Shown: positions 1-37,598 of the stretch, in pieces
Numbering within the stretch: the first letter of the stretch is position 1
How the letters are laid out: each line of letters begins with the position of its first letter
IMG/VR virus record: IMGVR_UViG_3300003937_000048
Coordinates: 1 to 37,598 of that record
DNA length: 37,598 bases
From: a virus
Reading direction: 5' to 3' (one strand)
The notes under the pieces: generated by a model
The model's input: only the letters and a program-made list of their open reading frames with translations
The model's database searches: none
What the model was told of the DNA's origin: nothing
Program-made: the position numbers and the translations under genes

Positions 1-2
1 AT

Positions 3-299
3 GATGATTCTTACGATCCTGTTGATAACTCTCTCGAAAAACTTTTAAGTCGAGCAGAAAAAGAGTTGGATAAATCTGACGATGTATTGATTGGTCTTGA
101 GATTCGTAATTACATTGAAAATAAATTAGAAAGAAATGAGCGTGTTACTATTAATCATGTTAATTCGCTAAAAGTTTGTCGTGATTCTAAAAGCACTTGT
201 GCATCAACTTATAGTCTAGCAAAAGATTTAGGGTTTCAAGTTGAAGATAATGATGATAAAGTTTTGAGCAGTTTAGAAGTAATCGGGTATTACAATTAA
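3..299 (+). CDS. Hypothetical protein, 5' end outside window
   Basis: Unrecognised protein. The frame is open from base 3 with no ATG or stop before the edge, so the true start lies upstream and 98 residues are visible. An in-frame TTG at 66 could serve as a start, but the open frame before it argues against that. The visible part is acidic and mostly helical in character, with no recognisable motif. It is followed after two bases by the next gene on the same strand, so both probably share a transcript. Confidence 0.6.
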   Translation, partial: DDSYDPVDNSLEKLLSRAEKELDKSDDVLIGLEIRNYIENKLERNERVTINHVNSLKVCRDSKSTCASTYSLAKDLGFQVEDNDDKVLSSLEVIGYYN

Positions 300-301
300 T
301 A

Positions 302-496
302 ATGGAAAATATTGTATATAATAAATTAAACTCTTTAAAAGAATTAAGAAAGAAAAAGATTCAAACAATTCAAGATGTTACAAATGTTGATGAATTAAAT
401 GAGTTGATTGGAGATGACGAAATTACAGAAGAAGAATATCAAGATATGGTTTCGTACATTCAAAACAAAAATAGAAATAACTTAAATAAAAAATGA
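302..496 (+). CDS. Small charged hypothetical protein
   Basis: Unrecognised 64-residue protein, Lys- and Glu-rich, with a basic patch near residues 14-20 (ELRKKK) and an acidic middle (DEITEEEY). It starts two bases after the preceding stop, so it is probably translated by coupling; no clear Shine-Dalgarno site is seen. No family is recognised. Confidence 0.6.
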   Translation: MENIVYNKLNSLKELRKKKIQTIQDVTNVDELNELIGDDEITEEEYQDMVSYIQNKNRNNLNKK

Positions 497-552
497 ACAC
501 AATACAAATATTAGAAGATATAACTTATATAGTATGGTTCGTAATGGTTTAA
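493..552 (+). CDS. Possible 19-residue peptide overlapping the preceding stop
   Basis: The ATG overlaps the previous gene's TGA (ATGA), the usual coupling arrangement. The peptide is 19 residues with a hydrophobic C-terminal half (IVWFVMV). Length alone gives little support; it is listed because similar tiny hydrophobic frames recur at the ends of operons in this window. Confidence 0.3.
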   Translation: MNTIQILEDITYIVWFVMV

Positions 553-617
553 CAACAATTTTCTTTGGGTATTGTGACGAGGTTATCTTTTTGTCCTTGG
601 TTAGTTAATCATCACCC

Positions 618-653
618 TATCGGTAATCACATAAAAGCCGATAATCTTTTTTT
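618..653 (+). terminator. Intrinsic terminator
   Basis: TATCGG (618-623) pairs with CCGATA (638-643), and a run of seven T follows shortly after. It would end the transcript of the first genes in the window. Confidence 0.55.
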
Positions 654-892
654 CAAACAACCTTTGGAATTATTAATTCACACAGAAAAATGATAATTTC
701 AAATAGTTTTTACTTTATGCTTGCTTCTTATATCAATATCCCTTATGATATATACTTCAATAAAGAATATGTATAGAGAGAATATATAGACAAAATATAA
801 AGATTCACACATAAATAATAAAATTATATAGAATTTAATAAGAAAGAAAATATTATATAGGGGAGTACCGAAATTAATTAAATAAAAATATA
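654..892. other. AT-rich intergenic stretch
   Basis: No convincing gene. A 28-codon frame begins at ATG 690 but has no ribosome site or promoter. The stretch shows the repeated AAATAAT-type words common in the first 3 kb. GGGGAGTACC (859-868) is the only GC-rich patch; no function is assigned. Confidence 0.4.
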
Positions 893-1063
893 ATGAAAAT
901 AAAAATATTGGAAATAATAAAAAATTTTATATCAAATAATAAATTCACACGCAATCAAAATAATTCAAAACAAAAAAAATTAGAATATGTGCGAAATAAA
1001 TATGGTTTTTTTTCAGCAGAAAATAAAGAAAATCAATCAAATAAAAATAATTTAATTAAATAA
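893..1063 (+). CDS. Hypothetical 56-residue Asn/Lys-rich protein
   Basis: ATG at 893 opens a 56-codon frame ending at TAA 1061-1063. The product is rich in Asn and Lys (ending NKNNLIK), partly because the DNA is full of AAATAAT words. There is no Shine-Dalgarno site and no clear promoter. It could be a real small gene or a chance frame in stop-poor AT-rich DNA. Confidence 0.35.
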   Translation: MKIKILEIIKNFISNNKFTRNQNNSKQKKLEYVRNKYGFFSAENKENQSNKNNLIK

Positions 1064-1149
1064 TAAATAATATCAAATAATTTGGGCATTAAAAAATTTA
1101 GAATCAAATTGCCCCCAAATTAAATAAAGCTTAAATAAAAGGTAATTAA

Positions 1150-1362
1150 ATGGACATTGGAGATCAGAGTGTTGAGTTTGTGCAAAAACAAATCGAACAA
1201 AATTTTAAACAAATAATGGCGAACAATGTTATTGAGAGTATGTATTGGATTGATACTCTTGAAGGTGCTAGGGGGGTAGCAATAATGCACGAAATAGTTA
1301 AAGATAAAATTGTTGATAATAATTTAATTGTTTTATTTCCTCCGTTCATCCCTAAAGATTAA
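1150..1362 (+). CDS. Hypothetical 70-residue protein
   Basis: Unrecognised. An AAAGG ribosome site lies about 8 bases before ATG 1150. The product is a mixed helical protein with a hydrophobic C-terminal part (LIVLFPPF). The promoter of the next gene begins ten bases after the stop, so this gene ends its own short transcript or runs into the next one. Confidence 0.6.
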   Translation: MDIGDQSVEFVQKQIEQNFKQIMANNVIESMYWIDTLEGARGVAIMHEIVKDKIVDNNLIVLFPPFIPKD

Positions 1363-1371
1363 ATAATATAC

Positions 1372-1400
1372 TTGACAAATAATATATAATCAAATAATGT
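1372..1400 (+). promoter_or_regulatory. Sigma70-type promoter, leaderless geometry
   Basis: TTGACA, 17 bp, TAATGT, then 7 bases to ATG 1408. A start about 7-8 bases past the -10 box coincides with the ATG. Confidence 0.7.
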
Positions 1401-1407
1401 ATAAGGC

Positions 1408-1746
1408 ATGAGTCTAGCAAAAGAAATAAATGAAAAATTAGATGAACTATTAAAAATAGAATCTGAAATTAAAAAAGTAAATGCCGAAATAACTGATGAA
1501 GATATTTTAAAGAATATAAACACAGGTGAGAAAGTCGGCAAGAAAGAGGTAATCGAAACTGCTCACAACATGAGGGTGCAAGTCCAAGAAGACCTTTTTG
1601 AACTCACCAATGGGGGTAAGAATGTAAAAGACATCTTTACAAATAAGTTCTATATAAATGACCTTATGCAAGATAAGATATGTGCAGAAGAAGAAATAGA
1701 AGAAAGTCTAAATAATAATAAGCCAAATAATATAGAATTAAATTAA
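1408..1746 (+). CDS. Coiled-coil hypothetical protein
   Basis: Unrecognised 112-residue protein. The N-terminal ~40 residues form a heptad-like helix (LDELLKIESEIKK), and the C-terminus is Asn-rich. The ATG sits seven bases after a -10 box, so the mRNA is probably leaderless; there is no room for a ribosome site. Confidence 0.7.
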   Translation: MSLAKEINEKLDELLKIESEIKKVNAEITDEDILKNINTGEKVGKKEVIETAHNMRVQVQEDLFELTNGGKNVKDIFTNKFYINDLMQDKICAEEEIEESLNNNKPNNIELN

Positions 1747-1836
1747 TAATCGCTGAAATAATAGTAATAAATTTTTTATAAAATAATATATACAATACAT
1801 AATAATATTTTTTATACTTAATCTTACATTTTATAT

Positions 1837-1865
1837 TTGACATTATATATATCCTATACTATACT
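1837..1865 (+). promoter_or_regulatory. Sigma70-type promoter
   Basis: TTGACA, 17 bp, TATACT. The transcript would start near 1872, leaving a leader of about 30 bases that contains a strong Shine-Dalgarno site. This contrasts with the leaderless promoters elsewhere. Confidence 0.75.
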
Positions 1866-1900
1866 CTACATATTATTAATCACAAAAGGAGAAACTAATT

Positions 1901-2098
1901 ATGGGCAACATAGCAAGAGACGCACGAGCAACAGAAGTAATGAACAAAGTAAGGGGCAACAACCCTTTCGCATTTAGCCACAGGTTTATGGGGTATAGCG
2001 AAGCTACTGAGGGCATTGTAGCCCAACAACGAGAAGCAGATCGCAGGTTGAAAGAGATTCAAGCCCAAAGATTACTAAGATTAAAGAAAGGGGTATAA
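1901..2098 (+). CDS. Small basic hypothetical protein
   Basis: Unrecognised 65-residue protein, Arg/Lys-rich. Its C-terminal helix (QREADRRLKEIQAQ then RLLRLKK) could bind nucleic acid, but that is inference only. Translation starts from a strong AAAGGAG site nine bases upstream. It shares a transcript with the next gene, which starts two bases after this stop. Confidence 0.7.
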   Translation: MGNIARDARATEVMNKVRGNNPFAFSHRFMGYSEATEGIVAQQREADRRLKEIQAQRLLRLKKGV

Positions 2099-2099
2099 T

Positions 2100-2336
2100 A
2101 TGGAAATAATAACTCCACTAAATAATAAAGTTAGTATGTTCGCAACCAATCAAGAGTTGTATGCCCAATTAACTGATAAAGAAATAATTGATATTAAATT
2201 ATGCAAACTAGATGAATATGCACAAGACCTATTACATCTTACAGAAAAGACTAATGGAGAATTAAGTATGGCATCTTCTAGTAAGTATAATAGTATACAA
2301 GAAATTTTAGTAGAATTAACTGAATTGAATTGTTAA
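2100..2336 (+). CDS. Hypothetical 78-residue protein
   Basis: Unrecognised acidic protein. The ATG follows the preceding stop directly, with an AAAGGGG ribosome site inside the end of the upstream gene, so the two are co-translated. No domain is recognised. Confidence 0.65.
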   Translation: MEIITPLNNKVSMFATNQELYAQLTDKEIIDIKLCKLDEYAQDLLHLTEKTNGELSMASSSKYNSIQEILVELTELNC

Positions 2337-2366
2337 TAACTTTTTACGGAAAATATAAAATAATAC

Positions 2367-2395
2367 TTGACAAATAACATATAATATAGTATTAT
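2367..2395 (+). promoter_or_regulatory. Sigma70-type promoter for the structured RNA
   Basis: TTGACA, 17 bp, TATTAT. The predicted start is near 2402. No protein gene follows before the terminator at 2816, so the product is an RNA. Confidence 0.75.
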
Positions 2396-2401
2396 ATATA
2401 A

Positions 2402-2816
2402 CATAAAGTTGAGAAGGATAAACTCAAATAAATCAAATAATCCAAAATTTTGTTCTTTAATATTTTAAACACTTTGGAGAGGTAGATATACCCCTCCTGT
2501 GGGTGACCGAATGAGCCTGTGATGAGCGGGCTAAGGTATGCAGATCCCTGTGGTGGGGTTGGTAGAGTTCAATCGAATGAGCCAAATGACAACACCATGT
2601 CTAGTCTGTAGTTCGAAGTAGGTACACCATGAACTGATGTTCATCCCGAAAAGTTGGAGGTATACAGTAATCCTCCCCCACACCATTTTGTTTAGTTGTT
2701 GTAATCATGGGAGAAGGAAAGATATTCAAATAATTCCGCATTTAATGCTAATCTTTCCATCCCCCCTCGCCCTCTTCTAGGACTGCGATATTCGCTTATC
2801 CTGGAAGAGGGTTTTT
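2402..2816 (+). ncRNA. Structured non-coding RNA, about 415 nt, unknown class
   Basis: A transcript with its own promoter and terminator and no plausible ORF. It is GC-rich and hairpin-rich inside very AT-rich DNA. Visible helices: GGAGAGGTA with TACCCCTCC around a GATA loop (about 2475-2496, one mismatch); AGCCTG with CGGGCT (about 2514-2532); GGAGG with CCTCC (about 2656-2676); GGAAAGAT with ATCTTTCC (about 2716-2760), which encloses GCATT/AATGC. CGAATGAGCC occurs twice, near 2508 and 2574. I cannot assign it to a known large phage RNA such as ROOL or GOLLD; it is neither a tRNA cluster nor recognisable as tmRNA. Confidence 0.65.
2770..2816 (+). terminator. Intrinsic terminator of the structured RNA
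   Basis: A 13-bp stem (CCCTCTTCTAGGA at 2770-2782 with TCCTGGAAGAGGG at 2799-2811, one U-G pair) followed by TTTTTT. Confidence 0.85.
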
Positions 2817-2819
2817 TAT

Positions 2820-2848
2820 TTGACTTCTAGACCGCGCTATAGTATACT
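2820..2848 (+). promoter_or_regulatory. Sigma70-type promoter
   Basis: TTGACT, 17 bp, TATACT, starting within the T-run of the terminator before it. The predicted start is near 2855, about 40 bases before the small membrane-peptide frame. Confidence 0.65.
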
Positions 2849-2895
2849 ATACATATAACTTAAACTTTAGCCCCTTTACTAATACTTATCATGAA

Positions 2896-2970
2896 ATGCC
2901 TGAACTAATAATAATACTATCAATTATATACGGAATAAAACTAATGCTAGATTATGATCCTCATTGTTAA
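2896..2970 (+). CDS. Tiny hydrophobic membrane peptide (24 aa)
   Basis: ATG 2896 opens 24 codons with a continuous hydrophobic segment (ELIIILSIIYGIKLML) and a polar tail, a plausible single membrane helix. A promoter lies upstream (2820-2848) and a terminator downstream (3082-3112), and nothing else in this unit could be the product. There is no clear ribosome site; a five-codon frame starting at ATG 2891 overlaps it and could couple translation. Function unknown; phage peptides of this form can be holin-like or regulators, but that is a guess. Confidence 0.45.
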   Translation: MPELIIILSIIYGIKLMLDYDPHC

Positions 2971-3081
2971 TACATATAAGATATAATACAATACAAATAA
3001 TAAATAATAAATAAGAACATATTAAATAAATAATAAATAATATGTAATTAAATAATAATAAAATTTTCATTTCGGGTTTAG

Positions 3082-3112
3082 CCTCCATCTGCGTAGCGGG
3101 TGGGGGTTTTTT
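3082..3112 (+). terminator. Intrinsic terminator
   Basis: CCTCCATC (3082-3089) pairs with GGTGGGGG (3099-3106, two U-G pairs), followed by TTTTTT. It separates the left AT-rich block from the early array. Confidence 0.75.
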
Positions 3113-3135
3113 CGTGCCCTGAAAAGAGCTGTGTT

Positions 3136-3208
3136 GTAAGTCTTTGACTATCAGGCACTTGCGCGCGCGGCGGCCACAAGCCATAAGTGCTTGGCTATCA
3201 AGGGATTA
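3136..3208 (-). repeat. Early stem-loop element, copy 1
   Basis: First of eleven related ~75-bp imperfect inverted repeats. The arms read AAGTCTTTGA-CTA-TCAGGCACTT and, reversed, AATCCCTTGA-TAG-CCAAGCACTT. The GC-rich core contains GGCGGCC on the + strand, so this copy faces the - strand although it precedes a + strand unit. It lies after the terminator and before the promoter of the first + strand unit. Confidence 0.85.
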
Positions 3209-3236
3209 AAAATGTTGTTTTAATTGCACTTTTTCC

Positions 3237-3265
3237 TTGCGTCAACACCTTTTGTGTGTCATTAT
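3237..3265 (+). promoter_or_regulatory. Leaderless promoter of the first early unit
   Basis: TTTTTCC, then TTGCGT, 17 bp, CATTAT, then 6 bases to ATG 3272. It starts 28 bases after stem-loop element 1. Confidence 0.75.
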
Positions 3266-3271
3266 GTATAT

Positions 3272-3649
3272 ATGATTAGGACAAAAGAAGACAAGAGATA
3301 CGATATCGACTTTAGTCGAAAAGTATTTGTATACAAGAATCTCCACAAAGATTGTTGGTCAGTTAAACAAGACGGGCTAGTCAAAGCTCATGCTGACGAA
3401 CTAGAGATGTGGGATTGCAGTTTCCGTGTCAACCAAAAAGGTAGAGAGAAAGTTCTCAAAGAAAAACGCAAGAATGTTCACGCGGGCATCTTAGGTAGAG
3501 TTGACGACTTAGGTGGTACAGTAATGATTGGGACTGAAGTTACATACAATCCGTACAAGTATAATTCTTTTGTTGACAAGAACACCGAAAATCCTGTATA
3601 CTATACAGGATTTGCAACACTAACACACAACAAAGTATTAACAGCATGA
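3272..3649 (+). CDS. Conserved phage protein (NLHKxCWS / KRKNVHAG type)
   Basis: A 125-residue protein with motifs I recognise from many unrelated phage and plasmid hypothetical proteins: FVYKNLHKDCWSVKQ near the N-terminus, then FRVNQKGREKVL and KEKRKNVHAG. Its function is not known to me. The start at 3272 is chosen because it lies exactly six bases after the -10 box; an upstream in-frame TTG at 3224 would fall before the promoter. First gene of an eight-gene unit to 5378, and its stop overlaps the next start (ATGA). Confidence 0.8.
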   Translation: MIRTKEDKRYDIDFSRKVFVYKNLHKDCWSVKQDGLVKAHADELEMWDCSFRVNQKGREKVLKEKRKNVHAGILGRVDDLGGTVMIGTEVTYNPYKYNSFVDKNTENPVYYTGFATLTHNKVLTA

Positions 3650-3840
3650 ACAATCTATCACAAACAACAATCAACTATGCAAAAGATTGGTTTACAGAAA
3701 ACCAATATACATTCACAACTGACAACGATCAATTCACATTGCATATTAATGACAGCATTTTTATCCTCGATCCAACCGAGATTAAGTATAGAGCAGAATT
3801 ACAACTAGAATCATTATTAGAACAAGTAAAAACAGATTAA
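3646..3840 (+). CDS. Hypothetical 64-residue protein
   Basis: Unrecognised acidic small protein. The ATG overlaps the upstream stop (ATGA), indicating coupled translation within the early unit. Alternating hydrophobic residues (FTLHINDSIFIL) suggest a beta-rich fold. Confidence 0.7.
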   Translation: MNNLSQTTINYAKDWFTENQYTFTTDNDQFTLHINDSIFILDPTEIKYRAELQLESLLEQVKTD

Positions 3841-3841
3841 C

Positions 3842-4093
3842 ATGAAGATATTAAAAGACATTATGGATCATTGGGGTTTTGTAGACTCCGAACAACTAAA
3901 AGAACTTGTTGAGCATTTTCCCAGGATGCCATTAGTTATTAAATGGGGAATGAGAGAAAGAGAACTATGTCACGCTAAGTTTGTAGCCGAGCGTATAGCA
4001 GAAGTAGAAGCCGAGTCAGACGACTATGTTCGTGAAGTTTTTATTCAATCAGAAAATTTTCGTCAATTAAAATCAGTATTAGGAGTAGAGTAA
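3842..4093 (+). CDS. Hypothetical 83-residue protein
   Basis: Unrecognised. It begins three bases after the preceding stop, and its own TAA overlaps the next ATG (TAATG). The C-terminal half is helical and acidic (ERIAEVEAESDD). A member of the 3272-5378 unit. Confidence 0.7.
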   Translation: MKILKDIMDHWGFVDSEQLKELVEHFPRMPLVIKWGMRERELCHAKFVAERIAEVEAESDDYVREVFIQSENFRQLKSVLGVE

Positions 4094-4332
4094 TGAATAA
4101 GATAATGGAAGCACACAAGAGAAAGTTGGAAGATAGATGTTCAATCACCGATGCAATCATTGGAGTTGGAGATGACCTCTATGAGAACAGAAAACAAAAC
4201 GATGAAATTTTATTTCAATTAAAAAACATAGCGGGATCTCTCGACCTAGTTAGTCAATACCTCTATGATATTAGTTGGGAATTAAAGAAAAACAGAGAAA
4301 AAACCCTTGACTTATCTGAACAAGTCAACTAG
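4093..4332 (+). CDS. Helical hypothetical protein
   Basis: Unrecognised 79-residue protein, almost wholly helical. A basic N-terminus (EAHKRKLEDR) precedes amphipathic helices (ILFQLKNIAGSLDLV), suggesting oligomerisation. The start overlaps the previous stop. Confidence 0.7.
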   Translation: MNKIMEAHKRKLEDRCSITDAIIGVGDDLYENRKQNDEILFQLKNIAGSLDLVSQYLYDISWELKKNREKTLDLSEQVN

Positions 4333-4341
4333 TATTATAAC

Positions 4342-4545
4342 ATGATAACATTAGACACACCCGAACAAATCGATATGTTTCGATTCCTCAGTCTCAAATC
4401 CGCACTCAAGTTAGAGTGTCTTGGAATGAGTAGAAGAGGTCAATCAGCATATTCAATTATTAAAGCCGAGTACGGATTCAAAGGTAACAAGAAGTCCGTC
4501 TTAGAACAAATGGAACAAATTATAGAGGATATTAAAAATGACTAA
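4342..4545 (+). CDS. Conserved small phage protein (TPEQI...SALKLE type)
   Basis: A 67-residue protein. TPEQIDMFR, SALKLECLGMSRRG and SAYSIIKAEYGFKG match a small conserved family frequent in phages and their relatives, seen here as a pattern rather than by search. Biochemical role unknown. Its last codons overlap the next start. Confidence 0.75.
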   Translation: MITLDTPEQIDMFRFLSLKSALKLECLGMSRRGQSAYSIIKAEYGFKGNKKSVLEQMEQIIEDIKND

Positions 4546-4759
4546 AGCACAGATAGAATCAAGAGTAGAAGGTTGGAATTGGAATATGAACATCTTTGAG
4601 ATATATGACGAGCTCAGAGATGGGCATTCAGCACAAGACCAAGAAGACCTTTTAACTTTCGCATATACTTATTTCGGTAATGATGTAATGATAAAAGAGC
4701 TAGCGAGTCACTTCTGCGTTACTATTGAAACAGACGAAGACTCACCAATCCCTTGCTAA
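4538..4759 (+). CDS. Hypothetical 73-residue acidic protein
   Basis: Unrecognised. It overlaps the previous gene by eight bases, consistent with coupling. The product is acidic, with aromatic clusters (WNWNMNIFEIYDEL). A member of the 3272-5378 unit. Confidence 0.65.
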   Translation: MTKAQIESRVEGWNWNMNIFEIYDELRDGHSAQDQEDLLTFAYTYFGNDVMIKELASHFCVTIETDEDSPIPC

Positions 4760-4761
4760 TC

Positions 4762-4998
4762 ATGAATAATTACATAGAAGCAATCTGTATCGGCAAACCA
4801 TTAGACTTGCCCGAATACAATGAAGACACAGAACTTTGGGAGGTTCACTTTGAGGAATCACCCACCCCTTGGCATCCATATGATGAACAAGATTTAATTT
4901 CTTATAGTTGTGACTCAGCCGAAGAAGCGTGTGAGATTTACAACCATTACAACCAAAATCCCGTAGGAGAAAAACAAGATGAAGAAAATGCTAACTAA
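4762..4998 (+). CDS. Hypothetical 78-residue acidic protein
   Basis: Unrecognised, very acidic protein. ATG 4762 is preferred to an in-frame TTG at 4753 because it follows the preceding TAA by two bases, the spacing usual in this operon. Acidic small early proteins of phages often mimic DNA or bind host proteins; no direct evidence for that here. Confidence 0.65.
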   Translation: MNNYIEAICIGKPLDLPEYNEDTELWEVHFEESPTPWHPYDEQDLISYSCDSAEEACEIYNHYNQNPVGEKQDEENAN

Positions 4999-5212
4999 AA
5001 TCTATCGTTGGTTCAACCCACTCTATCAAGTCGTCTATACGACTAAAGATGGAAGAACCGAGATGTACACCATCACAAAACCACAACATATTCATGAGTT
5101 TGGAAACATGAATGAAGGTAAGTCTGTCGTAGGCTTTAGGAGCTTTTGTCACAATCGTGGTCATGTTCGCTCTTTTCGTTACGATCAAATCATATCTTTA
5201 AACAAAGCTTAA
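4979..5212 (+). CDS. Conserved phage protein (VGFRSFCHNRG type)
   Basis: A 77-residue protein. The C-terminal half (FGNMNEGKSVVGFRSF, then NRGHVRSFRYDQI) resembles a small beta-rich family seen in phages; the VRSFRYDQI strand is reminiscent of WYL-type ligand-binding domains, which is inference. It overlaps the previous gene by 20 bases. A start at the second ATG (4988) is also possible. Confidence 0.7.
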   Translation: MKKMLTKIYRWFNPLYQVVYTTKDGRTEMYTITKPQHIHEFGNMNEGKSVVGFRSFCHNRGHVRSFRYDQIISLNKA

Positions 5213-5213
5213 T

Positions 5214-5378
5214 ATGAAAGATAAACCCAAACAAAATAGTTTGCAAGAAAGTTTGCGTCGATTCGGACATATGCTCGCCATCAGAGAACAACGAGGGGAC
5301 GAATCTGAGGAGTACCAAATAAAGAAAGCTAAACACGCGAAGATGTTAGATATGCTTTACCATAAGAATCATAAGTAA
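5214..5378 (+). CDS. Hypothetical 54-residue basic protein
   Basis: Short basic protein, helical (SLRRFGHMLAIREQRG, then KKAKHAKMLDML). It starts one base after the preceding stop and ends exactly one base before stem-loop element 2, so it closes the first + strand unit. Confidence 0.65.
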   Translation: MKDKPKQNSLQESLRRFGHMLAIREQRGDESEEYQIKKAKHAKMLDMLYHKNHK

Positions 5379-5454
5379 CGTAAGTCGTTGATGGTCAAGC
5401 ACTTCGGTGCCTGGCCGCCGCGCAGCCCAAGTGCTTGGTATTCAGTAACTTACG
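5379..5454 (+). repeat. Early stem-loop element, copy 2
   Basis: A 76-bp imperfect inverted repeat beginning right after a stop codon. Arms: AAGTCGTTGA-TGG-TCAAGCACTT and, reversed, AAGTTACTGA-ATA-CCAAGCACTT. The left arm runs into GCAC-TTCG-GTGC, a UUCG tetraloop hairpin, followed by CTGGCCGCCG. The core faces the + strand. Confidence 0.9.
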
Positions 5455-5489
5455 CAATGCATTTTTCTGCATTTTAAATCACTTTTTCC

Positions 5490-5518
5490 TTGCGTTAAAC
5501 TAAAAAGTAGCTTACTAT
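5490..5518 (+). promoter_or_regulatory. Leaderless promoter
   Basis: TTTTTCC, then TTGCGT, 17 bp, TACTAT, 6 bases, ATG 5525. Confidence 0.8.
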
Positions 5519-5524
5519 ATACTT

Positions 5525-5758
5525 ATGAACATTAACGAAGACTACGAATCAAATTCTATAATTAACGCAACCGATGCAATGGATCACTCTATGGCATTTA
5601 TCTTTGATAACTTTATTGAGCCAATGGAAAAAGAACTCTCTGAAGACCAAGCCTTGATGCTTGCAGTTATCGGAAGTACCTTTAAAATCATTGCTCAGAA
5701 AGCACAAGCCTATGAAGATATGATCGAAGGTAATCAAAACGACATACAAAGAAATTAA
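5525..5758 (+). CDS. Hypothetical 77-residue acidic protein
   Basis: Unrecognised acidic helical protein. The ATG lies six bases after the -10 box of the element-2 promoter, so its mRNA is probably leaderless. The -35 box of the next promoter begins four bases after this stop, so the next gene can be transcribed alone or by read-through. Confidence 0.7.
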   Translation: MNINEDYESNSIINATDAMDHSMAFIFDNFIEPMEKELSEDQALMLAVIGSTFKIIAQKAQAYEDMIEGNQNDIQRN

Positions 5759-5761
5759 CCC

Positions 5762-5790
5762 TTGACAAAAACTAAAAAAACTATATTATT
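5762..5790 (+). promoter_or_regulatory. Leaderless promoter
   Basis: TTGACA, 17 bp, ATTATT (or 16 bp and TATTAT), 6-7 bases, ATG 5797. Confidence 0.75.
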
Positions 5791-5796
5791 ATAATC

Positions 5797-6717
5797 ATGA
5801 ACAATCAAGAAAACAACATCGCTCCTCGCAAAGTTAACCTTAACATTTGTGGAGGTAATCGCACTATGGTAGATTACGAACAAGTAGTCGGAGTTCCTAC
5901 TCCTCCTGTTTCGTATCGCAACAAACCAAACAAGAGAACAGGCGAGCTTGCCATCTCTCATCAACCCATCGCTCACCATGAGCTAGTCGAAAGAACTAGA
6001 GGTTTCTTAGGAGACAATGGTTTCACCATTCAAGATGAGGTTCACTCTCTCGCTAGGGACAACAATCACTACTTTGGTTTGTTTGCCGTAGATCATGCAA
6101 ATCGTGCAGAGTCTGATCGTGGTTGCGTGATCGGATTGCGTAACTCTCACGACAAGACCTTTCCTGCAGGATTGTGTGCAGGTGATGCTCCTTTTGTTTG
6201 CGACAACTTGATCTTTACCAATACGATCAAACTCGCTCGTAGGCATACTCGCCACATCCTTGACGATCTCAACCAAACCATCAATCGGGCAATCGGAAAA
6301 TTGTTCGGCTTTTGGCACGGACAAGACCAAAGAATCGAAGCGTACCAAAACTTCGATCTTGGCAACGCTCTTGCCAACGATCTTGTGATCCGAGCTTGCA
6401 AAGCAGGTGCAATTCCTAAAAGTAAGATTATGGATGTGGTCAACCAATGGGAGTCGAGCGATCATATCGAGTTCCGTGATCGTAACCTTAATTCTCTCTA
6501 CAACGCTTTCACCGAAGTATACAAAGGCAACCTTGTTGCCCTCCCTGCTCGATCCGATGCGTTGCATTCCGTTCTTGACTCTCATGTCGATTTCGATATG
6601 GCGAACCATTTTGATTTGGATGATGTTGATGTTGTTGATGAAGTCGAAGTCGCCACCGAAGCTGAATTGATCGGTGCAAATGTTAATGGGGAAGTTCCTG
6701 CCGAATACTACGAGTAA
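5797..6717 (+). CDS. DUF932-like phage protein
   Basis: A 306-residue protein. The region around residues 75-150 has the pattern I associate with the DUF932 / plasmid-phage YubP-like family: a GLRNSHDKTFPAGLCAG segment followed by FVCDNLIF and RRHT. Family members occur in phages, plasmids and genomic islands, and their role is not settled. The C-terminal ~40 residues are strongly acidic (DLDDVDVVDEVEVATEAE). The start is fixed by the adjacent leaderless promoter, and the gene is followed by a strong terminator. Codon use is less AT-rich than the flanking DNA. The long open frame on the opposite strand is a shadow. Confidence 0.8.
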   Translation: MNNQENNIAPRKVNLNICGGNRTMVDYEQVVGVPTPPVSYRNKPNKRTGELAISHQPIAHHELVERTRGFLGDNGFTIQDEVHSLARDNNHYFGLFAVDHANRAESDRGCVIGLRNSHDKTFPAGLCAGDAPFVCDNLIFTNTIKLARRHTRHILDDLNQTINRAIGKLFGFWHGQDQRIEAYQNFDLGNALANDLVIRACKAGAIPKSKIMDVVNQWESSDHIEFRDRNLNSLYNAFTEVYKGNLVALPARSDALHSVLDSHVDFDMANHFDLDDVDVVDEVEVATEAELIGANVNGEVPAEYYE

Positions 6718-6743
6718 GAGCAAATAACCCCCCAACCAAATAA

Positions 6744-6772
6744 CCCCTCGCCAATCGGGCGAGGGGTTTTTT
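6744..6772 (+). terminator. Intrinsic terminator
   Basis: CCCCTCGCC (6744-6752) pairs perfectly with GGCGAGGGG (6758-6766), followed by TTTTTT. It ends the DUF932-like transcript. Confidence 0.9.
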
Positions 6773-6798
6773 GTTGTCTGAAGCAGAACCTGGCGTTT

Positions 6799-6872
6799 CG
6801 TAAGTCGTTGACTATCAGGCAGTTAGGCGGGGTGGCCGCCGCCGTCGTAAGTGTTTGATTACCAATGATTTA
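6799..6872 (+). repeat. Early stem-loop element, copy 3
   Basis: Arms: AAGTCGTTGA-CTA-TCAGGCAGTT and, reversed, AAATCATTGG-TAA-TCAAACACTT. Core TGGCCGCCGCC on the + strand. Unlike most copies it follows a conventional terminator, so termination alone cannot be its reason to exist. Confidence 0.85.
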
Positions 6873-6900
6873 AAATCTTACTTTTAGTTGAAGTTTTTCC

Positions 6901-6929
6901 TTGCAAAAGTTAAAAAGATGCCTTACTAT
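6901..6929 (+). promoter_or_regulatory. Leaderless promoter
   Basis: TTTTTCC, then TTGCAA, 17 bp, TACTAT, 6 bases, ATG 6936. Confidence 0.8.
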
Positions 6930-6935
6930 ATACTT

Positions 6936-7652
6936 ATGATTAAAACAACTCTACTCACCGCAGGAAATGCCAAGATTACAAAAGGCGAGGCATTCGGATA
7001 TATTACCAAAGGAATTCATTTAGCTCCCGCAAATCTTTCGGGCTATGAAGTTTGCCGTTGGAGATCCAAAGGTTGCACTATGGCTTGCCTAAACACCGCA
7101 GGTCGTGGGCAAATGAATTCTGTTCAAGATTCACGCATTGCAAAGACAAAGTTATTCTTTGAACAAAGGTTTGACTTCCTTGCAAAACTATCTAAAGAAA
7201 TTACTTCTTCGATTAAGTCAGCAACTAAAAAAGGTATGCAAGCGGTTTTCCGTCCTAACCTTACAAGTGACATTGCCTGGGAAGACATTATTAATGAAGA
7301 CGGAGTCAATCTATTTGAGAAACATAGCTCGACTCAATTCTACGATTATACAAAGTCATTCAAGAGAATGAAAGCTTTTCTCAATGGTGAGTTGCCAAAC
7401 AATTATCATTTGACTTTCTCTTGCTCAGAACATAACGAAAAAATTTCTCAACTTGTTTTGTCAATGGGGGGCAATGTTGCGGTTGTCTTTCGTAACCAAT
7501 TACCTGAAACTTGGAATGGGTATCAAGTTGTCAATGGTGATGAATCAGATTTACGATTCCTTGACAAGAAAGGGGTAGTAGTTGGGCTTATAGAGAAAGG
7601 GCTTGCTAAGAAAGACGAGACAGGCTTCGTTAAAGAAGGTGTAAGTTCTTGA
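6936..7652 (+). CDS. Gp88-like phage protein
   Basis: A 238-residue protein with the pattern of the phage 'gene product 88' family: KGEAFGYITKGIHLAPA, then SGYEVCRWRSKGCTMACL with NTAGRG, a VFRPNLTSDIAWE segment, FYDYTKS, and LTFSCSEHN. The Cys cluster (C..C...C) is conserved in the family; its biochemical role is unknown to me. The start at 6936 is set by the leaderless promoter; upstream in-frame starts would lie before the -10 box. The last four codons and the stop are supplied by the left arm of element 4 (GTAAGTTCTTGA). Confidence 0.8.
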   Translation: MIKTTLLTAGNAKITKGEAFGYITKGIHLAPANLSGYEVCRWRSKGCTMACLNTAGRGQMNSVQDSRIAKTKLFFEQRFDFLAKLSKEITSSIKSATKKGMQAVFRPNLTSDIAWEDIINEDGVNLFEKHSSTQFYDYTKSFKRMKAFLNGELPNNYHLTFSCSEHNEKISQLVLSMGGNVAVVFRNQLPETWNGYQVVNGDESDLRFLDKKGVVVGLIEKGLAKKDETGFVKEGVSS

Positions 7653-7714
7653 TTATCAGGCACTTCGGTGCCTGGCCGCCGCGCGTCGTAACTGCTTGAC
7701 TGTCAACGATTTTA
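7641..7714 (+). repeat. Early stem-loop element, copy 4
   Basis: Arms: AAGTTCTTGA-TTA-TCAGGCACTT and, reversed, AAATCGTTGA-CAG-TCAAGCAGTT. It contains the same GCACTTCGGTGC hairpin and CTGGCCGCCG core as copy 2. The first 12 bases are coding: they give the end of the Gp88-like gene. Confidence 0.9.
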
Positions 7715-7740
7715 AAAATGCATTTTGTTTAATTTTTTCC

Positions 7741-7768
7741 TTGTGTTATTTGTAATTTGCTTTATTAT
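7741..7768 (+). promoter_or_regulatory. Promoter for the tRNA-like transcript
   Basis: TTTTTTCC, then TTGTGT, 16 bp, TATTAT (or 17 bp, ATTATT). Same form as the leaderless promoters, but no ATG follows; the tRNA-like sequence begins about 30 bases after the expected start. Confidence 0.6.
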
Positions 7769-7802
7769 TGTATTTAGTTCTTTTGATAGTTTAGATCGTT
7801 AT

Positions 7803-7918
7803 GCCCTTTTAGTTTACATTGGCGAAAACAACGACTTACAGCAGTATACTAGTTAAGCCTGCGAGCGATTGATCATCGTTTTGAGTCGGAGAGAGGAGTT
7901 CGAATCTCCTAGGGGGCA
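7803..7918 (+). tRNA. tRNA-like gene with oversized anticodon loop
   Basis: Most of a canonical tRNA is visible. Acceptor GCCCTTT (7803-7809) pairs with AGGGGGC (7911-7917), discriminator A7918, no encoded CCA. T8 and A9 are present. D arm: GTTT/AAAC around a loop with GG. T arm: AGGAG-TTCGAAT-CTCCT. The variable region is 4-5 bases. The anticodon stem is ACGAC/GTCGG with one mismatch, or CGACT/AGTCG. The anticodon loop, however, is 47-49 bases instead of 7. The excess can form GCAG/CTGC (7841-7844 with 7859-7862) and CGAT/ATCG (7866-7869 with 7875-7878). I cannot assign an anticodon. It could be an intron-bearing tRNA, a tRNA mimic, or a decayed gene. Confidence 0.6.
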
Positions 7919-7926
7919 TCATTTTC

Positions 7927-8090
7927 TTGTAGGTCGTAAGACTGAACAACGAGGCGTATGAATCCACGCCTACAACCCGAAAGGGAGAGAGGGAAAGGGA
8001 CATAACGATTTTCACACTTTCGCTAGTGGAAGTAATCTAGGCTCTTCAAGTAGCCCAAGTAACACAGCTGTTGCAAGCTATTGAATCCAT
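7927..8090 (+). ncRNA. Structured RNA segment after the tRNA-like gene
   Basis: No convincing ORF, but a dense set of short helices. TTGTA (7927-7931) with TACAA (7971-7975) closes a three-way junction. It contains GTC-GTAA-GAC (a GNRA loop, 7933-7942) and GGCGT with ACGCC (7953-7957 with 7966-7970). Immediately after comes CCC-GAAA-GGG (7976-7985), another GNRA hairpin. Further weak hairpins (CACT/AGTG, GGCT/AGCC) follow. It is probably on the same transcript as the tRNA-like gene. Class unknown. Confidence 0.45.
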
Positions 8091-8159
8091 AGATGAAAAA
8101 ACTAGCTGATTTAGAGTTTTCCGTCCTTTCTCATTTGCCAAAAAAGGATACCAATTTCC

Positions 8160-8188
8160 TTGACAATTAAAACAAATTACTTTAGATT
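8160..8188 (+). promoter_or_regulatory. Leaderless promoter
   Basis: TTTCC, then TTGACA, 17 bp, TAGATT, 6 bases, ATG 8195. Confidence 0.8.
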
Positions 8189-8194
8189 TATATT

Positions 8195-8368
8195 ATGACA
8201 AAAACGATAGATATCACACCCACATGGTCAGCAATCATGCCTGTTATGGTCGATGTGCTGAAGAGTCCAAAAGCAAACAATACTGCAAAACAAGAGGTTA
8301 CTGCTGAGTTAATGCGACTTGCAAGAATTGTTGATTCTCAAAACAAAAGGACAAAAGAAAATGGATAA
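8195..8368 (+). CDS. Hypothetical 57-residue protein
   Basis: Unrecognised small helical protein. The start is defined by the leaderless promoter. The C-terminus is basic (QNKRTKENG), and the frame overlaps the start of the next gene by eight bases, so the next gene is probably translated by coupling. Confidence 0.7.
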   Translation: MTKTIDITPTWSAIMPVMVDVLKSPKANNTAKQEVTAELMRLARIVDSQNKRTKENG

Positions 8369-8534
8369 CTTAACTGAACAAGAATTAAAGGCGGTCTTTG
8401 ATGTGGTTAATGTTTACGAACCCGAAGATATAAGTCATGTATACCCTGAAATGGCAACTGATGAATTCATGGAGGATATTAAATCTGCATGGAAAAAGAT
8501 TTTGAATAACCTTGACAATACAGAACAAAACTGA
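8361..8534 (+). CDS. Hypothetical 57-residue acidic protein
   Basis: Unrecognised. ATG 8361 is chosen over an upstream in-frame non-ATG start at 8319 because it overlaps the preceding stop in the manner usual here. Acidic, helical (LTEQELKAVFDVV). The promoter of the next gene lies inside its 3' end. Confidence 0.65.
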   Translation: MDNLTEQELKAVFDVVNVYEPEDISHVYPEMATDEFMEDIKSAWKKILNNLDNTEQN

Positions 8535-8540
8535 GAGAAT
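8512..8540 (+). promoter_or_regulatory. Leaderless promoter inside the upstream gene
   Basis: CC, then TTGACA, 17 bp, GAGAAT, 6 bases, ATG 8547. The -35 box and spacer are coding sequence of the preceding gene. Confidence 0.6.
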
Positions 8541-8546
8541 ACTATT

Positions 8547-8879
8547 ATGCACGAAAAAGTACAACAACCCGTAAATTCCTACACCGAGTTCGAGAAACTA
8601 GCATGGGGATCAAATCAACCCCTACCTGCTGTAGGATCAGAAGTTAATGTCAAGATCAATGGTATTGGTCGCTCAACTGTCCTCAAGTATTTCGTTGAGT
8701 ATGGTTTTATTGGATTGTTAGTTCAACCACAAAACCCACCCACTTGGTACATAAAGCAAAATGGTGCTGATGAACCTTGTCATGTTTTCCCTGCTGAGTG
8801 TCTTGAACTTCAAGTTCGTAAAGACGATGGGACAGCAGACAAAGAATTTTATCAATCTATGCACAACGCTATGGCATAA
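8547..8879 (+). CDS. Conserved phage protein (LPAVGSEVNVKINGIG type)
   Basis: A 110-residue protein. LPAVGSEVNVKINGIGRSTV followed by YFVEYGFIGLLV and a NPPTWYIKQNGADEPCHVF segment match a conserved small family I recognise from many phages and mobile elements; its role is not known. Mostly beta, with a conserved CHVFPAE motif. Its stop lies at the very start of element 5. Confidence 0.75.
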   Translation: MHEKVQQPVNSYTEFEKLAWGSNQPLPAVGSEVNVKINGIGRSTVLKYFVEYGFIGLLVQPQNPPTWYIKQNGADEPCHVFPAECLELQVRKDDGTADKEFYQSMHNAMA

Positions 8880-8950
8880 ACCCCTGACCACCAACCACTT
8901 AGGTGGCTGGCCGCCGCGCAGCGCAACTGCTTGGCTATCAATGACTTGCG
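8876..8950 (+). repeat. Early stem-loop element, copy 5
   Basis: The left arm is the most diverged copy (AAACCCCTGA-CCA-CCAACCACTT); the right arm, reversed, is AAGTCATTGA-TAG-CCAAGCAGTT. The left arm ends in CCAC-TTAG-GTGG, where copies 2 and 4 have GCAC-TTCG-GTGC: a compensated base-pair change that supports a real hairpin. Core CTGGCCGCCG on +. Confidence 0.85.
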
Positions 8951-8984
8951 TAACAACTTTTTTTCACTTTTCTGCATTTTTTCC

Positions 8985-9013
8985 TTGTGTTAATTCAAAA
9001 AATCGCTTACTAT
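8985..9013 (+). promoter_or_regulatory. Leaderless promoter
   Basis: TTTTTTCC, then TTGTGT, 17 bp, TACTAT, 6 bases, ATG 9020. Confidence 0.8.
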
Positions 9014-9019
9014 TATAAC

Positions 9020-9412
9020 ATGATTAAAAACGACACTCAACTAAAAGGCTTCGATGATTTGACTTTCGGTCAACATGGAGGATTCGCACCAGGCAAAGCT
9101 CGTCAAGCTCGCTTGACTTTCGGTCAACGAGACAAAGACAATCAAGATCAATTTACGATCTCGGTTGTCCAAAACCTTAATGACGGCACAGGCTTGTATG
9201 GTCACATTGATGACAACACTTACGAAGTCGCAATGTGGTTTCAAGATCGAGATACCATGCTTCCTTTGTCAAAGTATGACGATGTTCTTGCTCATCAAAC
9301 TCCTGTGCAAGTTACCCAACTTATGCACCAAGCACAACTCAATGACTTTGCTTGGGTAACTCTTCTTCACTCGTTAAGAGATGACCACAGAAAAGATTTA
9401 GACCTTGACTAA
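9020..9412 (+). CDS. Hypothetical 130-residue protein
   Basis: Unrecognised. The start is set by the promoter; an upstream in-frame non-ATG start at 8987 would overlap the -35 box. The motif LTFGQ occurs twice, at about residues 14 and 35, around a GGFAPGKARQAR basic stretch. The C-terminus is acidic (DLDLD). The -35 box of the next promoter overlaps its stop codon. Confidence 0.7.
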   Translation: MIKNDTQLKGFDDLTFGQHGGFAPGKARQARLTFGQRDKDNQDQFTISVVQNLNDGTGLYGHIDDNTYEVAMWFQDRDTMLPLSKYDDVLAHQTPVQVTQLMHQAQLNDFAWVTLLHSLRDDHRKDLDLD

Positions 9413-9433
9413 TCAACAAAACTAAACTATATT
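9405..9433 (+). promoter_or_regulatory. Leaderless promoter overlapping a stop codon
   Basis: CC, then TTGACT (9405-9410), 17 bp, TATATT, 7 bases, ATG 9441. The last T of the -35 box is the first base of the preceding TAA. Confidence 0.75.
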
Positions 9434-9440
9434 ATATATT

Positions 9441-9710
9441 ATGGAATTAACCACAGAACAAAGAATCGCAGTTATCGCTAAAGCAGTCGAAAACTCAAAA
9501 TCTATAACGCCATCTCAATCGGTAGAAGAATTTATCGCAGAGATTAAAACTGAAGATGTTCTTGTCGAGCATGGTTTGCTTGATACTCAGAAGAACGATT
9601 TAGAAGATGAATCACAATTTTTTCTTACTCAGTCTGCTGAAGAGATTGACGAAGAAGATCAAGAGTTTGGTGTCTCGAAAGAGATGCGAGGCGTATACAA
9701 AAACAACTAA
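9441..9710 (+). CDS. Acidic 89-residue hypothetical protein
   Basis: Unrecognised, strongly acidic (SVEEFIAEIKTEDVLVEHG; EEIDEEDQEFG). Leaderless by promoter position. It is followed after 16 bases by a gene with a conventional ribosome site. Confidence 0.7.
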   Translation: MELTTEQRIAVIAKAVENSKSITPSQSVEEFIAEIKTEDVLVEHGLLDTQKNDLEDESQFFLTQSAEEIDEEDQEFGVSKEMRGVYKNN

Positions 9711-9726
9711 ACCAAAAGGAATAATT

Positions 9727-9975
9727 ATGCAATCAGAATTCTCATTCATTAAACAAGCTAACGCAGTAGAGGCTTACAAACCTTTGCAAGTAAATCGCCA
9801 AGGCGATAAGATGTGGTTCTCTTACAAGAACGCAGTTGGCACAATCGTCAACGCATACTATGATTATGCGACTCGTTCGTTTAAGTCAGTAGTTAAAGGC
9901 AGTCAGTACGGAGACGGAGTTGCGATTCGCAATCTTGTTGCTCGTCCTGTTGTAGAATCCGTTTTGAAAGGATAA
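9727..9975 (+). CDS. Hypothetical 82-residue protein
   Basis: Unrecognised, aromatic-rich beta-type protein (MWFSYKNAVGTIVNAYYDY). ATG 9727 follows an AAAGGAATAATT ribosome site and is preferred to an upstream in-frame ATG at 9607 that lies inside the previous gene. Confidence 0.7.
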   Translation: MQSEFSFIKQANAVEAYKPLQVNRQGDKMWFSYKNAVGTIVNAYYDYATRSFKSVVKGSQYGDGVAIRNLVARPVVESVLKG

Positions 9976-9979
9976 GAAA

Positions 9980-10045
9980 ATGACTTGGGACATACTTTTA
10001 CTTTCGCCTTGGCTATTCGTATTTTACATGATGTTTACAAGCTAA
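9980..10045 (+). CDS. Tiny hydrophobic peptide (21 aa)
   Basis: ATG 9980 follows the AAAGGA at the end of the upstream gene at good ribosome-site spacing. The 21 residues are almost all hydrophobic or aromatic (ILLLSPWLFVFYMMF), fit for one membrane helix. Its TAA overlaps the next ATG (TAATG). Together with the next frame it ends the last + strand early unit. Confidence 0.55.
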   Translation: MTWDILLLSPWLFVFYMMFTS

Positions 10046-10101
10046 TGGAACTTATAATATTATTTATCATGGCTTATTGTTTTTATCGTATGGTTAATTA
10101 A
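10045..10101 (+). CDS. Tiny hydrophobic peptide (18 aa)
   Basis: The start overlaps the stop of the 21-residue peptide (TAATG). The product ELIILFIMAYCFYRMVN is a second candidate membrane peptide. The tandem, coupled arrangement resembles phage holin/antiholin or toxin-like pairs only in form; no function is claimed. Confidence 0.5.
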   Translation: MELIILFIMAYCFYRMVN

Positions 10102-10120
10102 AGTTGGTTGAGACCCCTGT

Positions 10121-10197
10121 CCTAAGTGACTGACTATCAAGCACTTGGGGCGGGCGGCGGCCAGCCACCTAAGTGACTGAGCCTTAACAACTTACAG
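10121..10197 (-). repeat. Early stem-loop element, copy 6
   Basis: Sits between convergent + and - units. Arms: AAGTGACTGA-CTA-TCAAGCACTT and, reversed, AAGTTGTTAA-GGC-TCAGTCACTT. Core GGCGGCCAGCCACC on +, so it faces the - strand. The right arm encodes the last codons and stop of the - strand gene. Confidence 0.9.
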
Positions 10198-10435
10198 AAC
10201 CATTAAGTTCGTTTATTAGCTCGTCTAACCTTGGAAGGTCAAGTCCCGAATCGTTCCAAGCGACACCATCGGGTGTGCGGTATCCGATTGCAGAGTCTCC
10301 GCTAGTGTCTTTGATGTCGTCAACAAATTGCTGATAATCTTGACAATCCCTTGCGAAGTGGTAAAGACCTTCGTCGTTTTGAATCCAAAGGGCGACGTTC
10401 CAGGTCTGACGATTTTTCCATCCGTTATAGCTCAT
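10184..10435 (-). CDS. Conserved phage/plasmid protein (YNGWKNRQTWNVALWI type)
   Basis: An 83-residue protein. The N-terminal SYNGWKNRQTWNVALWIQND is the signature of a small family widely seen in phages and conjugative elements, often written YNGWxNxETWxVxLW. Role unknown. The start overlaps the upstream stop (ATGA). The terminal Val-Ser-Cys and the TAA are encoded by element 6 (GTAAGTTGTTAA). Confidence 0.8.
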   Translation of the reverse strand: MSYNGWKNRQTWNVALWIQNDEGLYHFARDCQDYQQFVDDIKDTSGDSAIGYRTPDGVAWNDSGLDLPRLDELINELNGSVSC

Positions 10436-10560
10436 AGGTTTTCGGTGTTGTGTCCTGCTCTCCTCATTGAGTGGAGGGCTTCTTGACGGGTCATATTGAA
10501 TCGGGACATGAGATACATGAGTAAGTCATTCCCTGTGAGTTGTTGGTTTCTGTCTGTCAT
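10432..10560 (-). CDS. Hypothetical 42-residue protein
   Basis: Short frame beginning six bases after a -10 box and ending in an ATGA overlap with the conserved YNGW gene. The helical sequence (MYLMSRFNMTRQEALHSMRR) resembles a small DNA-binding or adaptor peptide only in composition. Promoter and coupling together make it credible. Confidence 0.65.
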   Translation of the reverse strand: MTDRNQQLTGNDLLMYLMSRFNMTRQEALHSMRRAGHNTENL

Positions 10561-10566
10561 GATATA

Positions 10567-10595
10567 ATTATCTTATATTTTATCGTTTGTGTCAA
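10567..10595 (-). promoter_or_regulatory. Leaderless promoter
   Basis: CC, then TTGACA, 17 bp, GATAAT, 6 bases, ATG at 10560 (all - strand). It overlaps the end of the upstream gene. Confidence 0.75.
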
Positions 10596-10758
10596 GGATA
10601 TTTCCAAGAAAATTTACTTGTTTTATATCGTAGCCTTTAGCTTCTGATTTTGCAATTCTTAAAGCTTTTGATTGACCTTTTACTTCATCCACTAATCTAC
10701 CAAAAGAAAAGATTTGAAAAAATTGTACAAAGTTTGGGTTGCGTCTTACTGAGATCAT
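10573..10758 (-). CDS. Hypothetical 61-residue protein, paralogue of 15495-15686
   Basis: Unrecognised family, but clearly related to the product at 15495-15686: both begin MI..., then a NPNF/NANF element, then FGRLVD or FGKLID, then a run of Ala/Lys helix and a final beta-like stretch. It starts one base after the upstream stop. The duplication within one early region suggests cassette copying. Confidence 0.65.
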   Translation of the reverse strand: MISVRRNPNFVQFFQIFSFGRLVDEVKGQSKALRIAKSEAKGYDIKQVNFLGNILDTNDKI

Positions 10759-10759
10759 A

Positions 10760-10984
10760 TTAGTTCCATTTGAGGTTTTTGAGACTTGTGTGTTTCTTTA
10801 ACCACCTACGAAGGTGGTGAAATCCATTACTTGACCAATGATTTGAATATGGGGTGATATTTGGATCTTGCAAGACGACTTTATATCCTTTTGCCGTATT
10901 TACAATTTCCTTAATGTCATTGCATTGGTGCATCTGTTTCATTATCTTTCTGTTGCCCTTGCCCGAGTGTCCTCCTTTAGCCAT
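10760..10984 (-). CDS. Hypothetical 74-residue basic protein
   Basis: Unrecognised basic protein with many His and Lys residues (KGGHSGKGNRKIMKQMHQ; FHHLRRWLKKHTSLKNLKW). It has the strongest ribosome site in the early region (AAGGAGG, nine bases upstream), as expected for a promoter-distal gene that cannot be leaderless. Confidence 0.7.
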   Translation of the reverse strand: MAKGGHSGKGNRKIMKQMHQCNDIKEIVNTAKGYKVVLQDPNITPYSNHWSSNGFHHLRRWLKKHTSLKNLKWN

Positions 10985-11002
10985 TGTATTATCCTCCTTG
11001 AT

Positions 11003-11119
11003 TTAGTATGAAAGGGCTTTTCTATGTTTAACCCTGCGTGAATATTTAGACTTATCTTTCATTGGACGAGCCTTGGTGAAAAGAATTGGGATTCTTACTT
11101 TAATCTTTTTTTGCTTCAT
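11003..11119 (-). CDS. Basic 38-residue hypothetical protein
   Basis: Very basic peptide (MKQKKIKVRIPILF; SRRVKHRKALSY). The ATG is six bases after a TAGTCT -10 box. It is the first gene of the 11119-10184 unit; the next gene's AAGGAGG site lies just past its stop. Confidence 0.6.
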   Translation of the reverse strand: MKQKKIKVRIPILFTKARPMKDKSKYSRRVKHRKALSY

Positions 11120-11125
11120 ATATAA

Positions 11126-11154
11126 AGACTAAAGCACTTTTCAAACAATAGCGA
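11126..11154 (-). promoter_or_regulatory. Weak leaderless promoter
   Basis: T-rich run, poor -35 (TCGCTA), 17 bp, TAGTCT, 6 bases, ATG 11119. The geometry matches the other early promoters; the -35 does not. Confidence 0.45.
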
Positions 11155-11250
11155 GAAAAAAATTAACTAAATACAACTTTTAATTTTATCTAATAATAAT
11201 TGATAAGAGATACTAATAAATAGGAACAAATACATAATACTATAAATACA

Positions 11251-11280
11251 TTGACTTATAGTATATAAAAGCTTTATTAT
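11251..11280 (+). promoter_or_regulatory. Orphan promoter firing into element 7
   Basis: TTGACT, 18 bp, TATTAT on the + strand. The start would fall in the left arm of stem-loop element 7; downstream DNA is antisense to the - strand gene at 11353-11565, with no + strand gene. Confidence 0.5.
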
Positions 11281-11352
11281 AAGTTGTTGATTATCAAGCA
11301 CTTATGGAATCGGCGGCCAGCCACCTAAGTGTCTGACTATTAAAGACTTATG
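11279..11352 (-). repeat. Early stem-loop element, copy 7
   Basis: Arms: AAGTTGTTGA-TTA-TCAAGCACTT and, reversed, AAGTCTTTAA-TAG-TCAGACACTT. Core CGGCGGCCAGCCACC on +. It directly abuts the stop codon of the - strand gene to its right. Confidence 0.9.
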
Positions 11353-11565
11353 TTAGAAGTCGTATTGAGCGTGGTAGCCCCAATCAATATCCTCGTTCTC
11401 AGAGAATTGCCGAAGAGCCTGGCGATCTGCTTCCTCCTCCATTCTGCGGCGGATGATTTGCTGAGACGCAATCTCGGCAAGGACGGATTCCCGTTCCTCG
11501 ATTTCGAGGTCGGTCATTCCGAAGGCGTGAGCGGTGCGGGCGAGTGAATCATTTTCGTTTTCCAT
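11353..11565 (-). CDS. Acidic helical hypothetical protein
   Basis: Unrecognised 70-residue protein, Glu/Arg-rich helix (LEIEERESVLAEIASQQ; RRRMEEEADRQALRQF) with an aromatic C-terminus (WGYHAQYDF). It is the only gene of its unit, bounded by elements 7 and 8, and leaderless by promoter geometry. More GC-rich than its surroundings. Confidence 0.7.
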   Translation of the reverse strand: MENENDSLARTAHAFGMTDLEIEERESVLAEIASQQIIRRRMEEEADRQALRQFSENEDIDWGYHAQYDF

Positions 11566-11571
11566 ATATAC

Positions 11572-11600
11572 AATGTAGCAGTCTGAGGGCGTGGAGTCAA
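11572..11600 (-). promoter_or_regulatory. Leaderless promoter
   Basis: CC, then TTGACT, 17 bp, TACATT, 6 bases, ATG 11565 (- strand). Confidence 0.8.
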
Positions 11601-11626
11601 GGAATATTTTTGTTATTTTACATTTT

Positions 11627-11700
11627 ATAAGTCGTTAACTATCAACTACTTACGACGCTGGCCGCCCGCGCCCTAAGTGCCTGAAGGGCAAGGACTTACG
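11627..11700 (+). repeat. Early stem-loop element, copy 8
   Basis: Arms: AAGTCGTTAA-CTA-TCAACTACTT and, reversed, AAGTCCTTGC-CCT-TCAGGCACTT. Core CTGGCCGCCCGCG faces the + strand although the neighbouring genes are on -. One base separates it from the stop of the gene at 11702. Confidence 0.88.
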
Positions 11701-11701
11701 A

Positions 11702-11851
11702 TTAGGCTTTGAACAAGCCGTAGCGACGACTGCCGTCGTTATTTGCAAGGCGACGACGCAAGAGCCTCTCGGCATCTTTTTTTCGCATCGCGATGGTTTC
11801 AACTTGCCAAACGGATCCCGCTTGGTTGAGAATGGATTTTAGTATGAACAT
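11702..11851 (-). CDS. Hypothetical 49-residue protein
   Basis: Unrecognised. ATG 11851 follows an AAAGGAAAATT ribosome site, which selects it over longer in-frame starts inside the upstream gene. The C-terminal half is basic (MRKKDAERLLRRRLANN), possibly nucleic-acid binding. Last gene of the 12643-11702 unit. Confidence 0.65.
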   Translation of the reverse strand: MFILKSILNQAGSVWQVETIAMRKKDAERLLRRRLANNDGSRRYGLFKA

Positions 11852-11867
11852 AATTTTCCTTTTGTTA

Positions 11868-12050
11868 TTAGTTAAAAAATGGATGATGGCGAACATCACG
11901 AAGACGGATGCCGTGAACGATATTAGTTCTGTACTTGCGAACATTTGCACAAGCTCCCCAAGTTGGGTGATTGATTGGATCATCCGTAAGTTGGTAGATT
12001 TTCTTGCAACGAGTGACGACGACATCGCCCTTTTTGAATTTGGTTTTCAT
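11868..12050 (-). CDS. Hypothetical 60-residue basic protein
   Basis: Unrecognised. ATG 12050 follows AAAGGAAATAACAAT, a good ribosome site lying over the end of the upstream gene. The N-terminus (KFKKGDVVVTR) is typical of a small SH3-like or KOW-like beta barrel; that is inference from pattern. Two Cys residues. Confidence 0.65.
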   Translation of the reverse strand: MKTKFKKGDVVVTRCKKIYQLTDDPINHPTWGACANVRKYRTNIVHGIRLRDVRHHPFFN

Positions 12051-12054
12051 ATTG

Positions 12055-12288
12055 TTATTTCCTTTTTGTGAAAATTGGGTTATTGAGAAACTTGTCCATA
12101 TCGGCAGATTTTTGTTTTGCCTCGGCAAGTTGAGATTCAACCTTTGCAAGCTCAGGAAGAGCGAGCATTTCGATTGCCATTTCAACATTGGCATGGGTTG
12201 CAGGAGTTGCGTCTTTACGCATCTTTGCAATGGCGTTATTGATTGACTCGATACGAGATTCGAGAGTGAATATTTCCATTTCTGTCAT
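12055..12288 (-). CDS. Coiled-coil hypothetical protein
   Basis: Unrecognised 77-residue protein, two amphipathic helices (FTLESRIESINNAIAKM; LAKVESQLAEAKQKSAD). It has its own leaderless promoter although it lies inside a longer unit, so it can be made from two transcripts. Confidence 0.7.
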   Translation of the reverse strand: MTEMEIFTLESRIESINNAIAKMRKDATPATHANVEMAIEMLALPELAKVESQLAEAKQKSADMDKFLNNPIFTKRK

Positions 12289-12294
12289 ATATAT

Positions 12295-12323
12295 AAGGTA
12301 AACTAGTTTTGAGTTAATTGCAA
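12295..12323 (-). promoter_or_regulatory. Leaderless promoter overlapping the upstream gene's end
   Basis: TTTGCAA region: TTGCAA, 17 bp, TACCTT, 6 bases, ATG 12288 (- strand). The -35 box is coding sequence for the C-terminus of the upstream 47-residue protein. Confidence 0.75.
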
Positions 12324-12457
12324 ACTTTTTCTTTTAGTTTCTTTCCGTGGGCTTCGGCTTCTTTGTAAGTGTCAAAGCTCCCTGCGTAGTTGCCGTTCAT
12401 GTATAAGACAAAATGCTCATTGCACCAAGTCGAGAAGGTTTTGATTTCGATTTCCAT
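12314..12457 (-). CDS. Hypothetical 47-residue protein
   Basis: Short frame starting three bases after the upstream stop. The product has a beta-like start (FVLYMNGNYAGSFDT) and a Lys-rich helix (EAEAHGKKLKEK). No ribosome site; probably coupled. The end overlaps the next promoter. Confidence 0.6.
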   Translation of the reverse strand: MEIEIKTFSTWCNEHFVLYMNGNYAGSFDTYKEAEAHGKKLKEKVCN

Positions 12458-12460
12458 TTT

Positions 12461-12643
12461 TTAATTTCTGCTTGAAGTTAACTTATGTTGAGCTTGCCAC
12501 TCGGCAAGCCAATCTTGATTCTGCTTTAGCAGATCACGAGAGATCTTGACAAGAACGGGGTCGCTCTCGTTTCTGATAACTTCCTTGTGACGGAAGATAT
12601 CGGCTTGAACCTTTTGGAAGAGTAGGTGTCGATCATTAATCAT
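12461..12643 (-). CDS. Hypothetical 60-residue protein
   Basis: Unrecognised helical protein (FQKVQADIFRHKEVIR; LLKQNQDWLAEWQAQH). First gene of its unit, with the ATG six bases after the -10 box. Confidence 0.7.
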   Translation of the reverse strand: MINDRHLLFQKVQADIFRHKEVIRNESDPVLVKISRDLLKQNQDWLAEWQAQHKLTSSRN

Positions 12644-12649
12644 ATATAC

Positions 12650-12678
12650 AATCTAAAGGTAAAACCTAGTAATTGCAA
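12650..12678 (-). promoter_or_regulatory. Leaderless promoter
   Basis: TTTTTC, then TTGCAA, 17 bp, TAGATT, 6 bases, ATG 12643 (- strand). Confidence 0.8.
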
Positions 12679-12733
12679 GAAAAATCTTCTGAAGTTATTC
12701 ACAAAAAAACTTTAATGGAGTCGCATTTTTTCC

Positions 12734-12762
12734 TTGACACCCTTTGACTTTTATGTTATAAT
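12734..12762 (+). promoter_or_regulatory. Consensus orphan promoter firing into element 9
   Basis: TTTTTTCC, then TTGACA, 17 bp, TATAAT: a perfect sigma70 consensus and the best promoter in the window. The start near 12770 is three bases before element 9, and no + strand gene follows. The product would be an RNA made of the stem-loop itself, running antisense to the gene at 12860. Confidence 0.75.
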
Positions 12763-12772
12763 GCGGACCTTT

Positions 12773-12847
12773 CGTAAGTTGTTGGTTACCAAGCACTTAC
12801 GAGGGCGGGCGCCGATGCCCTAAGTGCCTGATTATCAGTGACTTAGG
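12773..12847 (-). repeat. Early stem-loop element, copy 9
   Basis: Arms: AAGTTGTTGG-TTA-CCAAGCACTT and, reversed, AAGTCACTGA-TAA-TCAGGCACTT. The core is a variant shared only with copy 10 (GGGCGCCGAT on +, with GGGC/GCCC able to pair). It follows a perfect promoter on the + strand. Confidence 0.9.
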
Positions 12848-12859
12848 ATGTCAAGCTTT

Positions 12860-13126
12860 TTATTTCCAAGGATCGAAAAAAGTTGGGTTCATGTCGGCAA
12901 GGACATCGCGATTTACTTCGCCCCAATTCTTGCCATCGTGCCAAGTCATAAAGACTTTTTTACCGCAACCCTTTAGGTAGTTGAGCCATTCGTTAGCTTT
13001 TCCCAACTTGTCAAACTTGTAGGCGTAATCGAATCCGCCAAAGTGAAAGTTGCCGTCCATGCCTAAAGCAAGCCATGGTTTGCGAGGAGATCGATTTATT
13101 CCGATTAATTTTATTTGATAATGCAT
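12860..13126 (-). CDS. Hypothetical 88-residue protein
   Basis: Unrecognised, aromatic- and Gly-rich beta-type protein (WLALGMDGNFHFGGFDYAY; FMTWHDGKNWGEVN). No clear ribosome site or promoter directly upstream; it starts 51 bases after the preceding stop and is presumably read from the upstream transcript. Last gene before element 9. Confidence 0.65.
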   Translation of the reverse strand: MHYQIKLIGINRSPRKPWLALGMDGNFHFGGFDYAYKFDKLGKANEWLNYLKGCGKKVFMTWHDGKNWGEVNRDVLADMNPTFFDPWK

Positions 13127-13177
13127 GTTAGTTTTGTTGATAGAAAAAAAGAAGAGAAAGAATAATTATCAAAGGAA

Positions 13178-13327
13178 TCATTTTTTAGATTCCTCTAATT
13201 TTTGGATTTCACTCCGCAAGTATTGCACATGAGCGTCACGAATCGAGCGAAGTGATTCTTTGCGTGAACGATTGAGTTTGTCCTGCCACCAAGCAAGATC
13301 TTTTTCTAATTGTTTTTTTGTTTTCAT
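13178..13327 (-). CDS. Hypothetical 49-residue helical protein
   Basis: Highly charged, wholly helical peptide (KKQLEKDLAWWQDKLNRSR; YLRSEIQKLEESKK). The leaderless promoter directly upstream fixes the start. Short, but promoter, codon use and composition match its neighbours. Confidence 0.65.
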   Translation of the reverse strand: MKTKKQLEKDLAWWQDKLNRSRKESLRSIRDAHVQYLRSEIQKLEESKK

Positions 13328-13333
13328 ATTATA

Positions 13334-13362
13334 AAGATAAAGTATTTTTTAAGAAGTTACAA
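13334..13362 (-). promoter_or_regulatory. Leaderless promoter
   Basis: TTTTTCC, then TTGTAA, 17 bp, TATCTT, 6 bases, ATG 13327 (- strand). Confidence 0.75.
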
Positions 13363-13371
13363 GGAAAAAGA

Positions 13372-13602
13372 TTACTTTTGAAATCTTTTTTCTTGGATGA
13401 TTTCTTGCCAAGCTTTGCGAGCAACTTGAACGGCATTGAGAGCGTCAAGGATTGCCATGCCTTGCGTGATCGAAGATTGCCAATCTTCCTTAGAGGATTC
13501 TCCTGCGAGAAATTTGAGATTTCCCTCTGCTTTAGAGAGAGCAAGACTTAGGTCTAAGTCTCGGTTGATGTCTTTTCTTAATTCTTCTAATGTTTGATTC
13601 AT
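13372..13602 (-). CDS. Hypothetical 76-residue helical protein
   Basis: Unrecognised. Helical, with a Leu-rich N-terminal half (LEELRKDINRDLDLSLAL). Leaderless by promoter geometry. A frame of similar length on the opposite strand is a shadow. Confidence 0.7.
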   Translation of the reverse strand: MNQTLEELRKDINRDLDLSLALSKAEGNLKFLAGESSKEDWQSSITQGMAILDALNAVQVARKAWQEIIQEKRFQK

Positions 13603-13608
13603 ATTATA

Positions 13609-13637
13609 AATGTAATCTATTTTTTGTTAAATTGCAA
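13609..13637 (-). promoter_or_regulatory. Leaderless promoter
   Basis: TTCTCC, then TTGCAA, 17 bp, TACATT, 6 bases, ATG 13602 (- strand). Confidence 0.8.
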
Positions 13638-13654
13638 GGAGAAAACGAATTATC

Positions 13655-13843
13655 TTAAGCAACCCATTTGACAAATTCAAACTTGCGGGGCAAGCCAAAC
13701 TTTGCAAGGTCACGATTGAGAGACTTAATCGAATCGTGATGTTCGCATTTGAGAATTTGATTCTCTGCGATGATGTCGCCCGTCTTGCGGTCAACGATGT
13801 TAACTTTGGCGATGAAGCCGTTTACTCTTTTATTCTTAATCAT
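13655..13843 (-). CDS. Hypothetical 62-residue protein
   Basis: Unrecognised. The start MIKNKRVNGF at 13843 is five bases after the -10 box; a longer in-frame version from 13903 would begin upstream of the promoter. Beta-type (AKVNIVDRKTGDIIAEN), moderately basic. Confidence 0.7.
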   Translation of the reverse strand: MIKNKRVNGFIAKVNIVDRKTGDIIAENQILKCEHHDSIKSLNRDLAKFGLPRKFEFVKWVA

Positions 13844-13848
13844 ACCTA

Positions 13849-13877
13849 AAGGTAACACATAAACAAGGGAATTGCAA
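13849..13877 (-). promoter_or_regulatory. Leaderless promoter
   Basis: TTTTTC, then TTGCAA, 17 bp, TACCTT, 5 bases (TAGGT), ATG 13843 (- strand). The TACCTTTAGGTATG end is identical to that of the promoter at 14977. Confidence 0.75.
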
Positions 13878-13931
13878 GAAAAACTTTCTAAAGTTATTAA
13901 CAAATTTTTTTGCCTTGTGAGTAAAAAACCC

Positions 13932-13960
13932 TTGACAAGCAGAGCTTTTTATGTTATAGA
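13932..13960 (+). promoter_or_regulatory. Orphan promoter firing into element 10
   Basis: TTGACA, 17 bp, TATAGA on the + strand. The start near 13967 is three bases before element 10, the same arrangement as at element 9; the spacer end TTTTTATGT is close to the TTTTATGT of that promoter. Confidence 0.65.
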
Positions 13961-13969
13961 AGCCTTACT

Positions 13970-14044
13970 CGTAAGTCATTGTCTATCAAGCACTTACGAG
14001 AGCGGGCGCCGATCCCCTAAGTGCCTGACTATCAGTGACTTAGG
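13970..14044 (-). repeat. Early stem-loop element, copy 10
   Basis: Arms: AAGTCATTGT-CTA-TCAAGCACTT and, reversed, AAGTCACTGA-TAG-TCAGGCACTT. Core GCGGGCGCCGATCCCC on +, nearly the same as copy 9, so promoter plus element 9 and 10 look like a recent duplication. Confidence 0.9.
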
Positions 14045-14120
14045 AGGGCCAAAACCACACTATAAGGCAAGGTATTAGCGTAGCTGAAAAGGGTATTAGG
14101 ATTTGTATTAGGTCTAACAT
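14040..14120 (-). CDS. Tiny hydrophobic peptide (26 aa)
   Basis: ATG 14120 opens 26 codons of strongly hydrophobic sequence (LIQILIPFSATLIPCLIVWF), one membrane helix. The stop TAA belongs to the arm of element 10. It lies 28 bases after the stop of the upstream gene with no ribosome site. A TTGACA is present just upstream, but at the wrong distance for a leaderless start. Three GTATTAG repeats on + (14071-14112) are its repeated Leu-Ile codons. Confidence 0.4.
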   Translation of the reverse strand: MLDLIQILIPFSATLIPCLIVWFWPS

Positions 14121-14147
14121 ATTTTTATAGAGTTGTCAAGGATTTTT

Positions 14148-14411
14148 TTAGTAAAGATATTGCTCAGTTGAATCTTCCCATACATGGGTCAACTTAAAGT
14201 CGGTAGTTTTCCAAGGTGAAAAATCTGCCTCGCCTATCAAGGCAATTCTTTCGGATATCTCTAGCTCTAAGGGATGCACCTCTGAAGAGCCTTGCATATT
14301 GTAGACCTCTACCTCTGAAGGGTCATCCTTCAGTACACGAGTGATTTGAGCCTTGAAGCTGAAGAAGTTTACCCTACGAGTAGGAACATTTTTATTTGAT
14401 TGATTTAACAT
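14148..14411 (-). CDS. Hypothetical 87-residue protein
   Basis: Unrecognised. Basic N-terminus (NKNVPTRRVNFFSFKAQ), then an acidic beta-type domain. Leaderless by promoter geometry. Possibly an early modulator protein; nothing specific is seen. Confidence 0.7.
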   Translation of the reverse strand: MLNQSNKNVPTRRVNFFSFKAQITRVLKDDPSEVEVYNMQGSSEVHPLELEISERIALIGEADFSPWKTTDFKLTHVWEDSTEQYLY

Positions 14412-14417
14412 AAGTAT

Positions 14418-14446
14418 AATGTAATGGATTTTTTAGGAAAAGTCAA
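14418..14446 (-). promoter_or_regulatory. Leaderless promoter
   Basis: TTGACT, 17 bp, TACATT, 6 bases, ATG 14411 (- strand). Confidence 0.8.
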
Positions 14447-14466
14447 GAGAATTGCAAAGTTTTTTT

Positions 14467-14820
14467 TTACCAATTCCTTGGCATTTCGTTATTGGAAAGA
14501 AACCTTTCGGCTTCGTAGGGAGAGCAACGAAGATCATCGCAGATGTCTGCAAGTCTTTCTTCTCTTGCTTCGGCACGAGATTGACGATAGCGAGTGACCT
14601 TGCAAAAGCGAGGGTCTGCTTCGGCATCTGCCATTTCTTTTAGTTGATCGAAAAGATCCCAAGAAACAATTCCCTTCTTGCAAAAGTTATAAGCACATTG
14701 CTTACGAGAGACACCTTCGATCTCGAAGATGTGGCGAGCCTTGTTTTCGTTGTAAACGCTAAGGCTTGCGTTTATTACCTTGTCGGAGACTTTGTTGAAT
14801 TTGATGTATATTAGTTCCAT
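14467..14820 (-). CDS. Hypothetical 117-residue protein
   Basis: Unrecognised. The N-terminal ~45 residues are beta-type (ELIYIKFNKVSDKVINASLS). The middle has KQCAYNFCKKG, and the C-terminal part is helical, rich in Arg/Glu (YRQSRAEAREERLADICDD). The ATG lies about 40 bases after the predicted transcript start, unlike its neighbours; at the leaderless position the codon is ATA, followed by an eight-codon dead end. Confidence 0.7.
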   Translation of the reverse strand: MELIYIKFNKVSDKVINASLSVYNENKARHIFEIEGVSRKQCAYNFCKKGIVSWDLFDQLKEMADAEADPRFCKVTRYRQSRAEAREERLADICDDLRCSPYEAERFLSNNEMPRNW

Positions 14821-14866
14821 AATTTTTTTTATTTTAGTAGTTTATCTTTCTTAATCTTATATATAC

Positions 14867-14895
14867 AATGTAACACAGATGAAGCGAAAAAGCAA
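14867..14895 (-). promoter_or_regulatory. Promoter with standard early geometry but a 40-base leader
   Basis: TTGCTT, 17 bp, TACATT, 6 bases, then ATA instead of ATG (- strand). The -35 box lies at the end of the 24-residue gene upstream. Confidence 0.6.
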
Positions 14896-14896
14896 A

Positions 14897-14971
14897 TTAT
14901 TTCTTCACTTTTTTTTGTTTAGTTATTACGAATTTACAAAGGATTTTTTCTCTTTCAGTTAAGTTAATCAT
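14897..14971 (-). CDS. Leaderless mini-gene (24 aa)
   Basis: ATG 14971 lies five bases after a good -10 box. The product is 24 residues, basic (MINLTEREKILCK; KQKKVKK). The case rests on the promoter, whose last bases are identical to those of the promoter for 13655-13843. It may be a leader peptide for the downstream gene, since its end overlaps that gene's promoter. Confidence 0.45.
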   Translation of the reverse strand: MINLTEREKILCKFVITKQKKVKK

Positions 14972-14976
14972 ACCTA

Positions 14977-15005
14977 AAGGTATCACAGAAAAGCCGAAAA
15001 GTCAA
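14977..15005 (-). promoter_or_regulatory. Leaderless promoter
   Basis: TTTTTC, then TTGACT, 17 bp, TACCTT, 5 bases (TAGGT), ATG 14971 (- strand). Confidence 0.7.
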
Positions 15006-15074
15006 GAAAAACTTTCGACTATCTTTTTGCACAATCCTATTGCATAGATTGGCATGGTATGTGTGCAGCTGTTT

Positions 15075-15149
15075 CGTAAGTTGTTGGCTATTAGGCACTT
15101 ATGGAAACGGCGGCCCGCCACCTAAGTGGCTGACCATCAATGACTTACG
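15075..15149 (-). repeat. Early stem-loop element, copy 11
   Basis: Arms: AAGTTGTTGG-CTA-TTAGGCACTT and, reversed, AAGTCATTGA-TGG-TCAGCCACTT. On - it reads GCCAC-TTAG-GTGGC followed by GGGCCGCCG, a perfect five-pair hairpin that shares the compensated C/G pair with copy 5. It is the last copy; none is found in the late region. Confidence 0.9.
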
Positions 15150-15151
15150 GG

Positions 15152-15202
15152 TTATGTTGTGCAGTAGTATAGGACAACACTTCCGACGATTATGACAATC
15201 AT
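15152..15202 (-). CDS. Tiny hydrophobic peptide (16 aa)
   Basis: The ATG overlaps the upstream stop (ATGA), so translation would be coupled. The 16 residues (MIVIIVGSVVLYYCTT) are nearly all hydrophobic. The frame ends two bases before element 11. At this length the claim rests on the overlap and the recurring pattern. Confidence 0.4.
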   Translation of the reverse strand: MIVIIVGSVVLYYCTT

Positions 15203-15507
15203 ACGACGAGAGGATTAGGCAACTTTGTGTTGCAAAAGTGCCAATCGAATGAGTCAATGATTTCCCCATTAAGGACAGGCTCAAAGTTGACTTGGTGAAC
15301 ACCTGCATTGGCAATGCCGTTGACTCGTTCGCGTGTGGTTGGAGTATTCCAACCTGCAAGTGACCACTCGACCACGCCAAAGGCGTCTCGTTTGATTATG
15401 GCGTTACCATGAAGCCAAACGGTTTGCCCGTCTGTCTCGGTGTTGCCGACTTTTTTAGATGTGCCTTGTTCAAAGGCGAGTTTGATTTGTTCGGTTACTT
15501 TTCGCAT
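15199..15507 (-). CDS. Conserved small phage protein (TPTTRERVNGI type)
   Basis: A 102-residue protein. LHGNAIIKRDAFGVVEWS then GWNTPTTRERVNGI and GVHQVNFEP give a pattern I have met in small hypothetical proteins of phages and plasmids; no function is known. The start overlaps the end of the upstream gene by 13 bases, with GGGG at ribosome-site distance. Confidence 0.7.
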   Translation of the reverse strand: MRKVTEQIKLAFEQGTSKKVGNTETDGQTVWLHGNAIIKRDAFGVVEWSLAGWNTPTTRERVNGIANAGVHQVNFEPVLNGEIIDSFDWHFCNTKLPNPLVV

Positions 15508-15686
15508 GGTATGATTTCCCCTTCTCTTACGATTAAAACTCTTTCACCTTGCAAAGATAATTCTTTCTTTTTTCTGCTTGCAATGTTCAAGGCTTGAGCC
15601 TCTGTCTTTGTGTTGTCGATTAACTTTCCGAAAAGTCGAATGTCGAACCACTCGGAAAAATTTGCGTTTTTTATTATTGTTATCAT
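15495..15686 (-). CDS. Hypothetical 63-residue protein, paralogue of 10573-10758
   Basis: Related to the product of 10573-10758 (NANF, FGKLIDN, Ala/Lys helix). It has its own leaderless promoter, whereas the paralogue is embedded in an operon, so the two copies sit in different regulatory contexts. Family unknown. Confidence 0.7.
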   Translation of the reverse strand: MITIIKNANFSEWFDIRLFGKLIDNTKTEAQALNIASRKKKELSLQGERVLIVREGEIIPCEK

Positions 15687-15692
15687 GTTATA

Positions 15693-15721
15693 AATGTAAA
15701 CCTTTTTTGTAATTAATGCAA
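15693..15721 (-). promoter_or_regulatory. Leaderless promoter
   Basis: CC, then TTGCAT, 17 bp, TACATT, 6 bases, ATG 15686 (- strand). Confidence 0.75.
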
Positions 15722-15730
15722 GGTAAAAGA

Positions 15731-15946
15731 TTACTTTGTGAAGTAATCTTTTACTTGTTGAGAGGTTGCCTTGCTAAGGTCGGAAATGTAAACTTCCGAT
15801 TCAAACAAGTGATCTTGCTTGTGATGCTTAATGGTAGCAACCCGAAGACCGCCCTTGATGCGATCAAGTGAGACGAGTCTCACGGCTTTATTGTTTTGCG
15901 AGGAGTGGTAAATGCCTCCGACTTTTAATCCTTTAGTAATGTTCAT
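15731..15946 (-). CDS. Hypothetical 71-residue basic protein
   Basis: Unrecognised. The start MNITKGLKVGG at 15946 is six bases after the -10 box; a longer in-frame start at 16066 lies upstream of the promoter and is rejected. Basic beta-type N-terminus, helical C-terminus. First gene of the - strand early array, divergent from the late genes. Confidence 0.7.
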   Translation of the reverse strand: MNITKGLKVGGIYHSSQNNKAVRLVSLDRIKGGLRVATIKHHKQDHLFESEVYISDLSKATSQQVKDYFTK

Positions 15947-15952
15947 ATTATT

Positions 15953-15981
15953 AATGTAAGCTTTTTTTTGTCGAATTGCAA
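15953..15981 (-). promoter_or_regulatory. Leaderless promoter
   Basis: TTTTTCC, then TTGCAA, 17 bp, TACATT, 6 bases, ATG 15946 (- strand). Confidence 0.8.
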
Positions 15982-16022
15982 GGAAAAAGAGAAAAAAGAT
16001 TCGATTATTTTGTTGCACAATC

Positions 16023-16086
16023 CCACCCCCGTTTTTTGAATTTATTTTGGCGGGCGACGCCAGCATATCGGCGGGGGGTGGTTTTT
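16023..16086 (+). terminator. Terminator-like hairpin at the early/late divide
   Basis: CCACCCCC (16023-16030) pairs with GGGGGTGG (16074-16081), followed by TTTTT. The 43-base loop holds an inner GGCG/CGCC hairpin. The T-run faces the + strand, so it would stop + strand read-through from the early region before the late genes. Confidence 0.55.
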
Positions 16087-16161
16087 CTCAAAATCTAATG
16101 CAGTAATTCACAGGTAAATAACGTTTTTTGAAAAAAAATCGGCGCATTTACAAAAAATAAC

Positions 16162-16173
16162 TGTAATATATAG
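16162..16173 (+). promoter_or_regulatory. Candidate late promoter motif
   Basis: TGTAATATATAG, five bases before... the PhoH ATG region (ATG at 16178), with no TTGACA-like -35. Similar TGTA...ATATA strings precede the genes at 23170, 26093 and 32661. Confidence 0.3.
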
Positions 16174-16177
16174 TAGA

Positions 16178-16903
16178 ATGCCTAGACGCAAAAAAGCCGA
16201 CATTGACGACGCTCAGGAAATAGAGAAGGTAATGACATCTCTCAATAAGACTAAGGTAAAACTTAAGAAATTAGAATTTTCTGAGAAACAGCAAGAGCTG
16301 TTAAAGATAATGTTTGATAGAGGTACTAAAATAGTATTCATAAGTGGACCCGCTGGAACCAGCAAAACTTTTATGGCTATATACGCCGCTATTCAATTAT
16401 TTAATATGGATAATAACTATAATATTAGTTATGTAAGAACAATTATAGAGAGCGCTGATCGAGGAATGGGTGCGCTCCCTGGGAACATAGATGAAAAATT
16501 TGATCCTTTCATGATGCCCTTAAATGATAAAATGTTCGAATTAATGAGCGCTAGTGACGTGAAAGCCTTGGATCAACAAGGCGTAATATCGGCTATGCCA
16601 ATAAATTACCTTAGAGGCGCCAGTCTCAACGACAAGGTTGTTATTGCCGATGAATCTCAAAACTTTAGCGTAAAAGAGTTAATTACCCTTATTACGAGAA
16701 TAGGAGAAAATACTAAAATGTTTATTTGCGGCGACTCTATGCAAAGCGACATTAATGGTAAAAGCGGGTTTAACAAGCTTAAGGAATTATTTAATGATGA
16801 TGCTAGCGCTAAACAAGGGATATACAACTTCGAGTTTGATCACAAAGATATTAAGAGGAGTGAAATATTAAAATATATTGTTAAAAAACTAGAAAGTATA
16901 TAA
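16178..16903 (+). CDS. phoH: PhoH-like ATPase
   Basis: A 241-residue P-loop protein of the PhoH family. Walker A GPAGTSKT at residues 57-64, Walker B VVIADESQN, and the following arginine-rich and FICGDSMQSD motif (sensor-like) are all present. PhoH-like proteins are common in phages, especially marine ones, with a probable NTPase or RNA/DNA remodelling role that is not settled. The length is that of the short phage form with no extra domains. First gene of the late-strand block. Confidence 0.9.
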   Translation: MPRRKKADIDDAQEIEKVMTSLNKTKVKLKKLEFSEKQQELLKIMFDRGTKIVFISGPAGTSKTFMAIYAAIQLFNMDNNYNISYVRTIIESADRGMGALPGNIDEKFDPFMMPLNDKMFELMSASDVKALDQQGVISAMPINYLRGASLNDKVVIADESQNFSVKELITLITRIGENTKMFICGDSMQSDINGKSGFNKLKELFNDDASAKQGIYNFEFDHKDIKRSEILKYIVKKLESI

Positions 16904-16904
16904 A

Positions 16905-17099
16905 ATGAAAGAGGGGGATGAAATTTGTTTTTGGCACGACCATAAGGATAGGTGCGGCAAAATAATCAAGATGTTTACTCAAATAGGCTTCGAGGATCAT
17001 GGTAAAGAGTTTGTTGTCATTTTACTTGACGACTCCAGGGGTTTATTTAATGATTGCGTTATTAAAACTGAAAAAAATAAATTAAAAATAATTAATTGA
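16905..17099 (+). CDS. Hypothetical 64-residue protein
   Basis: Unrecognised beta-type protein (EICFWHDHKDRCGKIIKMF; FVVILLDDSRG). It begins one base after the PhoH stop, so the two are co-transcribed. The pattern suggests a small barrel-like fold. Confidence 0.7.
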   Translation: MKEGDEICFWHDHKDRCGKIIKMFTQIGFEDHGKEFVVILLDDSRGLFNDCVIKTEKNKLKIIN

Positions 17100-17132
17100 A
17101 TTAATTAATAATTATTATATAATAATTAACAT

Positions 17133-17378
17133 ATGAAGCAATTAAAATATTTTACAGCCAGCTGGTGCGGGCCGTGTAGATTTTTCAAACCATATATTAT
17201 TGAGTTAATTAGAGATGGAGAAAACATAGAAATGATAGATATAGATGCCAACCCAGAACAAAGTCAAAAATATCAAATAATGTCAGTCCCAACGTTAATC
17301 TTTGAAGAGGATGGAGAAATTTTCGCTAAGAGAAATGGCGCTATGGACCCAAGCGAAATAAAAGCTCTACTAAAGTAA
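17133..17378 (+). CDS. Thioredoxin-like protein
   Basis: An 81-residue minimal thioredoxin fold. The active site WCGPC lies at residues 11-15 (ASWCGPCRFFKP), the conserved cis-Pro is in SVPTLIF near residue 56, and a Gly follows in the last strand. It is shorter than the ~105 residues of bacterial thioredoxins, as is common in phages. It probably reduces disulfides or supplies electrons to a ribonucleotide reductase, which is not in this window. Confidence 0.85.
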   Translation: MKQLKYFTASWCGPCRFFKPYIIELIRDGENIEMIDIDANPEQSQKYQIMSVPTLIFEEDGEIFAKRNGAMDPSEIKALLK

Positions 17379-17379
17379 G

Positions 17380-17613
17380 ATGGAAATTATAATATCTTCT
17401 TTGGTTGGTGCTGTGGGAGCTATATTAGTTGCTTATATTAATACTAAAGTTAGAGAAAAAAGAAAAGACGCTCTAATGGAAGAAATTACAAAAAAATTAC
17501 ACATAGACAGTAAAAATGTGTATATAATAAACACTAAAAAAAATGAAGTACATAATTTCAAATACGAATCTAAAGCTTCGACTCAGGAGCCTTTTGTGTT
17601 TTTTATAAAATAA
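17380..17613 (+). CDS. Small membrane-anchored protein
   Basis: A 77-residue protein with one N-terminal membrane segment (IIISSLVGAVGAILVAYI, residues 3-20), a basic cytoplasmic-type helix (KVREKRKDALMEE) and a polar tail. The type is frequent in phages, but function is unknown. It starts one base after the thioredoxin-like stop and overlaps the next start (TAATG). Confidence 0.7.
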   Translation: MEIIISSLVGAVGAILVAYINTKVREKRKDALMEEITKKLHIDSKNVYIINTKKNEVHNFKYESKASTQEPFVFFIK

Positions 17614-17903
17614 TGAGAATTAAATATTGTAAATCATGCGGTCATAAAAACCAGTTCATAGGGCTGGAACCAAAGTTTTGTTCAAGTTGCGGGGCGAGTT
17701 TTCAAAAAGGAACTTCTCAAGTTACAAAATCTAAAATTGCTAATAGACAAAAACTTAACGAGGATGAAACAGATGTTGATTTCGTTCCTAATATAGCCAG
17801 TCTACAATACAGCGTATCTCCATTTGAAAAGAAGACATTCAAAATGGAAGAAATGTTCGATCTTGAAGATGATGGCGGAAACTCCGAAAAGAAAAAGAGG
17901 TAG
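17613..17903 (+). CDS. Zinc-ribbon protein
   Basis: A 96-residue protein. The N-terminal zinc ribbon has two CxxC knuckles (YCKSCGHKN, then FCSSCGASF) within residues 6-31; the rest is polar and acidic. It overlaps the sigma factor gene by about 35 bases, suggesting joint expression; a role in transcription is plausible but inferred. Confidence 0.75.
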   Translation: MRIKYCKSCGHKNQFIGLEPKFCSSCGASFQKGTSQVTKSKIANRQKLNEDETDVDFVPNIASLQYSVSPFEKKTFKMEEMFDLEDDGGNSEKKKR

Positions 17904-18603
17904 ACCAAAGAAGGTAAAATTTGAGGATAAATATGAAATTATTGACACTCAAATTGCAAAAAGGAAAGGTAAGTGGTTTCTTAAGGCTATATCCTGGATA
18001 AGCTGGGAAGATGTTGGGCAAATAATAAGATCTCATATATATAATAAATGGCACCTGTGGGATCAAAAAAGACCGTTAGAACCTTGGTTAAATAGAATCA
18101 TATCTAATCAGATAAAAAATATATTAAGAAACCATTATGGTAATTTTATTAGACCTTGCGCTCAATGCCCTTTCAACGCCTCTGGATCTATTGACAACAT
18201 AAATGATGCTAATTTCTGTAGTTGGACTAAAACTGGCAAGCAAGATAGTTCTTGTCCTTTATTCTTGAAATGGGAAAAGACTAAAAAAAGCTCCTTCCAA
18301 ATAAACATGGCTTCAAGTATAGATGCTAATGAAAATATAAACGTTGGACTCTGTAAACACTTTGACATTGACCATTCTAAAAATAAATTAAATAAATTAA
18401 TGAAAGAAAATTTAACAGAAAAACAATATCATATATATGAGATGCTATATATAAAAGATTTAGATATTACCGAGGCTGCTGAAAAATTGGGTTACAAAAG
18501 CAATGAGAAAGGCCGTAAGGCGGGGTACAAGCAAATAAAGAACTTTGAAAAATTATTTAAAGATACTGCTAAAAAATTAATATCCGAACACGACATAGTA
18601 TGA
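17869..18603 (+). CDS. Phage RNA polymerase sigma factor
   Basis: A 244-residue protein. The start (ATG 17869 or 17872) is placed inside the end of the zinc-ribbon gene. An AT-hook-like motif (KRKRGRPKK, residues 7-15) comes first. A region-2-like helix set (PLEPWLNRIISNQIKNILRN) follows, then a Cys-rich insertion (CAQCPF..., FCSW, SSCPLF, GLCKHF) that could bind metal, then a region-4-like helix-turn-helix near the C-terminus (LDITEAAEKLGYKS). I recognise this Cys-rich arrangement from sigma factors of other phages. It probably redirects host RNA polymerase to late promoters. Confidence 0.75.
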   Translation: MMAETPKRKRGRPKKVKFEDKYEIIDTQIAKRKGKWFLKAISWISWEDVGQIIRSHIYNKWHLWDQKRPLEPWLNRIISNQIKNILRNHYGNFIRPCAQCPFNASGSIDNINDANFCSWTKTGKQDSSCPLFLKWEKTKKSSFQINMASSIDANENINVGLCKHFDIDHSKNKLNKLMKENLTEKQYHIYEMLYIKDLDITEAAEKLGYKSNEKGRKAGYKQIKNFEKLFKDTAKKLISEHDIV

Positions 18604-19649
18604 AACTAAATGACGAACAAAAAACCTTGGTACAGGAAAACTATAAAGACTTTCCAGATTTAATAGAATTAACGAGAATGGTATTTGAAGATGATTCTTT
18701 AGATGGTCGAACGAAAGAAGGTCGCGCTGTTAGAAAGTTTCTTGTTGACAATTCACTTAATTATACTACGACAAAAAAAGAAAAAAGGGATGATATTGAG
18801 TTTTCTGAGGAACAAGAAGAATTTATATTGCAATACGCTAAAGAAGGAATGTCTGCTTATGAAATTTCTAAAATATTATTTCCAGAAGTAAATGTAACAA
18901 ATTTAAGTAAAGAAGTAATAGAATTAGCTGAACATATAAAAAATATAGATCCAGCTTTATTATCTCCATCTGAAAACGCGCTTAATAATACTTACTTCCC
19001 TCCTAAGGCTGCATCAAGAGTAATTAAAAAAATTAATGATTATTGCGCTAAAGAATTAGAAGAAAAAGAATTAAGTCGAGAAGAGATTGATAATATAGAA
19101 AGTACAATAAGATTTCTTGCTGCGCCTAGATTTGTTCAAGTTATGAACACTTATAGCGCTATGGATGACAGAGATTTATTTGAAGCTGAGTTTATTCGTT
19201 CGGTTTGGGATAAGCCTGACTTGACGAGTGATGAACTTAATCTATATATTAACGTATGTATGGATTATATACATTTAAAAAATATTAGTAAAGCAATTGA
19301 CAAATTAAATAGAATGTTTGAAGATTGCGAAGATCAAAGAGATATGACTGTTAGGCTAGCGGAATTATTAAAAACTAAAAGTGAAGAATATAATCAATGT
19401 GAAAAACGTCAAGAGACTTTGATAGCTAGATTGAACGGTGATAGAAAAGAAAGAGTTAAAAATAGACATAAAGATAATGCTTCGATTATATCTTTGGTTC
19501 GAGTATTTCAAAACGAAACTGATAGAAAGCGTATGGTCGAGATGGCTGAAAAACAAAAATTATTAATAAAAGAAGAAGCTGACGGTCTAGAAAGAATGGA
19601 CGTCTGGAAAGCTAGGGTTCTAGGAATTTCTAAAGATGAAGCAATATGA
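18600..19649 (+). CDS. Conserved phage protein, candidate terminase small subunit
   Basis: A 349-residue, largely helical protein. The motif SLDGRTKEGRAVRKFL near residue 40 and a helix-turn-helix-like stretch (EGMSAYEISKILFPE, about residues 80-95) suggest DNA binding. The C-terminal third is a charged coiled coil. It sits between the sigma factor and the nuclease/terminase genes with ATGA overlaps on both sides. Position and predicted HTH fit a small terminase, but the length is unusual and the call is tentative. Confidence 0.5.
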   Translation: MKLNDEQKTLVQENYKDFPDLIELTRMVFEDDSLDGRTKEGRAVRKFLVDNSLNYTTTKKEKRDDIEFSEEQEEFILQYAKEGMSAYEISKILFPEVNVTNLSKEVIELAEHIKNIDPALLSPSENALNNTYFPPKAASRVIKKINDYCAKELEEKELSREEIDNIESTIRFLAAPRFVQVMNTYSAMDDRDLFEAEFIRSVWDKPDLTSDELNLYINVCMDYIHLKNISKAIDKLNRMFEDCEDQRDMTVRLAELLKTKSEEYNQCEKRQETLIARLNGDRKERVKNRHKDNASIISLVRVFQNETDRKRMVEMAEKQKLLIKEEADGLERMDVWKARVLGISKDEAI

Positions 19650-20335
19650 AACTAAAACACATCCATAAATCAGCTAGTAGTCTCGGACAAAGGTATTATA
19701 CCATGTCTGCGGCGATAAACGTTTTCACGCAGTCCTACGGGCATAATATCGTACAAATTGGGTCCGAACCCAGGAACTCGGCGCACTCTAATTTTGATTT
19801 GTTTGATTTTTATGCTGATTTAGTAAAAGATTGTAATAAAGTTTCTTATAGTATATTTCATGAGTCTGATAACATAAGTCAACAAAAGAGAGAGCAACAT
19901 TTAAACAGTATAATATATAATAAGTATAATGATGAATCTAATAGAATAAGAATAAGAAATATAAAAGATAGTAATATATATGAAAAGACAGATAATATAG
20001 ATTTGTTAATATTAAATGATATATATTTTCCCATAGAAGAACTTACCACCAGGGTTTGCCCGAGCGCAGATTACTTATCTGGTAGAAACATACTGTATTC
20101 GATAACGGACGCTGAGATGAATCATTCTTACGGTGAAATCATCAGTCCTTCAAAAGAAAGGTGTTTGTATGAGTACAAGCTATTCAAAAATAAACTTAGT
20201 AGATCCTCAGTCGTAATTCTAGAAGGAAACGATTATCCTGGCGGCGCACAAACTTCCCTTGTTAAAAAACAACTGGGAAGTGATGGATTTATCTGTTTAT
20301 TAGACTTACAACAATCAGTGTGGATAAAACGGTAA
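19646..20335 (+). CDS. Hypothetical protein, methyltransferase-like C-terminus
   Basis: A 229-residue protein. The C-terminal ~40 residues (SSVVILEGNDYPGGAQTS, then LVKKQLGSDGFICLLD) look like the last strands of a Rossmann-type methyltransferase, but no clear SAM-binding glycine motif is seen at the front. It overlaps neighbours at both ends. Function uncertain. Confidence 0.45.
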   Translation: MKLKHIHKSASSLGQRYYTMSAAINVFTQSYGHNIVQIGSEPRNSAHSNFDLFDFYADLVKDCNKVSYSIFHESDNISQQKREQHLNSIIYNKYNDESNRIRIRNIKDSNIYEKTDNIDLLILNDIYFPIEELTTRVCPSADYLSGRNILYSITDAEMNHSYGEIISPSKERCLYEYKLFKNKLSRSSVVILEGNDYPGGAQTSLVKKQLGSDGFICLLDLQQSVWIKR

Positions 20336-21261
20336 ATTTCAATTGTAAGATATGTGGTGCTGAGTTTGATTCTGAACGATCACTACATGCACATATTAAG
20401 GCTCATAAAATATTATTATCAGAATATTATATTACATACTATCCTAGATATAATTTATATACAAATGAGTTAATTCCTTTTAAGAACAAAGATCAATATT
20501 TTTCTACTTATTTTTCTAATAGTATTGAAATGGAAAAGTGGGCGGCGACAGCCGACGACGAACATGTACAACAAATATTACTTGATATATTAAATAAAAG
20601 AATAATTAGTAAGAATTTACAATATGCGCCGAATCATTTAGAATTAATGCTACTTGAGCTTCCTACAATAGAGATGTATAAAACATATTTCGGTTCATAT
20701 AATGAAGCCTGTCGCAGGCTTCAGGTTGAGCCGTTACTAAATAAAAGTATAAAAAGTAAATTTTTAAACTTCGATAAAAATTTAAAGGACATGCAGATTA
20801 TGATAGACACTAGAGAGCAAACTCCCTTAAAATTCAAGAACAGTAAACCTCATAAATTAGATTTTGGTGATTATACAGCAGCAGGAGGATACTATAATAA
20901 AACATATGTGGATAGAAAAAGCGAAACGGACTTTAAATCAACAATGACTGTGGGGTATGATAGATTTAGAAAAGAATTGCAAAGAGCTAAAGAATTCGAC
21001 TCATTCTTATACATTGTTACAGAAAGCTCTATTGATAAAATAATAAACAATAATAAGTATGGTCCGCATCGATCAAACTTAACATTTGTATGGCATCAGA
21101 TGAGAATGTTATCACATGACTTCGCTAGGAACTGTCAATTTATATTTTCTGGAGGAAGGAACTGGTCGCAAGAGTTAATTCCAACATTACTTTATGCAGG
21201 TAGAGAAATGTGGCATTCCGATGTACAATATTATATAGACAAAAGAATTTTAAAATTATGA
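20320..21261 (+). CDS. Zinc-finger ERCC4-type nuclease
   Basis: A 313-residue protein starting at GTG 20320, inside the previous gene. The N-terminus is a classical C2H2 finger (C9, C12, H25, H29). The second half has the ERCC4/XPF nuclease signature: IDTREQTPL, then LDFGDYTA, then YVDRKSETDF, which supplies the acidic and ERK-like catalytic residues. ERCC4-type enzymes cut branched or flap DNA. Next to the terminase, it may process replication or packaging intermediates. Its stop overlaps the terminase start (ATGA). Confidence 0.8.
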   Translation: MDKTVNFNCKICGAEFDSERSLHAHIKAHKILLSEYYITYYPRYNLYTNELIPFKNKDQYFSTYFSNSIEMEKWAATADDEHVQQILLDILNKRIISKNLQYAPNHLELMLLELPTIEMYKTYFGSYNEACRRLQVEPLLNKSIKSKFLNFDKNLKDMQIMIDTREQTPLKFKNSKPHKLDFGDYTAAGGYYNKTYVDRKSETDFKSTMTVGYDRFRKELQRAKEFDSFLYIVTESSIDKIINNNKYGPHRSNLTFVWHQMRMLSHDFARNCQFIFSGGRNWSQELIPTLLYAGREMWHSDVQYYIDKRILKL

Positions 21262-23126
21262 GCTGGGAACCAGGCAATCAAAAACGAAACCCTAAGGAAT
21301 ATGACATAAATAAACTGTTATTAGAAACAGAAGGGTTTATGGACGAAAGGGAAGCTAAAATTAAACTTTATGAATTTCTTAGAGAAAATATTACTTTTAG
21401 CACAAATCTCATAGCTGGAGTTGACTTATTTCCATTTCAGCATATGGCTATTAAGGCAATGTTCGAAAGTGACTATTTCTTAGGCATATGGTCTCGTGGT
21501 ATGTCAAAGTCTTGGACTACTGGTATTTTTGCGTTCATGGATGCTATAATGAATCAGGGTGTTGAGATTGGTATATTGTCTAAGTCTTTTCGTCAGGCTA
21601 AAATGATTTTTAAAAAAATTGAAGATATAGCTGCCAAGCCCGAAGCTAATTACCTAAGCCAATGCATAAGTAAAGTGACAAAAGCTAACGATGAATGGGT
21701 AATGCAAATAGGAGAAAGCTCAATAAGAGCTTTGCCGCTAGGTGATGGATCTAAGCTTCGTGGTTTTAGATTTCATAGAATAATCATCGATGAAATGCTT
21801 CTTATGCCTGAAAGGATATATAATGAGGTTATAGTGCCATTCTTGTCTGTTGTTCAGAATCCAAAAGAAAGAGAAGATTTATTTAATTTAGAAACTCAAC
21901 TTATTGAAGAAGGCCAAATGAAAGAAGAAGATAGGTTTGTGTGGCCCAACAATAAACTTATAATGTTATCTTCTGCTAGTTACAAGTTTGAATATTTATA
22001 TAAATTATACCAAAACTTTGAGGGATTAATTAACCAAGGGGAGTCGGAAGGAAAAAACAAAGCTTGTAGGGCTATAATGCATTTTTCTTACGATTGCGCA
22101 CCTAAACAACTTTTTGATGAAAACCTTGTGGAACAAGCTAAGTCAACCATGAGTCAAAGTCAATACGACAGAGAGTTTGGGGCTATATTTACAGATGATA
22201 GCTCTGGTTACTTCAAGATATCAAAAATGAAAGAATGTACCGTAGAGGAAGGTGTTGAACCCTCAGTAGAAGTAAAAGGTGAAGATGGAGCAAAATATTT
22301 ATTGGCATTTGACCCTAGTTGGGCCGAGAGTGAAAGTTCTGACGATTTTGCAATGCAGGTGTTTAAATTGAATGAAGAAACTAAGCAAGGAACTTTAGTT
22401 CATGTATACGCTATGGCAGGAGAAAGTTTAAAAAATCATATTAATTATTTTATTTATTTATTAGAAAATTTTAATATTGTATCTATTGTTGGGGATTATA
22501 ATGGAGGAGTACAATTTTTAAACGCCGTAAAGGAAAGTTCTATATTTAAACATACCAAACTTAATATTAATATAATCCAAACTGAATTTGACGATATCGA
22601 AAATTACCACAAATCATTAAGAATGGCTAAAGCTGAATTTTCTAAAGATGGTATACCTTGCTGCTTAAGAAAACCTACCTCTGGATGGATCAGAAGAGCA
22701 AACGAATTATTGCAGGCTAATTTAGATCATAAAAGAATATGGTTTGCGTCTAGAGCTATAGATGAAAGTTACCACAAGCAAAGAAAAAAGAAAATACCAA
22801 TTAAAAACTTAAAATTCTTAAATTTTGCAGACGACGAAGAAAAACAAAATGATGCCGCTAGGATGATTGATTTAGTTGAGCATCAGCACGATATGATGGA
22901 TTATACAAAAGGGCAATGTGCGTTAATAGAAGTAAAATCGTCTCCGCAGGGAACCCAAACTTTTGATCTACCTTTAAACTTAAAAAGAACTACTGGGCCA
23001 AGTAAAGCTAGAAAAGATTGTTACTCTGCTTTAGTATTGGGTAATTGGATGATTAAGATACATAACGACGTTAATGATTATAAGGACGAAGTAGTTAATT
23101 CATTCGTACCAATGTTTATAAAGTGA
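21258..23126 (+). CDS. terL: Terminase large subunit
   Basis: A 622-residue packaging motor and nuclease. The ATPase domain has a Walker A variant (WSRGMSKSW, residues 78-86) and Walker B with catalytic Glu (IIIDEM, Asp178-Glu179). The C-terminal RNase H-like nuclease begins with LLAFDPSWAES and continues with VGDYNGG. ATG 21258, overlapping the preceding stop, is preferred to an upstream in-frame start at 21210. It pumps DNA into proheads through the portal encoded next. Confidence 0.93.
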   Translation: MSWEPGNQKRNPKEYDINKLLLETEGFMDEREAKIKLYEFLRENITFSTNLIAGVDLFPFQHMAIKAMFESDYFLGIWSRGMSKSWTTGIFAFMDAIMNQGVEIGILSKSFRQAKMIFKKIEDIAAKPEANYLSQCISKVTKANDEWVMQIGESSIRALPLGDGSKLRGFRFHRIIIDEMLLMPERIYNEVIVPFLSVVQNPKEREDLFNLETQLIEEGQMKEEDRFVWPNNKLIMLSSASYKFEYLYKLYQNFEGLINQGESEGKNKACRAIMHFSYDCAPKQLFDENLVEQAKSTMSQSQYDREFGAIFTDDSSGYFKISKMKECTVEEGVEPSVEVKGEDGAKYLLAFDPSWAESESSDDFAMQVFKLNEETKQGTLVHVYAMAGESLKNHINYFIYLLENFNIVSIVGDYNGGVQFLNAVKESSIFKHTKLNINIIQTEFDDIENYHKSLRMAKAEFSKDGIPCCLRKPTSGWIRRANELLQANLDHKRIWFASRAIDESYHKQRKKKIPIKNLKFLNFADDEEKQNDAARMIDLVEHQHDMMDYTKGQCALIEVKSSPQGTQTFDLPLNLKRTTGPSKARKDCYSALVLGNWMIKIHNDVNDYKDEVVNSFVPMFIK

Positions 23127-23154
23127 CTTTTAAAGTGACATTTTAACTTTTTCG

Positions 23155-23167
23155 TGTATCATATAAG
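23155..23167 (+). promoter_or_regulatory. Candidate late promoter motif
   Basis: TGTATCATATAAG, ending two bases before the portal ATG (23170). There is no TTGACA-like -35 box. It resembles the motifs before the genes at 16178, 26093 and 32661. Confidence 0.35.
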
Positions 23168-23169
23168 TA

Positions 23170-25230
23170 ATGAGCAAGCCTAAAAGGAAATATACTAAAA
23201 AATCATCTTATTGGGAAAATCTTTCCAAGAGGACTCAAGTCAATCTAGGTTCCGATAGTGACTCTATAGAGCCTGTAATGTGTGGAGATAACTATTACGT
23301 TAGTAACTCAAGCGTAAAGGGTGTTAAGAACATAACTCAAGCTAATTCAGTCGCATCATCAGTTTCAGACGCATTAAGATCTGGAGGCACATCCAGTACA
23401 GGAACTAGGTTTAATAGAGCTGGCTCAGGCTCCAAGAAAGAAAAGTATAAAAACATTAGCGAGGGAATGCTTCCTTATGATGTGTCAGTAGAAGGTATTG
23501 ACGTAAGGGAATCTATTGAATTATGCCAAAAGGCTTATGCTAATATACCAATCTTCAGAAACGCTGTAGATGTAATGTCTGAGTTTTCTAATTCAGAAAT
23601 ATATCTAGAGGGTGGAAGCGAAAGCGCAAGAAACTTTATTGAAAAGTGGCTTGAGAAAATTAATTTATGGAAACTCAAAGATCAATACTTTAGAGAGTAT
23701 TATAGATCGGGGAATATATTCTTATATAGAATAGATGGTAAATTTAAAAAAGAAGATATATCTAAGTTTAACAAAATATACGGAAACTCAAAGTTTTTAG
23801 ATCCTGGAAAAATTCCCTTAAAATATATTTTATTAAATCCATACGATATAGTATCCACTAAAAGTACATCTTTTGAGGGTGGTGTTTATAAAAAACTTTT
23901 ATCCGAGTATGAATTGGAAAGATTGAGAACGCCAAAGACTCCTGAAGATGAAGAAATTTTTAACGCCTTGGACAAAAAAACTCAAAACTTAATTAAGCAG
24001 GGAGGGTTTGCCACAAGAGGGTTATCTGTTAATCTGGATGAAGAAAGATTAATTTATTCATTTTATAAAAAACAAGATTATGAACCTTTTGCTATTCCTT
24101 TTGGTTATCCAGTATTAGACGATCTTAATTGGAAAATTGAACTTAAAAAGATTGACCAAGCTATTAGTAGAACAATTGAAAACGTAGTATTATTAATAAC
24201 TATGGGCGCTGAACCCGACAAAGGTGGAATTAACCCACATAGCTTAAGCGCAATGCAATGTTTATTTCAAAACGAAAGTGTTGGAAGAGTATTGGTTAGT
24301 GATTATACAACAAAAGCAGATTTTATTATACCTGATATAAATAAAATTTTAGGACCAAACAAATATGAAATTGTAAATCAAGATATTAGAGAAGGTTTGC
24401 AGAATATAATTGTTGGTAAAGAAAATTATTCTAGCACTCAAATAAAAGCTCAAATATTTTTAGAAAGATTAAAAGAAGCTAGAAACGCATTTTTAAATGA
24501 TTTCTTAATGCCCCAGGTAAAAATTGTCTGTCAAGCATTAGGGTTTAGAAAATATCCGACAGTTAGATTTCAAGAAGTTGATATTAAGGATGAGATTCAA
24601 TTCCAAAGAGTTGTTACGAGATTGTTAGAAATTGGTATTATATCCCCAGAGCAAGGTTTGTCAGCTATTAGAACTGGCTTATTTCCTCATCCAGATACAA
24701 TGTCAGACGCTCAAAGAAAATACGCTGAAGACAGAGGGGAAGGAATGTATAACCCTTTAATCGGTGGTGTTCCTCCTATTGAGCCTGCTGGCGCAGAAGA
24801 AGAAAGAGATCTGAGAGAAGAACAATCTAAGAATGTAGTTCCGCTTAAGCAAAACCAACAAACTCCAGAAAAAGCGCCCAGTCAACCAGGTCGCCCAACA
24901 GGAGCTACAGCAGAAGATTTATACTCCAGGAAAGACTTGCAATCTATAATTTATAAAATAGAAAAACTAAGAGCTTCTGCTACAAAGGAGGTAAAAGATA
25001 AATTTTCCGTAAAAAGATTAAATAAAAATCAAACAAAGATTGTAGATAGTTTAGTTGAAGCTATTGTCACCTCCACAGAAAAAGACTCTTGGGAAAAAGA
25101 ATTAAAAGCTTGTATAAAGGATAATGAAAAAATGGCTAATTTAGAAACCTTAAAAGAAGTTTTAAATATTGGCGCAGATCATCAACTACCAGATTACCCT
25201 TCTGCGATATTATTTCATAGTAAAAAATAA
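23170..25230 (+). CDS. Portal protein
   Basis: A 686-residue protein at the expected position between terminase and protease. The N-terminal ~100 residues are basic, Ser-rich and probably disordered. The core contains portal-like elements such as YYRSGNIFLYRIDG, an IPLKYILLNPYDIV segment and a long helix (LKKIDQAISRTIENVVL). The C-terminal ~130 residues are Glu/Lys-rich. Predicted dodecameric vertex for DNA entry and neck attachment. The call rests on position, size and these patterns. Confidence 0.85.
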   Translation: MSKPKRKYTKKSSYWENLSKRTQVNLGSDSDSIEPVMCGDNYYVSNSSVKGVKNITQANSVASSVSDALRSGGTSSTGTRFNRAGSGSKKEKYKNISEGMLPYDVSVEGIDVRESIELCQKAYANIPIFRNAVDVMSEFSNSEIYLEGGSESARNFIEKWLEKINLWKLKDQYFREYYRSGNIFLYRIDGKFKKEDISKFNKIYGNSKFLDPGKIPLKYILLNPYDIVSTKSTSFEGGVYKKLLSEYELERLRTPKTPEDEEIFNALDKKTQNLIKQGGFATRGLSVNLDEERLIYSFYKKQDYEPFAIPFGYPVLDDLNWKIELKKIDQAISRTIENVVLLITMGAEPDKGGINPHSLSAMQCLFQNESVGRVLVSDYTTKADFIIPDINKILGPNKYEIVNQDIREGLQNIIVGKENYSSTQIKAQIFLERLKEARNAFLNDFLMPQVKIVCQALGFRKYPTVRFQEVDIKDEIQFQRVVTRLLEIGIISPEQGLSAIRTGLFPHPDTMSDAQRKYAEDRGEGMYNPLIGGVPPIEPAGAEEERDLREEQSKNVVPLKQNQQTPEKAPSQPGRPTGATAEDLYSRKDLQSIIYKIEKLRASATKEVKDKFSVKRLNKNQTKIVDSLVEAIVTSTEKDSWEKELKACIKDNEKMANLETLKEVLNIGADHQLPDYPSAILFHSKK

Positions 25231-25251
25231 TTTTTGTGTGTATACATTTGT

Positions 25252-26067
25252 ATGCGCAAATATATTATTGATTTATCAGATAAAATAAAATCTCATGAGC
25301 TTTTTTGCGATTGCGAAGAAGACGGAGTAGAAAACATTTCAAATGAGTCCTGGGCTGCAGAAAAAAACAAAGGAAAGAAATTAAACAAACCCTTTAGAAC
25401 GTCGGGTGGCCCGAAGAAATTTTCGGTTTACGTTAAAAACGACAAAGGTAATGTCGTAAAGGTAAATTTCGGCGACCCTAACATGTCGATTAAACGAGAT
25501 AGTCCAGCAAGAAGAAAATCTTTCAGAGCTAGACATAATTGCGATAATCCTGGGCCAAAAACAAAAGCTAGATATTGGTCTTGTAGACAGTGGAGAGCTG
25601 GCTCTAAAGTCGAGGGTTCTGATGTAGAATTTTCCGAACAAGAAATTGAAGATATTATATTGGATGAACTTGACGAGTCTGAAGCTAAAGGTAAGGGTTT
25701 ATGGCACAACATTAGAGAAAAGAAAAAAAGAATGGGTAAAAATTACCGTCCAGCAAAACCAGGAAGTAAAGACTACCCAGATGAAAAATCTTTAAAGAAA
25801 GCTCAAAAACCCTCCAAAGAAAAAAAGGAATCAAAAGGAGAGTTAACCAAAGAACAAAAAAGTTTACCTCCAGCCTTACAAAAAAAGATTTTAGAAAAGA
25901 AGGGTAAATCCCCAAAAAAAGAAAATAAAGATAAAAAAGAATCTAAGGCGGAATATCAACCGCACATGATGTATGATCTTAAAACTGGCAAGGGTTATAT
26001 GGCTAAAAAAGAAGAAGATCACCTCAGAATGAAAAAGATGGGTTATTCTCACGAAAAGCCTAAATAA
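25252..26067 (+). CDS. Conserved phage head-module protein (GDPNM / RRKSFRARHNC motif)
   Basis: A 271-residue protein. ATG 25252 is preferred to an in-frame TTG at 25234. Residues ~55-115 carry a segment I recognise from head modules of many marine phages: FSVYVKNDKGNVVKVNFGDP, then RRKSFRARHNC and ARYWSCRQW. Its conserved Cys/His residues could bind metal. The C-terminal half is extremely Lys-rich and repetitive, likely disordered. In other phages this motif is found beside or fused to the prohead protease; exact role unknown. Confidence 0.65.
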   Translation: MRKYIIDLSDKIKSHELFCDCEEDGVENISNESWAAEKNKGKKLNKPFRTSGGPKKFSVYVKNDKGNVVKVNFGDPNMSIKRDSPARRKSFRARHNCDNPGPKTKARYWSCRQWRAGSKVEGSDVEFSEQEIEDIILDELDESEAKGKGLWHNIREKKKRMGKNYRPAKPGSKDYPDEKSLKKAQKPSKEKKESKGELTKEQKSLPPALQKKILEKKGKSPKKENKDKKESKAEYQPHMMYDLKTGKGYMAKKEEDHLRMKKMGYSHEKPK

Positions 26068-26075
26068 ATTATTAG

Positions 26076-26090
26076 TGTATATTATATAAC
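26076..26090 (+). promoter_or_regulatory. Candidate late promoter motif
   Basis: TGTATATTATATAAC just before ATG 26093; similar to the motifs at 16162, 23155 and 32619. No -35 box is seen. Confidence 0.3.
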
Positions 26091-26092
26091 AC

Positions 26093-27721
26093 ATGAAATT
26101 TAAATATAAAACTAAATTTTTGAATGAAGTACAAGCTTCTGCAGAAAATGTAAAAGATGGAAAGTTTGTATCCCAAGCTTCATTGGAACAATTAAAGTCT
26201 TTAGTTCCAGAAGATATTGATTTCGAAAAAAATATTGATTTGATTGGTGTAGCTTTTAATGCAGCAGTAATTAATCAATTCAATAAAAATCATGATGGTA
26301 TAGACACAAAAACTGCGCTAGCTATTAAAGATTATTTTATTCACAAGCCCACTAATATAGAACATAATAAAAAGAAAATTGTAGGGCATATTGTATCATC
26401 TGGATTTTCTAGAATGTATAATGATGAATTAATAAGTTCTGTCGGCGAAGAAATAAATCAACCTTTTAATTTGGCTCTTGGAGCTGTAGTTTATTCTGCA
26501 GCTAATAAAGAATTTGCCGAAATGGTTTTAAGATCAGTTGATCCAGAAGATGAAATGCATCAAGTGGTATCTGCGAGTTGGGAATTAGGATTTAATGAAT
26601 ATGTAATTGCAGCTGGAAGCAGAAGCTTGGATGAAGCGGAAATTATTTCAGACCCTAAGCATGTAGAAGAATTATCTCAGTATTTAAAAGCTTTCGACGG
26701 AGAAGGTAAATTAAATGACGGTACTGAAGTATATAGATTGGTGGTTGGAGATGTCTATCCATTAGGCATAGGCTTTACTGCAAATCCTGCGGCTGACGTA
26801 AAAGGAATATACGTATTTGACGATAAAAAAAAAGAAGAATCTGAGGACGATTCTTTGAACGCTGAAGAAAAAATACAAGTCAATAATAAAATTTATTTTT
26901 CGAAAAATGAAAAAAATATTTCACAAAATGGAATTTTAACTGTAAATGAATCTATAAACAATATTTCTATTATGGAAAAACAAGAACTACTAGAAGACTT
27001 TAAAGCTATCCTTGAAGAAAAAATGCCTGGTCATGATTTCTCTCAAGAGACTGTAGCTAATGTTGGTCGTGTTATTGGAGATGCTATCAAATCCAAAAAC
27101 GAACAATATGAAAAAGAACTTCTTGCTCTTGAGGAAGAGCGTCAAAAATTCGCAGAAGCTGAAGAAGGTATTAAGGCTGATCTTGAAGATCTTAAGTCTA
27201 AGCTTGAAGCTGCTGAGGGTCAAGTCGCCACTCTGAGTGAGGAAATCGATTCTCGCAAAAGCGAAGACGCTTTTAACGCTCGCATGGAAGATGTTGATGC
27301 GACTTATGATCTTTCAGAAGAAGATCGCAAGGTTTTAGCCTCCGAAGTTGAAGCTATTAATCTTGACGAAGCTTCCTTTGAGGAGTATAAGTCAAAACTT
27401 TCCGTTATGTGGGCTCATAAAAGTAAGGAATACTTAGCCGAACAAGAAAAAGCTTTTGAAGAAAAGCTTGAGGCTGAACTCCAAAAACGCTTGCAAGGCA
27501 TGGAAACATCTGAAGCTTCTGACGCTTCCGACACTTCCGAAGAAACTGAGACTGAAGAATCCGAAGCTTCTGAAGAAGTTGAAGAGGTTCTCGAAAACGC
27601 TGAAACTGAAGAAGAAGAAGTTATTGCTAATAATAACACAACTTCCGCAGTTGAAGAAGTTTCTTTAAGAGAAAAATTCGCAGAAGCTTTTGCGAAAGAA
27701 AATATTTCAATTAAATTCTAA
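26093..27721 (+). CDS. Prohead protease-scaffold fusion
   Basis: A 542-residue protein. Residues ~1-245 look like a prohead serine protease (a PTNIEHNKKKIVGHIV segment with the probable catalytic His; VVSASWELGFNEYV with a Ser). After a Lys/Glu linker, residues ~294-500 are a long coiled coil followed by a highly acidic region, the hallmark of a capsid scaffold. An in-frame ATG at 26972 (MEKQELLEDF) coincides with a change from AT-rich to more host-like codons, suggesting that the scaffold is also made separately, as with lambda C/Nu3. No ribosome site is seen before 26972. Confidence 0.75.
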   Translation: MKFKYKTKFLNEVQASAENVKDGKFVSQASLEQLKSLVPEDIDFEKNIDLIGVAFNAAVINQFNKNHDGIDTKTALAIKDYFIHKPTNIEHNKKKIVGHIVSSGFSRMYNDELISSVGEEINQPFNLALGAVVYSAANKEFAEMVLRSVDPEDEMHQVVSASWELGFNEYVIAAGSRSLDEAEIISDPKHVEELSQYLKAFDGEGKLNDGTEVYRLVVGDVYPLGIGFTANPAADVKGIYVFDDKKKEESEDDSLNAEEKIQVNNKIYFSKNEKNISQNGILTVNESINNISIMEKQELLEDFKAILEEKMPGHDFSQETVANVGRVIGDAIKSKNEQYEKELLALEEERQKFAEAEEGIKADLEDLKSKLEAAEGQVATLSEEIDSRKSEDAFNARMEDVDATYDLSEEDRKVLASEVEAINLDEASFEEYKSKLSVMWAHKSKEYLAEQEKAFEEKLEAELQKRLQGMETSEASDASDTSEETETEESEASEEVEEVLENAETEEEEVIANNNTTSAVEEVSLREKFAEAFAKENISIKF

Positions 27722-27735
27722 AACTAAAAACTAAA

Positions 27736-28260
27736 ATGCATAAACTATTACCATTTAGACAGTATGATGAAAAGGATGTTATCAACCTTTTCAAGCTGCA
27801 AGGTAATGCTTCCAAGTTCGGTAGCTTTTATCCCGAAGCTCCTATGGCTTTAGAAGCCTCAACTGCTTCAAGTGGATTCCTCGGAATTACACTTAGATCA
27901 ACCCTCGCTTATGATGAGAATGACGAAAAACTCTCGAGCTACCCCGTAAAGAAAGACGAGCTTCAAGCTGTACTTCCTGGCGAGGCTGTTCCTGTTGTTA
28001 CTCGTGGATTCTTCACCTTAACTGGTGACGCTGTTACAGGTGCTGCTGTTGGAAATATCTTAACGCTTGGCGCTAACGGTACATTCCTTACTCCTGCAAA
28101 TGAAACTATTACAGTTGATACTTCAGGCCGTAGTGCAGCTACTGACGCAATTTCCGCATCTTCCAGCTTTGGTGTTGGTCGCGTACTTGCTGTTGGAGCC
28201 GCTGGCACAACTAAACCTGCTGCTATCTTTGTCCAACTTCTTGGATCCGCAGCTCAGTAA
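27736..28260 (+). CDS. Probable capsid decoration protein
   Basis: A 174-residue protein, Ala/Thr/Gly-rich, beta-type, with host-like codons indicating high expression. It sits between the scaffold and the major capsid gene, where head decoration (lambda gpD-like) proteins are usual. GEAVPVVTRGFFTL and VGNILTLG fit the loose pattern of that family. No catalytic motif. Confidence 0.65.
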   Translation: MHKLLPFRQYDEKDVINLFKLQGNASKFGSFYPEAPMALEASTASSGFLGITLRSTLAYDENDEKLSSYPVKKDELQAVLPGEAVPVVTRGFFTLTGDAVTGAAVGNILTLGANGTFLTPANETITVDTSGRSAATDAISASSSFGVGRVLAVGAAGTTKPAAIFVQLLGSAAQ

Positions 28261-28283
28261 CCATAGAAAGGTAAATTTATAAA

Positions 28284-29471
28284 ATGAATATTACACTAAA
28301 ACGAACCGAAGAACAAGTCGAGCTTATTAAAGCTATGGCTTCGAAAAATCGTAATGTTGCCTATGAGGCTCAAGCAGCTGCTGCTGAGTTTGTTGGTCCC
28401 GTTCTTTCTGAAGTAATGAATAATGCTCCTACATTGAGCAATATGTTCACTTCCTTCCAGTTTAACGATGATGATAATCCCTCGATTCCGTTGGATTTGT
28501 ATCACGACATTTCGGATGAGGATTACCTCGAAGTATACAGTCAGTCAGTTCCTGGCGGATTGCCTTCGAACACAATCACACCTTTGCATAGCGAACTGAA
28601 ATTTGCTACTTATCGCATGGAAACAGCTGTTGACTTTGATCGTCGATATGCTGCTCGTTCCAGACTCGATGTAGTTAGCAAAACTTTTAGCCGCATTGCA
28701 CAAGAGTTGCTTCAAAAGCAAGAATACACCTCTGCAAATCTTTTGCTTGGCGTTCTTGCTAATGCCACAACTAACGGCGACGCTCATGTAGTTGCTTCTG
28801 CATCTGCTAATCAGTTCCTTATTGCTGACGTTAACACTCTTATCACTGCTGCTAAGAGGTTGAACACAGCTTGGAATGGTGGAACACCGATCACTGGAAC
28901 TCGTGGAGTTTCTGATCTTCTTGTTTCTCCTGAGATTATGGGCGAAGTTCGCGCAATGGCTTATAACCCCATTAATACTCGTGGTCTTAGTAGTACCCTT
29001 ACTGGTACTGCTACAGCTGACGGAGATGCAGCTACGGATGATACCGTATCTGTTAACAGTACAGGTGGAGGAGTTATTCCCGCGACTGAGCAAATGCGTA
29101 ACGCATTGTATGCTAACGCTGGAGCTTCCGAGCTTTATGGTATCGCTCTTACTGAGATCAATGAACTTGGTGTTGGTCAGCGCTTCAACGACGTATTTAA
29201 GTCGATGGTTGCTGGCGGAGGTAAAGCAGGTGATGTCGGACACAGTAGCGGAAACTTCGATACTTCTGGTGATGAAATCATCATTGGTCTTGATCGTGGA
29301 CGCGAGTCGCTCATGAGAGCTATCGCTGTTGATTCTGAGACAGGAGCCGAGTTGAATCTTGTAGCCGACGACCAGTATACTGCTCGTCAAAGCAAGATCG
29401 GATACTTCGGATCCATCGAAGAAGGACGCATGGTCCTCGACAAGCGCGCTGTTACAGGAATTGTGGTATAA
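28284..29471 (+). CDS. Major capsid protein
   Basis: A 395-residue protein, the most host-like codon use in the window. The ATG follows an AAAGGTAAATT ribosome site. The position after scaffold and decoration genes, the size and the pattern (long N-terminal helices, PSIPLDLYHDISDEDYLEVY, an E-loop-like Gly/Pro stretch, AKRLNTAWNGG) fit an HK97-fold capsid subunit. It ends before a strong terminator, so it can be made in excess. Confidence 0.85.
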   Translation: MNITLKRTEEQVELIKAMASKNRNVAYEAQAAAAEFVGPVLSEVMNNAPTLSNMFTSFQFNDDDNPSIPLDLYHDISDEDYLEVYSQSVPGGLPSNTITPLHSELKFATYRMETAVDFDRRYAARSRLDVVSKTFSRIAQELLQKQEYTSANLLLGVLANATTNGDAHVVASASANQFLIADVNTLITAAKRLNTAWNGGTPITGTRGVSDLLVSPEIMGEVRAMAYNPINTRGLSSTLTGTATADGDAATDDTVSVNSTGGGVIPATEQMRNALYANAGASELYGIALTEINELGVGQRFNDVFKSMVAGGGKAGDVGHSSGNFDTSGDEIIIGLDRGRESLMRAIAVDSETGAELNLVADDQYTARQSKIGYFGSIEEGRMVLDKRAVTGIVV

Positions 29472-29499
29472 GGTAACTTATCCATATATATTGAGTTTA

Positions 29500-29529
29500 A
29501 AAAAATCCACCTACGGGTGGATTTTTTTA
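29500..29529 (+). terminator. Intrinsic terminator after the capsid gene
   Basis: ATCCACC and GGTGGAT around a TACG tetraloop (29505-29522), flanked by an A-run and TTTTTTT. Confidence 0.9.
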
Positions 29530-29576
29530 TTCCCAGATTTAGTATATAAGTGTAAGATTTTAATAGTACATAAGTT

Positions 29577-30020
29577 ATGAAACCAAAGAAAAATTCAACG
29601 AAATCTGTTAAGGCTAAGCCTACTACAAGAAAAAGAAAAGCGGTTGCTAAAGCTCCCAGCAAAGAGAAAAAACTTTCATACATAGACGGTAAGACAGCTG
29701 AAGCTGTTGAAGATAAAGAAAGATTAAGGGATCTTGAAAAGTTGTTGAATCCATCTTCATTGCATAATCCATTTAAGGTTACTAATGCAGAAGACTTGGA
29801 TAAAAAATTAGGCGATATGAGTTTGCCAGAACTACAGTCCTTATCTGTTGAGGTTGGAGTTTTTCCTTCTGGAAGCAAAGCTACGCTCAAAAATAAATTG
29901 AAAAAAGAATTTAAAAATAGATTTTTCCTCGGAAAAGGAAAAGTTCTTTCAACAACAAATCCCGTAGCAGATTACTCGTCTATGACAGAAGAGCAAAAAC
30001 GCCTCTTCTCAACCGAGTGA
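29577..30020 (+). CDS. SAP-domain protein
   Basis: A 147-residue protein. The N-terminal ~32 residues are Lys/Arg-rich. Residues ~80-113 (LPELQSLSVEVGVFPSGS, then KATLKNKLKKEF) match the SAP helix-extension-helix motif, a DNA-binding module. In head modules such proteins may bind packaged DNA or be neck components; this is inference. It begins a new transcript after the capsid terminator, with TATATAAGTGTA upstream. Confidence 0.65.
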   Translation: MKPKKNSTKSVKAKPTTRKRKAVAKAPSKEKKLSYIDGKTAEAVEDKERLRDLEKLLNPSSLHNPFKVTNAEDLDKKLGDMSLPELQSLSVEVGVFPSGSKATLKNKLKKEFKNRFFLGKGKVLSTTNPVADYSSMTEEQKRLFSTE

Positions 30021-30023
30021 TAA

Positions 30024-30680
30024 ATGGGACAAATAGATTCTATAGCTGAAAGTATATTTAACACTGAGTTCTATGAAGAAGTTGGGACTCCTGAATATAT
30101 ACAACAAAGGAAAGTACAAATATCAGCTTGGCTGGAAACAAATATTGGTCAATTAAATATATTAATCAATGAAGGCTTTAGGGTTGACGAAAATAATGAT
30201 GCGTGTCCAGTTCTTAAAAATGAAGAAATCGCAATTTTTATTCAGCTCTATTTAAAATATTATTACAAAAGGCAAAGCCAGTCAATACTAAAGAATCTAA
30301 CTACCACTACAACTTCTGGAGGGGAATCCTCTTCGTCTATGTCAGAGTGGACTCAATTAAGAGAAGGAGATTCTTCAATTACTAGAGTTGCACAAAACGC
30401 TTCTCCACAACAGAAAGTTCAAGTCGCTCAAACTTATAAAACATTTGCTGAAGAAGCTGATATAAAATTAAGCGAATTGGTTCATTCTTATAATATGTAC
30501 AAGTCTTCGCCGAGACAAGTTGCTGGAAACGAAGCTTCTTCTGAGGATTGTACGCCAGAAGCCTCTGGGTGCGATACAGAAAGTGTTCAAACTGAATCGC
30601 AAGTACAACCTCAAGTTACGAGTCAAGAAGAAGGGCAGAGTCAAAGTCAAGATATCACATTCTTTTCCCAGGATGAATAA
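30024..30680 (+). CDS. Putative head-tail connector protein
   Basis: A 218-residue protein. The helical N-terminal half (ISAWLETNIGQLNILINEGF; IFIQLYLKYYYKR) is like the small helical adaptor proteins that follow the capsid gene in many phages. The C-terminal ~60 residues are Gln/Ser/Glu-rich and probably disordered. The call depends on position. Confidence 0.5.
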   Translation: MGQIDSIAESIFNTEFYEEVGTPEYIQQRKVQISAWLETNIGQLNILINEGFRVDENNDACPVLKNEEIAIFIQLYLKYYYKRQSQSILKNLTTTTTSGGESSSSMSEWTQLREGDSSITRVAQNASPQQKVQVAQTYKTFAEEADIKLSELVHSYNMYKSSPRQVAGNEASSEDCTPEASGCDTESVQTESQVQPQVTSQEEGQSQSQDITFFSQDE

Positions 30681-30682
30681 TT

Positions 30683-31123
30683 ATGACCGACCTAATATCA
30701 AGCTCAGATAAGGAGGCTTATGAGTCTGTATTCAATGATATACATGATACTTTTTCAAGGGAGATAACAATATTCAAAAAAGCTCAGAAAGTATTTATAT
30801 CTACAGATAATACATATAACGCTCTCTACTCTAGAGTTAAGAACCAAAAGGGTGGAGATAAAGTAGTTGAAGAAATAAAAATTAAAGCTAGAATACTTTA
30901 CTCTTCTAGCACTTCAAGAGAAAACTCAGAAAATGAAATACTTGGAGTTGATGTTCCTGATGATCATATAAGAATAAAAGTTAATGAAGAAGGTTATAAT
31001 TTTATTAGACAAGCATCTGACGTTGAAATAGATGGAGAATTATTCGAAATAGTTTCAGACGCTTCTAAAGCTGGATTATTTTCTGTTAAATATTATAATA
31101 TATTACTTAAAAGAAGGGGTTAA
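30683..31123 (+). CDS. Putative head-closure protein
   Basis: A 146-residue protein with a helical start (YESVFNDIHDTFSRE) and a beta-rich body (DHIRIKVNEEGYNFI; VEIDGELFEIVSD) that resembles phage stopper or head-closure proteins. It sits in the expected place in the neck cluster. No signature residues are known. Confidence 0.5.
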   Translation: MTDLISSSDKEAYESVFNDIHDTFSREITIFKKAQKVFISTDNTYNALYSRVKNQKGGDKVVEEIKIKARILYSSSTSRENSENEILGVDVPDDHIRIKVNEEGYNFIRQASDVEIDGELFEIVSDASKAGLFSVKYYNILLKRRG

Positions 31124-31125
31124 TA

Positions 31126-31722
31126 ATGAAGATTAGGATTAATAACAACGCTCTTAAGAAAATAGAAAACTCTCAAGTAGCTCCTATCGTTCATGCTGAA
31201 GCTAGAAGAAGAATAGAAAAATCTTTAAGAGAGGCTCAGAGAGAAATGTTGCAACAATTTGAAAGTCATCCTGTAACTCAAGAAATTGACATGGGTCCAG
31301 ATGGATACAATTCCAGTGGGACTCTTGGCGGGTACGGAAATTTATATTCGTTTATTGGGTTTGAAGAAGGTATGGACCCCATAGCTCCAATAAGAATGTT
31401 ATTAAAAAAAGCTTTAAAAATTAAAAATTCTCCAAATAGTCATAAGTCTATGATAACAAATTTTATAATAGAACTTCCATCAAAAGAAGAAATTTTTTCA
31501 GCGACTCCAAACCCTTGGGCTTCAGGAAGAAGTTGGGCAGAAGGAATAGAAAAAGGTATATCTGGATTAGGTCAATATTTAAATACCCAATCTTTCTCTA
31601 GTAGATCTGGGGAAGGTATTCAGGCGGATAAAAAAATAAGAGGGGGAGGTTTTTCTAACACAAAATATTTAAGTCAAATACTAAATGACTTAAAAAGAAA
31701 TATACTTAGTAAAGTAAAATGA
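31126..31722 (+). CDS. Putative neck or tail-completion protein
   Basis: A 198-residue protein. Basic helical N-terminus (AEARRRIEKSLREAQREM), then Gly-rich loops and a basic C-terminus. By order it corresponds to the HK97 gp10-like or tail-completion slot. Its stop overlaps the next start (ATGA). Confidence 0.45.
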   Translation: MKIRINNNALKKIENSQVAPIVHAEARRRIEKSLREAQREMLQQFESHPVTQEIDMGPDGYNSSGTLGGYGNLYSFIGFEEGMDPIAPIRMLLKKALKIKNSPNSHKSMITNFIIELPSKEEIFSATPNPWASGRSWAEGIEKGISGLGQYLNTQSFSSRSGEGIQADKKIRGGGFSNTKYLSQILNDLKRNILSKVK

Positions 31723-32594
31723 AAATAGGATTTGATCATGAATTGTTATCTAGTTTCTATCTCTGGTTTGATGATAGGTTGAATTATTTTGCAGAAGCTT
31801 ATAAAGATCCTATTGAGCACACATTTCAACAAGTTGACTCTATAGATATACCTTCAAACTATTTAGCTTATTATAGCCCTTATAGACAATTTGTATGGGC
31901 TTCTGATAAAGTATCTGTACCAAGTCAAGTAACTATAGATGGAAATGTAGTGCAAGATCGAAACGGAATATATATAGATTATAATCAAGGAAGAGTGTTA
32001 GTTGATACAGGTGTATTTGGGAATAATAAAAATTTAGATATTAAAGGTACTTTTGCATATAAAACAATTAATACTTATATAACAGACGAAACAGAAGAAG
32101 CTGTTATTGTAAATAGTGATTTTATTATATCTCCTCTTAACCAAACATATTTACAACAAAATGGAGGATTTAATGATAAAATATATACTATTCCCGCAGT
32201 ATTTTTAACTTTAGCAAATTCTGAAAATCATCCTTTTGCTTTTGGAGGTTTAGATCGTACTGAATTAAATCTTCGAGCAGTTGTAGTTGCAGACTCAAAT
32301 TATACGCTAGATGGCGTACTTTCTTTATTTAGAGATTCGGCTAGAACATGTTTTAGTTTAATTAATTTTGAAGATTTTCCATTTGGCGAGTTCTCACACA
32401 TAAAGAATCCTCCGTACAAATATTCCGATTTAATTGCTTCTTCTAATAAAAAACCTTTTATTGAAAACGTTAGAGCTTCCAAATTAACAGACCGATCCAG
32501 AGAGAGAATTACCTCTTCAAAGGACTATAAAATAGGATTTTTAGATTTTGAATTATCTAAGGTGAGAAATCCTAGAGAAAGTTTTTCTAGATAA
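31719..32594 (+). CDS. Putative tail-terminator or neck protein
   Basis: A 291-residue protein, beta-rich and aromatic (FYLWFDDRLNYF; NYLAYYSPYRQF; GIYIDYNQGRVLVD). It precedes the major tail gene, the usual place of tail-terminator proteins, but is longer than typical siphovirus terminators, so it might serve a contractile tail. Identity uncertain. Confidence 0.45.
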   Translation: MKIGFDHELLSSFYLWFDDRLNYFAEAYKDPIEHTFQQVDSIDIPSNYLAYYSPYRQFVWASDKVSVPSQVTIDGNVVQDRNGIYIDYNQGRVLVDTGVFGNNKNLDIKGTFAYKTINTYITDETEEAVIVNSDFIISPLNQTYLQQNGGFNDKIYTIPAVFLTLANSENHPFAFGGLDRTELNLRAVVVADSNYTLDGVLSLFRDSARTCFSLINFEDFPFGEFSHIKNPPYKYSDLIASSNKKPFIENVRASKLTDRSRERITSSKDYKIGFLDFELSKVRNPRESFSR

Positions 32595-32618
32595 AATTTC
32601 ACATTTAACAATTTTTAC

Positions 32619-32631
32619 TGTAATATAAAAT
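32619..32631 (+). promoter_or_regulatory. Candidate late promoter motif
   Basis: TGTAATATAAAAT, about 30 bases before the major tail gene; it begins like the motif before PhoH (ACTGTAATATA in both). Confidence 0.35.
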
Positions 32632-32660
32632 ACAAATCAACCTTTTAATATATAAACATT

Positions 32661-33962
32661 ATGGCAACTGATAGAATTATTTACCAAAGTGAATCGCTAT
32701 TCGTTAGTAAAATCGATGGAACTGGATCTGTTACTGTAGCTAACAGTACAGACAAAGACATCGATGTAGACGACATTAGCGAAATCAATCGTGTTCAGGA
32801 CATGAGTTACAACATGGAAGTAACTCGTACTGATATCAATGAGTTTGGTCAACTTGCTGCTCTTTCGAGAGAAGTAACTGAACCCCCCACAGTATCAATA
32901 GACTTTTCATACTACCTCACCAACGGTACACAAGAAGAAAATTTAGGATTCAAACTTAATAAGGGAGATGTTTTTCCTGAGACAAGTCCTACTTCTTTCA
33001 CTTCTGATTTACTTACTGGAACAAGTGGTAAAGATGAATTGAATTACTACATCGTTACTTCTCCAGAAGGTGAAGATGTTCATGGTCAAGGAGTCTCTCC
33101 TGATACTAATGGAATTAATCATACTGATCACGGATGCATCGGTATCGGAAACGGATTCATTACAAGTTACGGAATTACCGCAGCTGTTGGTGAACTTGCT
33201 ACTGCAAGTGTTTCTGTAGAAGCTTCTAACATTCTTTTTAAGAATGATTTGAGTAGTGGCATGAATAACCCTGCTATCGATATTGATTCCACAACTGGAG
33301 CAAAGATTGCTAGTAAGGTAAACTGGGCAAGCGTTCAATCTTCTGACGGAGATCATAAGGATAATGGCGGTCAAGAACTTTTCGCTATTCGCCCTGGTGA
33401 TATTACAGTTGACTTTGATGCAGCTGGATATATTGGTTCCACACAAGCTGGATCCCTTCAAACTGGTGGTGCTGTTCTTCCTGGTGCAGGAAACAGCGCT
33501 CCTACAACAAAGAGTGCTATTCACTTGCAAAACGTATCAATTGATCTACCTGTTGGTCGTAGTCCTCTTACAAGACTTGGAAATCACTATCCTTTCGCTC
33601 GTAAGGTTGACTTCCCAGTAAACATGACATTGTCCGCTTCCGCTCTTATGACGGATATTGATGATGGTTCTCTTGACGCACTTATTTGTGGTGGTGAAAC
33701 TCCTCGTGATATCGCTATTACTCTTAATACTCGTTGCGGAAACACAACTGCAATGGTTTTTGTAATGCGTAATGCTATTCTTGATACTCAATCATTCTCC
33801 GCTTCGATTGGTGATAACAAAACCGTTGATCTTACATTCAGCAGCCAAATTGGTGGTGCTAATGATTCTGACAATGGAGTATTCTGTTTCGCTAAGCCAT
33901 TCAACAGCGCAGCAGCTTATGGAGCTGGCACAGCTACTAATGCTATCACTCCTACTCCCTAA
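32661..33962 (+). CDS. Major tail protein (tube)
   Basis: A 433-residue protein with host-like codons, followed by a terminator, in the slot of the major tail subunit. Beta-rich throughout: VEVTR-like strands, VTEPPTVSIDFSYYLTN, and a C-terminal NMTLSASALMTDIDDG repeat-type strand. Gly/Ser/Asp-rich loops suggest surface-exposed decoration. A contractile sheath is less likely at this length, but no sheath gene is seen in the window. Confidence 0.7.
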   Translation: MATDRIIYQSESLFVSKIDGTGSVTVANSTDKDIDVDDISEINRVQDMSYNMEVTRTDINEFGQLAALSREVTEPPTVSIDFSYYLTNGTQEENLGFKLNKGDVFPETSPTSFTSDLLTGTSGKDELNYYIVTSPEGEDVHGQGVSPDTNGINHTDHGCIGIGNGFITSYGITAAVGELATASVSVEASNILFKNDLSSGMNNPAIDIDSTTGAKIASKVNWASVQSSDGDHKDNGGQELFAIRPGDITVDFDAAGYIGSTQAGSLQTGGAVLPGAGNSAPTTKSAIHLQNVSIDLPVGRSPLTRLGNHYPFARKVDFPVNMTLSASALMTDIDDGSLDALICGGETPRDIAITLNTRCGNTTAMVFVMRNAILDTQSFSASIGDNKTVDLTFSSQIGGANDSDNGVFCFAKPFNSAAAYGAGTATNAITPTP

Positions 33963-33983
33963 GAGTTAAAGGTAAACAACTTA

Positions 33984-34015
33984 AAAACCCCAGGTTTCAC
34001 ATCTGGGGTTTTTTT
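33984..34015 (+). terminator. Intrinsic terminator after the major tail gene
   Basis: CCCCAG (33988-33993) and CTGGGG (34003-34008) around a nine-base loop, extended by an A-run pairing with the following T-run. Confidence 0.9.
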
Positions 34016-34047
34016 GTGTATTTACACATAAGGTAAAAGGTAAAATA

Positions 34048-34332
34048 ATGAAATCAGAAAGAGAATTACTTGAGTTTCAAGTTCTTCGCTCTATCACTAA
34101 TCTATATAAGTCGTTTTTGACTTTAGTAGAAGATTTGAGCGAAGATCACAAAGAACAGTTTGAAAGACTGAAAGAGGCTCTCCCAGAGAGTGAAGATATA
34201 ATAAGACAGGCTGAATACCTCGATGAAGGTCAGCTTAATTATTTAAGAAAAAAAATACTTGATTCTGGCAACGATGTTAGAAGAGAACTTTTCGCATGTA
34301 TGGAAAATTTTGAAATCAAGTTTAAAAAATAA
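34048..34332 (+). CDS. Hypothetical tail-module protein
   Basis: A 94-residue acidic helical protein (LLEFQVLRSITNLYKSFL; EEALPESEDI-like). An AAAAGGTAAAATA ribosome site precedes the ATG. Between major tail and tape measure genes, it is probably an assembly factor or chaperone component. Confidence 0.6.
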   Translation: MKSERELLEFQVLRSITNLYKSFLTLVEDLSEDHKEQFERLKEALPESEDIIRQAEYLDEGQLNYLRKKILDSGNDVRRELFACMENFEIKFKK

Positions 34333-34378
34333 ATTTATTTATTATAATATATAATATAAACCAAGGTATAAGGTAACT

Positions 34379-35260
34379 ATGAAAATTGACGAGAAAAAAA
34401 TATTGTATTCTTTCGAGGTAAATGTCGAGAAAGAAGTTGAAGAAACAGTCGAGAAAAAGAAAAAACGCAAGAATAAAGAGACTGGTAAAATGGATGTTAT
34501 TACAACTAAAGAAACAACTATGGTAAAAAAAGATGTTCCTTTTAATATTGTAATCAAGAAACCTACTAGAACACAACTTGAGGACGGAGACATGTTTTAT
34601 AGCTTAGAGTTGAATAAGTTTATTAAAATGGGTCTTTTAACTAAAGCTATGCTTGCTAAGCAGTATGGAACTCAGGGTGGAGTTTGGACAGAGAAAGAAC
34701 AAAAGCTTTACGCTGAATTGATATACAAAATGCATCAGAAGCAATTGGAGATCCAGCAGTTCTCTATTCTTGGCGAAAATGGAAAGCTATCTGATAGACA
34801 GAAGTTGAAACTTGATATTGCTATGAGAGAAATGGCTGAATTGAAAAAAGAATTAACTGAATACGAAATGGTTCAAAATTCCTTGTTTGATCACACCGCA
34901 GATATTAAGGCTAGAAACAGAACTATTATGTGGTATATTCTGCATCTAACTCATTTTGCCGAAGGTGAAGATGAAGATGCAATATTAGAAGAGATGTTTG
35001 AAGGTGATGATTTTGAAGACAGGTTCTCTCTATACGAAGATAAAGAAGAGGGTGGAGATGAAGTATATGAAAGAGCTATTGACAAAATTTCTTCTATAGT
35101 GACTATTTGGTACATCAGCGGAAATCAAGAAAAAGAAAGTCTAGAAGAGTTTATGGAACAAATGAAAAAAGACTCTGAAGATTTAGAAAACGATCTTGAG
35201 GAAGATTTAGAGGAAGATTTAGAGGAAGAGTCTGAAGAGGCTGAAACTCAAAATGCCTGA
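34379..35260 (+). CDS. Putative tail assembly chaperone
   Basis: A 293-residue, highly charged protein starting after TAAGGTAACT. Lys-rich near residues 25-35, with a mixed alpha/beta centre and a C-terminal tail of repeated DLEEDLEE units. It lies just before the tape measure gene with an eight-base overlap to the next gene, the position of G/GT-type chaperones. No in-phase slippery heptamer was found in the overlap region. Confidence 0.55.
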   Translation: MKIDEKKILYSFEVNVEKEVEETVEKKKKRKNKETGKMDVITTKETTMVKKDVPFNIVIKKPTRTQLEDGDMFYSLELNKFIKMGLLTKAMLAKQYGTQGGVWTEKEQKLYAELIYKMHQKQLEIQQFSILGENGKLSDRQKLKLDIAMREMAELKKELTEYEMVQNSLFDHTADIKARNRTIMWYILHLTHFAEGEDEDAILEEMFEGDDFEDRFSLYEDKEEGGDEVYERAIDKISSIVTIWYISGNQEKESLEEFMEQMKKDSEDLENDLEEDLEEDLEEESEEAETQNA

Positions 35261-36263
35261 TGATCTGCCAGATAAAAAACTTCTAGAAAAAATATTTAGA
35301 GACATAAGGCTAGGTTTCTCTTCTTTTATCTATGAGGGAAAGACTTGTTTTGTTAAACACGCTTCTCACCATCAAACAGATATCCTTAACCAGTCTTACG
35401 AAGAATACTATAATAAGGCAACCTCAAAAGGGGTAATGACCGAAAAAGAACTTCTTGAAACTTTAGAGAAACAAGAAGTGTGGAGTTCACAAGATGAAAA
35501 CCTTTTCGAGAAGAAAGAAATTGAGATGGAAAATCTCAAAAAAACTTCTGCAAATTTAATTGTAAAAGCTCAAAGAAATTCTTTTGAAAAAAGAATAAAA
35601 GATCTTGAAGAAACTTTATTAAAGCACAGAAATAAAAGAAACTCTTTAGTTAAGAATACTGCTGAAGAATACGCCTCCAAGAGGGCTAATGAAATTTTTA
35701 TGTTTAATTCTTTATTTAAAGATAGAGAATTTAAAGAAATGTTTTTTTCTGAAGAAGAGTTTGATCATTTAAATAAAATTGAACTCAGCGAAGTTTATAT
35801 TGAATATAATAAATCAATAGAAATATTTAGTCAAGAAAATATAAGACAGCTGTCAATAGAATCTTTTTTTACAAGTTTATTTAATTTATTTGATAAAGAT
35901 GTTTCTAATTTTTATGGCAAGAAAGTATTTGATTTAAGTTATTACCAAATCAATCTATTAAACTATGGAAAGTTATTTCTTAAAATATTTGAAAATAAAG
36001 AGATCCCAAAGGGAATACAAAGAGACGCTGGAAAAATATTAGAATATTTAGAAGAGTCGGAGACAAAGAAAAAGGCCGCTAAAACCGCAAGTGAAAAAGC
36101 TCAATCTGCAGCTGGGTTTTCCTATAAGGGCGCGACTAGAGAAGATCTTGAAGAAGCGGGAATCAATACAAAAGGTGCTATGGACATACATGACTTGGCC
36201 AAGGAAGAAGGCAAAGATGGCGAATTAGATATGGAAGATTTAATGAAAATCCATAAAAAATAG
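35253..36263 (+). CDS. Coiled-coil tail-module protein, possible second chaperone
   Basis: A 336-residue, mostly coiled-coil protein (EKKEIEMENLKKTSANL; FEKRIKDLEETLLKHR). It overlaps the preceding gene by eight bases. Last gene before the tape measure. It may be the T-like partner of the preceding chaperone, made by re-initiation rather than frameshift. Confidence 0.55.
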   Translation: MPDDLPDKKLLEKIFRDIRLGFSSFIYEGKTCFVKHASHHQTDILNQSYEEYYNKATSKGVMTEKELLETLEKQEVWSSQDENLFEKKEIEMENLKKTSANLIVKAQRNSFEKRIKDLEETLLKHRNKRNSLVKNTAEEYASKRANEIFMFNSLFKDREFKEMFFSEEEFDHLNKIELSEVYIEYNKSIEIFSQENIRQLSIESFFTSLFNLFDKDVSNFYGKKVFDLSYYQINLLNYGKLFLKIFENKEIPKGIQRDAGKILEYLEESETKKKAAKTASEKAQSAAGFSYKGATREDLEEAGINTKGAMDIHDLAKEEGKDGELDMEDLMKIHKK

Positions 36264-36296
36264 TGTAACTAAAATTACACAGGTAAAAGGAAAATT

Positions 36297-37598
36297 ATGA
36301 ACCCCATTGTAAACATACCAACAGGTGCGAGTGGCTATAGGCAAAGTATAGTCTCTCAAGCTCAGGCTGCTCAAAGAACTGTTAATAATATGCAGATGAG
36401 TCCAAGGTTGAACCCAAATGGATTTGTACAACCTTTAGGTAAAATTACTAATGCAGCCAGTGAGTTTCAAAAGTCAATGGATGCTTCTGCCGCTCGTGTA
36501 TTTGCGTTTGGAGCAGCCGTAGGAGTTATTAATGGAATTAGTGACGCTTTTAAAACTTTAGTGACATCAGCTGTAGAAGTAGAAAAGTCTCTTAAAGATA
36601 TTCAAGTTGTTATGGAAGCTACTGATTCTGCAATGCAAAAATTTGGAGATGGTTTATTTGACGTAGCTAGAAATACGGCAACTAGTTTTGATTTGGTTGC
36701 AGCTTCAGCAACAGAGTTGGCCAGGCAAGGCTTAAGTGCGGAAGAAACTTTAGCAAGAGTTAACTCAGCACTTATTCTTAGCAGGCTATCTGGGTTAGAC
36801 ACAGTAAAGTCAACAGAAACTTTAACAGCAGCAATCAACTCTTTTAATAAAGAGGGTATAACGCATGAACAAATAGTTAATAGAATGGCTAATGTAGATG
36901 CAGCTTTTGCTGTCTCATCTGCAGACTTAGCTGAAGCCATATCAAGAGCGGGCGCTGTCGCTCAATCTTCTGGAGTTTCGTTTAATCAATTGTCAGCTAT
37001 TGTAACAGCGGTTCAACAAAGAACTGCTCGTGGGGGATCTGTTATTGGTAATGGATTTAAAAGTATATTTACAAGAATTAAGAGGAGTGGAGTGAGAGAA
37101 GCTCTTGAAGAAATAGGCGTCACAACCAAAGAAATGGATGGAAGTTTTAGATCTTCCATAGATATTATAAAAGATTACGCAAAAGTTTATCAAACATTAA
37201 CAGATACTCAAAAAGCTTATACATCAGAACAAATAGCTGGAGTCTTCCAAATACAAAATTTACAAGCTTTAATACAAGATTTGAATAGTGGGTATTCAGT
37301 ATTTAATAAAGCTTTATCAGTTGCTAACAATACAACAGATCAAGCGACACAAAGAAATAAAGCGTTGAACGAAACCTTAGATGCAATATTTAAATCAACA
37401 ACTTTAAGCGTAAAAGAGCTCTCAGCATCACTTGGGTCTTTAGCTTTTGAGGATAGCTTTAAAAGTATATTAAAATTTGTAGGTAATTTAGCTGATAGCT
37501 TAAATGGATTATTCGATGAAGAAACTGGTAGCAGTTTAGCTAAAAATTTAGTTAAAGGTATAGGAGCTTGGATAACTGGGCCTGGCGCAGTCTTACTA
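36297..37598 (+). CDS. Tail tape measure protein, 3' end outside window
   Basis: The open frame from ATG 36297 (AAAAGGAAAATT ribosome site) runs 434 codons to the window edge without a stop. After an unstructured start, residues ~60-330 match the TP901-type tape measure core: MDASAARVFAFGAAVGVI, then VEKSLKDIQVVMEAT, ATELARQGLSAEETL, and AAFAVSSADLAEAI followed by a SRAGAVAQSSGVSF segment. A predicted long helical protein that sets tail length and carries the tail-tip activities. Confidence 0.9.
   Translation, partial: MNPIVNIPTGASGYRQSIVSQAQAAQRTVNNMQMSPRLNPNGFVQPLGKITNAASEFQKSMDASAARVFAFGAAVGVINGISDAFKTLVTSAVEVEKSLKDIQVVMEATDSAMQKFGDGLFDVARNTATSFDLVAASATELARQGLSAEETLARVNSALILSRLSGLDTVKSTETLTAAINSFNKEGITHEQIVNRMANVDAAFAVSSADLAEAISRAGAVAQSSGVSFNQLSAIVTAVQQRTARGGSVIGNGFKSIFTRIKRSGVREALEEIGVTTKEMDGSFRSSIDIIKDYAKVYQTLTDTQKAYTSEQIAGVFQIQNLQALIQDLNSGYSVFNKALSVANNTTDQATQRNKALNETLDAIFKSTTLSVKELSASLGSLAFEDSFKSILKFVGNLADSLNGLFDEETGSSLAKNLVKGIGAWITGPGAVLL

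Follow-up and report, generated by a model that had tools for sequence, protein, structure and literature searches.

A divergent manA RNA from an uncultured phage lineage with the architecture of a probable free-standing noncoding RNA gene

Positions 2402-2812 of the window (the whole stretch of viral DNA analysed, 37,598 nt) probably constitute a freestanding and strongly transcribed noncoding RNA gene that is built like a miniature rRNA operon and whose product probably acts in trans, a reading to which we assign a probability of about 0.66. The RNA family, manA, is already known; what is new here is the architecture and the phage lineage that carries it. We infer that the unit is transcribed and abundant, that it makes use of Nus factors and that it acts in trans on a target, in the following manner. 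Transcription by the host RNA polymerase would begin at a strong sigma-70-type promoter and first yield a short leader, in which a small hairpin is followed by a boxA-like element, as in rRNA operons. By analogy with rRNA, this boxA would recruit NusB/NusE and shield the untranslated RNA from Rho, and the polymerase would pass the folded manA core and stop at an intrinsic terminator, while transcription of the next gene would begin anew at a separate promoter immediately behind the terminator. The product would be a stable structured RNA of ~400 nt, most likely acting in trans, with conserved loops that probably bind a host or phage factor.

The identity of the RNA is given by a cmscan of the entire window against all 4227 families of Rfam 15, in which RF01745 (manA) is the single gathering-level match (88.1 bits against a gathering cut-off of 55.2, E 2.3e-21) and takes in the whole model. 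At E values up to 1 the only companion is a match to rli24 on the minus strand, which reaches 20 bits, with a cut-off of 100, and is attributed to chance, and neither ROOL nor GOLLD was matched in this search. The sequence-only reading of this DNA had considered that the RNA may be a new family and had named an Rfam search as a check; this search found a known class, and the idea of a new family is rejected because RF01745 was matched at the gathering level over the full model. Judged by this covariance match, the window RNA is a divergent member of the manA family, and its membership is secure. The 2010 description of the family drew on marine metagenomes, T4-like cyanophages and two gamma-proteobacteria, labelled it a riboswitch candidate and classed it as cis-regulatory (Weinberg 2010, PMC2864571); accordingly, the Rfam type of RF01745 is Cis-reg. 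The alignment was revised in Rfam 14 (PMC7779021), and manA has been annotated in cyanophage S-CREM1 (PMC9964418). In the literature searched, neither a functional test of manA nor a ligand was found.

Relatives were gathered by two exact-pattern scans of IMG/VR and a subsequent covariance search of the matching records. They separate by score into two manA groups, a cyanophage type with 157-188 bits and a divergent group with 61-93 bits, and the window belongs to the latter, as do two pattern matches in public MAGs. Most 15-mer matches in genome contigs are due to chance, only two of the loci examined showing the rest of manA. Wherever the RNA was found there is one match per record, including 8/8 complete cyanophage genomes. 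The comparison set consists of 35 distinct RNAs of the window's group, all from uncultured phage contigs and akin to one another, so that the counts given for them are not independent events. These RNAs align well, and 98.3% of the cells are paired in the common fold, as compared with 86.9% in shuffles. Covariation among homologues, which had been proposed beforehand as a check, is strong, with two-sided changes in 19 of the 38 pairs and none of 500 shuffles as good, and slid controls all score far lower than the real manA pairing.

The body of the RNA is as it had been described from the letters alone, namely structured, richer in G+C and devoid of an ORF: the G+C content is 41% in 2401-2800 and 28% just upstream, the plus strand holds no ORF of at least 60 aa between 2337 and 3223, and the 415-nt RNA folds with -123.2 kcal/mol, compared to -101.4 +/- 5.6 kcal/mol for its shuffles (z -3.9, 0/100). 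The smaller elements pointed out at the same time hold in part. The GATA-loop hairpin (2476-2497) is present, but has 8 pairs with one internal A.C mismatch instead of 9 pairs, and the 8-pair helix around another hairpin is confirmed at approximately 2717-2758, outside the conserved core, but has no counterpart in relatives. The sequence CGAATGAGCC does occur twice (2508-2517 and 2573-2582), yet without conservation; we rejected this repeat as a functional element and regard it as a coincidence, because both places diverge independently in most relatives. A candidate loop-loop contact, GUGGU/ACC, shows compensatory GGC/GCC changes in two relatives (L022 and L194), but is broken in others and is not claimed here.

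The promoter and the terminator that had been proposed for the RNA are both present (Table 1), and their counterparts recur in the window's group. An upstream promoter with at least 10/12 consensus positions was found within 250 nt in 31 of the 34 relatives with enough upstream sequence, 13 of the 34 having a perfect 12/12. Downstream, a terminator (a hairpin of -10 kcal/mol or better plus a T tract within 220 nt) follows in 29 of 35 relatives; under stricter limits the count is 26/35, against 6/70 shuffles and 0/17 cyanophage-type IMG/VR loci. The terminators stand 5 to 139 nt after the core and differ in sequence as well as distance, so that they do not belong to a common switch. Just after the terminator, 28 of these 29 relatives have a promoter of at least 9/12, which is reached by 16% of random stretches, and in most of them 6-7 nt separate its -10 box from the ATG, so that the next mRNA looks leaderless. 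Since a terminator and a separate, mostly leaderless promoter intervene, manA is not in the 5' UTR of the next gene, and the cis-regulatory placement in a 5' UTR, which belongs to the annotation and is not part of the RF01745 model, is not found in most relatives. In the window itself, the promoter at 2820-2848 occupies the corresponding place after the terminator, and the next long plus-strand ORF starts at 3224. One relative from the window's own group (L025) has no detectable terminator and an ORF directly downstream, and one small-protein family (M-TLKDIL..YGYI) follows manA in many others. The earlier description of an autonomous structured RNA is thus upheld in the window and its relatives, where terminator, promoter and leader are conserved around the RNA.

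Table 1. Features of the RNA gene and dispersed palindromes, in window coordinates
Feature	Position	Strand	Basis
Promoter of the RNA, sigma-70-type, TTGACA-17-TATTAT	2367..2395	+	11/12 consensus
Small leader hairpin TTGAG-AAGGATAAA-CTCAA, at the boxB position of an rrn-type leader	2409..2427	+	sequence; weak
boxA-like element TGTTCTTTAATATTTT	2451..2466	+	14/16 identical to the relatives' consensus TGATCTTTAACATTTT
manA RNA core (RF01745, model 1-192)	2476..2686	+	covariance match; covariation in 35 relatives
Intrinsic terminator, stem-loop 2769-2812 plus T tract	2769..2819	+	-28.7 kcal/mol hairpin, then TTTTTT
Promoter of the next transcription unit, TTGACT-17-TATACT	2820..2848	+	10/12; abuts the terminator's T tract
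Palindrome copies, first set	3135-3212, 5379-5456, 6799-6876, 7640-7717, 8876-8971		
Palindrome copies, second set	10108-10195, 11277-11353, 11625-11701, 12772-12848, 13969-14045, 15074-15150		

Two observations concern the genes beyond the terminator. A short hydrophobic ORF (MPELIIILSIIYGIKLMLDYDPHC, approximately 2896-2970) lies in the window right after terminator and promoter, and short, partly hydrophobic ORFs of 42 and 30 aa are found at the equivalent place in L062 and L105; these could possibly encode small membrane peptides. Furthermore, a promoter-like block, TTTTTCCTTGCG...TACTATATACTTATGA, is repeated in the window at 3230-3275, 5483-5528, 6894-6939 and 8978-9023 and directly abuts start codons, which, taken with the 6-7 nt between -10 box and ATG in the relatives, suggests that mRNAs without a leader are frequent among these phages.

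The leader carries the likeness to rRNA operons. BoxA binds NusB/NusE and counteracts Rho, and it is found ahead of rRNA, CRISPR arrays and other long untranslated RNAs (PMC6614801, PMC7862264). Within the window the boxA-like pattern occurs only at the place given in Table 1, and most relatives have TGATCTTTAACATTTT between promoter and manA, a consensus to which the boxA of E. coli rrnB, TGCTCTTTAACAATTT, is identical at 14 of 16 positions. When leaders were compared with the E. coli rrn boxA, a match of at least 13/16 was obtained in 28/34 leaders, 3/680 shuffled leaders and 0/577 other places; the test is not circular, because the E. coli sequence, which may not be that of the host, served as the query, and the element is judged by sequence alone. 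Six of the seven exact matches in 13 records (~1.6 Mb) are located at manA, and the seventh (G053) lies in an apparent coding region and is taken as chance. Among relatives, boxA usually follows the -10 box by ~41-48 nt and is separated from manA by 8 to 163 nt; a steady spacing on one side and a variable gap on the other would be expected of a leader whose action is set by the position of the transcription start. The small hairpin upstream of boxA is found at the same place in many relatives, with the compensatory variants TCGAG/CTCGA, ACTGAG/CTCAGT and ATTAAG/CTTAAT. A hairpin of at least 5 bp is present in 29/30 leaders, but also in 42% of random 60-mers, and since short hairpins are common in this DNA its assignment as boxB is only suggestive.

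For comparison, 15 records of T4-like cyanophage isolates were considered, the promoter test being applied to the 14 with a full-length match. Each of these 14 has a promoter of at least 10/12 at the 5' end of the RNA, against a background of 3.5%, and 13 of them reach at least 11/12, a level seen in 0.4% of random stretches. The genes around manA are unrelated from phage to phage: the RNA is found after pstS, after gp23 or gp24, between regA and purL, before talC, before gp32 or after a ferredoxin gene, and in P-TIM68 the gene after manA is on the other strand. A terminator follows manA in P-HM1, MED4-213 and S-SSM5, and a weak one in P-SSM7, while in other cyanophages a CDS begins within some tens of nucleotides of manA with no terminator between (e.g. 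talC in P-RSM6 and gp32 in P-HM2). On these predictions, manA of cyanophages is also promoter-borne, and how far it is set apart from the next gene varies among phages; leader and boxA are absent from manA in the isolates compared. At several T4-like cyanophage loci (L267, L268, L269, L270, L285 and L286) the stem of a terminator hairpin upstream of manA holds the -35 box (GAGGGTGCTTGACACCCTCTTTTTTT...TATAAT), a fused terminator-promoter that sets manA apart from the preceding gene. In S-CREM1 (10215-10567), a published 37-nt match to abiF RNA is located 102 nt downstream of manA (PMC9964418, Table 4), and this match might be manA's candidate terminator hairpin rather than an abiF RNA.

That a terminator comes after the RNA, that the family carries the Rfam type Cis-reg, that manA takes a 5' UTR position in some cyanophages and that the same small-protein family follows it in many relatives could be explained by a riboswitch or attenuator in cis, in which manA would sense a ligand and control the terminator at 2769-2812 and the downstream gene. 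We consider this unlikely: a promoter for the downstream gene stands immediately behind the terminator, and this gene looks leaderless, the neighbours are heterogeneous with one copy of the RNA per genome, and in the window the next long plus-strand ORF comes only at 3224. Moreover, the core is conserved but the sequence of the terminators and their distance from it vary freely, so that no shared antiterminator is possible, and instead of a terminator that forms as the alternative to the aptamer and governs the next gene there are unrelated, variably spaced ones. As judged from these comparisons, the cis-regulatory label of manA finds no support in the window's group and appears doubtful for the family. 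The promoter of its own that manA has in both groups, and the terminator found in most of the window's group and in a minority of cyanophage isolates, would also fit an ancestral promoter-bearing cassette that serves as the leader of adjacent early genes in cyanophages and as a free RNA in the window's group, with a shared function in processing or stability and not in ligand sensing; the elaborate conserved junction exceeds the needs of a stability element, and we hold this to be quite improbable.

Conservation of boxA at a fixed distance from the promoter would likewise be expected if an abundant boxA-bearing RNA titrated host NusB/NusE (S10) off rRNA transcription, manA being a stable scaffold. 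However, cyanophage manA is without leader and boxA, so that boxA cannot be the function common to the family, and a single site per transcript is the ordinary arrangement for antitermination, which leaves little probability for a decoy. A free-standing RNA gene with an antitermination leader is thus the reading preferred for the window. Its extension to the whole family is put forward tentatively, at slightly less than even odds: manA RNAs overall would be freestanding, promoter-bearing phage RNAs that target a host process in trans, and not riboswitches, to which one uncultured lineage added an antitermination leader of the rRNA-operon type, to our knowledge the first for such a phage noncoding RNA.

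This lineage is an uncultured one and not a T4-like cyanophage, because neither the window RNA nor the sequence around it has a relative in INPHARED at the DNA level and the window's terminase has only remote matches, with less than 27% identity among the matches listed. The protein encoded at 3224-3649 matches Pfam Phage_L5_gp82 (E 2e-35), a family named after a product of mycobacteriophage L5, and that at 6888-7652 matches GP88 (E 3e-48), a family named after a phage gene product; both are a weak hint to the host side of the lineage. Two manA-bearing contigs, L194 (NZIN01000056.1) and L218 (JAQXAG010000040.1), are in two unrelated MAGs, Rickettsiales MED606 and Neomarinimicrobiota; probably these phage contigs were assigned to the wrong bins, or else the MAGs represent real hosts. 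In 190 + 149 genomes around both MAGs the boxA 16-mer has six matches, one of which falls on the manA leader in the MED606 bin, and not one of the remaining five precedes a 16S gene on the stretch examined. The window also contains ~11 dispersed, G+C-rich imperfect palindromes (GTAAGTCGTTGACTATCAAGCACTT...AAGTGCCTGACTATCA..GACTTA; Table 1) of 77-96 nt, which are 60-90% identical, mostly intergenic and change orientation near 10 kb along with gene direction. Some of them fold better than shuffles (z ~ -3.4) and others do not; they could be terminators or operator sites.

Since 2010 manA has counted as a candidate for a cis-regulatory riboswitch, and the genes tied to it (sugar, nucleotide, chaperone and photosynthesis genes) never formed one pathway. 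If manA is an independent RNA gene, its transcripts and binding partners become the question, not its ligand, and cultured Prochlorococcus phages are suitable for addressing it. The boxA leader in turn offers a concrete and testable model for how a phage could make a long untranslated RNA despite Rho.

Among known systems, ROOL and GOLLD (PMC12286853) are likewise phage-borne, structured and noncoding, but the window RNA does not match these families, is smaller and has another structure. With manA as represented by RF01745 it shares a full-length covariance match, the same helices, the conserved 3' hairpin loop (GGUAUACAGUAAUCC) and an occurrence in marine phages, whereas the RNAs of the window's group score 61-93 instead of 157-188 bits, are ~210 rather than ~190 nt long, are carried by phages without an isolated relative and not by T4-like cyanophages, and form an autonomous unit with boxA leader and terminator. 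The leaders of CRISPR arrays (cited in PMC7862264) also place a boxA ahead of a long untranslated RNA, which in the window is one structured element of ~400 nt. The likeness to the E. coli rrnB leader (PMC6614801) is known from the nucleotides only, does not include boxC and concerns a phage noncoding RNA downstream in place of rRNA; it lies in the order of promoter, putative boxB hairpin and boxA, in the boxA itself, with its 14/16 identity to the group consensus, and in the spacing between -10 box and boxA, which is 37 nt in rrnB and ~45 nt in the window's group.
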